DNA from: Dysidea avara
Lineage: Eukaryota; Porifera; Demospongiae; Dictyoceratida; Dysideidae
Reading direction: 5' to 3'
DNA length: 64,000 bases
Assembly: GCF_963678975.1 (NCBI RefSeq)
Contig: NC_089274.1
Coordinates: 44,856,075-44,920,074 of the forward strand
Part shown: positions 1-64,000 of the stretch, piece by piece
Layout of the letters: each line of letters begins with the position of its first letter
Numbering within the stretch: position 1 is the stretch's first letter
Program-made: the position numbers and the translations under genes
The notes under the pieces: generated by a model
What the model saw: only the letters and a program-made list of their open reading frames with translations
What the model was told of the DNA's origin: nothing
The model's database searches: none

Positions 1-675
1 GCAACCGAACTAACTCTACTTCCCAGCACTTCTCACTGGACTACAAGCACAGGTTCATGGTGTAGACAAACAAAATGGACGTTTCTTGAAAGTTCATTCG
101 CGAATACAGCAGGTTCTGAGCTTCACTTGTGTAGTAAGGCATTGATTCGTGTGCTTTTATGGCTTCTTGTATGTCACAAACCACAACATCTTGTCGTTAC
201 AGCTTCACTTTACGATACACCCTTCTACAGGGGTATATGGGAGTAGGATACTCTCCTCAGTATATATATTATGAACTCTTGGTACCATTAATTTGTGATT
301 GTTCACAACTACTACTAACAGCTAACAGTCACATGTGACCACATCTCATCACTTTATGATGAAGCATTAAGCCTTTGTTGCACAACTAGAAACCAATTTT
401 AGTCTTGTTTTTTGTGAACTTGTGTTTGTCTTTTGAATAACAATGAGTAGCTATTAGTTACCAAGAAATACTGACTTAATTTTCACTTCGAATATTTGCC
501 TCACACTGTTCCACCCATTGAGCTATTTCTGGTATACTCTTTCTTCCACTCTCTTCAGAGCAAAGAGACTGAGAGGAGACTGTAGCTTTCAGTGTAGTGT
601 AGTGTTGTACTTGGTTCCACAGTTCCATGTCAAAGTCAGTGAGTCACGAGTCACGAACCAAATACAATTATAGCT
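1..675. other. Non-coding stretch, no gene seen
   Basis: No convincing exon is visible on either strand. The only recurrent item is the motif tattatgaactcttgg near 268-283, which recurs (also inverted) near 46620, 47635, 47813 and 58998 and probably marks the end of a small dispersed element. Confidence 0.4.
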
Positions 676-977
676 AATGCACCTATCAATGTTATCCCCC
701 TCAGGGCGCAGTGGGGAAAATGGTGGGGATTTGACTTTTGGAAAAATCAAATTCTCCACCCATGGGGTAACAACTGGTGGTCAAACCTCCATGCAGTATG
801 GCTGTAGCTAATACATTTTAGGAAACAGGTTAATTCTTATAGCTTGCAAGCTAAAATTTCGAATGGTCAAATGCCCCACTAGTGGGACAAAATTTCTGAT
901 CAAATCGGGCCAAAATCCCCCACTAGCTAATCCCCTGGGAGGGGGGTAGTGGGGCTTAACATTGATAGATGCATAAG
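676..977. mobile_element. MITE-like element with terminal inverted repeats
   Basis: The left end reads atgcacctatcaatgtta and the right end reads taacattgatagatgcat, an inverted repeat with one mismatch over about 18 bp. C-rich and G-rich tracts (ccccctc / gaggggg) lie just inside each end. There is no ORF between, so this looks like a non-autonomous DNA element of about 300 bp. Superfamily is not assigned because the target duplication is not clear. Confidence 0.55.
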
Positions 978-1276
978 CTCTTCATTATTATACGTAGCTA
1001 TGTGTAGAGCTGTTTAAATGTTTACAATAAACTTACTTGCCAGGTGGTGACTGCTTTACACGGGTCGGTGGTTCACTCGGACAGGACCAATGTGGGCGAT
1101 GATACGTGCACGGATACCTCAGGGACTCGACCGACTAGTTTGCTCTTATAATAAGCTAAATATAGGATTAATACGGTAGCAATATATTGCAATATGGTCA
1201 GGTTATAACCCATTAAGAAAAACAATTTCCCAGTTTATATCCTGACATTTACTGCGAGAAGCGGGTGTTTGTATTT

Positions 1277-1570
1277 CAAGGGGGTGTCACTCCAATACTG
1301 TACTACGATCTGCGACCGCGGTCAAAGCTAAAGGTCAATAAACAAGGCCGATTTTTCGCGACGAAGAACAACGGTCAAACTGTTTTCCCAGCACGGTCAA
1401 AGCTTCGCGAGTAAGTAGTGCACGAAAATATAGCGAAAATAAACGGAACCAGGTCCATGGTCAAGACAAAAATTCGATGAAAGTCAACGGTCAAAATCGA
1501 AAATCGATCTTGACCAGCTTTGACCGCGGTCGCAGATCGTAGTACAGCCTATTGGAGCGACACCCCCTTG
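1277..1570. mobile_element. MITE with about 60-bp terminal inverted repeats
   Basis: The left end begins caagggggtgtcactccaat and the right end is its inverted counterpart (attggagcgacacccccttg). The match continues inward through ctgtactacgatctgcgacc and gcggtcaaagct, about 60 bp with a few mismatches. The bases tattt flank both ends as a possible 5-bp target duplication. The interior is rich in ggtcaa repeats and carries no ORF. It is a non-autonomous TIR element of 294 bp; the ends resemble hAT-type termini, but the short duplication does not settle the superfamily. Confidence 0.7.
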
Positions 1571-1599
1571 TATTTTGCAACTGTGTGGTTTGTCACGCT

Positions 1600-1700
1600 G
1601 CAGGTGGTCCCCCGCCGCAAGTGGTCCGGCCGGACCAACTACCGCGCCTCAAGTAGTCCGGCCGGACCATGTAAAGTTGCTGCAGATGGTCCCCCAAAGA
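1600..1700 (+). repeat. GGTCC-rich diverged repeat, copy 1
   Basis: This GC-rich tract contains repeated ggtccggccggacca-type palindromic words. The part caagtagtccggccggacca followed by tgtaaagttgctgcagatgg aligns with caagtagtccaggggggcca and gttgctgcaactgg at 7755-7805. It is therefore one of two diverged copies of a dispersed repeat. No function is assigned. Confidence 0.45.
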
Positions 1701-2175
1701 AATCTTCACTATCAGCTTCCCAGTCCAACGTCTTGATCAAAACGCACTAAATACGAGTCCTGAAGCAGTGAAGCGAAATTTGAGTAATGCATGACCTATT
1801 CTTAAACATATAATTCTGAACATTGCATTGTTTTGCAGTTGCACGTGGTCCTTAATTCGTGTAACGTCTTGTGGGCACCAGCGTCCCGGCCTTTCGATCC
1901 CCCTTTCAAAAATACTAACAAAACAAACTCTAATACTGAGTAATAGAGCAGCCAGTCAAATAGAACAGTCACCACTATATATGACATAGCTCAAGTTAGT
2001 GTCATGTAGTCATCCACATGCAGTTGTCAGCAGTATGTGACAGGATAACACTAAGATGCTGTGATTTAGGCTGGAGTGTGGGTTAGACAGCTGCTCTATA
2101 TCAATGGTAGGGTCCGCAACGCGAAAAATCGATATCCTCCAATCAACTAGCTACCTATAACTATTGTCATATGTT

Positions 2176-3315
2176 AAGCTAAGTGCAACTTAAATAACAC
2201 CAGCGTGGCAGCCAAGTTTGTCACTCTCTTCTGGTAGAAAATGATACAAATGTCTTAAAATCACGTGAATTTTCGTTGCAGCAGTTCGTAGGGTTCTTCG
2301 TATGCCACGATATTCACTCTCAATATTGTTCAAGTAGTCTATCATCAACTCGAAGTATTGGTGGTTTGATTTTATTGGTCAGTTTCTGGTGGCAGCACGA
2401 TCTGTGCAGCTTTTTGGCGACAGACAAAATGCTTCTTCCTCTGGAGCACAGGACAAACAGAGCAGCAACTGCACCGTGGGTCAGCAATGACCAGTACTAG
2501 GTAAAGTACCTGCATGCGGAGTATGGTTATAATTGAAGCTTGTTAGCCATCTGGCTGAGCCATATATATGCTGGAATTCGGCCAAAATGACGCGATTTTT
2601 GCAAACAAATACCAGAATGGTTGACACATCAGTGAGACAGTTTCCAACAACAAGGATACAAAGCTTATAAACACCTAACAATACGGCTATCTCGCCCAGT
2701 AAACGCATAGAGCAATCCAATGTATGAAATAGGCACTCACGTGATCGATATTCAAATCTCGGAAATAGTGTAAAAGTATCAATTATCGGACAATACGATG
2801 TTCGGACAGCTGCCACTCACTTCCTGGAAATCCTGCAGCTTAGGTTATTGTACCAAAAGGTAGGCTACAATAAGCAATAATTATCCTCCAACGATCAGCT
2901 TTGCGTGATTAAAAGCTTAAGAGTTACAGCCAATAGTATGCTTAGTCCGATAAAATCTTTGCGGGTGTTCAACCCTCTGGCTGCTTCTAATGCGTCCTCA
3001 TCACTGGCCTCCTGTTATCGGAGGCACGAGAACATTAAGAAACGTACGTATGCTCAGAGAATTCGTGAGGAGGAGCATGCCTCTTTTACTTCCCTGGTAA
3101 TGTCTGCCTCTGGTGGTCTGGCTCATGAGGCTTCTGTTTTTTATCAACGCTTGGCTCATCAACTTTCAAATAAGTGGGGCGATGATTACTCTGTTGTCAT
3201 GGGGTGGTTAAGGTACTGTCTATCTTTTTCTCTCTTGCGGTCCTCCATACAATGCATCCGCGGAGCCCCCTCATGGGTTTTACTCTTTTCACCACCTTTC
3301 ATAACCCTTACGTAA
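2176..3315 (+). pseudogene. Decayed retroelement copy, plus strand (C-terminal domain remnant)
   Basis: Bases 2176-2385 match, in inverted orientation, the 5' leader of the minus-strand copy ending near 6404 (roughly 90% identity by eye). Bases 2959-3270 encode the same C-terminal domain as the copy at 4961-5410: FNPLAASNA, CYRRHENIKKR, EEEHASFTSLVMSASGG, EASVFYQRLAHQLSNKWG and SFSLLRSSIQCIRGA align with it. The body between leader and C-terminus is deleted or unrecognisable. The two copies are convergent, which explains the large inverted repeat. This is a dead fragment. The family is a reverse-transcriptase retroelement lineage found in invertebrate genomes. Confidence 0.7.
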
Positions 3316-3371
3316 TATTAAGCTCAAAAGCATCCAGACTTCCTACTGTAGTTGTTGCTCTCTCTCTCTTC

Positions 3372-3517
3372 GACTTTAGGGCACGCATCTAGTAATTGCC
3401 GCGAGTAGTCGACTTTAGGGGATGCGTCCAGTAGTTGCCGCGAGTAGTAGACTTTAGGGGAAGCGTCCAGTAGTTGCCACGAGTAGTAGACTTTAGGGGA
3501 AGCGTCTAGTAGTGTTA
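3372..3517 (+). repeat. 39-bp minisatellite, about 3.7 copies
   Basis: Units beginning gactttagggg start at 3372, 3411, 3450 and 3489, so the period is exactly 39 bp. Each unit contains gcgtccagtagttgcc and cgagtagta. The units carry a CTTTAGGGG core and run straight into TTAGGG repeats. Confidence 0.9.
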
Positions 3518-3562
3518 GCGTTAGGGTTAGGGTTAGAGTTAGGGTTAGAGTTCAGCTTTGGT
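3518..3562 (+). repeat. Interstitial telomere-like TTAGGG repeats
   Basis: The tract reads gcgttagggttagggttaga and then gttagggttagag: three perfect TTAGGG units and several TTAGAG variants. TTAGGG is the ancestral metazoan telomere repeat. The tract is short and degenerate, so it is interstitial rather than a chromosome end. It directly follows the 39-bp minisatellite. Confidence 0.8.
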
Positions 3563-3654
3563 TTCTTCTTCACCTTTAGGGTTAGGTTCTTCTTACTATA
3601 TAAAGCTTATTTCGTTAGTCACATTTATAAGATACAAAAGAAGGGAAACAAGGG

Positions 3655-3742
3655 AGGTAGCAGCGGTAGCATAATCGGTAGCACACTGGCCCATCACACT
3701 GGGATCCTGGGTTCGATCCTCCTTCAATACTGCACTTTTTTT
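3655..3742 (+). repeat. tRNA-derived SINE-like sequence
   Basis: A possible Pol III A box (gtagcataatcggtagca) lies near 3665-3685, followed by a good B box, gggttcgatcc, at 3710-3720. A T9 run near 3734-3742 could terminate Pol III. No clean cloverleaf forms: the anticodon arm does not pair properly. It is better read as a degenerate tRNA-derived SINE head than as a tRNA gene. Confidence 0.4.
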
Positions 3743-4083
3743 TTCGCCTTTTTGGTTCACCGTTTTTTGTCTAAGTTCTGTAGGGCTATGAAATAGGGTG
3801 AAAAGAGTGATACCCGCCCGCTCATCCATCGGTCACTATGTTAAGACTCCCCCAACTGTGGAGCTGATTCGGGCAGTCTCAGTTTGCCGTGGACTAAGAA
3901 AGTCCCGGTTTGTCCAGCACAGGCCATTTATGTGCTGGGGGTGGAAGTCTAGGCAAGGGCAGTCCATCAAGAAAGAATTTAACAAATTGGCAACTAGCTA
4001 CATAGCAAAAACTGATCTGTACAAAAAGAAAGTAACAAATTGGCAACCACATAGCAAAAACTTATATACAATAATAGTTAACT

Positions 4084-4335
4084 AAATAATCATACAATAA
4101 AGTAGACCAGCCACTGTCGAGAAAATTTTTTAAATCATTAAGTGTGGGTGCATTAACTATGTGATTGGGTAAACTGTTCCAGTCATTGCGTGATGGCTCG
4201 TACAGTGAAAAAAGTAGATCTCACTCTTGATGTTGCTTGAGGTTTAAATAACTTGTAATTGTGACCCCTAGTTGTTAAAGTTGCAGAAGTAAACAAATCT
4301 GATAAATCCTTGCTGTTGGAGACTGTCTCACTGAT
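4084..4335 (-). pseudogene. LINE 3'-end fragment (reverse transcriptase C-terminus)
   Basis: On the minus strand, interrupted frames encode TTRGHNYKLFKPQATSRVRS followed, after a frameshift, by SRNDWNSLPNHIVNAPTLND and FKNFLDSGW. The TRGH...R-x-(D/W)NSLP pattern is typical of the C-terminal tail of jockey/CR1-type non-LTR reverse transcriptases. The palindrome at 4349-4465 abuts its upstream side. It is a dead fragment. Confidence 0.6.
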
Positions 4336-4348
4336 GTGTCAACCATTA

Positions 4349-4465
4349 GTCTCGCGTGGCCAGACCCTTTCCGCGCAGCCGCTTATCGATTGGAAATTGT
4401 AAGCGCCGCGCCTACAATTTCCAATCGATAAGCGGCTGCGCGGAAAGGGTCTGGCTACGCGAGAC
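4349..4465. repeat. 117-bp near-perfect palindrome (foldback)
   Basis: The arms are about 52 bp, beginning gtctcgcgtggccagaccct and ending in the complementary agggtctggctacgcgagac, with a centre of about 13 bp (taagcgccgcgcct). One mismatch is visible (tgg versus tag). The arms are GC-rich against AT-rich surroundings. No ORF of significance. The adjoining bases 4466-4515 match pieces of 2384-2407 and 6186-6203 in inverted orientation, so the palindrome sits inside a mosaic of retroelement-derived sequence. Confidence 0.85.
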
Positions 4466-4799
4466 CAGCACAGATCGTGCTGCCACCAGAAAGACCACTC
4501 CAAATAAATTCTCTGTTTCGTCCTGGACTCAGGCATACTTGCATGCGGGAGGACGGTTCATTTCCATTATTTCATTATAAGATTGGCTAGCTTTTCAAGC
4601 CATTATTTGCCTGACACAGCCAAAAAGGCTGCATAAAAACATGCTTAAGCTTGTTCCTTCCTTTGTAAGTTGCAAAAATAACACAAACGTGAAGTTTGTG
4701 CTGACTTGATTGCACTGCTGACACGTAAGCTGACACTGTTTCAAGATAGTTTTACTGAGCCTATCAGTATGCGGAAAATAATGGAAGAATACGGAATAA

Positions 4800-4803
4800 T
4801 GGA

Positions 4804-4834
<31 letters not shown>

Positions 4835-4837
4835 TTT
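4800..4837. repeat. TA dinucleotide plus poly(T) tract
   Basis: An (AT)n run followed by a long T homopolymer. It could be the poly(A) tail of a minus-strand retroposed sequence, but no target duplication was recognised. Confidence 0.6.
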
Positions 4838-4960
4838 GGAAGATATAAAGAAAATAAGATTAGAACATACAAATAAACAGTTAAACAATTAAATCAAAAA
4901 CTGAGTCTCTGATTGCACCAAGACCACAGGAGCACTTTTGATGTAATGACCTTGTGAAGA

Positions 4961-6404
4961 TCACGCTACTCTAATGCATTGGATTGCTGAATGCAGCAAA
5001 CAAAATGACAATTTACATCTAATCCATCCTAGTACTGTGGAATAAGGGTCATTCCATTTGTCAGACAATAAACTCGCCAATCTCTTGTAAAATACACTGG
5101 CTTCATGGCCCATTCCTCCGGAAGCAGATAACACTAGAGGGGTAAAAGAACTGTGTTCCACTTCACGGATTCGTAACTCATAAGCTCTCTTCTTTGTTAT
5201 TTTGTGTTTCCTGTAACATGACTGAAGGGTGGTTCCACTGTTGGATGGTGCAAGTGGGTTAAAAACTCTGATGTCCGTATAACATTTTTCATAACGACCA
5301 CCCCAAAATCCATTCATGGCAATGTCGAAGCGTGCGCCATCCTGAGCATTGGCAGTCTTCTGTTGAAACCTTTCATCACTTAGAGGCTGCAGATGAGGCT
5401 CAACCTCCACATCATGGCACTTCAGATAATAATTCAGCTGTGATATCCCTCACATCGTTGTGGCGTATTGAAGGGAATCCACCCTTTGGACAAGATAGGG
5501 CATGATCAACAGAAAAGTTGGTACCACACGCACAGTGGGAAGGTGTACGAGAGGGCATCCAGCCATACCTCAAAGCAAGGGCATCTTGAAAGGCAGTCTT
5601 GTGTAGGGAGAAACCATGTTCCTGCACAGGTAGGGCAGTAAGCCAGCTAGAAGCACCCTTTTCCTGTGCTAAAGTAACAGCCCTCTGAAGAGTGGGAGTA
5701 AGCTTAGAGAACAGTTCCTTAGAAAGAGTGGACAAATTGATAGTCTTGGATTGTTTAATTTCAAGCTTACGGGAGTACAGGCTACAACAAGTATCGGCAG
5801 TATAGCCAAAATTCTGTGATAAAATGAGTGATCGTAAGGGTGCTGTGACATACATTGAAGCAGAAAACTCAATAGATGATAAAGAATCAGGTGCAACAAT
5901 GCCTAGACCACCAAATCTAGTTGGAAGGGCAAAGAGCGAACGTTGAAGAGCACCAGGAGGGTCAAGGGCAGTCAAGGCTGGAATAAACTTTGTCAATAAG
6001 GCTTTCTCGAGTGACTGGAAACTAGAAGATGTATCAGGGACTGTACGTGTTACATACAGCCAACGGCTAAATAGTCCATGAGTAAAACATGTATAAGCAG
6101 CATGAGGTTGGGAGATAGCGATGGAGGGCAGTGTATTTAGAGCCAGCTGGCAGTAACCAGATGCGGGCGGTGGACGGGAAACAGAGAATTTATTTGGAGT
6201 GGCCAAACTAACCAATAAAATCAAACCACCAATACTTTGAGTTGATGGTGGACTAATGTTGAGAGTGAATATCTTGGCATATGAAGAACCCTACGAACTG
6301 CTGCAACAAAAAATCACGTGATTTTAAGACATTTGTATCGTTTTCTACCAGAAGAAAGTGACAAACTAGGCTGCCACGCTGGTGTTATTTAAGTTACAGT
6401 TAGC
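4961..6404 (-). pseudogene. Retroelement C-terminal coding region, frameshifted
   Basis: Two adjacent minus-strand ORFs form one coding region. Bases 6224-5412 encode about 270 residues, including a YVTRTVPD segment, ALPTRFGGLGIVAP, LAQEKGASSWLTALP, LRYGWMPSRTPSHCACG and FSVDHALSCPKGGFPSIRHN. Bases 5410-4961 encode VEPHLQPL, DGARFDIAMNGFWGG and TDIRVFNPLAPSN, ending near SAIQCIRVA. The first frame stops right after LLSEV, and one base inserted there would continue into the second, so the copy is frameshifted. The cysteine/histidine cluster (CACG...DHALSC) followed by RHN and D-x-R-x-D...D-I-R-V recalls the zinc knuckle plus restriction-like endonuclease tail of some non-LTR elements; that reading is tentative. 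Bases 6205-6404 are the leader repeated in inverted form at 2176-2385. Confidence 0.75.
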
Positions 6405-6406
6405 CT

Positions 6407-7600
6407 TTTTATTTTATTTTTATTTTCCAAAAATGTGCAGCCTCAGTTTGAGGATTAACGCACATATGAAACATGCATACAAAATGTTTTACAATATGAT
6501 TGATTATGGGATTACTGATTGGTAGGGGAAAGTAAAGTTGGTACTTAAAAATTTGTAATGATTGTTGTTGGATTAGGTCAGGTGGGAGTGAATTTCACAG
6601 TCTAATTGATCTAGGGAAGAATGAATTACTGTACTGATTGGTCCTTGCATAGATATGATGAAATCTTTGGTCATGTCCTCTGGTGTTAGAAGTGACAGGG
6701 ATTAAATCAACAGGAGATATATCAATGAGATTATGAACAATTTTGTAGAGGAGGGTGATATTGGATACTTGTCTGCGGTGTTCTAAGCTGGGAATGTTAA
6801 GGTCAATGAGCATGTTAGTTACACTGCTGAAATACGAGAAATCAGCCATAATGAATCTGGCAGATTGCCTCTGTACTCGTTCAAGCATATCAATGTCTCT
6901 TCTGATGTGAGGGGACCAGACAGGATTGGCGTATTCTAAGATTGGTCTTATCATGGCATTATAACATTTCAATTTGATTTGAGTTGGGCAGGACTTAAGA
7001 TTTCTCTGTAGGAATGCTTTGACTGATAGAGCTTTGGATGTGATGTTAGTAATGTGTGTGGACCAAGACAAGTCATTGATGATTGTAACTCCTAAATATT
7101 TAGTAGATGAAACTTCTTTGATAGAGATGTCATTAATGGTGTAGATGTACGTGATCGGATTGTGTTTACAAGTGATTCTCATGAATACACTTTTATCAGG
7201 ATTAAAAAACATACCAGATCTAGTGCCCCATTGTGATAAGGAGTTGAGATCATTTTGAAGTGATAAACAGTCAGATGTAGAGTGAATAACAGTATAATTA
7301 TAAAGTATGGTATCGTCAGCATACAGACCAATGTCAGCATTGATTGATAATGGTAGGTCATTAATATAACATAAAAATAATAGAGGGGCTAAGATTGTTC
7401 CTTGGGGGACACCCGAGTTAACTGCATGTGATCACTGGTTGAACCGTTAAGAATTACTTGTCGATGCCTACCGATGAGGAAGTTTTGTAGCCATGTTAGT
7501 AGTTCCCCTCTAATACCATAGTAGGATAATTTGTTACATAAATGGTGATGGGGGACTTTATCAAATGCCTTAGATAGATCTAGGAAAACACATGACAATA
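6407..7600 (-). pseudogene. 5'-truncated LINE reverse transcriptase (jockey/CR1-like)
   Basis: Minus strand. Bases 7598-7440 encode FLDLSKAFDKVPHHHLCNKL, YGI and WLQNFLIGRHRQVILNG. After a frameshift near 7425 the frame reads SGVPQGTILAPLLFLCYIND, the catalytic box GLYADDTILYN, FNPDKSVFM, STKYLGVTI, and YANPVWSPH. A TGA replaces the expected tryptophan codon in RL-W-NSLPPDL near 6595, a nonsense change. After this the frame continues NSLPPDLIQQQSLQIFKYQL. The 3' end is a TAAAA-rich tail at 6407-6430 directly abutting the leader of the neighbouring retroelement. The amino-terminal endonuclease is missing. It is a dead, truncated copy. Confidence 0.85.
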
Positions 7601-7619
7601 GTTAGGTAGTTGATTGGAG

Positions 7620-7935
7620 AATATCAATTTTTTGTGTTGCAGACCCTATCAAAGATCTCTATGATCGAGTCTATGATAAAGCCAGTGGGGGACCACTTAT
7701 GGCAGAGGGGGACCAACTGCGGTGGCGTAAGTTGTCTGGGGGGGACAAGTTGCAGTGCTGCAAGTAGTCCAGGGGGGCCAAGTATGGTTGCTGCAACTGG
7801 TCTGGGGGGACCGGTTGTAGCATGGCAGGTTACTTGTCCTGTATATATATGTTGTCTTTATGTGTGTGGGGAGCACGTTTGCAGGCTATAGCCTTCTGTG
7901 TACGTCTTTTGACGAAAATTGATAATCTAATCTAA
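7620..7935 (+). repeat. GGTCC-rich diverged repeat, copy 2, with taatc tail
   Basis: The tract aligns with 1600-1700 (caagtagtcc..., gttgctgcaactgg). It ends in aatctaatctaatctaacc, a short pentameric array of the kind found at some LINE 3' ends. No reliable coding sequence. Confidence 0.4.
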
Positions 7936-8082
7936 TCTAACCATAAAACTTGACGTAAAATATTGGATACATATAAATTACAAATTTCAAAAGAAAACTC
8001 ACACAACACGCACACAAAATTTTTCACATTCAATTACACAATAATTAAACTATATAGCTATCATTTATATATAATAAAAACT

Positions 8083-11000
8083 CTAATCCATTTCATAGGT
8101 AGTTCCTGTGTTCGAATGGGGCAATTCTGAATGCTTTCCACAGTCCTCAATGGCCTTTTGAAGTGCAGCCATCCACAACTGCTTTTCTTCTGCAGTCTCG
8201 GGGACTGGTATAAGATCGTATGGTCGAACTGGAGTAATTAGAGTGAAACAAAACTCCCCACCAGACAGCTCCTTGCTGCCATGATCTAGCAAGCGAAAAC
8301 CTTCTACTTCACTGCCAAGAAGGATCTCGCCAAGTGGAGAAGCATCCTGTTGAAGTATTCACCAGATAGCTTTACCCATCTTATACATGGTACCTACCAT
8401 AGGATCAATGAAATACATTAATCTTCTATGGTCTAATACAAACCATCGTTTCTGAAATGGTGCTTTCTGCAATAAAAGGTTGTTTATACATCACAGTATA
8501 TTAATGGTGTAGCAATGTACCTTCTTGTGAGCTTTACTGAGTGGAGGTGTCTTCAACAAATAACCATGTCTGTGGAAGTCTCGTGAAAGTCTTGAGTGAA
8601 TCTACAAAGACATTTCAACCATAAGGTTGTCACCAATACAATGTCACCATAATAGAATAGGACAACTATATTTTCACCTCACACATAAGGTAAATTTGGG
8701 ATAACTTCTGTGGATATTTTGCATTCTGTACAAGCAACATACATTTGTGTATTCTATCAAACAGTATGGTAGTACTGTTTAATTAGGGATTGCCCCGAAA
8801 ATGATGCGTGCCACTTTTAAAAACCATCGTAGAAACATTTTACGTGACGAAAACTACCTTTACGGAATAATATTAGTCCATCTAACATCAAATACAGAAA
8901 ACAAGAAAATACTTACCTGCCTGACCGCAGTTGCAAAGCTGGAGGCCAAACAAAGCAGTGCAAGGCCACCATTCTATTCCACAACAACAAACCCACTAGT
9001 GGCATGTGCCTTTTGGGATTCCGATGAGTGTGTGCCCTCTGTGCCTTGTCTTTCCTTTTACCTTCAATCACACTAGTCGTCTTCTTGATGCAATGAAACC
9101 ATATCAAGGCATTAATTTTCCAATGCCTTCCTTGAACATAATTTAGATGCCACAAAATTATTTAAAGCACTTACACTTGGTAGATACATGTAACTTCACA
9201 ATAGGTTCGAGCATACCAACCTACCATGGGGCATGTCACTATTTCATATTTTTACTGTGTTTGCATCATGAATATAGCTAGACCAATAATAAGGGGTGTG
9301 GTCATCATGATCGAGTAATAGATTATTAAGAGGTATGGTCCCCTTGCTCAAATTGTTATTAATCAACCAAGATAAGGCTGTATACCCTAATACAGCAGTC
9401 ACCCTAATAGAACAGTCACACTTGTTTGAGAACATTTCTACATTCCTTCAGAGGGGTTAAGCCCCAAAATTGAGATACCCCAATATAGGAGTGATCGTGA
9501 TATACTCCAATAAAACAATACCAATTTATAAACCACCACACCAACTGTTTCACCACTAGAGGGTACACAATTGGTAATATGGCCTCACTACTACCCCACA
9601 CAGAATACCATAATTCACATTTTTACACAGAAACTTTTATCATGAAATTTTTTTGCATGAAAATAAACTATACGCTGTTATTTACAGTAGCCCGTCACAG
9701 CTTTAGCCCTGGATGTAGGAAGGACCTACAAAATGAAACTTGCATAACCACTGAAACTGTGCTCTCCATATGATGCGTAAATTATGACTGTCTTATTAAG
9801 TTCCTGTAATTTACTTTCTCTATTATTGCTGTACAGAATGACCTTCTGTTGTCACCACTAGTACTGCAGCTTCGGCTTCTATAGATAAAAATTGGGTGGA
9901 TAACAGAAATTAATAAAAAAGATAAAAATTGGTGGATAACGGAGATGTAATAATTCACATTATATATTGCAGGGTTCTTGTGGAAGGTCCAGTTTAATTT
10001 CTGATTGTTCTATTAGAGTATCTTAAGTGTGCACCTATTACAATTATCATGTACATGATTTACTTCAGATTTACATATATTTCTGTTTATAATAAAGAGC
10101 TTGTGAGTCATGTGAGGCTGCAATATGTTATTGGACAAACCACTTATGGAAGCCATTTTTTGCATGCCTTAGTAAATTATGTGTTCTTAAATGATGATCA
10201 AAGCAGAACGAATAAAAATAAATAAACAATAAATTATTTCGAAGGTGCAAGTCAAAGCAATGGCTAGGAAGTTTTAGAACTATGTATGGGTGTCTTAGAA
10301 CTTTGATTTTCAGTACGTGGAAAGATACATATCACATTCCACACTACTTGCTATAAGGGAGATCATCATTTGAGGTGCAACTTTAATCCTTACTTATTTA
10401 GCCAATATAAATAGCAATTACCAGTATGGAAATTATTGCACATCAGATGATATTACGTAATTCCTGCTTTATTTACACTTTAATCAATAATTCTGTATTG
10501 CCTACACACAGTAGGGAACTTATACCCACTGTGCCAATATTTGTTACATATTAACCAGGTGAAGTGCAAGCTGATAGAAGGTACACCAGATTTCCTAAAC
10601 TGCTTCTAGAATTTAAAAGGTATCACCTTTGCCATCTGTCTGCCTAATCTGCATCTGTAATGAACACCAAGTTCCTCAATAAAATAAGACCTCAAATAAA
10701 GAATGAAGAAATTCCCACACAGGCAAATACCATGAAGCATTTTCTTAGTTGAAGTATAACAATGTGGTCAACAATCTTCTATTAAAATGCATCAAAGGGC
10801 CCAATCTGTTTAACATTGTATTCATTACAGTAGAGTCTCAGCTATTTGAACCCCAATGGTCTCATGCAACAGTAAAAGTGTTTAAATAGGTGAACTGTTT
10901 GGAGTGAAGATCACTTTGTTCAAACACTCTAATAGAACATACATTGCTACTTCTAAAAACCAGGTGCCCATGCAGTTAATACTATCCCATTCTACTAAAT

Positions 11001-11914
11001 AGGTAATTAATCAATCATGTATATAATTTAGTTTATATTCATGCTATTGTTATTATCAATTCAGCTAGATAATTAGAGTGTACTTTGTAATCCATGAATC
11101 ATATTATAATTTGGTAATTATATTGCTATGCACTGCTAAGGAAGCGTAACTCTAACAAACTACTTTAAACTGCATAGAAGTATCTTCTCAACTGTGTCTA
11201 TTGTGTTTTCTCACGCAAATTGTTTAGGGAAAGCCACAAGGCTTCCCTTCATTTTTGTTTGTGTAAGTACGGGACACACCCCTCTATCCGAAGAAGCCTA
11301 TTACACTTTTTTTTTTCAGTTGTATCATATAGCCCATTTGGAAAGTTATTTACAATGTGCTCTTTAACCTGTTTACTTTCAAAAATAGCAGCCTCAGCAT
11401 AAAGCTTAGCTTCTTGAAAGCGCAATACAATGTTTACAAAACATTCATTTCACATATGCAGGCTGCTTTTGACACAAAACTCGCGTGAGCAAAATGACAC
11501 AGACTCACTCACTTGCTTGCTCACTTACTCAACTCACTCATGCATGCACGCACACACTCACACACATTTTTTTCCAAAATAATTACAGTAAACAGGCACA
11601 CACACCACAGCCAGCCAATGGTTGGATAAACAATAGTCTACTGTACTTTGTTACTGGACTTGTAGGATATCAAGGTGAAGTGTTGGCCACTCTACTCTAC
11701 ACCTGTGTGAGACTCAGGTGCTAGGAGTCAGTCAGGCAAATCTTCTGGGGCAAGACTAGAAACCCACATGAGGCTGCACCATGTCTCATAGGTGAAGGTG
11801 TGTGTACCCAAAGTCCCACCTGGACCTTCACCTAGACATGAACAGTTTGCTTCCCCAGTTTACACAAGGTACCCACCCATTGACGTTACACACATATTAC
11901 ACACACACACCACA

Positions 11915-11974
<60 letters not shown>

Positions 11975-14900
11975 CACAAAGTAGCTAGTATAACAACCCA
12001 CCTCAATGTCAGGCATACGAGGATATCTCATCTTTAACAATTGTAGTCTAGCTTGACGGATAGCACAAAACCACTCAATCATTTCCTGTACACAATGGAC
12101 ACATAAACAACACAAACCATGTATGCCCTCACCTGTCCAGTATCTGCAAATACAAAATAATTACGTGTCTTCCCTTTGACTAATGCAGTCATCTGCATAC
12201 CGTTAGGTCTACCTGATACACCGTTTAATGTTATATTGAGGTCTAATAGAGGTATACACTCTTTAGGCTTTGGATCCTATGATACAGCTACTAACAAGTG
12301 TCATATCACTAAGGGTTAAATACCTCTAGTTTTCTGTAATATCGTAATGTTTCCCCATCCAATAGGAAATACCTGCTGTTCCAACTGTTGCTGTCCTTTT
12401 TACGTTTGTGTAGAAAACCTTTCCGTTTACCTGTACATCACATAATTACGTCAACAAATCACAGGTGAAGATAGCTAAGGTAGTCACTTACCTGATACAT
12501 AAGACCTTTCAACTGCACCATTTGTGGCATGCACAAATTCTTTACGTTCATATTTAGCTCTAATCCACTGCTCTCTGCACACCCTAGGTAGGTAGAGGAC
12601 ACATATTACATAATGTTCTCATACATGATTTGTACAATTCAAACCATCAACAATAATACGACACAACTCACTGGATAATATATTAAACTGTTTATCATGT
12701 GTACACAGTCAATAGCCAATTATTAGTTTGTCTTTTTTATGCTAGCTCTTGTGTGCTCACCTCATTACACTTTCACATGACCAACATAGACCCTTACAAC
12801 AACAACTGCTAATACCATTACTAATTGTTTGTGTATGTACTGGACAATTTCGCCTTCATGGTTTACAAGTGATGATATGCAATTACAAGCCACTGAATAA
12901 ATACTTATTTATACATGATTGTCACACGTTTTTTTTGTAACCACGATGCCCTAGGACTGCTTATGGAATATACAGATGCAAACATCATCGTGCCTCAGTA
13001 TATATCAGTAAATTTATAAGTTTTTGCGGAATTACATATATATCCAGGCCGTGAATGTTAAATGAATCTTTTAACGTACTGTTGGCTAAACATGTCACCA
13101 TTGTATCACAATGAATCTGGCAAATGAACATGTTGGTAGAAATGGAGTCGCGTTGAGTGATGGAGTTGCTGGTGGAGACTTAAAGCTGTAGAGACTTCAC
13201 CACTAATTTTTTTTGTTGATACATCCTGTAGTTGGAAATTATGAGGAGTTAATTGTGATTCATGTCAATGGAGGGATTGCATGATGTATGGTCTCTATAC
13301 TGATCAGCAAGCGACTCTGGATCAGGTGAGGGTTTCTTACAGCTTTTTCTTGGTAGCTTCTTTTCCTTCTATAATACTGTAAACGACAAAAGTTTGCAAT
13401 GACTAAACTTAGGTGAATTTGGCAAGTCAAAGGAAATTCAGCCAAACTATATTTGCCAAATTAGCTAGTTTATATTGACTGTGTGGTAAATTAGCCAAAT
13501 TTTTATCCATCAAACTGCTTCATGTGCACTTTAGCTGCATCAAAACTTTGTCGTTTATGCTTAAAGTTTTTTTTTTTCCCGGGCTAGATGGAATGCCCTT
13601 GCCACCACCCCTAGCACTGGCTGTCAAGTGCTGGACAGCTGGATAACACCAGCAACAGTAAAATAAACTACACAAGGGCATCAGCATTGAGCCCTCGTGT
13701 AGTTTATTACACGAGGCCTTGCGTTGATCTGGCCTCGTGTAATAAACTACACGAAGCCAGATCAACACAAGTAGGTATGGGACAATGTACAGAAGATCGA
13801 TGTTCTCTCAGGCACATGATGGCAGACCTTAACAGTGAGAAGAAGCAAAGCCTACATCTCAACCAAAACAAGCATTTACTATAGTTCATATCCCATTTGT
13901 CTGCCAACATGGAAGCTAACTTCTTGTAAACTGTGGTAGCAGATGGCCCCATGCCACCACTAGCTGAAAACACCACAGGAGAAAAATATGCCCGTCGTTT
14001 ATGCTTAAAGTAGCACATTGGTCAGGTGTCAGCATAGCTCTTCTCTGTGTGTGGTTTTTGTATGGTTTTTCTGTCACATCTTTGTCTGTACTGTTCCCTG
14101 CGTCTTCTTCTTCGTTTGTCTTCTTGGATTCAAACTTGGAGCGTTCAACTTTCCCTCTGTTGTCATTACTTGCATTCTCTCTTTTCCTCTTAGCATTTTT
14201 CGATCCCTCTTCTACACTATAACCTTTCTTCATGATTTATGCTGACAGCAATGTAATTTTATTGATAGCACCAAGTACATATTGCAAACATCAGTGTAAT
14301 TTCATTGTGCGACAGAATTCATAAGTCACCCATGTTTTATTGTAATTTTTGGTGCATGAACAAACAAACGAACAAACAATAACATTAGACTTCCCACTAG
14401 TGTGGGTACTCACTCAGGTTCACCCCAATATAGGTCTCAATAAGAATGAATGAAATCATGAACTACATCATATCTATATTAGGAACCTCCTTGACATGGT
14501 CATTAAGACTCACAATATTGAGGGGATCTGTTTATGGCTGCAAAGCTCAGGGGCGTAGGGAGGGGGGTTCCGAGGGGTTCAGAAATCCCCCCTCTAAAAT
14601 TTAGACTTCTAAGTTTACAGCATGCAGGACCCTAACATACCGACAAAATGAGTGAGTAATATAGTGTATGCATGGCACAGCACAACATTTGATAAAGCTT
14701 GCATTCATCTCTAGCTCAGGGAAGGATTTACAGAGGTAACATGAGCCCTCTTCAAAACTTGTTAAAAAGATCGATATACTCTAATAGAGAGTCACGTATA
14801 GCTATTCTAATAAAACATGCATGTGAACATCCATATCCATATATTAAGGAATTAGTAAAGTTTATCAGACATTCTAACATTGAATGCAAAACTGAGCATG

Positions 14901-17900
14901 CATGACCTTATACTGCTATAGCTTTGGTGTACAGTGTATAAAGATATAGAATTCCAATAATTTGATATGCAAAATGAATCCACTATGCTATGCAATGCAT
15001 ATTTTGTAGTTAATTATAATGTTTTGATTGTAAGTTATTAAATTTGTATCAATAGATTCATGGTTCCTATAGCTACCAGTGAGATAACTATCACTATATG
15101 TGTCTCTATGTGTTATGCTGTCTGTTTCTACTAGGTAGCTTTATCTAGTACTAGCTTCATCCCAAAGGCACTTATATGCTTTATAATTATTGTACTTTTT
15201 TGCATAAATATATAGCAATTTGCTGAGTTTTGATTCATTAAAATATTGAAAGTCTCTCAGCAGCTAGGGGCTGTGCCCCCAGACCCCTGCTTCTGGTAGC
15301 TCTATACTGCTCTTGGAACCCCCCTTCAAAAAATTCTGGCTACGTCTCTGAAGTTTGTAGTGGAAATTGTCTCATTCCAGCCAAGTTTTATGGTGTTAAA
15401 AACAAGAGGCTGCATCACACATGTGAAATTTCTCACTAGAAGATTTAAAGTAGAGAGGTGGTCTTTCTAAACTAAACTAAGAGCTACACACATTTGGTAC
15501 AGGTAGCAGTTTGAAAACAATCAATGCTCTACTTGCAAAATATTAATGATAATTTTAAATAGTTTACAAAGAAGTGTAGTGACCACAAAATTGTAATATC
15601 CCGTCTCACAGGAAATCACCTCTAAACTTTGTAACCTCACAACTTCCCTGTCATAACCAGTTAGTTGCAGATCACAACCACATGGCAAGCATCAATGTCA
15701 ACCATAAATTATTTTTATTCTTCCACCTACTCAACTGCTGTAAATATTTCTAGGTTAGCCAGAAACCATTAAATCTCATTCAGCTGATTTAATATTGACA
15801 CTTTAGTATTTATATGGTGGAGTTTATAATTGTGTAAATTAGTGAATTACTAAAGAAAAATTCCAGATTATTTACTAGCTCTCACTGCATAGACACACAT
15901 CTCAATCTTCCCATGCAGAACTGCACACGAGTTGAAATTCTGGGGACACTGACAGGGATTTAATTTAAAAGGTAAAAGTTATTATGAATACCACATTTGT
16001 GCTGCACCTTCAATAGTAGCTATACTCCAGTGGTGCAACAATCGATTTTGAAAATAGGAGCTGTAACAGCATTTTCGGGCATCAAGTGGTGGTCAAATTC
16101 ACACAGATTTTTAGAACTAAGGTAATAAACACCGCGGTGTTTAACCAAGTGAATACAGTACATAAAGTTTTTAAAGCGTCCAGGTATGCTCTGAATCACT
16201 CAAAAATAGTTTAACAAACAAAGTGTCCTTTGGTTTTTTGCTGTTACACATTATACGTAATAATAATATATTGATTGAAACTGGGTAGGGTCATCCTGTC
16301 AGACCCAGTCTGCCCCCTCTATAGAATATCCAACAGATTAAATCAAACGTGAAAGTAACACATTTGACTATTAGAAGTGTAATAGAGTAACAGGTCATAG
16401 TCTAGTCTACAGCTGCCACACACACTGGCATACATGGAAGTTAATTTATCGTAAGGTGTGTTGAGTTTGTATTGTACATATACACAAAGTTAGTGTTTTG
16501 TTGTCTGTAAACTTACATGAAACCACACCCACTGAGCTACCTGTTTACATGCTAGTGGAGCACCCAAAATGCACCTCTTAGTACGTGCCTGGGTTTTAAT
16601 TAATTCAGGTCACATCCGACTCAAATCCTGGGTGAACAGTAGTAACCCAGTTTCAACATTTACATTATGGAAAGACAAATCATGTTTTAAAAATCAGCTG
16701 GACAAAATCTGCTGCTCAAAATCATGAAAATGTTTTGCCAAGAGAGTTGGAGCCATAATTGCACAAGTGACAAGTATTCCAACCAATTGAATACATGAGA
16801 CATAGCAATTTACAGTTGGTAGAACAAAGGACATTCATTGACCATTCTCAATAATTGTTGTGTACACAAAATATGGAAGCTCACTAGCTGGGGGTAAACT
16901 GATACCTCACAAGTTAGACTACATGGTGACTTACAGGCTGTCTGTTGGCACTGGCTTCTTCCAACATACTGGAACTGACTCCTCTAAACGTTTGTTAACT
17001 GCAGTGTTGCCATTATCCTTCATTACCTGTGGAAATCAGTAGTAATGAGGTAGTGTACATTTGAGTGCTTGTTTATGTTACACACACACACACACACCAC
17101 ACACGCATACGTGCACGTACACACGCGTTCACTGTAACCCATCACATAATAATGAACTACACAGCAAAGATGAATGTACTATGTAGTAAATATTAAATTT
17201 TAACCATGGGAGATGAATTTATCATTTACAGCATTCTTGGTATCAGCCATGTTGTCTGTAAAAATCAGGTATACATTTATTGTATTATTCATTACTATTC
17301 ATAGATATTCACTTAATAATTTGTAATGGCTTTTACTTTGATAGGTAGAGAGTGAAACTTTATGTCACATGTTATGTAGACCACACCGTACTCACCAATA
17401 CAACTACACATTACAACAATTATGGGTGCTGTATCTTATGTACTACATGTGTCATGTTACAACACGAAATGTGTGTACTTGATTGAGTGAGCCATTAAAA
17501 TTGACAAAATTACAACAACAAAAATGCCTTCTGAATAGAAAATCATGTCAAGGTCCTTGCTAGCACATGATCACAGCTTACACATATTACACAATCACTA
17601 CGACATTACATAGTTACACATATAACACCCTATACAGTACATGACACACAGTATCAAATACCCTGCTGTGTATACACCATATAGATCATCATGTACATTC
17701 TGTTCTGCATTGTGACTTTGCCACAGAGACCAGTTACAGTAGTAGCAACTAAGGCAAGTGATTCCCTCACTGTACATACCCATACATGGTATCTTATGTA
17801 CAGTATCGTGTTAGCATGATACCATACCAATGTATACAATAAGCCATACAACAATGAAACATGTAGTATTGTCCTTAGTGGTAAGTATGAGGAGATAAAC

Positions 17901-20268
17901 TTCTTGGAATTAATGTAGTGGTAATCCTTCAGGTGTGTAATTGTACAGCACTTATTGTTAGGTTTACACCTGTGAAGTAGTACACCATCATGGTTAATAA
18001 CAAGTTTGATTTGATCTTTAACTCATGCAGACATTACCCACTACTGAATTATCAACCATCAATGGTTTTTGCATTCTTAATGAGCTACGTCCACTAGTTA
18101 TCAAATTGTTACTGCCAACCTGAACATCCACATTTTGTTAGCTATAACACACAACAAGATATTGTGGCAGAAGAAAAGGCTGACAAATTATACCGATTTG
18201 TCGAATCTGCCAACTTTTAATTTGTTAAACTTTTGGACAAGCCTCTAAAAGTGATTTCACGATTTTTGTCAACATTTAATTATTTTGTCAAAGCCGGCAG
18301 ATTCCTCAACCTTTCTTTCTGTCAACATTTCCTGTCACACAGTATGTGGCAAATAATAAAAGGCTAAAATTTGGCACATTTCATACACAGATAACAAGGA
18401 ATTTGATAGGACACACTGGCTATGAACATAGATGTGTAATTTCACTGCCTCTACTGCATCTTGACAGTGCTAAAAATTTACACTTAGTATTTTAAATCTC
18501 TAACTTGGTTTTTATTTGGTGATTTTCTGGATCTCATCAGCGCCTGCATCTTTTTTCACTGCTACACGTATTTCCCCAATTTTTACAGATTTAACCATTA
18601 TTAGTCTGAATAACAAAATAATGAACATGCACAGGTTGGATTTTCAAGACTGCCACACCCTTACGGTAGTTACCTTGTGCACTGTAGAGTGCCAAGTATT
18701 GCATATTGGATTGTCAGTGAGCCCCTCCAACAATATAACATTTACAGAATTTTGCAAACAAAAGGTTAAACCATAGATACTAGAGCATAATGGATTGGAA
18801 ACGCAATACATTTTACGGTTACGGGCTCGATACGGTCACGTGATGACATTTACGGGGCACAGCAGCATTTTCAATAGGCACAATACATTTTTGTCGAATT
18901 CGCCCAGAGTTTTCTCGAAAACAGGTGGCTTGTTCAATTCGTTTATACTTTTTTTAGCACTCTCGAAGGTATGAACTTTTCTTTAGTATAGCATGTATCG
19001 CTAGACTCATTTTCACAAAACCAGGAAAACCCCCACAGCCACTACCGTCATATAGCCATTTTTCGCTTCGTTTACGGAAAGTAACTGCCGTACAGTGCTA
19101 AAAATAATTATTTTGTATTCATTATTATGTGGCGAAACTGTTCAGCACTTCTAAAACTTCGTATGTAATACGCCCTATGCACTAAAACCCCCACACTAGT
19201 TTTTGAACACAAATTTTGCGTTCCTTCCTGACACCTTTGGTTGTACGAAACAACTAACCTTCAGTTACAAACCAATAAATAGCTGAATCCTTTAGCAATG
19301 ATTTAACGCTTTATAAAACCTGTAATAGTAGTCTCAGCATTAAGAACAACTGCAGTTTGTACACTTGGTAACGTTGCCATAAATCACGTGACCGTATCGA
19401 GCCCGTAACCGTAAAATGTATTGCGTTTCCAATCCATTATGTATTCTAGTATCTATGGTTAAACTGACTATAGGCATGTCAATCACACATCTTGTGGTCG
19501 TCAGTCTTGAGTGCAACCATGATGTTACTATGTGGAGCTGACTATACATTAGAAATGGACCAATATCTTGGATATAGCCTAGCTTAAATTTTGCATAGTG
19601 TGATAATGTTAATGACCCACTTGCACTCCAGTTTGGGACTTTCTGATAAGAAACAGAAAATCACCAAATAGTGGCCTAAGACAAAGTCAAGGCTATAATA
19701 ATATGATGGTTTGTTTTATTCATAATGAATGCCCTAATATTACCTATTGAGCAATGAAACTAACAATGAAAGATTAGCACATGTTCAACACCATAATATC
19801 ATAGTGTTGATGACTATGCTTCACTACTAGGTAGGTAGGTAGGTGTCACGCCCCCCAGACATAAACGACACGCCCAACTAACGCGTAGGACTAAAACCAG
19901 TAAAGAAAACGCTGACTGTGCCAGCTAGGGTCAGCTAAATGTTGATCAAACTCTACACGAAAGTAATGTATACACACACACACACACATACCTGTACGTC
20001 AGCATCTTTCCAATCGTCTAATTGAACAGATTTTATCTTTGATATGTGGGCGCCAAGGCTTCGATGTATGCCGCTACAATCCCAGCACACGAATGCTCCG
20101 AATGTAATGGCGGCCCAGTCTGGGTCTGTGTTTGTAACACACAGAAGCTCAAATGAAAGCAAAAATGTTAGTGTTTACACGCTCACCTTTCTTACCGCAG
20201 TCGGCACAATAACCGTTGCCATTCTGCCTCATTAACTCGAGTACTTCTCTTTTATTGATTTCAGACAT
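8083..20268 (-). CDS. ADAP-A: ArfGAP with dual PH domains (centaurin-alpha family)
   Basis: Ten coding exons: 20187-20268, 19992-20125, 16935-17026, 12492-12583, 12324-12430, 12133-12276, 12002-12085, 8521-8601, 8398-8466, 8083-8346. They sum to 1149 nt, exactly 383 codons with a TAG stop, giving 382 residues, close to the usual ADAP length of about 375. Every junction is GT-AG and in phase. Residues 1-125 form the ArfGAP domain with zinc ligands C21, C24, C41 and C44 (spacing 2-16-2) and the catalytic arginine R49 in [16 protein letters not shown]. Next come [16 protein letters not shown]1 (about 132-235, [14 protein letters not shown]) and PH2 (about 256-365, [23 protein letters not shown]). 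Family members stimulate GTP hydrolysis on Arf6 and bind PIP2/PIP3 at the plasma membrane. The next gene upstream starts 206 bp beyond in the same orientation. Introns 2 and 3 are long and full of mobile elements. The start was chosen because it gives [13 protein letters not shown], the expected short helix before the zinc finger. Confidence 0.93.
8700..11540. other. ADAP-A intron 7, 5' part of the interval: repeats only
   Basis: The intron between the exons at 8521-8601 and 12002-12085. No further exon is recognised. It contains scattered ctaatagaaca motifs (near 9410, 10005, 10925) and the dispersed repeat at 10944-11310. Confidence 0.5.
10944..11310 (+). repeat. Dispersed repeat, copy 1 (partner at 51836-52200)
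   Basis: Beginning acttctaaaaaccaggtgcc and running through gataattaga, tatcttctcaactgt and ccttcatttttgtt, this stretch aligns over about 370 bp with 51836-52200 in the same orientation. No ORF and no obvious inverted termini. Confidence 0.75.
11555..11977. repeat. Microsatellite-associated repeat plus (GCAC)n array
   Basis: The core holds gtgctaggagtcagtcaggc, aatcttctggggcaagactag and cttccccagtttacacaagg before tacccacccattgacgttac. It then runs into a perfect (GCAC)n tetranucleotide array at 11913-11977. Related cores flank CA-type microsatellites at 25910, 43490 and 57530. It lies in ADAP-A intron 7. Confidence 0.65.
13520..14233 (-). pseudogene. Unrecognised polar ORF split by a retroelement insertion
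   Basis: Minus strand. A frame opens at 14233 with [20 protein letters not shown], is rich in K, E, N and T, and reaches [18 protein letters not shown] at the insertion point. If the insertion at 13567-13993 and one copy of the target duplication are removed, the frame continues in phase into KVLMQLKCT and a stop, for about 89 codons. It lies in ADAP-A intron 3 on the same strand. It could be a retired exon, a small gene or chance; no family is recognised. Confidence 0.4.
13550..14010 (-). mobile_element. Retroelement insertion with poly(A) tail and 17-bp target duplication
   Basis: The 17-bp sequence gtcgtttatgcttaaag occurs at 13550-13566 and again at 13994-14010. Between them, on the minus strand, lies a 427-bp insert whose 3' end is an A11 tail (T run at 13567-13577). 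It encodes a 5'-truncated piece of the C-terminal domain seen at 4961-5410: [37 protein letters not shown] and LRSAIMCL. A hairpin of about 60 bp (ctcgtgtagtttattacacg and its complement) lies at 13693-13752. Target duplication, poly(A) and 5' truncation together are the signature of target-primed reverse transcription. Confidence 0.85.
14548..15350. mobile_element. Possible hAT-like non-autonomous element
   Basis: The left end reads caggggcgtaggg and then ggggggttccg. The right end, inverted, reads cagagacgtagcc and ggggggttcc. These weak terminal inverted repeats resemble the CAGGGGCG-type ends of many hAT elements. No 8-bp duplication could be read with confidence and no transposase is present. 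Confidence 0.4.
17030..18760. other. ADAP-A intron 2, left part: no gene seen
   Basis: The stretch is AT-rich with CA-rich spots near 17080-17130. No exon with supporting homology was found on either strand. Confidence 0.4.
18765..19464. mobile_element. TIR element with about 80-bp near-perfect inverted repeats
   Basis: The arms run from 18765-18844 and 19384-19464, containing aaccatagatactag, taatggattggaaacgcaat and acattttacggttacgggct, then cgatacggtcacgtga. Both outer junctions include ttaa, compatible with, but not proof of, a TTAA target. About 540 bp of interior carries no transposase. It sits in intron 2 of ADAP-A between the two ArfGAP-encoding exons. Confidence 0.8.
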
Positions 20269-20474
20269 AACTTACGATCATATTTACTTATAATCTAAGT
20301 GTGATAAGTGAAGAGGCTAACAGAACATCACTGTGACGTCACCGCTGATCTAATTACTGTAAACTTTTTCGGATTTATAAATACGTCAAAGAAATAACAA
20401 ATACATTGAAATACGTGTAATGTTAGTGTTTGTATTGCTAAATGGGTGATGAAACAGCAGTTGGGGTATTAATT

Positions 20475-23400
20475 CTAAGAGCTGTATTGAAGTTCCAGTT
20501 CATAGGTGGAGCATCGAGCACGTGGGGACATGGGGACAGTATCAATGATGTGTTCAAACACTAGTTTGAATGCTTTCACCCATTGTCCCTTCTCCTCTTG
20601 GCTCTCTGCAATCAGTGGAAAATCTCGGAATGGTGTGTGTAGAGTGAATGAGTACTCCCCAGCAAGAGACTCCTCATCGATGGTGAATTTATCAGCTATT
20701 GTCCCTAATATGATCTCACCCAATGGAGTGGCATCCTATAGAATGTAATAAAACATAGCTATGTCAATCCTTAGCTGTTCTTGCAAAAAAGTCAGACTGT
20801 TATTACTAACCCAATAAGCTACATAGCTATGAGCCATGCACCATAAAATGGTGTATTGCTGCACGATAGCCACTGGACATTCTTAGATATTTAGTTGCAC
20901 AGTTCTGTAAAGTATTAATAATCCACACAAAACAGCCAAGCTGTGAAAAAATGGTGCACCTGGGTGAAAAAGTTGTGAAATCAAAGGTGGCAGCCAACTA
21001 ATTTTTAATAATGCACACAACCATTATTAAAATTTACTAACATCATGGCTGCATGCATTATTAAAATTTATTAACATTAACATCATTGCAGCCATTTCTT
21101 GGCCGCCACCTTTGATTTTCCAACTTTTTTTTCACTACCAGGGTTTTTAAGGCTTCACAGCTTGACTGTTTTTGTGCGAATCTCACTTCTTTTTGTACCT
21201 AAAAACCAGCCTATGGCTGACTTTAGGGTTTGTTTTTTCTACAAACACAATGATGATTATTGAAGACAGACTTATAAAATATACTTCAATATTAATTTTG
21301 GTAATATTATTGTAATACTCCAATAGAGTGCACACTTTTTGAGAATTTCTAATAGAACATACATAGAATGTTCTAGAACAATCTTGTACTTCTATTTGAT
21401 AGATCTATGAAATTGCAAACATTTGCTAATAAGCAGATAAAAACTATTTAGCTATAAAGCAGAAATTAAGTGAGGTGATCAGCGAAGATAACTGGTTCAG
21501 AGGGTAAGGATGTGGATGTTACATATGGGCCGGGGGTCCCTGGTTTGAACTCTGGTAAGTTCTTTTTTTTCTCGACATTTTTAGTGCACATTTTTTACCC
21601 TGTGCTAACTGCTCTATCAGAGTATCTCGATCCAGCAATTTTACACTTGTTCTGCTTTTGCTTTATAACTTTGTATCTGTAATTCTATTGATATTCAAAC
21701 TAATAAAAGGCACTGCTACAGGGGCGGTGGAGCAGGCCAAAGAGTGAGGGGGCCAGGCAAGCTGTAAGTTAAAGACCAAAAAACAAAAAAAAAAGATCAC
21801 TCACTACCTGCTGACAATAGCTGCTCTCCACCAATTATATCTCCTTATTTATAACCACACATACGTAGCTAAGTTAGTAGCTTGCTACACTAACTTGCTA
21901 GCTTGCTACTGTGACTGCTCCATTAGAGTATCCAGATCCTGACTGTTCTATTAGACTTGCAAACAGTGTCCCATAAAAGTGGGGGGGCCATGGCCCCCCT
22001 CCACTGCCTATGCACTGCTATGATAATCAGCCTATGTACACACCAATTTTCAAGTTATTCCATACTTGGTCCTGTAACCGTGACAGAATTAAAGTTTGAT
22101 CTTTTTTATGTGAATAAATGCTCATAGCTCCTTGGATATGTTCATCAGATTAACAGCAAACTTGGTAGGTGAATTCACCTTTATGCGCTCTTTATTTGTG
22201 CCAAAGATCAAGGCAATCAAATTACACATTTACATTTCATAGCAATTTTTGCAAAGGTGTGCGAATATAAATTGAAGCCCCTGTACGGCATAAGAAAAAC
22301 AAAGAAATTAAATCGAAATTTTGAACACCCATAACTCACAAATGGCTGTTGTGAATTTAATCAAATTTGCTATGTGGCTTACAAAAATGGTGTGCTTTAC
22401 AGAAGGGGCCATAAAGCTATGCATGCGTGAAAAGCTATTTTCTATCTTCCTGTCAATATACTCACGGCCAGCTTTCTTGGCCACACAACACACTACTATG
22501 TGTCTTGATAACAAAGGCAAGTCCACAATGTATACAATGTACATTATGTAGCATGGTAAATGCTAAAATGTGCATGTCTAACTTAAGCATCTGCTTAAAT
22601 TTCATAAAAGCTCATTGGAAACATCTCAGTAACTTTGAAGGTATACTTGTACTTGATAGCCTATTCCCTACTATTAAGTACTACCACACTTCAAGATATT
22701 TGATTCCATTTATACGTCTTTGTAGTTACACCATTAAAATTTTGCTTTCCTTATTTCTACCCTTCCACCTATAGCAATACTCCAAGTTTCACTACGGAAT
22801 TGTAAAATGATCAGATCACTATGGAAACACAATGCATAATATAATAGTGTGCTTGATCATTGCTATAGTAATCAAGGGTGAGACCTTAAAAAGCCAGAGT
22901 GAAATTCTGTGAAATCAAAGGTGGTAGTTGAGAAATGCATATGGCTGTATGTAAATAATTTTATTAATGGCTGCGCATTATTAAACAGGCATTATAATAT
23001 TCTAGCAGCCATTTTTCGGCCACCACCTTTGATTTCACAGCTTCAGGTGTTTAATGGCCACACCTTTTTTTACAGCTTGTGCATGGTTTTTGAAATTAAA
23101 TAGCTACCCCAAAGCCACCATAAACTGGCTTTGGGGTTTGTTTTATTCTTATCTACAGATACAGTAATATTTATGGAAAGTTATAATAGGGTTGTATTGT
23201 GTGACACTGTAATACTCTAATAGAGTGCACATTTTTCAAGGACTTCTAGGAAATCATGAACTTCTAGTATTACATGTGTAGATTTAAACTATAACTTTTT
23301 GTAAGATAGAAATTAAGAGAGCTGATTAACTAACAACAACAGTTCAGTAGTGAAGTCAGATGTCCCTGGTTTGACTTTGTTCATGCACTTTTTAAAATTC

Positions 23401-26400
23401 TCAGTGACTGTTCTATCAGACCCCCTGAATTTACACCACGTTGTTTTTCTCTTTGCAACTCCTTAGCTGTCACTGCATCACAAAAGGTTTGAGTTATGAT
23501 GGCTAACCTATTTACTGACCAATTTAGTCTCTTATAAACAGTTTGTACTGTAAGCATTACAAAATATCAGAAAATAACTGTCCATAACTCTGTTAATATT
23601 TATCAGATTTGCACTAAACTTAGGACATGAACTCATCTTAATGCATCCTTACTTTACGCACAGTTTTTAAGATGATGGAATTGTGCAACTGCATTTTATG
23701 ATGTTTTTGTAAACTGTATATATGAAAAAAAAAGATAAATCTAAACCCCTGTAACAGGGAAGAAAAAATGATATTAAGCCGAAATCTGAGGGTTTGTATT
23801 GCACAAGTGTGTGCATAAAACAATCTTAGTACGTGGAGTGGCTGAAGGTGGAGTGCTGAAGATGGAGAGCCATTAGCAATGTAATAATCATTACGCATGA
23901 ATAGTAGTACTTTTCTTTCTTCCTATCAATATACCGACATGCCAGCTTTCTTGACACATGACACACTATAAGGAGTCTGAAATATTCTAATATAGCAGCC
24001 AGCTAAAGTGAAGTTTCTTGTAAAATATCATTGTAAATAATCATATAATTCAGCAACAAATTGTGTATGTGGTATAAGTCAGGTAGTTATAATTGAGCGC
24101 TGCACATATGTATAAGTATAACTAACATTTAGTGGCCAAATTTGTCCCAGCACTTGAGCAACTCTAAAAATAGCTTTTGTCATTTCAAATACTTTTTTGA
24201 CTTTGGAAAAAGGTTCAGTTCTTGCCTGGATTGGTATAGTTTAACAGTGAAACTGATTGGGTAAATTTTAAGGTTAAAACGAATATTCTAAATGCTAATG
24301 AAGCGAATAATTTTGAAAGTATTCGAATATTCTAAATGTATGTATTTGATTCACAAACACACTTAAAATTATTTCGTAAGAAAATGGCAATACATTTCAT
24401 AAAGATTTGATGTCTATTGCTTTACCATTGTAAAATATACATCTATAGAATATCCACTTGATTTAGAATGAATATTGAACTATTTGAATAGTTCGTTTTA
24501 GCTATCATCTATAGACTAGGATGTAGCTACCATGCTCTATAGCTGGATCAGCTACCGTGTCAGTGTCAGTGACCACATTGCATGGGAAAGCACATATACA
24601 GCTTAGGGTTGGAAAATGGTCACCAAATTTTCTAGAACTGTCCTTGGTGATTTCTATGGGCCACAAAACGTGTACCCAATCACATTCCAGTGCTGTCTAC
24701 AAGGATTCAGGCATATGAAACCATAGTTAGTTCTGTGGATATTAAGGCAATACAATCACCACATTTTTAATAAGTTTCATATCAGAAAGTCATATCGATT
24801 ATGAAACCTCATGAAAATAGAGTAACTATGTGAATTATTATGCAGAAAAAAACCTAATAATGACAATCATATAATATATAGTGCGGAAGTCACTAAATTA
24901 GATTGCAAACTTTTTTGTATTGGAATTATGATGCTAACTAACTAAGCTAAACTCAATCAATTTTAGACAAAAAATATGTTTAGAGCATAGGTATTCTAGA
25001 GTGCCCAAAACAATGCAAAGCATTAATAACAATAATAACAATATTAATGGTAACAAAACTTACCATTGAACTGTTGAAGTACATTAGTCTGTGACTGTCC
25101 AGGACAAAATATCGTTTCTGAAACTGAAAACAGTGTAACATTAAATGACAACTATACATATATATATATATATATTACTAATATTCCATACTTTCATAGT
25201 TCCTGGTGGAGTCTTAAGCAAGTATCCAGTCTTCACAAAGTCTTCAGAAAGTTCCTGTAAAATCTACAAGAAGTAAAGACAATAATAAGACTATGAAAAA
25301 GCACTATTATATGCTACTTGCACAAGTGAAGTACCATGCATAGATCAAAAATTAAACATATTGTAGACAAAAAGAGACTGACTACACCTATAATGCAATT
25401 GCCAGAACCCTCGCAGCTGGATATTTTTAGGCTGAGGGGACAATGACTTTGATAAGTAGCACTTCAGTTGCTAGCCGAGCTCAAACTGGTGATACAAAGT
25501 TCCTGTAAGCTTACTGTACTGAAGTGCAATGGAAATTATCCCTTATGGACGGTGCCTATCAATTAGTGGAAGTGAATTGCTAGCTATTTGTTAAATAGGT
25601 AATTCATCACTTCACATTATACTACATAGCTATTGATGAAAAATTTTAACAACATTTTTCCTATAACAATACTCACTATACTATGGGTTGTAATGCATGT
25701 ACACTACACTACACTACACTACACACTATACACAACACTACACTACACACTATACACAACACTACACTACACTACACTACACTACACTACACTACACTAC
25801 ACTACACTACACTACACTACACTACACTACACTACACTACACTACACTACACTACACTACACTACACTACACTACACTACACTACACTACACTACACACT
25901 ATACACACAAAGCAAAGCTTTCAGGTAAAAGTGAAAGTGTGGGCACACAATATTCCACCTAAACCTCACTGAGACATGGACACTTGGCACTTGCTTCCCC
26001 AGTTAACACCAGCTACCCATATGATGACTTAGAAGAGTGGGCTGCTTCCCCAGTTAATGTCAGTATCCCATTTACAGCTGGATATATACACAGAAGCAAT
26101 GTGAATAAAGGCTTTGTTCAAGGAACAGCAACTGGGCATCAGCAAGCACCAAACCTGCCAGTGCTCTACAATTGGCTGTGATGCCTTACACAAACACACA
26201 CATATGAACTAATGGAAAATCCATTAAGGTTTCAAGAAAGCTAGTAGCAATGATTTGTAAACACTCTTATATAACAATCGGAGGGTATAGTCTAATAAAA
26301 TATTCAGGTGATCATGAGCTTTTCACAGGAAGATACAATCTGTACTTGATTTGTACCCTCTTTCAAATGCCAAGAGCACTGGTCGGCACTAGCTACTTAG

Positions 26401-29400
26401 GTTCAGATGATATGCATGGAGCATTTTTAAATGTCTAGTTCTAGCACAGTAATGAGTAGGCAGCAAGGCACATGCATGCACACACAAACATTTACTTATG
26501 GCAGGATCATGTCAGTGTGGGCTACATTTATATTACACAATACAGATACAGTTATCCAAACAATGGGACCATCTAGTACTCAGCTTTGATTGTGAGCAGA
26601 AAAGCTATTTTCATACACTTGCATAGAGCAATCAGTTTCAATGTTTAGTTAGTTGAAACTTGTTAACTGAGGTTAACTACAGCACTCTAGGTACTTATTA
26701 TTCACAGTCACTAGATCACTTTTTTCTTTGTTGTTGAATTGGGAGAATCATTTTTCTTGACCCAAAGACAAAGAGAAAATCAATCTTATCATTGGACACT
26801 ATAATGGTCCTTCCTATTAAGGTATTTTAACTTTTGTGGCACAAATGCCCCCCAATGAATGACTAACTAACCTTAGAAAATGGTATGCATAAAGTCCTTT
26901 GATCTTTGGGAGATAATAAGGTCTTTAAAATCTCTAAAAGACCTCTGGAGAAGTTCTCTAAAATGGTCAGAGACCTCTGGAGAGGTTCTCTCTAAAATGA
27001 GACCTCCTGTCTCCAGTTCAAGTAGTCAACACACAGCACACCTCACTATAATGATCACTGATGTGCTGAGTAGCATTGCAGATTTCACAATTGATCATTG
27101 ATCTGCTTTGCCTCCCTCAGAAGGCAGAACAAATCAGTGAGCTTCTTTTTACATTTAACAATGTAGAAGGTTTACATTTTGTGCAAGATATGATGACATG
27201 ATGATGTTTTACTCAACCCACAATCAATCAATTTATCTACTAGTATAAATAAACCCACATAATTTTTAAGTCAGTTAGGACTGCCCACTTAGATCTTTGT
27301 GGCTTTAAAAATCCTCAGCTTCACCTCGGGTTTTTAAAATCATTAAGATCCTTGTGGTAGGTCTCTAACTATTGTACATTAAGTTTTAGTGCGAAATTAA
27401 AATCAGCACAATAGTAAAATTTTAACAACTTTGCCAACTTAAGGAATCTCACAATTATTAATCTTTGCATGCATAAAAAGTCACTGCCACAACACAGACT
27501 TCACAAAATAAAATGTCACCAAATACATGTTTAAAGCACAACTTTTTCCTGAGTGAGATGAAATGTCCTTGCCACCACCCCGAGCACTGGCTGTCAAGTG
27601 CTGAACAGCTAACGACTATTTTACTGCTGTCTTACCCCAAGGGCATCTATATTGAGCTGGCTCATAAGATTAAAATATCAGATACAGTACTCCCCCAATT
27701 ATCTGACCTCGGATTATCTGGACACTCGGTTATCCACTAGAGTATTTTGTCTAAGGTGTGCATTTTATTATAGTAATTGTACAGGGCTCTGTATATAAAT
27801 CAGTGGGCCTCAACTTTTGATTATCTGAGCACATCTTGATACCAAGGGAGGAGGATAATTGAAGGATTACTGTATTATACAATATTGTGGTATAAGAACA
27901 TACTTTAAGCACAGGTAAATGCACTTACTACTTGTCTTGGTATTCCAGGGTCTTTTGATTCTATAACATGTTTCTTGGCAGCTCTAATTCCACAGTACCA
28001 TTCAATGATTTCCTAGCACAACAATATCACCATGCAACTACAATGAAACACTCTAATAAAACATACACTTATGGTATGGTGAAAGGCTTAACAAATGGCC
28101 TATAGCTATATTAATTATAGATGTGCGGTTGACATTTAATGAGCAATACAAATACACACAATCAGCTTAAGTGTTTTGTAGTAATATCCAACTTGTAATC
28201 TAAGCATCATGCAATTTTTTTCTTGGATTCAATATTCTACCATATTAAAAGCTTGGCCATTACCCTTCCATTCTCGGCATAGACAAATATGTTTCTAGTC
28301 CTCCCATCCATTCGAGTTATAAGCTGCATAGAGTTCATGCGACCAAAATTTCCATTGATTATTGCATTCAACTGTAAAACTGGTATCTCATGTCTCGGAG
28401 CTTTGTCCTATAATACATATGCATTTATTGACAAATGTTTGTAATATCATCATACCTCTCTGTTTAGGAACATACTCAAGGTAGTTTTGTCCAAAATAAA
28501 CCATCGCGGTTGCCATTTGTCTCCTTGTTTCTTTAGCTTAAAAAGCATGCCAGCTTTCTCACCTAAATATGCAAGTGTATGTTCTATTAGAGTGTTTTAT
28601 ATGTAAACTTTATTGACACTCTAAGTATTCTATACCATATTTCCCCCTCTATTTATAAAACCACTAATATAATTTCAGAAACTTGATATCCACAACATAC
28701 ACGCATGCATTAAGCTAACTGTAGCCAGGCATTAGAGCTTAAATTTTCCTTTGAAGGATATAATTATTATGCCATCTATAGAATAGAGACCTGTGGTAAA
28801 GTCACCAACTAGATAGTTGCTTGTGATCTAGCTTGTCAAACTATATTAATCAAACAAAAATTGGCAAAGTCAGAGGGTTTCTAAACAGCATAGAAACCAT
28901 TTAAGTGTTTTAGAAAATTTCCCTGAGGGAAGAAGATAAAAAACAGCGAGAAAAAGTGGCAAACTGTGGCTGCAATATCAAGACGTAGCCTTTGAGTTTA
29001 TATGATGTCAGTGACACACCGTGATATTAGTGTATCAATAACCTTCATCCTAATTGTGTTTAGGTCTTTAAGAACTTTGTACGCATGTTTTAACCATAAC
29101 TATATAATTCACTAACTGCATTTTGAAATTTGTGAAATTAGTTACCTGTCAGATAAGATGGTAAAGCATTCCGAGCTTCTGTAAATTCTTTCCTTTGATA
29201 TTTGGCATAGATCCACTGTTCTCGTAACAAGCTGCACACAACACATTTGATTGTAGGTGACTATGTAAGTTAATAATAACTCACAGACAGCTGTCTGGAG
29301 ACGGCTTGACCCAACAATCTGGTATTTCCTTCTCATAGACAGCGTTTGACTTGATGTTCCCATTATCCTTCATTATCTATTGCACATTAAAGATATTAAT

Positions 29401-29913
29401 TACAGGATGACAAATCAGACACACAGATGTCTTGAGCAGCCATATATTTTGAATTATTTCATCCATAAAAGGAAGTTTACCCTTTAATGACTTAATTATA
29501 GATATGTAACTAGCTACCTGAACGCCAACATCGTCCCAGTCTTCCAATCTGATTGCTTTCAAGTTAGAATTAGACAGAGCGCGGAATACTCCGCTGCAGT
29601 GTACGCAGATAAACACGCCATATTCCAGAGAAGCCCAAGTAGGTTCTGTCCGAGCCATACACCATACCTAAAAGTAACATTGTTTTCTACAGCAAGATCA
29701 TACCTTCTTTTCCGCACTCTGAGCAAGTGGAGTTTCCCTCCTGGTTGACCAATAGATCTATGTCCTTGTTGGCTTTATCGCTGGTGACGCTAGCTGGTAG
29801 CGGAATGAAAATATCGTTATTAGCACGGTAGATATGTCCCATTAATTGTACAGCCATGTAGCTATATGATTAACATTTCACGCTCTAAATTATTACTTAC
29901 CTCGGATTGACAT
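20475..29913 (-). CDS. ADAP-B: ArfGAP with dual PH domains, divergent paralogue
   Basis: Eleven coding exons: 29901-29913, 29704-29793, 29518-29645, 29285-29376, 29146-29231, 28456-28562, 28264-28407, 27929-28012, 25192-25263, 25064-25123, 20475-20735. They sum to 1137 nt, 379 codons with the stop, so 378 residues. Zinc ligands are C28, C31, C48 and C51, and the arginine finger is R56 in CSGVFRALSN. The LGxHxS segment that follows this arginine in ADAP-A is absent and the loop is two residues shorter. Then come LLREQWIYAKYQRKEF, PH1 (GEKAGMLFKLKKQGDKW, RWFILDKTTLSMF), EIIEWYCGIRAAKKHV and PH2 ([25 protein letters not shown]). Exon sizes 107, 144 and 84 nt are identical to A and C, showing tandem duplication. 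The first coding exon is only 13 nt. The last intron (20736-25063) is the longest and hosts foldback elements. Confidence 0.92.
20923..21178. mobile_element. Foldback element, copy 1
   Basis: The left arm contains cacacaaaacagccaagctg, tggtgcacctgggtgaaaaa and gaaatcaaaggtgg. The right arm mirrors it with ccgccacctttgatttt, cttcacagcttgactg and tttttgtg. The whole folds as an imperfect hairpin of about 256 bp. It is related to 22880-23090, with which it shares the gaaatcaaaggtgg arms. It lies in the last intron of ADAP-B. Confidence 0.65.
21180..21700 (+). repeat. Repeat flanking foldback copy 1 (partner 23095-23470)
   Basis: Shared landmarks with 23095-23470 occur in the same order: ctttagggtttgtttt versus ctttggggtttgtttt; taatactccaatagagtgca versus taatactctaatagagtgca; gtccctggtttgaactctgg versus gtccctggtttgactttgtt; and ctgctctatcagagtat versus ctgttctatcagaccccc. 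The ggtttgaactc word resembles a Pol III B box, hinting at a SINE-like origin, but no cloverleaf was found. Confidence 0.5.
22880..23090. mobile_element. Foldback element, copy 2
   Basis: The arms gaaatcaaaggtggtag and ccaccacctttgatttcaca are near-complementary, separated by an AT-rich loop. Outer bases ccttaaaaagccagagtgaa and gtgtttaatggcc partly pair. It is homologous to the element at 20923-21178 and is followed by the same flanking repeat, so the composite unit was duplicated within the ADAP-B intron. Confidence 0.6.
25699..25907 (+). repeat. (ACACT)n pentanucleotide array
   Basis: About 200 bp of tandem acact, starting with an irregular part (cacactatacacaacactac) and then perfect for some 140 bp. 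Because the unit length is not a multiple of three, all plus frames stay open and give spurious T-L-H-Y repeats. Lies in an ADAP-B intron. Confidence 0.95.
25910..26180 (+). repeat. Microsatellite-associated repeat, copy next to (ACACT)n
   Basis: It contains cttccccagttaacaccagc and tacccatatgatg, then gggctgcttccccagttaat. This is related to cores at 11800-11900, 43690-43790 and (inverted) 57530-57570. The partner microsatellite here is the pentamer array immediately upstream. Confidence 0.55.
27545..27670 (-). mobile_element. 3'-end fragment of the poly(A) retroelement family
   Basis: The stretch ccttgccaccaccc, gagcactggctgtcaagtgc and ccaagggcatc aligns with 13590-13690, the 3' untranslated end of the retroelement inserted at 13567-13993. 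A short T run (ctttttcc) precedes it at the expected poly(A) side. It is a very short 5'-truncated copy. Confidence 0.55.
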
Positions 29914-30271
29914 CTTCTATCACTTCACTCCGGCGGAACACCTATAACCTATTCGGCTGGAATGCTATTACTACGCATGCGCATAACTTAGACTAACACC
30001 TTATAAGAGCTGTCAATATAGATATCAACTAGCTACGGATATAAGTGGTGCTGAGATTGGTACAAGCCAGTCACGGTACCATGCCACATAGGCATACCTA
30101 ATACATGAAGTCTATCATGAGCTGGCAAAATTGATGCAGCATCAACCCTGCAAGTTATTTCCTTGCCTTGATCAATAGAAAAACAAGTCTAATGTAATAT
30201 TGAAACAAGGAATAGTATATATTTGCACATCACAATTGCATGATGACTGATTGATTATTTACCACAATCTC

Positions 30272-30277
30272 TTTATT
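30272..30277 (-). terminator. Candidate polyadenylation signal for ADAP-C
   Basis: AATAAA on the minus strand, about 170 nt downstream of the ADAP-C stop at 30448 and well before the ADAP-B start. The hexamer and its position are seen; use is inferred. Confidence 0.45.
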
Positions 30278-30447
30278 ATATAATGTCATAGTCGTACACA
30301 GTACACATATCATTACATAAAGTACACAGGTCATGGATGCAGTATATACAACAGATTCCATGCAGTATTTATATATATTAGCCGTAACAGAGCCATGTGC
30401 AATGTAGTAGTGCTGCTGCTGCTGTAGGTGTGTCCGTAATGAGTGCA

Positions 30448-32106
<1,659 letters not shown>

Positions 32107-32277
32107 AATTACCGAAATAAAAGAACGCACGTAGCTAGAAGTTGTTGTCCACTTTCTTCGATGATGATTAACAAACCGCTTATATATATAGCAACAGCAT
32201 CCAAGTGCTATGACCGTATGATCACGTGAAATTACGTAAGGTAAATAAAACTTATTAAAATAACACATGACATCATA

Positions 32278-35200
32278 CTATATGTTGTCACAATGACTTG
32301 GTTTTGGTGAATACAATTTCCAGTTTAGTTGATTGTTCTTCAAACCAACAGCTGTCATCTTGTCCTTGATTGAAGCTGCCGTCACCGCACAGAGCTCCAG
32401 GACTACTTCATGAAACACTGCATTACGGCCCACCTGTGGGTAGCATAGCACAATTGTGGGTTCTGGTAGCATAAACAGTCACCTTAATAGCCATGAAACG
32501 TATACATATGCAAACAAAGCCTTCCATCCCCTTACTGGGCTGGTATCATGTGACATAGTCTGATTTGTATAGCTATGTCATGCACTATTGCCTGATCAAA
32601 GCTATCATGCACACCCACTATATACTACTACTAATTACCTCAGTGAAATTTAATTTAGTTTGAAAGAGATGAAGACTTGCAGTGTTGTTCTCCAGGATCT
32701 TAACTCTAAACTTGTTAATATTGAGTTCTTCAGTTGCTGTATATAATGTACATACTGTAACACACTAAAGTATTAGAATACACACTGTACCATAAAGCAT
32801 CATTAGCAGGACTGCTTCACTAGCTAGCCCTTGTCTTCTGACAGATGGCTCTAAACAGATGACATTGCAATGCTATAACTGTACACTGATAGGTATTGTG
32901 TAGCTATGCTGGAATGTGGAACCATAAAACACATTCATTAACATACATAATATCAATCAAGCACATTGTTTAACTCCTGTATGAATACTCTATTTGCTGG
33001 TGATGTATTTTGAATTAGTTACATATTGCAACAGGTGTGTGATTTCCAATGTCACATTCGTATCAATTTTATTTGTGATACGTGTAGGTATTGGTATTAG
33101 CTGCTAACATCATACAAAACCCATTTTGGGTATAACACTGCAAAAGAAGTCAATAGTAAGTCTTGCTGACAAATACTACTACTGCTGCTACGATATATCA
33201 CTGGAGTACTGTGACTTCTGATCACAAAATATAGTCACAAAGTCTACCAGAGATAAGGTGTGTACTACACACTACAACAGCTTAGCTATAATTCAGTTTG
33301 GTCTTATACCTTAGCAGCCACAAGCCATTTACATATGAAGATGCTTAGTGCAGTAACTCATTATCTATCTGTTGTGTAAGAACTTATGAACCTATGAAGT
33401 GGGAGTAATAGTTAGCTTAAACTTGTCTTAAGAACCGGTCATCACTAGAAGTACACTGAACTCAACAAATTCCCTTGGCCAATAGACTGGCTCAAAGATG
33501 CTAAGCAATTCACATAGATATATGGCTTATCGTAATTGAATACAACACAAGGTTTGTAGGTTAAGGTACAAATGTGTGTGCATCATCATTAGCACAATGT
33601 AAAACATTTCTTACATCACATAGCCACTAGACAGCATGTCACACTTTTGCCAATACACACATTAAGAAAATTCTTATTAATACTGCTAAGGCTATCTCGA
33701 ACAAACTCTTTCCGGATATCCTATGGATAATGACATTATCAATTACTATAAAGCATTACAATTTTTTTATGAATATAATAATTGTTGTACACACAGTTGA
33801 GATCAATTACATTCAGACAGCTAAATTGGTAAAAATGAATAGTGTAGAAACTCGGTATCGAAGAAAGTTTAACATAAAATTGTCTTAAATTACCATTGTC
33901 CTGATGGCTATAAATCACTATTCAGATACTGAATTAATATCCGGATATCCACGGTACCTGTTTCAACCCTACCACAGCACCTATGGAGGTTGTAGCAATA
34001 AGGTGGCCTTGGTAAAAAGGCCCACATAAGGTCTGAGACCACTATAAAGAGAAAGTGACTATCAAGCTTTGATCAACAAACCAAACATTACACACTTTTA
34101 AACAACACGGCAACATTATGATGTGAAGTGTGGCATTACCTACGCCTTAAAGTGTACTGTTACTATCCTTAAAAGCATACTAATTACACTCCGTTGATTA
34201 TTCTCTTCACAGATGAATCAAGGAGTGCATACATCACCCTACAAGACTACATATATAGCACAAAATGTGACAATTTCATAAAGATCATTACATGATTTTA
34301 GCAGATGTTGGAATCTTGCTATACCAAAAGTACTCATCAGTTTGGTTCTAATTAACTAAAGGTGATACCTAAATGTTTGTTATAGGACACTGCATAAACC
34401 TTTTATCACTGTAACATCTACAGCTCCAAGGTATGCAATTACATTACTGTACGTGTGATTACCTGCAACCATCACTTCTACCTCAGCTAATGTAACATCA
34501 CTAGAATCATTGAAGAATAAGTTCACATCACCAACCATGCTGTCTGTATCATATACCATGATATGTGAAGTATGAGCTTGCTTTAGGTGTACTGACCAAT
34601 TTCACTGGTTGAAACATCTTCATATAGTTGCTTGCTTAGCACAATGAATGTGGACTCTAAAACAATAACAATAACAATAATAATCACATACAGCAATTAG
34701 TGAATAATTAGTAGGGGTTACATGTAATGTCTCAATGTAAATGATTATACCTACAAGTATGCATGAATCTGCACCCTATTGTAGGAAACTGGTAGAATTA
34801 TGACTGTTGACTGATTGATAATTATAAAACTTACCTGTTTGTGGCTACCCTTTTACTTAATTTAATACACTAGTGGATGGCCCAAAATGTACTGCACACC
34901 TCTATCCAGATTGCCAGTACAGTAGTGACCTCTGATTTAATCCCCAGTCTAATATCTCTCGTAACAGTTACTGTGTAAGTGGTTACCATGCTTATCAGTT
35001 CAAAAGAAACTTGATTATTGAGGTATCTGCCTTTTCGATCAGTTTAGGAGATAGCTTATCACACGTCACAAGAATTGCTGTTGGAAATTGAATGAAGTTT
35101 CTAACTGTTACATGCTGAGCACATGCGGGTAAAAACTGCTGACATGATGAACTAATAGTGTTCTGCGATACAGTGCATTTTGTGTATCACGTATCACCAT

Positions 35201-38200
35201 CAATAAACTGTTCGATACGACACTATATCACGATACTATAATGAAGTGGTCATGGCTAGTTATGACTGGCATATTAGCTAATAGTTGTAACAATATCCAA
35301 TTTATCTGTACCTTAAAGAGCCAACACTGATTCTACATTCACTATGTATACAGTCTATTCAGTGAGTGATGATAAACTACAGTATGACAAATAGCTGGTG
35401 TGTTTAGTATGAAAGCACATCTCTACCTGGATACCTGTCTCTAGTACACCACCCAGACAATTAGACATTTTAATGCATGCTCCCACAAAGGCTTGTCTGG
35501 ATTACTCCGCATTTTGATGAGTTGTCAAGATGGCTAGTATCAGCAGATTGTTTACTGCTTAGTGGTGCAGTTCTTTATACTTGAAGTGTAACCATTTAGA
35601 AGACCCGGGTAAGAATATTTTAGCCATAACAGGCGTTAACAGCAGCACCAATACACACACATTTGTATGGCTTCTCGTAACGTTGCTTTAAAGGACAGGT
35701 AAATAGAGAGGCTTTCTTTTTGAGTATCTAGATCACTGTTACAGTAATAGAGCAATCACTGACTGTTTATACTAGAAAACTTCGATATATCAATATTTTC
35801 TAAGTACAGTATCGTATCATGATACTTATTTGCTGTATCGATATATTGCCGTATCGATATGTATTGCAGATCCCTAGTAACTAAACACAAAACTGTTCTC
35901 TGACACAGTATACCACATGGTCTAATTGTTGCTGCAAATGAAAATCACTTGACAAGAATTATTTCAGTGGTTTTAGGTTTCTATGAAATACGTTTAATTT
36001 ATTATACAACTTAAACAGATATTTCTTGCTCACCAACAGTATCTATTAAGAAAACTAGAAATTATTTCCAATTAAAATGCTATAAGTCTGGAAGTATTTA
36101 CTGGATTTCACAAAAGTATCCAAAATATTGAAGGATAAATTTCATCACCATAGAATAAGAGTGGAAAGGACAATGGACAAGCACATGAGTATAATAAAAA
36201 TTATACTGATAACAAATCTATTCTGGAAACAAGACAAACATGGAGCAGGGCAGGTCCAGACTAATAAAAAAGTGAAGTTCCATGGTAGGCGTGGTAGCTA
36301 GTCATAGCCAGCTACAGTGTGCTATAGTTGCTGTGCATGACAATAAACAATAACCTCCCAGTAGTGTTTTACTATTAAGCAGACCTTCTTGCAGAGCTAT
36401 TGCATATAATAGTTATCGATATGCTCAATTAATATGCTTAAACATTAAATTGACAGGTACAACAACCCGTGAAAAATCTCACCCTGACCAATTATTGAGG
36501 CAATGTGCACATCATAGGTGGCTTAATCTTCAGGTGGTCTTGGGGAGAACAATTCACTGGATCAAACCTTGCAGCAACTGGACAACAGTACTGAGCTCAA
36601 ACATGATGTGGCTTGATTGTCATAGTCTTATCTGCCTGTCGTGATGATACAAATCCTATACGGGAAAGCTACCATACAGCACCTGGATCTTAGCCAGCTA
36701 CCAGCACCTGTGCTTCTCAACCTTTCAAATAGTGAATAATAACTCTCATTAACCTTCCAGTTTACTGATTACGAGGCTCTTGGCTGCATGAGTGCCAACC
36801 ATGGTGATCTCACAATTGAAATCACGTGTGAAATTATTGATTTCAAAGAAAATCACTGTAATTTAAAATTTTTGTACACCCTTTGAAAAGTGATGGACCC
36901 TTCAGGATCATGTATCCCAGCACTACCCAAAACTCAATTGGTGGCCACTTAAGAAACTCATTCAATTCCAGTCTTCTTGTCTAATGTTTCACCAATATCA
37001 AAACATTCCTATGTCACCTCCAATTCAGTTTGGTTGCTGTCATTATAATACCAGGAGAAATGATTTTTTTTGCTAATTCACAGAGGTTACACTAGAAATT
37101 TTCAGGTTTACTGCCCCTCATTGGTGGAATTTAATACCATCTTCCTTCCATGCTACTATCAAAAGCCTCCACTACGAGCAATTCATGATTACCATGCATA
37201 TCTACTTAATGACTAGCTTGAGTTTGTCATCTTTTTTTGATTTTGTATTATTCAGTTGTTCTAGCTTGTAGCTATATTGCATTTAGTTAATTTTTGTACT
37301 ATGTATTTTTAGTGTTGCTGTAGTTGTTACTCTTGCAAGGAAGAACAGCTCTAGCCGATTGTGTGGAGTTAAATTCAGGATATGAGCACCAGGAGGCTGT
37401 GGTATTATTGGGTATACGGTAGTGATGTGCAATATACCGAAAAATTATCAACATTGCAATATTTTTTCAATACCGACATCGTATCAAATCTGAATATTTT
37501 TATAACTGATATCAATACTTATCGTATAGTCAATAGTTTGCTACAATTTTGAACATATTGAGTAATATTTTGGTAAATTTACAACTTTTGGTGTGTGATT
37601 GTGTAATCACGGTAGAAATGAAGCTTAGTTCTGTACAGTTTTACCATTTTAAAAAGCGACTACCAGTTTCCAAGGCTTGTTATTACCTTCATCACAAATT
37701 CTATAAAGCATAGCTGCTAATTATAAACATTTGCCCCATGCAATTAATCAGAAGAAAAAATGCCGAAAAAGTATCGAAATTTCAATATTTTACCAATTAT
37801 CGTATCGATATCGTACCAAAGCCAAAAATCAAACATCACTAGTATACGGACATGCCCTTTGCAGTATTTTTACAGGTTTTGTCACTACACCTGCATTCAT
37901 CTAGTTACCTGAAGACCACTACAGGGGTAGCACATAGGAGTTGGGGCCTGCTTGAAAGTTTTAGAAACCAGCAATAATTAATTAATTTGTAACTAGCCTT
38001 AGTCTTATTGTTATACATACTGTCATCATCCGATATCCATTTCTGTTGCATCTCATATTCCTCCTGCAGAGTTAGCCGCTCCGAGGCGGTCTGTTCGCGA
38101 AGTTCCTCGCTCTGCATCCAACTATGGTACCTAGCGAGCAATCGAACGTCTATAGCTCGCTCATTTCTACAGCGATTATACATCTTACTTTGGCACATGT

Positions 38201-38265
38201 TCCGGACAATATGGCACAAGTACCACCTTATCCCCTCCTAACGTATACTCCTTTTTACGATACAT
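32278..38265 (-). CDS. NAT9: NAT9-like N-acetyltransferase (GNAT family)
   Basis: Seven coding exons: 38189-38265, 38021-38130, 34597-34656, 34463-34543, 32791-32850, 32639-32736, 32278-32433. They total 642 nt, 214 codons with TAG, giving 213 residues (animal NAT9 is about 207). Phase closes at every junction. The start gives MYRKKEYTLGGDKVVLVPY, then HVPKYHSWMQSEELREQTAS and LTLQEEYEMQQKW, STFIVL, MVGDVNLFF, and the acetyl-CoA loop EPSVRRQGLASEAVLLM (R-x-x-G-x-A form). The C-terminal part is KFRVKILENNTASLHLFQ, then VGRNAVFHEVVLEL. NAT9 has been linked to microtubule stability in flies; its substrate is not settled. Intron 1 is only 58 bp while intron 2 is about 3.4 kb and carries two hAT-like elements. 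The start lies 127 bp after the SUZ12 stop, and the stop 171 bp before ADAP-C. Confidence 0.93.
32860..34440. other. NAT9 intron 4: no gene seen
   Basis: AT-rich intronic sequence between the exons at 34463-34543 and 32791-32850. No exon homology or tandem repeat was seen. Confidence 0.4.
35156..35876. mobile_element. hAT-like non-autonomous element
   Basis: The left end is tagtgttctgcgatacag and the right end, inverted, is tagggatctgcaatacat, both leading into gtatcgatat-type repeats. The flanking octamers are tgaactaa and gtaactaa (six of eight identical), consistent with an old 8-bp hAT target duplication. No transposase. Located in NAT9 intron 2. Confidence 0.6.
37420..37841. mobile_element. 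hAT-type MITE with perfect 8-bp target duplication
   Basis: The element starts tagtgatgtgcaatatac and ends atcaaacatcacta, so TAGTGATGT is the terminal inverted repeat. It is flanked on both sides by gtatacgg (37412-37419 and 37842-37849), a perfect 8-bp direct repeat. Interior words such as caatattttttcaatacc and the inverted gtatcgaaatttcaat extend the inverted repeat imperfectly. The ends and duplication length are diagnostic of hAT. Located in NAT9 intron 2, close to exon 2. Confidence 0.85.
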
Positions 38266-38392
38266 AAAGTACCCAGAAAAACGAAACCCACAATCGACTA
38301 TAAATACATTATAAATATTTCATGTTTGGTCTTAAAATTGAACAACAAAATACACATAATATAATATCCTAATATGGTAGAAGTTCCTATGG

Positions 38393-41300
38393 TTATCTGG
38401 TGACGGAAGTGTCAGCTTCATTTGATGTTAATAAAATAGTAACAGCTTGGTGCATGACTGCTGGAGAGAGCAGCTCAAACTCATGTAAGCTCACAAGATG
38501 TTGGATAAAGTTTCTCTGCAGTTTTTTCTCCTTCAATTGCTGCTTGTAGTGACTGGCAAAATCGAGACATGCTCCAGGCACTTGCTGATCAGCCAATAAT
38601 CTGTGAATGTGTCGGTCAATTAATATCAACATTGGTTAACAGTACATTTCTTACTTTTTCTCTGTTATAAACAAATTCCATAGTTTCATTAGTTCTTTTT
38701 CGCCTTCATTGACATCAGTAAATTCATCAATCATCTGCAGAATGATTGTGGTAAGTCTCCCTAACTATATTACCTGTGCTATAATATAATGTTTTCATTG
38801 TCTTTGATGTATTATTAAACCAGCTAAGTTCATATCCTAAACATTATTTTGATATGCATTTCATATTCAAAAATATTTTTGGGGAAATCCCAGCATATTT
38901 ATGTGTAATGCGGCCGGGCTCAAATAACCACACGGTAACCATTTTATCTCACAGAACATTTGATAGTTAACAAGTATATTAAGGAGACAAACTCCATCGC
39001 TTCACTGTTTAGCAGTACTAATACCACCTTTATAATTAGTGTATGGTGACCACTGTGATTAGTAGCACACACCATAATGGAAACACTTAAAGACAAACAG
39101 ACACTAGGCTTGGTTAATAATCCAAAATCATTAATAGAAAAGTAATAATGATTTTCAAGACTTTACAAAACAAGTACAAGGGAATATCAAGCTCATAAAA
39201 ATAAACCAGAAAATGTTAATCTTACACACCCCACCCATCAATTACAGATAAGAGAGTGACCATTCCAATCCAGTCACTACAGAAAATACTGGTGATCTCC
39301 ATTATAAATGTGATAGTCAGTGAGGAGCCATCGACATGCTACAACACCTACAGGTAGTGGAGAAAGGATTGGGAGGATAAAGGTTGGAGCTGCTGTGGTA
39401 GGTGAAAAAAGCATATCTTAATATCAAACAGTGAAGAAATCAAGCCTGTAGTGTTGAAGTTATGCTTGGTTGAAGGCATCAGTAAGTTGTCTAGTTACCC
39501 AATCAGTAAAATTTCAGTTAAATTTTTTTTTAAATGTTGGAAGTGTTTGGGGTTGCTCTGAAGGCACAGTTGGGTGATATTTTTGAGCAGAAAAGCCCAA
39601 GCCTACTATCACAATACTTCTGTATAGTATGATAGCACGCTCACTACACACACACACACACGATAATAATATACGTACACTACACTTAGTAAACAAACCC
39701 TTGCGGTCCTTGCTGGCAGCCAAGAAGGGGTATCCTCAGCTTCACTGTCTTCTGCATCCAGTGCAGAGTAAGGAAACATGCTTGTTGTATGGCGATATGG
39801 TCGAGTGTGTAACACTGCGTCCTTAGTGCCCACCACACCTGAAGGCTGGGCCATGAACACGCTCAAGTTCTCAACATTAGGCACTCCAGCTCTGTAGAGA
39901 TACAGTGAAGTCTTATCAATATTAAGGCTTTATAAAGAGGTGGTCTTATTAACGAGGTCATGGAGTATACCTTAGGTACTTTACACGGTCACTGTAATGA
40001 GGTGGTCTTTATTAATGAGGTCATGAAGTACACCTTAGCTATTACACAAGGAAGATAGAGGAAGCTCTGTTAATTGGAATGTGCCAATCAGACAAATATT
40101 CATATTGTCTATGCTCCACAAAAGGAAGCAGGTAAATTACATTAACAAAAGGGAGATGTAATTTCAGGTGATTGCTTAATGCAAAGGGTAATCCACCACA
40201 AGAACGCGTGAGGTGTAAGGCAAAGGCTTTCTCACCGAAACAACATTAGTTCAGTCCTTGCTGGCTTCTTCTTGTAATATTTTCCAGAAGACACAGCTTG
40301 CAATCCTTCAGACAATGAGACACGCGGTACAACTGATGATGACTTCGTGATGTGAACGTCAATTAGTGAGCCATCCCTCAGAGGCTGTAGAAAGCAAAAA
40401 TAACAACAACCAATTATTGTACGTGTCTATCAAATGAGTATTTGCAAGGAGTACTTCACATGTGTGAGTTTAAAGTACAAAAAATATTTACTTTGTACTA
40501 GACATATTTACAGGTAAACTATTTGAAAGATAGAAGAAAATATGATTGCATCTATCAATCCTTGATGAAACATGATATTGGCTCTATATTCTGGTAAGGG
40601 ATACATTCATTCAGTATGGACTTATTGGCTGACAATGGTTGTAACTGGTAATAACATAAACAACATTATGTTACTATCATAGCAATTTGTCGGAGCAGCT
40701 TCAGTCTTTGATGACCAGGCAAACAGACTGTAAAATGGTAAGACACAAACCTATAGAAGTATTACAGTAAAACCTGTGCATTAAGGACACCTTGGGACCA
40801 ATCAAAGTGTCCTGATCATCAAGGTGTCCTGATTTCCAGGTCAGTTTACATGATCCACTACCAAGTGTCCAGATTATGCAGGTGTCTTTATTTTCAAGTG
40901 CCCTGATTAACAGGTTACCTTGTAAAAAGAAAGCATTTTAGTACTTTTGCATTTTTTGGTCTAAAGCAAGCCCAAACATTTTGCTTCACAAACATAACCC
41001 ACATGAATATAGAAAGTTTATTTGACCTGTTTTGATAATATTAGTACTACAAATTGGTCTTCAATTGTCACCTTCCCACCCATGTTGAAGGCAGTCAAAA
41101 CCTTCTGTGTATACACAACTAGTCATTTCAATAAGCAATCATGAGCAATTGATTTTTAAAAATATAACAATGAGGAGGCTGTGTGGACTATATTGTAGAT
41201 TGATCAGAGATGTAACCTTCATGTACAACTTGCTAAAAGAAGGTATAAGTTCCACTTTGACACTGTAGGAGGAAGTGATGTGAAACTTAATCAAAGGTTA

Positions 41301-43825
41301 CGCAGAAATCCAACAGTACAGTATCTTGCTTGGCTTCATCATTCAAAGCTGGTACTAAGTCATGTACTACCAGTAATAGCTGAAGATTAGCTGATTTACT
41401 TTGAAAGGCAAAGTGTATCTTAAGCCAAAATATTGCACTGCTGAGGGAGAGAGAACATTAAGTAAGACACATTCTCTACTTCATCACTTTAGACATTGGC
41501 TGTGGAATGATTGACTTAAAAAATGAGCCTACAAACCCTGTGTCACAAAAGTTTATGTTGTCAGTTATAGGATACTGTGTTACCTACTTCAATGGCTTTC
41601 GCAAACCTACGACTTGTGTGCTGACTAAGCTAATTCTCACATTACAACATGGTGAGAACTGCTATGAATCCTTAATTGACTGGAAAGTGATAAAATGACC
41701 TACACCCAAAATATGATCATCTTGATAGCCAGAACATTCCCAAATGCTTTACCAAACACACACATTATGGCATAAGAGAGATTAAGAGTGTTTTTATATA
41801 TATAGAAGGCATGGAGATTCCCCACAGAGTCTTTCCCCACAATATGTGAAACCCATAATTGGACAAGTAAATGATAAAATCTTCATCAGATGATCCCAAT
41901 ACTTAAAATATTAGCATGTGTCATTTCTTATAGCAGAAGGATGACAACATTTCATTGCAAATCTCGCATCATTTGCAAGATTACTGTGACCCCTGTGAAA
42001 AGTGGACACCACCAAGCAGTCCTGGTATCCTCAGGTCGCTTTAGGGACCTCAACTATTTGTCCGGAGACCTCGTGATGCTATTTTTGAGTGTATTAACAA
42101 GTCCCACTGCATTCCTACTCTACTCTCCATTAATGATGCACTTATCATCCTGTTTGCACCACATACAATTGTTACAGTGAACGGTATGTATACATTTCAA
42201 AAATTCCCTGGAAAATTCACCTCCATTAATGTAACATCACTACCTGAATGGTACCACAGGTATCATATATACACAACTACCATGATACAGTATACTCAAC
42301 AGTGTAGGAGTATATGTGAACATCAACAATTTAATATTGCAGGGATTAATCTAGGAGGGGAGGGGGCACAGGCCCCCCTTGGGTTAGCTATTGCCCCTCC
42401 TAGGTTTATACCTAAAGCCTTGAGAAATGGAAAGGTTTAATTGATCTCAAAGTTGTATAATCCAATGGTCAATATTCAATGGCATTACAGTAAAATTTCA
42501 CCAAAATTGAGTATATTCACACCTATATTTTCAAAATTTTCCTGGGGGAGCATGCCCCCAGACCCCCCTAGAATCCGAAGTGACTTACTTCGCCCCCCCC
42601 CCCCCTAGGTTAATATTCTGGGTTGAGCCCTGTATACTGTTCAGGGCAAATATGAATAACAAAGTACTGATACTGAATGATCAGTCAACTAACTATGCAA
42701 TGACAATACACAAACAAATAATGATAGTATATTTGTATAAAATTTTCTTTCGCAGAAATCTTGTTGTACATTGTCAGATCTTGGCTCCAGTAAGCTATAT
42801 TCAGGTTTAGCTATATATATATGTAACAATTGACACAGCTCACACATATACAAGTAAGTTACTTTCAACACAGAATATAATACAAGTTCTATACTAAAGA
42901 TAAAACTACATTTAGTATACACTAATTCTCCATTTGAAAATTTTTAATCAATGTTGCACTGAAGAAAGAGGGAAATTTGTAAATCCTAACATCATTTTTT
43001 GTGCTTCTAAGATATGTAGTTAACTGATTGCATAACATAACAGAAATACGAAGAAATCCAATCAATTATTATAATCAACATCAGGTAGCTGGAATGTGAT
43101 ATCACAGTGATATCACAAATTAAATGACACCAAACCCATACTGATTAATAGTAGGGGAATTTCTGTCAATTCAACAACAACAAAAACAATGTGGTTTCTT
43201 TACACCATGCCAACCATCCACCTACTTCCATTACTTCAATACCATTCAATATGTAGGACAGGCTTTAAATCTAATTTAGAAGACTCCAGAGAGCAAACTA
43301 GTTTCCATCTTAGTGAATAGAAAGAAGCAATACTGTTTATACAGTCAATCTGTGAGTTACATACCAATAGACCTACATGACCAACTGTAATCCAATTGTG
43401 CTATAAACAGTTGGACATGGAAATTTATGGATTAAACACCATTTAATTACACATTCAAGCACATACATGTGTCCGTACACACACACACACTACACACACA
43501 AAGCAAGGCAGGGCCTCCTCCAGCAGCCGTGTGAAACAACCAGTGAACCAGCACTGGGATGCCTGTGCACCACTCAGGCACTAGTCTTGTGCAGACAAAT
43601 CCTCCTGGGGCAGGGCTAGTAACCTGCAGGAGAACCATCCTGGTCTCATGTAGAGAGACCAAAAAACCCGAAGTATCACAATGACCTAAGCAAGGCAAGG
43701 GAATTTACTTCCCCAGTTGGCACCAGGCAACCATTGATGCTATAGCTGGGTGGGCTGTTCCTCATTAAACAGCTGGAGTAACGTGAGTAAAAACACACAA
43801 ACAAACAAACACATGCACACATGTA

Positions 43826-43890
<65 letters not shown>

Positions 43891-46800
43891 TTGCACTACA
43901 CTTACAGTATAGACAGAAGTCACTCTAGGGTGGCACAAAGTGAGGTGGCACAGTAGACTATACAGACAACCACAATCCAGTGAACACCATGGACACTTCA
44001 TCCCGTATCTGGCCTCTGTCTGCAGGTGACTGTTGTCATGGTAATGAAAGTTGTACACAACTGGATGATGAGTGTTAGCATCACTGTTCTGTGCCGTGTT
44101 GAGGAAGGTGACTTGACCAGGAGTAGGGGGGAGCTTAGTCACAACGTCCTTCCCTGCCACGTAGTCTAAAGTGAGATAGCACATGAGTAGTGGCAGCATT
44201 ATTGCTACAGTAAATAATGTGTTGTCCCTTAGTAGCTGTTACACCATACAAGTTATTCTTGAAAATAAGTTTTAGGACATTAGGAAAACAAATGCCTGGT
44301 TTTATATATAGACTTAGGATATTAATGGGAGTCTTGTTTTTATGCTTTACTTTGCTGCCGCTATTTTTTCACACTTATCAACCGTATATAAATTTACAGC
44401 CATCTGAGGAATGAAAGTGCTACAATAATCACAGAACTAGTCCATGTGAGTTTGCCTTCATACAGATAACAACTGGTTATCAAGCCTTTACATGCTTGTT
44501 TATTGTAACAACACACTTTATAAGGTTTTCCATGCTTATCATTGAGATGATGGTGTTTTTACTATGATTCAAATCCAATTAAACTATGGATGTTGCTCTG
44601 ACTTATCCAAAATCAATCCCTGGTTTCAAATTCATTTAAAGACCAGGTAGAAAGAAAACATGTTACGCAGTGCTAGAAAGACTAAAAATTTGGGGGCGTC
44701 TGTATTTAGCGGATCACGGATCGGCGGATCACGGATCGGCGGATCACGTGATATGCATGCTCAACTCGATTTTGAGCACTGGGAAATATTTATACCCTAG
44801 TGTAACATACAGCATACTGTAGAATTTATATTTTATCCACAGGTAGGAAGCCTGAAGAGATTTCAATCGATACTATATAACTATAATAATTAGAGCGCGC
44901 GTGTATTAAAAATTTAACACACGTACAGAGTAAGATTATTTTAATTCACCTTAAAACTGAATCACTGATGTATTCTTTACACCAACACGATACTCAATAG
45001 ACTAGCTCTGTATTGCAAAAACAAACGACAAAGGATACACGCCAACATATTAGAAGCCTATTCACACGTGAGTGCGCTAGCGTATCCTTTGTCGTTTGTT
45101 TTTGCAATACAGAACTAGTCTATTGAATATTGTGTTGGTGTAAAGAATACATCAGTGATTCAGTTTTAAGGTGAATTAAAATAATCTTACTCTGTACGTG
45201 TGTTAAATTTTTAATACGCGCGCGCTCTAATTATTATAGTTATATAGTATCGATTGAAATCTCTTCAGGCTTCCTACCTGTGGATAAAATATAAATTCTA
45301 CAGTATGCTGTATGTTACACTAGGGTATAAAATTTCCCAGTGCTCAAAATCGAGTTGAGCATGCATATCACGTGATCCGCCGATCCGTGATCCGTTGATC
45401 CGTGATCCGCTAAATACAGACCCCCAAAATTTGGTCAGTCATTTTAGAAAGTTATGAATTTATTTTTTGTGGGCTATCAATGACTACTCAACTACAGGGA
45501 CTGTAATAACACAAGTTGTTTTGAATAGTGACACTCCAACATGTGTGTACTGTGTGAAATGTGATCACAGGTAGTTACAATGTGAGCAAGTGTACCATTA
45601 CGAGTGTTCAATCAACATATATGTAATAAATGAACATCATATGTAGAACAGATTGCTGGGACAAACGGAATGTGCAACTGTACCATTACATGTCACATAA
45701 CAACCATTAATTAAGTAAGGGAATCCCTGAAAATCACAGCTGCACTGTGTCTGACATATCAATAAACAGCCATAGAGTTACAGCAGCCATCCAAGTGTCA
45801 TCAATGTGCAGACAATTCACACCTTACACAATACATACAAACTTGTGAATCAGCTGACACACACACACACATGCTGAGGGGACTGTCCCATAAACATTAG
45901 TAGGACTACACAACATGTAATATGACATCACAGAAAAAACCCTCCCTTGTATTCCATAACTTGTGACTTCATTACAAAAACTTGATTGCCAGTTTTAACA
46001 AAAGGTGTGGGAGGCAGGAGGAGTGTACAACCTTATCATAGTGATGGTGTAGGGAGATTAAATACTATAGCAATACATCAAGGAATGTATCTGTACTTTA
46101 ATATAGCACACACTTCAGTCAAAGAGTTGTAATAATAATAATAGATATGCTACTGTTGCATGAACAAAATAAAGACAGAGCACTACACATTTTATTGCTA
46201 TCATTCCTGGTAATATATTTTTACCTGTTTTTTTGTTGTTTTTTTTAATTTCATGAGTTTACTTAAGGAATATGGTGCAGTATGGCACAAGGAATATTTC
46301 ATGGTAATATATGAAATGACATGCTTAGATAATGTAAGCTGTTACTCACTTTTGTTTAGTAATGAAAAAGAAAACAGCCATAAAGTGACAACTGGCTGTA
46401 GGCCCTTAACATATGTCTCCATCAATTCAACCCCAAACAACAACTATTTGCAAGATTGTAGCTTTGTTTATTTAGTGCTACAATTGTCTATGGACTATGT
46501 AGAAAACTCATCCAAATTGTATGAATTGTTATAGTACAAATGTCTTTCAGATGGTACAAAGTGTTAGAAAGTTGTGCATAACAAACTTTACTCTCTTTAC
46601 TGCAAGAGTACATAAATATATATATTATGAACTCTTGCTTACTGTAATTACAGTAGCAGCAGTGTTGCACAACAAAAATGACTTAACACAAACAAATGTA
46701 ATAGTAGAAGCCACATTCAGCTATGAATCATTAGAAAATTGAAAGCAAATGTTTAATACAACAATGACCAGACAGCTACATGATACGTACAACTATCTTG

Positions 46801-49800
46801 TACTAGTTGTATAGGACAGCAATGTGTATACAGTGGGATGGCAAAATAAAGTTGTTTTTCAAAACAGCAACATATTAATTACTACAGTAATGTATCAGCA
46901 GCAGTCACGTACTGGTGAAAATTATTCATACCATCTGAAGCTCTAGCCACAAACTGTTGATATCATGTTCATACATTAACATATCTTAAATAACTTTAGA
47001 GGTGCTTAAGTGGAACTGTAGCCACAAGGTTTCTCCTCTAGGTTATACAGTAATAGAAAGCACTTGGGGTGGCTGACTAATTTGTTAGTCATCAATCAGG
47101 TTAGAGAATGTCGTACTAAACAAAATTGTAGTTTGTCCAACAAGAGCTACATGACATGTTGGTCAGATATTTCGTGAAGCAGCAGCATCCCTTGAGAACA
47201 GGACTTATCAGCAAACAATGGTTTAAATAATAAGAGACAACTAGTGAAAGAAACATGGCGATCTGTGGTAGACTATACCCTTGGGTGAATACTCTATTAA
47301 GAAATTTTTATAAGTGACAAATAGACCATGGTAGCCCTACTGATAGACCATGGTAGCCCTACTGATAGACCATGGTAGCCCTACTGATAGACCATGGTAG
47401 CACTACTGATAGACTATGGTAGCCCTACTGAAGTTGTACTCATCCTTAACAGAAGGCATTAAGGCTGACATGATCCATACGGCAGCTCTTTAGTTGTATA
47501 GCAGTGTAAGCTGTTCACTGAAGTGGGGTGACTGGATGGAGAACTTTATTGCCCTACAGTTAAAAGGCTAAACCTTAACCTCCTAAAGTGTTTGTATAGC
47601 AGTGACTGAAACAACGATAGCCTACTATCAAGAGTTCATAATATAAAAAGATATCATGACTTCAAGATATGCGTTTGTACAGGCTATACTCCAAAATTCT
47701 GCATATAGAGCAGGAAGCTGATCAGTGAAATAGGTACAGTTGTAGGTTGCAGGGTAGTATAGGAAGCAGGAGTACATGTAGGTATTGTTTTGGTACATTA
47801 TAATATCAAGAGTTCATAATATAAAAATAGAGGAGAGTGTGTTAGGTAAAATCTAAGCATTAAACTTACTGCAATAGTATTTGCGTATAGCACTGAAACA
47901 ATGATAATGTGCTGAAACAATAAATTATGGTATCTGCGTGGTGTCAGTAATATCATTTTTCAGATGCACAGTGGTAGCTGCCCCAGTCATGCAAGTTGCT
48001 TATTTACTTTTCAGCAGTAACGAGGTAAATCTGAACAAAGGCTCATACAGTTTTGTACCTATATGCTTAAAGCATAGATGTAGATTTTCTGAAGTAAGTG
48101 TTACAGAAGCCTCTCTGTTCCATGCATTTTTTATGCTTAAACTCTACTCTAATTTAAATAAATAAAGGGTTCTACTCAAATACAACACTATGCACTGGAC
48201 AAACACACAGATGGAGACAATTTACCTGCCCTACCACAAAAGTGTTATAAGAGTTCCTATGATGTAAGGTAGTCTATGTGCCAGTGCTGAAAAACTGTGA
48301 ACATAAGAGCTTGTGGATTAAAATTTGAATAGAAAAGAGAAAACAAATGGTGCATCAAAAAGGTCTCAAAAGTGAAAAAAAAAAGTTATGACCTAGGCAG
48401 GGATCAAACTCAAGTTGGTTATTGGAGTTAATGGAGGTGTGCAAATCACCACAGTTGTTTGTCTGTGGTTTTGACAAGAATGTAGCTCAACTTTTCAGTG
48501 ATTCTTCCCTATACCAGTCAGTGCCTTCATTGCCCTATAAAGAACAAATAAAAGTACGTATTGACTTGCTACCACAATATTCGAGTTGTCAGATAACGGG
48601 CGTTTAATTTCGCTAAAATCCTGTGTCGATAGCACGTTGCATGCCAAAATACTATGAGCTAAAAGTTGAGTTTTAAAAGGTATGCACAAAATGGTACTGT
48701 TTGGAAAGAACAATATGTGGATTCAAACCCACAACCTAGTCAGGCGTTTGCAGCTAGTGCTGTGGTTTTCAAAGAAATATTGCTCAAGTTTTCTCTACAC
48801 CTAAGTAGCCTTCTACGTACGTGCTGTAGAGAACAAACGGAAGCACACATGACCCCGTGATAATAATCTTGAAAGATAAATGCTTTGTTTTGAGCACGAA
48901 ATGTGTTAATAGGCATAGGAACTGGCGAGTAAGTAGCATGACGGACGGACAGACGACTTTTCAGCTTTATATATATATATATATAGATACCAATGAAAAC
49001 ATTGCTTGTTCACATCACTGATGCTAAGCCAGTACATGAAGTGGGTACATGTATTGTGATATACATTGTTTTACTGTGGGATTTTAATTGTATATTTGAA
49101 CAAAAAATTAATTGGTCTGGCATGGTGAGATAGATTAAAGCAAGAGCTTAAGAAGGAGCATGAAACTGAGTTCCATGACAATCCAAATTACGTAACAGCA
49201 TTTGAAGTAAATTGCTTTACATCATGAGCAAATGGTTATGTAATTGACATGCGTGGTTCAACATGTAACAATGGACGCTCCAGCCATACTAATTAAAGTC
49301 AAGGTAGAGCCAAGTCACCATTGTTGAAGAAGAGAAGGACCTCAAGGAAGCCTCAGCCAACTTCACCATCACCGTGTGCCACTCACTGCCAGTCGTCTTC
49401 CTTGGCTTCTTTTATGACACCTTAGGATCCCTTCATTGTCTAACTGCACACGTTTTGGTACTGGTTAGCTCATTGTAAATCTCCTCGTACACTGTACAAA
49501 GCCATCTTGTAATGTTGTCATGCACAATTCTGTATACGGCTTCAAATAACGAGATTGTACTTTCCTTATATGGAAGCTAATTGGTGATTGATTTGGATTG
49601 TAATGGCACCCGGCAGGCAGTGTAAGTTTCACCGCCTTTGGCGGCTCATAAGCTCCTGATTAAAGTTATACCATAGATAAAGTTGATTTGTATATAAAAC
49701 AGTCACCCTAATGTATATTAACAGTTTAAAAATAGTTCCTCCAATATTTCTGTATCCACACAATCACATACACACTTAATATGTACATGCATACAAAAAA

Positions 49801-52800
49801 GTTTCTCACCTCTTTTAAGCTTTGACAGCTCCATCGCTGTACGTTGCTCATACTGTTGTCTGATCTTGGGAACACCATCACTCCAACTGAGTGAGAACTT
49901 GATGGAATAGTGTTTCTGGAATGGACCATCTGAAGCCTGCGTGTGTACATGTGAAGTGCTGTAAGTTATCTACACATATTAAAAGGCAGAATTAATCATT
50001 TCAGCTCCATTTATAGTCTACCTTGTACATTTCAATTGTGGGTTGTAAAACACACAATATCTGGTATTTAGTTAAATCAAGGAACGCAACTATAAAGTGA
50101 ATGGCTACAATAATATCTAATCTTTCTATAAAGTATTAGCCCATTGTATTCTATTGTATTTGTACACATAATGCTTCAGGGAAAGGAATATGACATCATG
50201 CACAGTTACCTGACCACTGCCTCCAAATATGGTATTCCAGGTAAGGGGACTCCCCGCAGCTGGTGAAGGTGTCTCACATTCTTGCAGCACCAACTCATAT
50301 TGGCCATCTTGTAGTAGACATTTGTTCCTTGAGTCAAACACTACTAGCTCTGCTGAGCACACTCCTTTTAGCATCGCTGGCACTTCTGCTCCTTCCATCA
50401 AACGTGGACGCTTTGCAGATGGCGGCTCAACTCCATTATTAGCTGTTTTGGCATAGTTGTGGTCTACTAAATTCCTTTTAACATTATCAAATGAATCATC
50501 TACAATTTCTACTGAATTATCAGTGTCATCCATTGACATAGGGCTGCCTATGGAAGAGTCTTCATCATTCATGGAGCAGCCATTGTTTGTGAACTGTTCA
50601 CTCTCTGCCAAGAGCAGTGCCAAGGCAGTACGACGGGGCTTTCTTCTCTTGTGTTTCTTTGCCAGTTTTACTGGCTTGTTGTTAAATGCTTTATAATGTT
50701 CCATAATTTTGTGGGACTTCTTGACAGAGTTCTTAACATGCACACTGGCGACCGAGGTGGGTATTTGGCACCCGTTCACCATAGACCTGTGGTTATCATA
50801 AACAATCATTCCATTATTTGATTTCTTCACAATACCTCCCGGGACAATGCTGCCATGGGCAACATGCCCCAGATTATTATGCATAACACTACTAGGTTTT
50901 GAAACTGTTTCTTTTTTGCCGGTGCCAATACCATTGCAGCCATTAAACTCATGTGAAGATGGCAACATAGTCTTACTATCACTTTTGTGCTGATTAGAGG
51001 TAGCAGTTGACTCTAATCCGTTTGGCTTTGATAAAACAGGATCTGTAGTGTCACTGCCTTTAGACACCTGTGCTATTGGTCCCAGTGGGCGACACTTAAA
51101 CACAAGCATATGTGTCCCGGACACCCCCGGGCTTTTCTTCCATGTCAGCTCACTAGCCGGGATGGATATCTTGCTGTGATCATGTGATCCTTGAGCATCA
51201 TCATGTGATCCAGATGGCATCGTGGAGACCACACACTTGCCCAAACTCTTTGTGTTATAAATAGGTAATAAAGTATTCAGTGGCTATAAACAGAAAATGA
51301 AAAGCAGGTACTTCATGTGTACATGTATTTATAGTTAAATTAATTGCAGGCATCTACCGTTACAGTTGACAAGAATGCTGGCACATTTTTTTTAATGGGT
51401 ATACAAATATTGTAGAAAATTAGGTAGCAAAAATGAGAGGGCAGTAATGCAATTGTACTATACCATAAACTACTACAATATGCACAACGCCTTTAAGTGT
51501 GTTATGATTGTTATCTGACTAAATACAGGAACTTATGGCTAGCTGCAGAACAGCAAAAAGAAACTAACAACTAAAAAGAGGCATGAATGGCACTGCTTTT
51601 CCTTAAGCAAAGCATATGTGGCAAGATTTGTATACTCCAAAGATAAGCAAATTTAAAGTAGAAGTGTGTGATAACAAATTTAAACATATCTTTTAATATT
51701 TCCTTTTGAACTTATCTCTGATTATCTAATATATCTAGATAATTGAAACAAATAAGTATTTAAAGCTAACTGTCACAATGTAACCAGTAAAGTGGGAAAA
51801 TTATAATTGAAGAAGTAAACAAGTTGAGGTTATGATACTTCTAAAAACCAGGTGCCCATGCAGTTAATACACATTCTAACTAAATAGGCAATTAATTAAC
51901 CATGTATATAATTAAAGCTATTAGTTAGATAATTAGATTTGTAAATACTGTAAGATTCAGTATATTTTGTAATTCATGAATTATTTTGCAATTTGATAAT
52001 TACGTTGCTATGTACTGCTAAAGAAGTGTAACTATAACAAACCACTTTTAACTGAATTACATACAGAAATATCTTCTCAACTGTTCTGTAGTGTGTCTAT
52101 CATGTTTTCTCATGCAAATTGTATAGAGAAAGCCTTGAGGCTGCCCTTCATTTTTGTTCACAAGTATGGGTAACGCCCCCCTTTCAACTCGAAGGATACA
52201 TTATATCTGGTAGCCTAAAAGGCCTTCAATGTTGTTAAACGTCTATAAAACTGATAGGGAAGACCATTCACAAAGTATATGAAGAGCTGGCATACCCATA
52301 TTTCAGACTGCCAAGAAGAAACCACCTCAGAGCAGAGTTTATGTGTGTGGAAGTTAATACAGACTTAATTTAGCTTTCAATTCTTACATCCTGGCTGCTT
52401 TTTACCATTATTAACTAGAGTTGCACCGATAAGAAAAAAAGCCAATGTTCCGATAACTGATATATCGGCTATTTAAATACCAATGCTGATGCCAATAACT
52501 GGTGTCAATAAATAATTTTAATTTATATTTTCTAAAATATTAACCATTGGAATTAACATAGATATGCTTACTGAATCCTTAGAGATCATTTTAGTTATCT
52601 ATTTAATAGGTTCAAGAGCAGCAATTACTTTTCCAGTCAAATCAGTTTGATTTGGAGTAAGTATTGTTATGCTACCATACTCGGTAGCATAAGTTGCCAA
52701 TGCTATCTTCTGTCCGTAAACTGTTTGCAACACATATAAAGTGGAGTTGCACCAAGTTGGTTTGTCCTGTAGTAATTTGTGTTTTTGATATCTAGATAGT

Positions 52801-54288
52801 ATTTCTTGTATTTGATCTAACTTGTGGTAAGCAATAGTAGAGTGTTTAAAATGCTCAACAATGCTATGGCAGACTACAAGTAGATCAATAACAGCACGTG
52901 TTGTGAAAGTACACCATCGTTTACCACTAACTGTATTGCGTGTACAAAGCAACCCTGTGCTTCAATTCAAATTGACCCTCCTTCATAGCTCTCTGCATTT
53001 TGCTAGCACTATCTGCTACAACCAAATGTACTCTTTCTTTAGAAATTTTCCAGTTTTCATGGACTCTAAAGCTTGACATATTACCACTCCAGTGTCTATC
53101 TTTTGTGCATGGAGAACACGTTTAAATTCATTACCAATCCAGTGGGCATTAACGACTCATTTAAAAGACTGGTACTCCAGATATCAGTAGTCAGACCCAA
53201 AAACTCCACGTCTTTTAGCAACTCAAATAATATATTTTCCTTTATCTTAGGCAGTACATTATCAGTAAAATGCTTCCTGGTAGATATCTTGAACTTAGGC
53301 TCAGTGGTATGTAAAAGATGAGTGAATCCTACATCAGAAACAACTGACAATGGCTAGAGCCATCATCTCAGCAATCTTGATATGGATACGCTCTGCTTTG
53401 GGATCATCTATATCCCACAGCTTTATGCGTGCCTGCATTTCAGCCAAAGTAGGTTGGTCCGTTGCTCTCCTTGTAGCTTCTTTACCTTTCAACTCTTACT
53501 TTCTTCTTTGCTCCGTAATCGCTGTACTCTATAGGGTGTTTCTTTTGTAGATGGTCTTCCGTGTTTGTTGTATAAAAGTTCTTGGACATCTTGCCACCCC
53601 CCTGGAAATTCAGTCGCCACACATCTCAAAACGAGCAAAGCGTTCGTTACTATCCAAAGCTATAAAATAATCCCTCGAAGCATATTAACACTTCAACTAC
53701 TTCCACACCTTAAGATAATAAACACCTTTACGCATGCACTTAAAATATCATCGGCTTACCTGATTATCATTTTACCGATAGCTGATATAACAGCCATATC
53801 GGTAAATACCAATAGCAATATCAGTATCGGTGCAACTCTATTTTAAACATTTTTGCTCACGTGGGCACGCACGGACAAACAAACATAGGTAGGTAGGTAC
53901 ACACACACACACACGTTTTTACTAAAGTAATTTCAGTAAACCAGGCGCACGCCCACAGCTGGCCAGAATGTGGGCACACGGCTGGTTTAAAAATAGTGGT
54001 TTTAGCATTGTGCCTAAGTGGTGGGAGAGTTGGAGGTGTCTACATCATCAGATATTCTTTGGTATACAAGTAATATACGAAAGTTTATCATTATCTAGAA
54101 AAAATGCACCAATCATCTTTATCTTGACAACTGTACATTCATTAGGGATCATACAACAAAAAAAGTAATACACAAGAGAGGTTGCCTACATCTGCAGATG
54201 GACATTAAATCCCTACTTCAGTCAATACCCAACCACAAAATAACTATAGGCACAGCAGAACACCTAATAGATCTTTAAACATACAGAT

Positions 54289-54326
<38 letters not shown>

Positions 54327-54604
54327 TAGACAGGCATTACTCACAGACTGTTAGGTATGCATCTTAAAATTGAAACTCTACCTTTCTTTGTCTCTGGCTA
54401 AATTTATACAAGAACACTTCTACTTCAACCTTCTGCTTCTGGTAGGCTGTTATCGAGGGTATGCTAGATGAACCTTTAACAATAATCATGTTTGATATAA
54501 CAAAGGAAACATCTTAGACAAACCACTCACAGTCTACTGACGGAGTATCAGCAAAGTCCCCACACTCGGCGATGCTCTGGAAGTCAATCTCCAACCTAGT
54601 GTCA
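38393..54604 (-). CDS. SUZ12: SUZ12 Polycomb PRC2 subunit, N-terminal exons not found
   Basis: Nine coding exons: 54531-54604, 54382-54473, 50210-51283, 49810-49936, 43906-44165, 40236-40384, 39699-39891, 38655-38734, 38393-38600. All are in phase, giving 751 residues to a TAA stop. Conserved blocks in order: LEIDFQSIAE; QKVEVEVFLYKFSQRQRK; MLVFKCRPLGP; ELVVFDSRNKCLLQDGQYEL then W-x-TIFGG; YSIKFSLSW; the zinc finger CPWCSLDCGCLYSLLCHLTL-CH preceded by QTEARYGMK; KKKPARTELMLF; and the VEFS box, from HTRPYRHTTSMFPYS with an acidic run, through DEFTDVNEGEKELMKLWN, to NFIQHLVSLHEFELLSP. SUZ12 holds EZH2, EED and RBBP4/7 together, and the VEFS box contacts the catalytic lobe. The 358-codon exon is much longer than the matching human segment and mostly low-complexity. 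The donor at 39698 (GTTTGT) is weak. About 140 N-terminal residues (human numbering) were not located. Confidence 0.9.
40390..43480. other. SUZ12 intron: no confirmed gene
   Basis: Intron between the zinc-finger exon and the next. Short plus-strand open stretches (41507-41698, 41890-42180) have no recognisable family and no supporting splice structure. A G/C-rich transposon-like patch (gggggcacaggcccccct, and catgcccccagaccccccta) lies at 42350-42605 and resembles hAT-derived debris. Confidence 0.4.
43490..43888. repeat. Microsatellite-associated repeat plus (CA)n
   Basis: The core has gtgaaccagcactgggatgc, caaatcctcctggggcaggg and cttccccagttggcaccagg, then caaccattgatgc and gctgggtgggctg. 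It leads into a (CA)n tract of about 54 bp at 43835-43888. The tract stops 17 bp short of the SUZ12 zinc-finger exon donor. Confidence 0.7.
44692..45425. repeat. 734-bp near-perfect inverted repeat (long hairpin) in SUZ12 intron
   Basis: The left arm is 44692-45038 and the right arm about 45083-45425, with a loop of about 45 bp. The outer ends read gggggcgtctgtatttagcg and cgctaaatacagaccccc. The inner ends read acaaacgacaaaggatac and gtatcctttgtcgtttgt. By eye, mismatches over about 345 bp of arm are few. Just inside the ends is a small tandem of ggatcacggatc words. No ORF. As DNA it is a foldback element; transcribed within SUZ12 pre-mRNA on either strand it would form a long duplex RNA. 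Confidence 0.9.
47321..47430. repeat. 22-bp tandem repeat, five copies
   Basis: The unit gatagaccatggtagccctact is repeated five times with one or two substitutions. Period 22 bp. Lies in the SUZ12 intron between 44165 and 49810. Confidence 0.9.
48360..48860 (-). repeat. Two SINE-like tRNA-derived repeats
   Basis: On the minus strand, gggtttgaatcc (near 48720-48732) matches a Pol III B box, and gagtttgatccctgcc (near 48397-48412) is a related word. Downstream parts of both share ctgtggtttt and gctcaa, then ttttc, in the same spacing. They appear to be two diverged copies of one tRNA-like short element. The A box is not convincing. Confidence 0.4.
51836..52200 (+). repeat. Dispersed repeat, copy 2 (partner at 10944-11310)
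   Basis: The copy starts acttctaaaaaccaggtgcc, as the partner does, and stays collinear through ttgctatgtactgctaaaga, atatcttctcaactgt and cccttcatttttgttc. It lies in a SUZ12 intron, in the same orientation as the first copy. Confidence 0.75.
52416..53840 (-). mobile_element. Decayed hAT transposon with BED-type transposase remnants
   Basis: The terminal inverted repeat tagagttgcaccgata is perfect at both ends. The flanking octamers ttattaac and ttttaaac match at six of eight positions. On the minus strand, in order, remnants encode EDHLQKKHPIEY (BED zinc-finger tail), AEMQARIKLWDIDDPKAERI, FTHLLHTTEPKFKI, NVLPKIKENILFELL and LGLTTDIWSTSLLNESLM. After further breaks come LLVVCHSIVEHFKHST and LQDKPTWCNSTLYVLQ. 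Frames are broken by several frameshifts and the C-terminal dimerisation region is missing, so it is inactive. It sits in the SUZ12 intron between 51283 and 54382. Confidence 0.85.
54290..54334. repeat. (GACA)n tetranucleotide array
   Basis: About eleven units of gaca/caga, followed by one variant (gata). It lies 48 bp below the SUZ12 exon at 54382-54473. Confidence 0.9.
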
Positions 54605-54743
54605 CTGAACATAGTTCAGATACACACACATGATAGTAGTATAGACCTTTAAATAGTTAATGATTTAAATACTGTGTAATAATAATATTAGGAAGTTTTT
54701 GACACCAGATTTCGAGGGACACTCACACATGCATGCATGCAAG

Positions 54744-54848
<105 letters not shown>

Positions 54849-55019
54849 CCACACCATCTTTATAATTAGTAACTAATATACTCCTACTTAAGGAATTTGG
54901 TTATACTTTCTGACCACTATCAAACTATGGGCTGCAAGCATGCATAAAATTCTGTAGCATTTTGACAGTTGTATCATACAGTAGTATAGTACTGTGTAGT
55001 AGGGACCACAAAAGTGTGG

Positions 55020-55545
55020 GCGTGGCCCATGAAAAAATATCACTCAAAAACCAGCCTCACGATGATGCAGTATTGGTTAGGTAAACTAAGCCAAACAGGT
55101 CTTCATATTGACCCAAAATGCTTTTAAAAATCATTAAACAGAATTTTCTAATGACTGACTTACTGATGCCTTCAGACAAGCGTAACTAGATAATGGCTAA
55201 GCTACAAGCTTGATTTTTTCGCTGTTCAACGTCGCTTCAGCCAGACATGTGTCTTTTGGCATTCTTCATGGACTTATCAGTGTCCCCTTTGTGTCTCATT
55301 CATCTTTGCTGACAGTGAAAGGTGTCGATTTGGTGGTAGCACGTGATGGTTTCTGTTCATAATGAAAATCATTCCTGTATTTTTCATTGTGACTACTTTG
55401 ATTGCTGAGTTGTTTTTCGAACAGTTCCTATATTTCATAATACTGTGTAACGGGTTGAACATAGCTGACAACGAAGCGTAATGTATACTCCACTTTTCAG
55501 ACGATAATTGATAGCTGGGGCACACGATACCATTTCAAATATGGT
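55020..55545. repeat. Duplicated segment, copy 1 (partner 56740-57400)
   Basis: The words gcagtattggttagg, tgattttttcgctgtt, acgtcgctt and gacgataattgat occur in the same order here and at 56740-57290. The partner has an extra local duplication (gatgaggtagtattggttagg twice) and a third partial copy of its end at 57310-57410. No coding function is apparent. Confidence 0.65.
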
Positions 55546-55597
55546 ATGCGTGGGTTCACCATTCATAATTATTTTATTTTACAAAAAAAAGTTAACA

Positions 55598-55799
55598 AAC
55601 AAGTACACAAAAAGATTTGGAATTTTAAACTAGAGTAGAGACCATAGCACATCGATAAAGCACAGTAGGGATATAACACTTCTTATTGTTTTACTGTGAT
55701 TTAATATCGTGCACTACTCCAACTTGTTTCAGTACTTTGATTGATATACTATGGTCCCTACTCTAGTTGAAAATTCCAAATTTTTATGTGTACTTGTAG
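55598..55799. mobile_element. MITE with about 50-bp terminal inverted repeats
   Basis: The left arm caagtacacaaaaagatttg continues gaattttaaactagagtaga and gaccata. The right arm is its complement, tatggtccctactctagttg then aaaattccaaat and gtgtacttg. The interior (agggatataacacttcttat, tgttttactgtgatttaata) is nearly identical to 57812-57950, where a copy keeps only the right arm. Confidence 0.8.
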
Positions 55800-56739
55800 C
55801 ACATGTAAACCAAGCTTGCAAAAGTAGTAACTTTTTTGAAAATGCACCAGAATTACTTTAGTGGACCTGCTAGAAGTAAAGAAGTTCTTAAAGCTGATCT
55901 CAAATACCTACAAATGATCAGCAGGTACAGGACAGAGTAAGAACACTGAACTGGAAAACATGACAGACCAGTGTATGAAACTGCTCAGAAGATGCTTCTC
56001 TAATATTAGCTATGAAATTAAACTTCACAATAAATACGTAATGTCTGTAGATGGCATCAGTTGTTTTTCATCTTTTGCTTAGATGGATAAAGACTATTGG
56101 CAATACACAAGTAAATTGCTTAATCACGTTAGGAAAGAAGTTATAATATCACAACCATGAACTGCCATCAGGAATTACAGGTCAATTCTTTTACACTTGT
56201 CAAACAACTACAGTAAAGGAATAATTGAGCTCTTTTAGTAAAAGTGTATTTTCCTTCAACACCAATCTGCAAAATAACATTCCGTGCACTTATAATGCTT
56301 CTAAGGCATTTTTCATAATTTTTGCAAAGGCATTTTTCATAATTTTTGCAATCTCCACTCTTTCCAAATCTACTAATCTATGATTACAATAGTTTGTATA
56401 GATAAACTGTCCTCTCTATACAAGACAATAAGGTTTTTTAGTATGCAGGATAGCCTTATATGGTGGGTCATTCTCCTTGAAGCTAGCGAGTCAAACATTT
56501 CCTTAGATATGGGAATTACCAATATTCTGATGTCCTAGCATCAGTAATCCTATATCTGCTAACACCTGACAGGGAAGTAATGAAGTCATTGTGTTCAAGT
56601 GTAATCAAATACAATGTGTAACTCCCTTGAAGTATAACAAAATCTAAATGGGAAATTTTTGATAGCTTGCTTGCAGTACTTTGACACAATTTTTATTCCC
56701 CAAATTACTCGATCATTATCGTACTGTATAGTAAGACCA

Positions 56740-57410
56740 CAAAGGAGTAGGTGTGGCCCACGAAATAACATCACCAGCCTCAATTTTCCCTGACGACGAT
56801 GAGGCAGTATTGGTTAGGCCGATGAGGTAGTATTGGTTAGGCAAAACTAAGTCCAAACAAGCCTTCAGATCAACCCGAAATGCTTTCAACAAGTTGCTAC
56901 GGAATTTTAAAAAACTATTTAACAGAATTTTCTACTGACTGACTGAGTAACTGACCGATTCCTTCAGTCAAGCGTAACTTTACAAAACAGCTAAGGCTAC
57001 GGGCTTGATTTTTTCACTGTTCGACGTCGCTTTGGCCTAAGAGGTGCCTTTAAGCATACCACAGTACGTACAATGCATTATTCATGGGCATACCAGTGTC
57101 CTCCTTTGAGTAGCACGTAATGGCTTCCCTTCGATCTATATTTTTCATAGTGGCTACTTTGATTGCAGAGGTATTTTTTGAACAGTTCTTGATTTGTACT
57201 GCTGTGTAATGGGTTGAACATAGCCAACAACGAAGCGTAATGGATACTTCACTTTTCAGACGATAATTGATATAACTGGGGAGCATGGCACCATTTCTTT
57301 CTTTCGGTATGTGTGGATTGCAGAGGTACTTTTCGAACAGTTCTTGTTGTGTAACGGGTTGAACATAGCTGACAATGGATACTTCACTTTTCAGATGACA
57401 ATTGATAATC
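56740..57410. repeat. Duplicated segment, copy 2
   Basis: Partner of 55020-55545, in direct orientation, with an internal duplication and a third partial repeat at its 3' end. A TG microsatellite unit interrupts the duplication after 57440. Confidence 0.6.
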
Positions 57411-57445
57411 CCTACTGTACATTTCCGTTATGGTATCTTGGAGCA

Positions 57446-57447
<2 letters not shown>

Positions 57448-57529
<82 letters not shown>

Positions 57530-57790
57530 ACCCCACCCAGCAATGGGTACCTGGTGCTTACTGGGGAAGCAAATATCCTTGTCTCATTTAGTGGTGTTGG
57601 AGTCATTATGAAACTTCAGGTTCCATGACTTCTCTCCGTGAGACCTGGACAATCCTCCTGTGGGCTACTAACCTTGCCCTAGGAGGATTTGCCTTCAAGT
57701 GCCTGAGTGGTGCACACGCAATCCTAGTGCTGGTTCACTGGGTGGCAATAACTGTGTTTGACACACAACTGCCATAGGCTTTGCTTTGAT
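57448..57790. repeat. (TG)n plus microsatellite-associated repeat, inverted
   Basis: A (TG)n run at 57448-57529 is followed by caccccacccagcaatgggt and acctggtgcttactggggaag, the complement of the cttccccagt...ccaggtacccattg core seen at 43706 and 11850. Then come aatcctcctgtgggc, gtgcctgagtggtgcacac and agtgctggttcactgg, all recognisable as the inverted version of 43530-43650. Confidence 0.7.
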
Positions 57791-58990
57791 TTGTATGTTT
57801 TTGCACATAAAATAATTAGGGATATAACACTTCTTATTGTTTTACTGTGATTTAATATCATGGACTACTCCAGCTTGTTTCAGTACTTTTTATCAATGTA
57901 TTATGGTCTCTACTCTAGTTGAAAATTCCAAATTTCTTTTGTGTACTTGTTCAATATAGATTATCCTGCATCAAATATTTGCACTATACAGGTAGCTATA
58001 GCTATATATTCAAAGGCATATTAGAGAACACATCATCAGTTATATTGGTAATAGGTGTTAATTATTCACATCTTCTTACACCTTGTACAACACACAGAAA
58101 TCCTTGTCCACGATGTTTCCAGCGATTACCAACTAATATAAGACTATGACTTCAAAGCAAATCCTTTACTTGTCAATGACACACCTAACACTGTACACTA
58201 CTCAGATGAATGGTTGCAGGTGAATCCATCTTTACAAGTGAAGGTGTGGGACAGCTGACATGTGTTGGTTTCCTAGTAACACATTGTACTATTCCCTAGC
58301 AACACATACAGCCACCACCTTACACATTCCTAGAAGCACAAACCACTTTATGGAATGAAATATTATCAATTTGATGTGCATATAATGGCTTGATCACATG
58401 CACATCAAATGAAAGGGACTATTGTAAGGAGAATAATCCCAGGGTAGTGAACTAACTTACTCTGCTATGCAGAAACCACCACCATGACAAATAGATAAAG
58501 GCATTTACCAATAAGCCATCTTTTGAAAACAATCCTATAATAACTAGTCAATCTTATGGTTACCACCACAAGCACATAACTGCTAGCCCACAATCAACCT
58601 TTGTATGGTTTTTAGTTTCAAAGAATTTGACTCATAATTATGTTCTGTTGAGAGCCAGTGGGAAAACCCATGATTTGTTATGTACCCCACCCAGTGTTAG
58701 TACTGTAGAGTTGAAATCTAATGTTCTCAGGACCTATTTATGTGACATTCCCTCCACTCTTATTAGAGCACACCTACTACCAAGCTTGCCTTATATCATA
58801 ACAGCAAGAAACTTAGCTACTATGGATATATATAGATATTAGTAAGAATTAGCAATGCGATTTTCCCACATAGCTACTATATGCTGTAATACATCCACAT
58901 CAAGAGTAAAAAGAATAATGTGGAGAGGAGAATATCAAATGCCGCAACTAATGAAGTTAAATAGTTCCCTTTTGATATGACATAGACTGG

Positions 58991-59056
58991 CTAGTATCAA
59001 GAGTTCATAATATAAGTAAAGGAGCTTACTTGTATTATGAACTCCTGCTAGTATAT
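58991..59056. repeat. Short foldback bearing the caagagttcataatata ends
   Basis: The sequence ctagtatcaagagttcataa folds onto ttatgaactcctgctag with an internal aagtaaaggagcttactt stem. It is probably a solo MITE of about 65 bp from the family whose ends also occur near 265, 46620, 47635 and 47813. Confidence 0.6.
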
Positions 59057-59570
59057 CTTTACGTTTAAACACAAAGATCATACCAGACACAAGGGTGTAC
59101 GTTCAACTTAGTCAGCAAGAGCAGCACTGTTTTATTAAAGAACATGGCTATAACCTTGAGGATAACTCCATAACAAGCATGTCTGAGAAACCAAAAACAG
59201 AGGGCGGAGAGGGTGGAGTACTGCTTAGAATTTTCAACTAAGTTGCCACGTTAACAAAGGAAACCTGCCCTAGAGTGCATTGTAATTGAAGGAGTACATT
59301 GCTCAATCTTGGTGGGTGAATTGCTGGTTCAGGCCATTGAACCTTCATCACCATGTGGCTAAACTAATTGTGGTAAGGAAATTAACCAAATACTAAATGT
59401 ATATTACATAGAAAAGAAGCCATTTAACTTGCACACAATCATTTGTTATGGGCATATTATTAGATGTTAAGCTCTCCATATTGTCAATATATATCATCTT
59501 GTTTCATTGTTTGGGGATCCCCACCTGTACTTTATGTTTAAACTAATAATTTTACTTTCTTGTACAGCAC

Positions 59571-59633
59571 AGTACTACCAAGAGTTAATAATAGTAGGGA
59601 GGGCTCCCTACTATTATTAACTCTTGGTACTAC
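59571..59633. repeat. 63-bp perfect hairpin
   Basis: The arms ccaagagttaataatagtag and its complement flank a ggagggctcc centre. The hairpin is essentially perfect over about 28 bp per arm and resembles the caagagttcataatata family. Confidence 0.85.
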
Positions 59634-59941
59634 AGTACCAATGATATACCGTAATTCGCTATATTTTCATGCAAAAAAATTTTGCAATAAAAATTTTCAT
59701 GTAAAATATTTTCATATGATTTACATGAATGACTGCTGCTCTATTAGAGTAGTTCGATCTTAAGTAAAAATTTTTGGGCAATATATATCTTCGTAGAAGT
59801 TTTGCATACGAAAATACAAAAAAAAGCTAATTATGGTACACATGTGACTATACTATTAGAATACAGACATATGCATTTTGGTCATATTTGGGATTTGGAT
59901 TTAATTACTGTGTAAGACAGCCATATGGCTAATAAAACACA

Positions 59942-60215
59942 GGGGGGGGGGGGGGGGGTGAAACTGCACAACCCCAAATAATAAACACAATACATTGTAA
60001 AATTATAAATTATATGTGTCTAAATGTTCGGTCCAGCCACTGGTCATACATGATCATAAAAAACTGGTGATACATGAGAGTTCATCTAGGATAGAGCATT
60101 AAATTATTTCATTCGGTAAATTATTCCAGTCAATAATGGTGTGAGGGAAGAAGCTTTTCTGATAGTAGTTGGATGATGTTAAAGCAGGGGAGTACAACAA
60201 GCACACGTGCAAATG
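59942..60215 (-). pseudogene. LINE 3'-end fragment beside a G17 tract
   Basis: Minus-strand frame SSNYYQKSFFPHTIIDWNNL then PNEII matches the same C-terminal reverse-transcriptase tail seen at 4084-4335 and 6600. A run of 17 G lies at 59942-59958, just beyond the 3' side. It is a dead fragment. Confidence 0.5.
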
Positions 60216-60588
60216 CTAGTTATACTATATAAAGTATCAGAACGCTAGCAAAAAGTATTTTATAGAAATACACTTCTAGTACGGGTTCATAGTGATATAT
60301 CAGGCATGAACGATTGTATGGTCATTAAGAGATCGTGGTAACCCTTCGTGGGAAGTCTGTGACTTGTCATTCGTTATCATTACTTAAGTCTAGTTTCTCC
60401 ATAATGAAACCATTTATAGTAGTGAAATTCACATTGTAAAGTACAGATAAATATAACCTGAATATCACTTAATCCTCAGTGATCCCCACCATCAGTGTAA
60501 TGTACAGGACCTATTGGGCTCACGTGAAATGTTTTCTGAAGTAGCAAATTCTTATACTACTAACTAGTACATATGACGCATGTCGTAC

Positions 60589-60818
60589 CCCCCTTGATGT
60601 TAAAGGTGGTATTAATTGTTGATGGTATGATAAGTGTGCAAACAGTGAGGTGAGTAATGTTCTGGAATACTTGTCAGGTGGGTCTTGATGCAAAAATTTA
60701 TAAGAAAATAATTCATCTGCTAAACTTTCTGCATTCATATCGGGTAGACACTGGAGATCAAATGGCAAATGGCAAAGGGTTGACGTGGAGTTAGCCAAAA
60801 TTAGATGCAAGGCAGCAT
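60589..60818 (-). CDS. Orphan internal exon of an unrecognised gene
   Basis: Minus strand. A strong acceptor (tttattgcag) opens a 230-nt frame, and a donor (gtacga) follows after TSRG. The 76 codons include LHLILANSTSTLCHLPFDLQ, CLPDMNAESLADELFSYKFL and LLTSLFAHLSYHQQLIPPL: leucine-rich, probably alpha-helical, and with the composition of real coding sequence. Entry is in phase 1 (two bases complete a codon) and exit is in phase 0. It does not match the missing SUZ12 N-terminus and no family is recognised. Flanking exons were not found. Confidence 0.45.
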
Positions 60819-60990
60819 CTGCAATAAACTAGTGTGGTTTTTGTCAGGTTAGCATAAACTATTGAATAGTTGATGTACATTATTAACGTTTGAGCATGTG
60901 GTAGACACGTGACGTCTCGAGTATACAAGAGTCAAAACATCCAGAGTTACTTCTCATTGATTGGTGACCATCAACAGAAGGACAAACAAA

Positions 60991-62609
60991 ATGATGTTTA
61001 CGAATAAAGCTTCACCATCAGATGTGGAGGGTACCGGTATGGCAGAAAATTTAAGTTGGCCATCAGTATGTATCTTGAAGTGAGTTCTGTTTAGGGCTGG
61101 GACAAAGCTTCGAATGTTTCATGGGTTCAAAGGTTAAGTAAACTTCGAATTATAAAAGTATCCTTCAAAACTTCGTAATGCACTCATAGTATACAAAAGA
61201 ATTACAAATAAAAGTCAATATCTTTATTGCAGCTGCTTATTCATCTTGCACAATCAATGTTTGTCTTTTCGTGATCAATCTTCATGTGCCATGCCCACTT
61301 TTAAACCACCGCAGTGCAGCTTGCTACCATAGTTGCAGCCTTAAAATACCTTATAAAGTGATAGATAATGCATGGAAAACATACTTTTAGCCATTAGTTG
61401 ATGTTTACCTATGCATGATTGCACTATAGAGGACACGCCCATTTGCAATCAATCGATTGCATCATTCAGTACTGCTGCTATGCATTTTCCAAATGCTCAC
61501 AAACTTATTAAATAGGATTAGCACGATAAAACCTAAGAATAAATACAAGAAAACCTGTAACTTGAAAGCTAACCACCGAAGCTTCAAATGTTTAAACATT
61601 TTATAAGCAAATGGTCGAAGGTAAATTTCTATATTCGTTCCAGTCCATAGTGTCTATAAGCTACATAAATAACAGTGGGTAGGTGTTAACTATTTGACAC
61701 ACACACATTAAATGATACTACCTAAGGGAACCGTTTGTGTATGTAGCTATTCAAAAATGCCTTCCCTACCTCCCCTCAAGATGTTTAGTTCAGATACGAA
61801 CCCTTTGTAGAAAATCCTGGCTATGCCCTTGTGTAGACTTTTAACATCTGTCTTCAGGTAAACAAAATTTCTCACACTACAACTTTTCCAAAGTTGACAA
61901 TAGTGTATAAATGTAATAATCCACTACACAACATCTTACATTTATTAACAACTAAATAGTCTCTCTTTGTACTGTCAATTTTTTTGCAAAATTATTCACA
62001 TTTCAGCAAGTAAAATAAATGTCAAATTTGGTCAGCAATTAGGGACAGAAATACGGCCATGGTGGCAACACCTTAGCTATCTTGGGACCTACTTGGCATG
62101 GCCACTATAATGAGGTGGTCTTGGTAACCCTTCAACCTGCCAAATTTTTTTCTTGTGTTTATACAATACATGCCATATATGGTGACATTAGGTAAGGTAA
62201 CTTAACTCCTTTAGCCTAAACTACAGATTTATCAAAAGTTTTTTCACTGGGATACTTGGAGAGATAAGGAGCTCATGAAATACACCCTAACTATGTTTGG
62301 GGTCTACCTGACACGGTCACTATAATGAGGTGGTCTCATCATGAAGTACACCCTAGTCGTGCACTTGAAACTTCTAAATGATCTATTAATAGTGAATAAA
62401 CCATTCATTCATTGTACTGTCTCTACAGCAGACATTAGTACAATCACAGCAAATGCTAACACCAGTTATCAAAGAATGGCATACAATTAAAGCCACACAA
62501 CTATCAACCACACTTGACAACACTTCCAACCACAATAGTCAAATGTCTGATAGTGATCACCACACAGGTGGGCCTCAACATAACTCAACTGCCAAGATGC
62601 TACTCAAGC
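60991..62609 (+). CDS. Possible plus-strand gene, first and second exons
   Basis: Bases 60991-61065 give MMFTNKASPSDVEGTGMAEN then LSWPS and a gtatgt donor in phase 0. Bases 62429 onward follow a strong acceptor (tgtctctacag) in phase 0 and encode QTLVQSQQMLTPVIKEWHTI, then polar residues including NHNSQMSDSDHHTGGPQHNS and AKMLLK. The phases agree, but intermediate exons may exist. A gtgggc donor candidate at 62568 would end the second exon earlier. The TIR element at 62610 falls just after KMLLK. No family recognised. Confidence 0.35.
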
Positions 62610-63790
62610 GGGCGTCTGGATTCAGTGGAATGGAATGGTAGACTGGAATGGTGGAATGGACTGGAATGGTGGAATGGAATGAAATGGTACTTAGGTAATT
62701 TCAATTAGTGGTCACCTCTTTTAAAAGACCACCTTCTAACAAAGACCACCTCTTTACAAAGACCATTTTACTTTAATATCTGAATTGTTGTTTTAGAGCC
62801 CTATAAGACAGTCTCATTGATGAATTGTGTGCCACATGTTATGTCCCCTAGAAAAGCCAGTGATATCTGATTTATGATACAATACAGTAATAGCTATATA
62901 CCCCATACAAAAAACAGCTTGGCTATACAAAAAAATATGTGTCCCCGAAACTAAAAGCAACTGGCAACTAAAGGAGCTAATATCTAGAATGAATGTCAAT
63001 ATTATTATACTGGCAACTAAGTATAATTTATTGGTTCTTTATCATTGACTTGTGCAGTCTGACTGTATTAATTCCCTAATTGGCTAATAAATTGGTACCT
63101 TTCTCAATAGTCCAGTATTGTAGAGGAAAAAAAAGGCAGCTAGTTCTAAGTCCTTGAATTAGGTTAGGTAATCCTAAGGCTGCAGCACATGTTGCTGTCA
63201 GACCTTCAGTTCTGGTCACTGTAAAGTGTTAATAATAATAAATTACTAGCCAATTAGAGTTACAGGGAATTAATTAGGAATGCAGCAAGACTGTACGAGT
63301 GAATGATGATGGACCAAATTTTTATAAATTATAGCAAGTTATTTGTCAGTATTTCTTGGCCTCACCCAAATAATAGCTCCTTTAGTTGTCAGTTACTTTT
63401 AGTTTGATGGCATGGGGACGTCACTTTATACAGTCAAACTGTTTTTGCATGGCGTATATTGCTGTATTACAAATCAGATATCACTCTGATTTTTCTAGGC
63501 AAGTGGCGCACAACTGATTAATAAGACCATTCTATGGGATACTTTCTAAAACAACAAGATAGTAGCATTTTAAACATTAAAGTAAAACGGTCTTTATAAA
63601 GAGGTGGTCTTTGTTAGAAGGTGGTCTTTATAAAGAGGTGACCACCAATTGAAATTACCAAAAGTACTGTTCCATTCCACCATTCCATTCCAGTCCATTC
63701 CACCATTCCATTCCAGTCCATTCCACCATTCCATTCCAGTTCATTCCACCATTCCAGTCCACCATTCCATTCCACTGAATCCAGACGCCC
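62610..63790. mobile_element. Long-TIR element with 9-bp target duplication (MULE-like)
   Basis: The element starts gggcgtctggattcagtgga and ends in its complement, tccactgaatccagacgccc. The nonamer tactcaagc flanks it at 62601-62609 and 63791-63799. The inverted repeats run about 170-220 bp inward, first through ggaatgg minisatellite words, then ggtaatttcaattggtggtc-type sequence and accacctctttataaagacc. The roughly 790-bp interior has no transposase. Long TIRs with 9-bp duplications are typical of Mutator-like elements, so this is a non-autonomous MULE candidate. Confidence 0.85.
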
Positions 63791-63944
63791 TACTCAAGCC
63801 ACACAGGAGGAATGGAAGTGCTTAAGGAGCCCATGCCTTGTGGTGCTTATGGGCTCTGATAGATGGTTAGTTGAGTATACGTGAACTTAAATCAAATCCC
63901 AGTGTGTCAAAGTGCCACGCTGGATGATAACTACCATACAGCTA

Positions 63945-63994
63945 GACAGAGAGGCTCTACTAGAGAGGCTCTACTAGAGAGGCTCTACTATAGT
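63945..63994. repeat. 14-bp tandem repeat, three copies
   Basis: The unit agagaggctctact is repeated three times at the right edge of the window, followed by atagtatg. It may continue beyond the window. Confidence 0.8.
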
Positions 63995-64000
63995 ATGTTC

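Follow-up and report, generated by a model that had tools for sequence, protein, structure and literature searches.

A near-perfect hairpin in a SUZ12 intron of the sponge Dysidea avara is very probably a non-autonomous foldback transposon of the Mutator-like superfamily

Introduction

Long inverted repeats carrying short tandem motifs have been met in several transposon systems. In the TU elements of sea urchins, the long inverted repeats consist of an outer domain, built of 15-bp tandem repeats, and an inner domain that is unique, and 8 bp of the target are duplicated; the foldback element Galileo has a P-type transposase; and the target duplications of Mutator-like elements (MULEs) typically measure 9 bp, within a range of 8–11 bp. 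The 732-bp hairpin described here resembles TU, by description and not by sequence, in its outer 15-bp tandem repeats, but its family duplicates 9–10 bp of target.

The element is close in kind to Tm1 of nematodes and, by the features tested, belongs with the foldback MULEs. As Tm1 has been described, the two have in common composite terminal repeats with short tandem motifs varying in number (mostly 14 bp in Tm1, 15 bp here), ends that differ from each other, target duplications of 9 bp, a rare long copy that encodes a MULE-type transposase, and short MITE-like derivatives. They also differ: the sponge frame has 824 codons with a Cys/His motif that we take to be SWIM-like and gives no FLYWCH match, and the sponge derivative, likened to Tm1 by description and not by sequence, is almost pure hairpin. 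Tm1 itself, a Mutator/Foldback family of root-knot nematodes, is reported to have a 496-aa transposase of the Phantom group with a FLYWCH domain, and motifs, most often of 14 bp, whose number varies from 1 to 9, inside single elements as well as from one element to the next (PMC3169594).

Two further systems bear comparison. The Drosophila foldback element Tetris, according to its description, likewise has inverted repeats with internal tandem repeats and no coding capacity, makes duplications of 8–10 bp and has a proposed Mutator kinship; its internal repeats are of ~220 bp, and its authors report having found no autonomous copy (PMC4079207), whereas transposase-bearing copies lie in the same genome as the sponge hairpin. 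Maize Mu killer is also described as inverted MULE sequence, terminal repeats included, at or beside a transcribed gene, but there part of the transposase gene is inverted, a hairpin RNA of ~4 kb is proposed and a silencing effect is reported (PMC3440606). The sponge element, in contrast, is a terminal-repeat hairpin present in many copies and known from DNA alone.

Results

We analysed a stretch of 64,000 nucleotides of the D. avara genome (the window). It had been proposed that a near-perfect hairpin with arms of about 345 bp lies there, and this holds: two inverted arms, at 44694–45038 (345 bp, plus strand) and 45082–45425 (344 bp, minus strand), align with 7 mismatches and 1 gap over 345 columns (97.7% identity) and enclose a 43-bp loop (45039–45081, plus strand). 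The whole element (44694–45425) begins 2 bp inside the start first proposed for it (44692) and is bounded on both sides by a perfect 9-bp target-site duplication, AAAATTTGG, at 44685–44693 and 45426–45434. Inverted repeats make up 689 of its 732 bp, as is expected of a foldback element. A second foldback feature, tandem sub-repeats of varying number within the inverted repeats, is likewise present. The outer part of the arms consists of 15-bp units (CGGATCACGGATCGG type) and occupies 39 nt in both window arms (44709–44747, plus strand, and 45372–45410, minus strand), but the number of units varies between copies. Outer-domain lengths are mostly 9, 24, 39 or 54 nt, in steps of 15, with occasional intermediates; 97 of 99 measurements fall between 9 and 54 nt (41 at 24 nt, 28 at 39 nt), and the longest values, 63 and 79, are misreadings that take in flank. 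Where a locus has exactly two measurements (41 loci), the two arms are unequal in this domain in 21 cases.

The hairpin lies, as had been suggested, in a SUZ12 intron; the gene is read from the minus strand, and Pfam and PDB matches to SUZ12 are found on both sides of the element. Downstream in gene direction, the ORF at 43891–44238(−) has matches to Zn_SUZ12 of Pfam (E 6.5e-17) and, among PDB chains, to SUZ12 (residues 427–476 of 6c23_A, E 6.9e-13), which places the zinc-finger coding segment at 43915–44064 (minus strand); a VEFS-box match follows at 38396–38635(−) (Pfam, E 2.9e-13). Upstream, the ORF at 50129–51283(−) aligns weakly to SUZ12 296–341 over the segment 50216–50356 (minus strand; E 0.015–0.027 in PDB chains, 0.027 for 6c23_A). 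The element sits between these matched pieces. Some 630 bp separate it from the aligned zinc-finger segment, which lies downstream of it in the gene, and one more small exon is conceivable in the interval from 44.2 to 50.2 kb. The ORF at 49721–49969(−), taken by eye for a SUZ12 exon, was set aside for want of a PDB match, and no Rfam family reached its gathering score in the window, so that a known structured RNA was likewise set aside.

The preliminary description had called for a search for other copies and their target duplications, and this search was productive. One arm gave at least 84 matches in the same genome (550.8 Mb, 108 contigs). A 19-base tip pattern, allowing at most 1 mismatch, hit the genome 93 times against 0 hits in a reversed control, and all 93 hits fall in 50 loci, each of which was fetched. 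Among the first 38 loci, 35 carry both tips; a perfect 9-bp duplication flanks 20 of these 35 and a perfect 10-bp duplication 8 others (28 of 35 together), while the remaining 7 have neither. Within nine bases of the element, the two flanks agree at 25–29 of the 35 loci at each position, against ~9–11 expected from mis-paired flanks, and agreement falls to background just outside. Ten further two-ended loci gave 7 perfect duplications of 9 or 10 bp, 2 with one mismatch and 1 (L050) with none. Not every locus is an independent insertion: L051 and L052 are one insertion carried along in a segmental duplication, being 99.4% alike beyond the element, as are L028 and L038, and L056 and L038 are the halves of one copy, counted separately among the 50. 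Because the copies elsewhere in the genome are embedded in different flanks and have target duplications of their own, we judge an artefact of assembly unlikely. For a special tie to SUZ12 or to chromatin silencing no evidence was seen: since the same ends recur at 50 loci, a SUZ12-specific function was rejected as the default reading.

Four long loci have the same tips and inverted ends (L047, 4458 bp; L048, 4479 bp; L049, 5546 bp; L058, 4333 bp). L048 contains an open frame of 824 codons; in L047 the matching region has two in-frame stops, and in L049 and L058 it is disrupted. All four copies share a stop just before the frame, whose start is therefore provisional and which an intron may precede. 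Scoring of 55 of 351 candidates gave the L048 protein at least 73 matches in the genome, many at 32–41% identity. All 12 members of an alignment share D164, D233, C254 and E375, and likewise C548, C552, C561 and H563; we take the invariant D/D/E residues to be the MULE D-D-E triad and the C548/C552/C561/H563 set to be a SWIM-like finger. L048 by itself matches Pfam MULE below the cut-off (E 1.7e-4, 22.4 bits against 27.6), but among the 12 members of the alignment 9 give a match at E≤0.01. Individual scans of six relatives put L071 above the cut-off (33.1 against 27.6 bits), with a match to Transposase_mut as well; four others match MULE below the cut-off and L067 has no match. Two features of MULEs are thus found together, namely target duplications of the 9-bp type (20 of 35 at 9 bp, 8 others at 10) and a D-D-E transposase encoded between the same ends, L048 itself being sub-threshold. 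An N-terminal FLYWCH zinc finger, a feature of the Phantom group, was sought in three reading frames of L048 without a match at E 1 or below, in a scan that could miss an upstream exon. When inverted ends were sought within ~1.5 kb of flank around five related transposase loci, one (L064) had a pair, of 59 bp. Relatives of the transposase core were also looked for in viral contigs, and none was confirmed there. L031 (4388 bp) was rejected as a coding parent; its interior holds a frame that by eye is reverse-transcriptase-like, and we read it as a nested insertion.

Comparison with both ends of the four long copies accounts for the shape of the hairpin. Positions 1–387 of the hairpin run along a terminal repeat and reach its inner end or stop just short of it; positions 389–732 are a second repeat, reversed and truncated further out. 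The hairpin is one nearly whole repeat plus one truncated repeat, and its loop is therefore the inner stretch of a parental repeat that survives on just one side and has nothing opposite to pair with. Compared with the L047/L048/L058 type, the first part of the hairpin spans the repeat completely; the repeat of the L049 type measures 407–409 bp, and relative to it ~35 inner bases are missing. The fusion point occurs within 4 edits in 37 of the 50 loci, which traces them to a single event. The other 13 loci are the four long coding copies, five that are interrupted, shortened, scrambled or halved (L031, L035, L044, L050, L056), and L045, L051, L052 and L053 (~0.8 kb), which have another junction in common and which, from their sequence, appear to be a second deletion derivative. 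The exact parent copy was not found among the four long loci, and the present mobiliser is for that reason putative. The L049 repeat is collinear with the hairpin at 95–96%, with no gaps or next to none, but the coding region of L049 has decayed; in its outer 290 bp the right end of L048 reaches 97.6% identity, with indels further in, and its left end differs more (85%). The window hairpin, for which we observe the foldback anatomy, the target duplications, the spread in many copies, the long copies with a transposase frame and the fusion point, is very probably a non-autonomous foldback transposon of the MULE superfamily.

It had also been suggested that RNA of the hairpin would form long dsRNA for Dicer or ADAR, which is physically plausible. 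RNA of the minus strand, the SUZ12 sense, has a predicted fold of −616 kcal/mol, far beyond chance (−167 ± 7 for 20 shuffles), with perfect duplex runs of up to 113 bp. One might then suppose that the intronic hairpin is a functional dsRNA source akin to Mu killer, read-through of SUZ12 yielding a hairpin RNA of MULE ends whose small RNAs would silence the transposase-bearing copies or, alternatively, an RNA subject to ADAR editing with possible feedback on SUZ12 splicing. Besides the very stable fold, the Dicer_dimer and A_deamin domains encoded in the genome speak for such a role, as do the 528 of 976 distinct hairpin 21-mers that are found exactly in L048, and there only within its two ends; but introns are usually removed and degraded, the hairpin holds terminal repeats only, without transposase coding sequence, and with dozens of other copies of the same hairpin the window copy is not special. 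We consider this role very unlikely, even with the precedent of Mu killer, which is described as an inverted MuDR duplication with proposed read-through from a flanking gene (PMC3440606). Slimmer still is the chance of an animal counterpart of Mu killer, in which a MULE-end hairpin in a Polycomb-gene intron would restrain transposase-bearing copies via small RNAs or edited dsRNA; if it were real, a chromatin-silencing gene and a transposon-silencing trigger would lie on one transcript. As a separate observation, six partial A_deamin (ADAR-type) matches lie within 220 kb at G000:C3:5278469-5498402, most of them in open frames of ~480–495 codons, and two full-length matches lie elsewhere; the C3 group is possibly an expanded deaminase family.

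Divergence and arm statistics were obtained from 30 of the 50 loci, oriented by the loop and of standard length (600–740 bp); among the first 38 loci, three one-tipped ones and five outside 600–740 bp were excluded, and the 12 fetched later were unused. These 30 copies differ from their consensus by 1.2% substitutions on average, and the window copy by 0.56%. A group that seemed ~4% diverged in an unoriented alignment consisted of reversed copies and vanished once all were oriented by the loop. The near-identity of the arms had been attributed to recent insertion or to arm-to-arm gene conversion. The first proposal is supported, as far as sequence can date the event, by the 9-bp target duplication and the near-identical copies elsewhere.

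The second proposal fares differently in the family and in the window copy. Over the 289-bp inner domain of the 30 copies, the distance between the arms of one copy is 0.0252 (gaps counted) against a mean of 0.0291 in 2000 permuted pairings (p=0.001). Non-consensus states common to both arms of a copy, deletions being counted base by base, are in excess at frequency ≤4 (10 observed, 1.4 expected, p=0.027) and ≤16 (19 against 4.9, p=0.0035); for changes seen nowhere else the figures are 2 against 0.7 (p=0.088). Two marker sites look homogenised in some copies: site 245 reads C/T in 16 copies, C/C in 5, T/T in 5 and A/T in 2, and site 258 reads C/T in 10, T/T in 15 and C/C in 3, each site being unread on one side in 2 copies. 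Some of the C/C or T/T states may be ancestral and not copied, because both ends of L049 read C at 245 and T at 258, and a shared change at site 154, in a CpG run, may be parallel mutation. L012, L024 and L039 (possibly one event), which are C/C at both markers, and L015, in which the inner domain is the same in both arms, two rare changes included, are best read as arm-to-arm copying. Conversion thus finds support in the family, but no mark of it is seen in the window copy, which is C/T at both markers and has no rare change common to its arms. That in-place conversion, and not the youth of the insertion, mainly keeps the arms alike is therefore a reading already weakened for this copy and, in our estimate, highly improbable: at 0.56% from the consensus, youth alone suffices, and the progenitor arms must already have been nearly identical, since between the consensus arms there is only 1 substitution, besides a gap of 8 bases within the sub-repeats and one of 2 bases at the end.

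Discussion

In the foldback-MULE reading, a parent MULE with terminal inverted repeats of ~350–410 bp would have lost its interior, presumably by deletion, so that a nearly whole repeat (~387 bp) came to join a second repeat truncated at ~344 bp and the 43 bp without a partner became the loop. As both tips (GGGCGTCTGTATTTAGCGGATCA) survive, the transposase of the longer copies would cut and paste the element in trans, with a duplication of 9, or sometimes 10, bp of target at each insertion. The SUZ12 intron would recently have received one such copy, and there the element is most likely spliced out with the intron and probably has little effect. Although the foldback shape is described as having arisen in more than one superfamily (PMC4079207, PMC3169594), it is hardly credible that a transposase of another superfamily moves the element and that the MULE copies merely have the same ends, given the 9–10 bp duplications, the MULE-type transposase between identical tips and the fact that none of the four long coding loci encodes a different transposase.

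The window hairpin is therefore a clear but ordinary recent insertion and not a special feature of SUZ12; a striking hairpin within a regulatory gene can be just that. What is of wider interest is that the origin of a foldback element is seen rather completely, with transposase copies, ends, fusion point and hairpin offspring in one genome, and that thirty young near-palindromes allow arm-to-arm copying to be measured directly. Our literature search covered elements of this kind and the RNA biology, and the family may already be catalogued.

Several copies have been altered since their formation. L014 carries two right ends in tandem, the hairpin copy being followed at its right end by 157 bp more that itself ends in a normal tip. 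L018, L021 and L031 are two-ended hairpins with inserted sequence in or beside the 43-bp loop; in L018 (1228 bp) and L021 (1154 bp) the loop region contains unrelated sequence, and the L018 insert has inverted ends, ACGGGTTGCC, with flanks that look like TA. No insertion preference for the loop can be claimed, because the insert of L056/L038 sits in an arm. There, a 58.5-kb stretch (G000:C7:29176885-29235343) splits one hairpin copy at consensus position ~449, its left edge lying at 686 in L056 and its right edge at 644 in L038. The ends of the stretch are inverted, CATATCC...GGATATG, and it seems to have duplicated 1 bp of its target. Its left end recurs at C2:43348805, C11:5834637 and C14:11353539, and its right end has 31 matches, 15 of which run to the very end. 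Paired ends of this type suggest lengths of 8.4 kb (C11) and ~53.6 kb (C14), both pairs being also consistent with a 1-bp duplication. Against a single giant element, the stretches compared have only a few hundred bases in common, near the left end, and the 8.4-kb copy is without any frame of 150 codons.

Elsewhere in the window, frames on the minus strand at 52599–53659 resemble by eye a decayed hAT/ZBED-type transposase, and a Pfam scan of three pieces from this interval gave no match. At 31252–31899, also on the minus strand, exons of a neighbouring gene encode PH and ArfGap domains; the product of this gene is perhaps an ACAP/centaurin-type protein.
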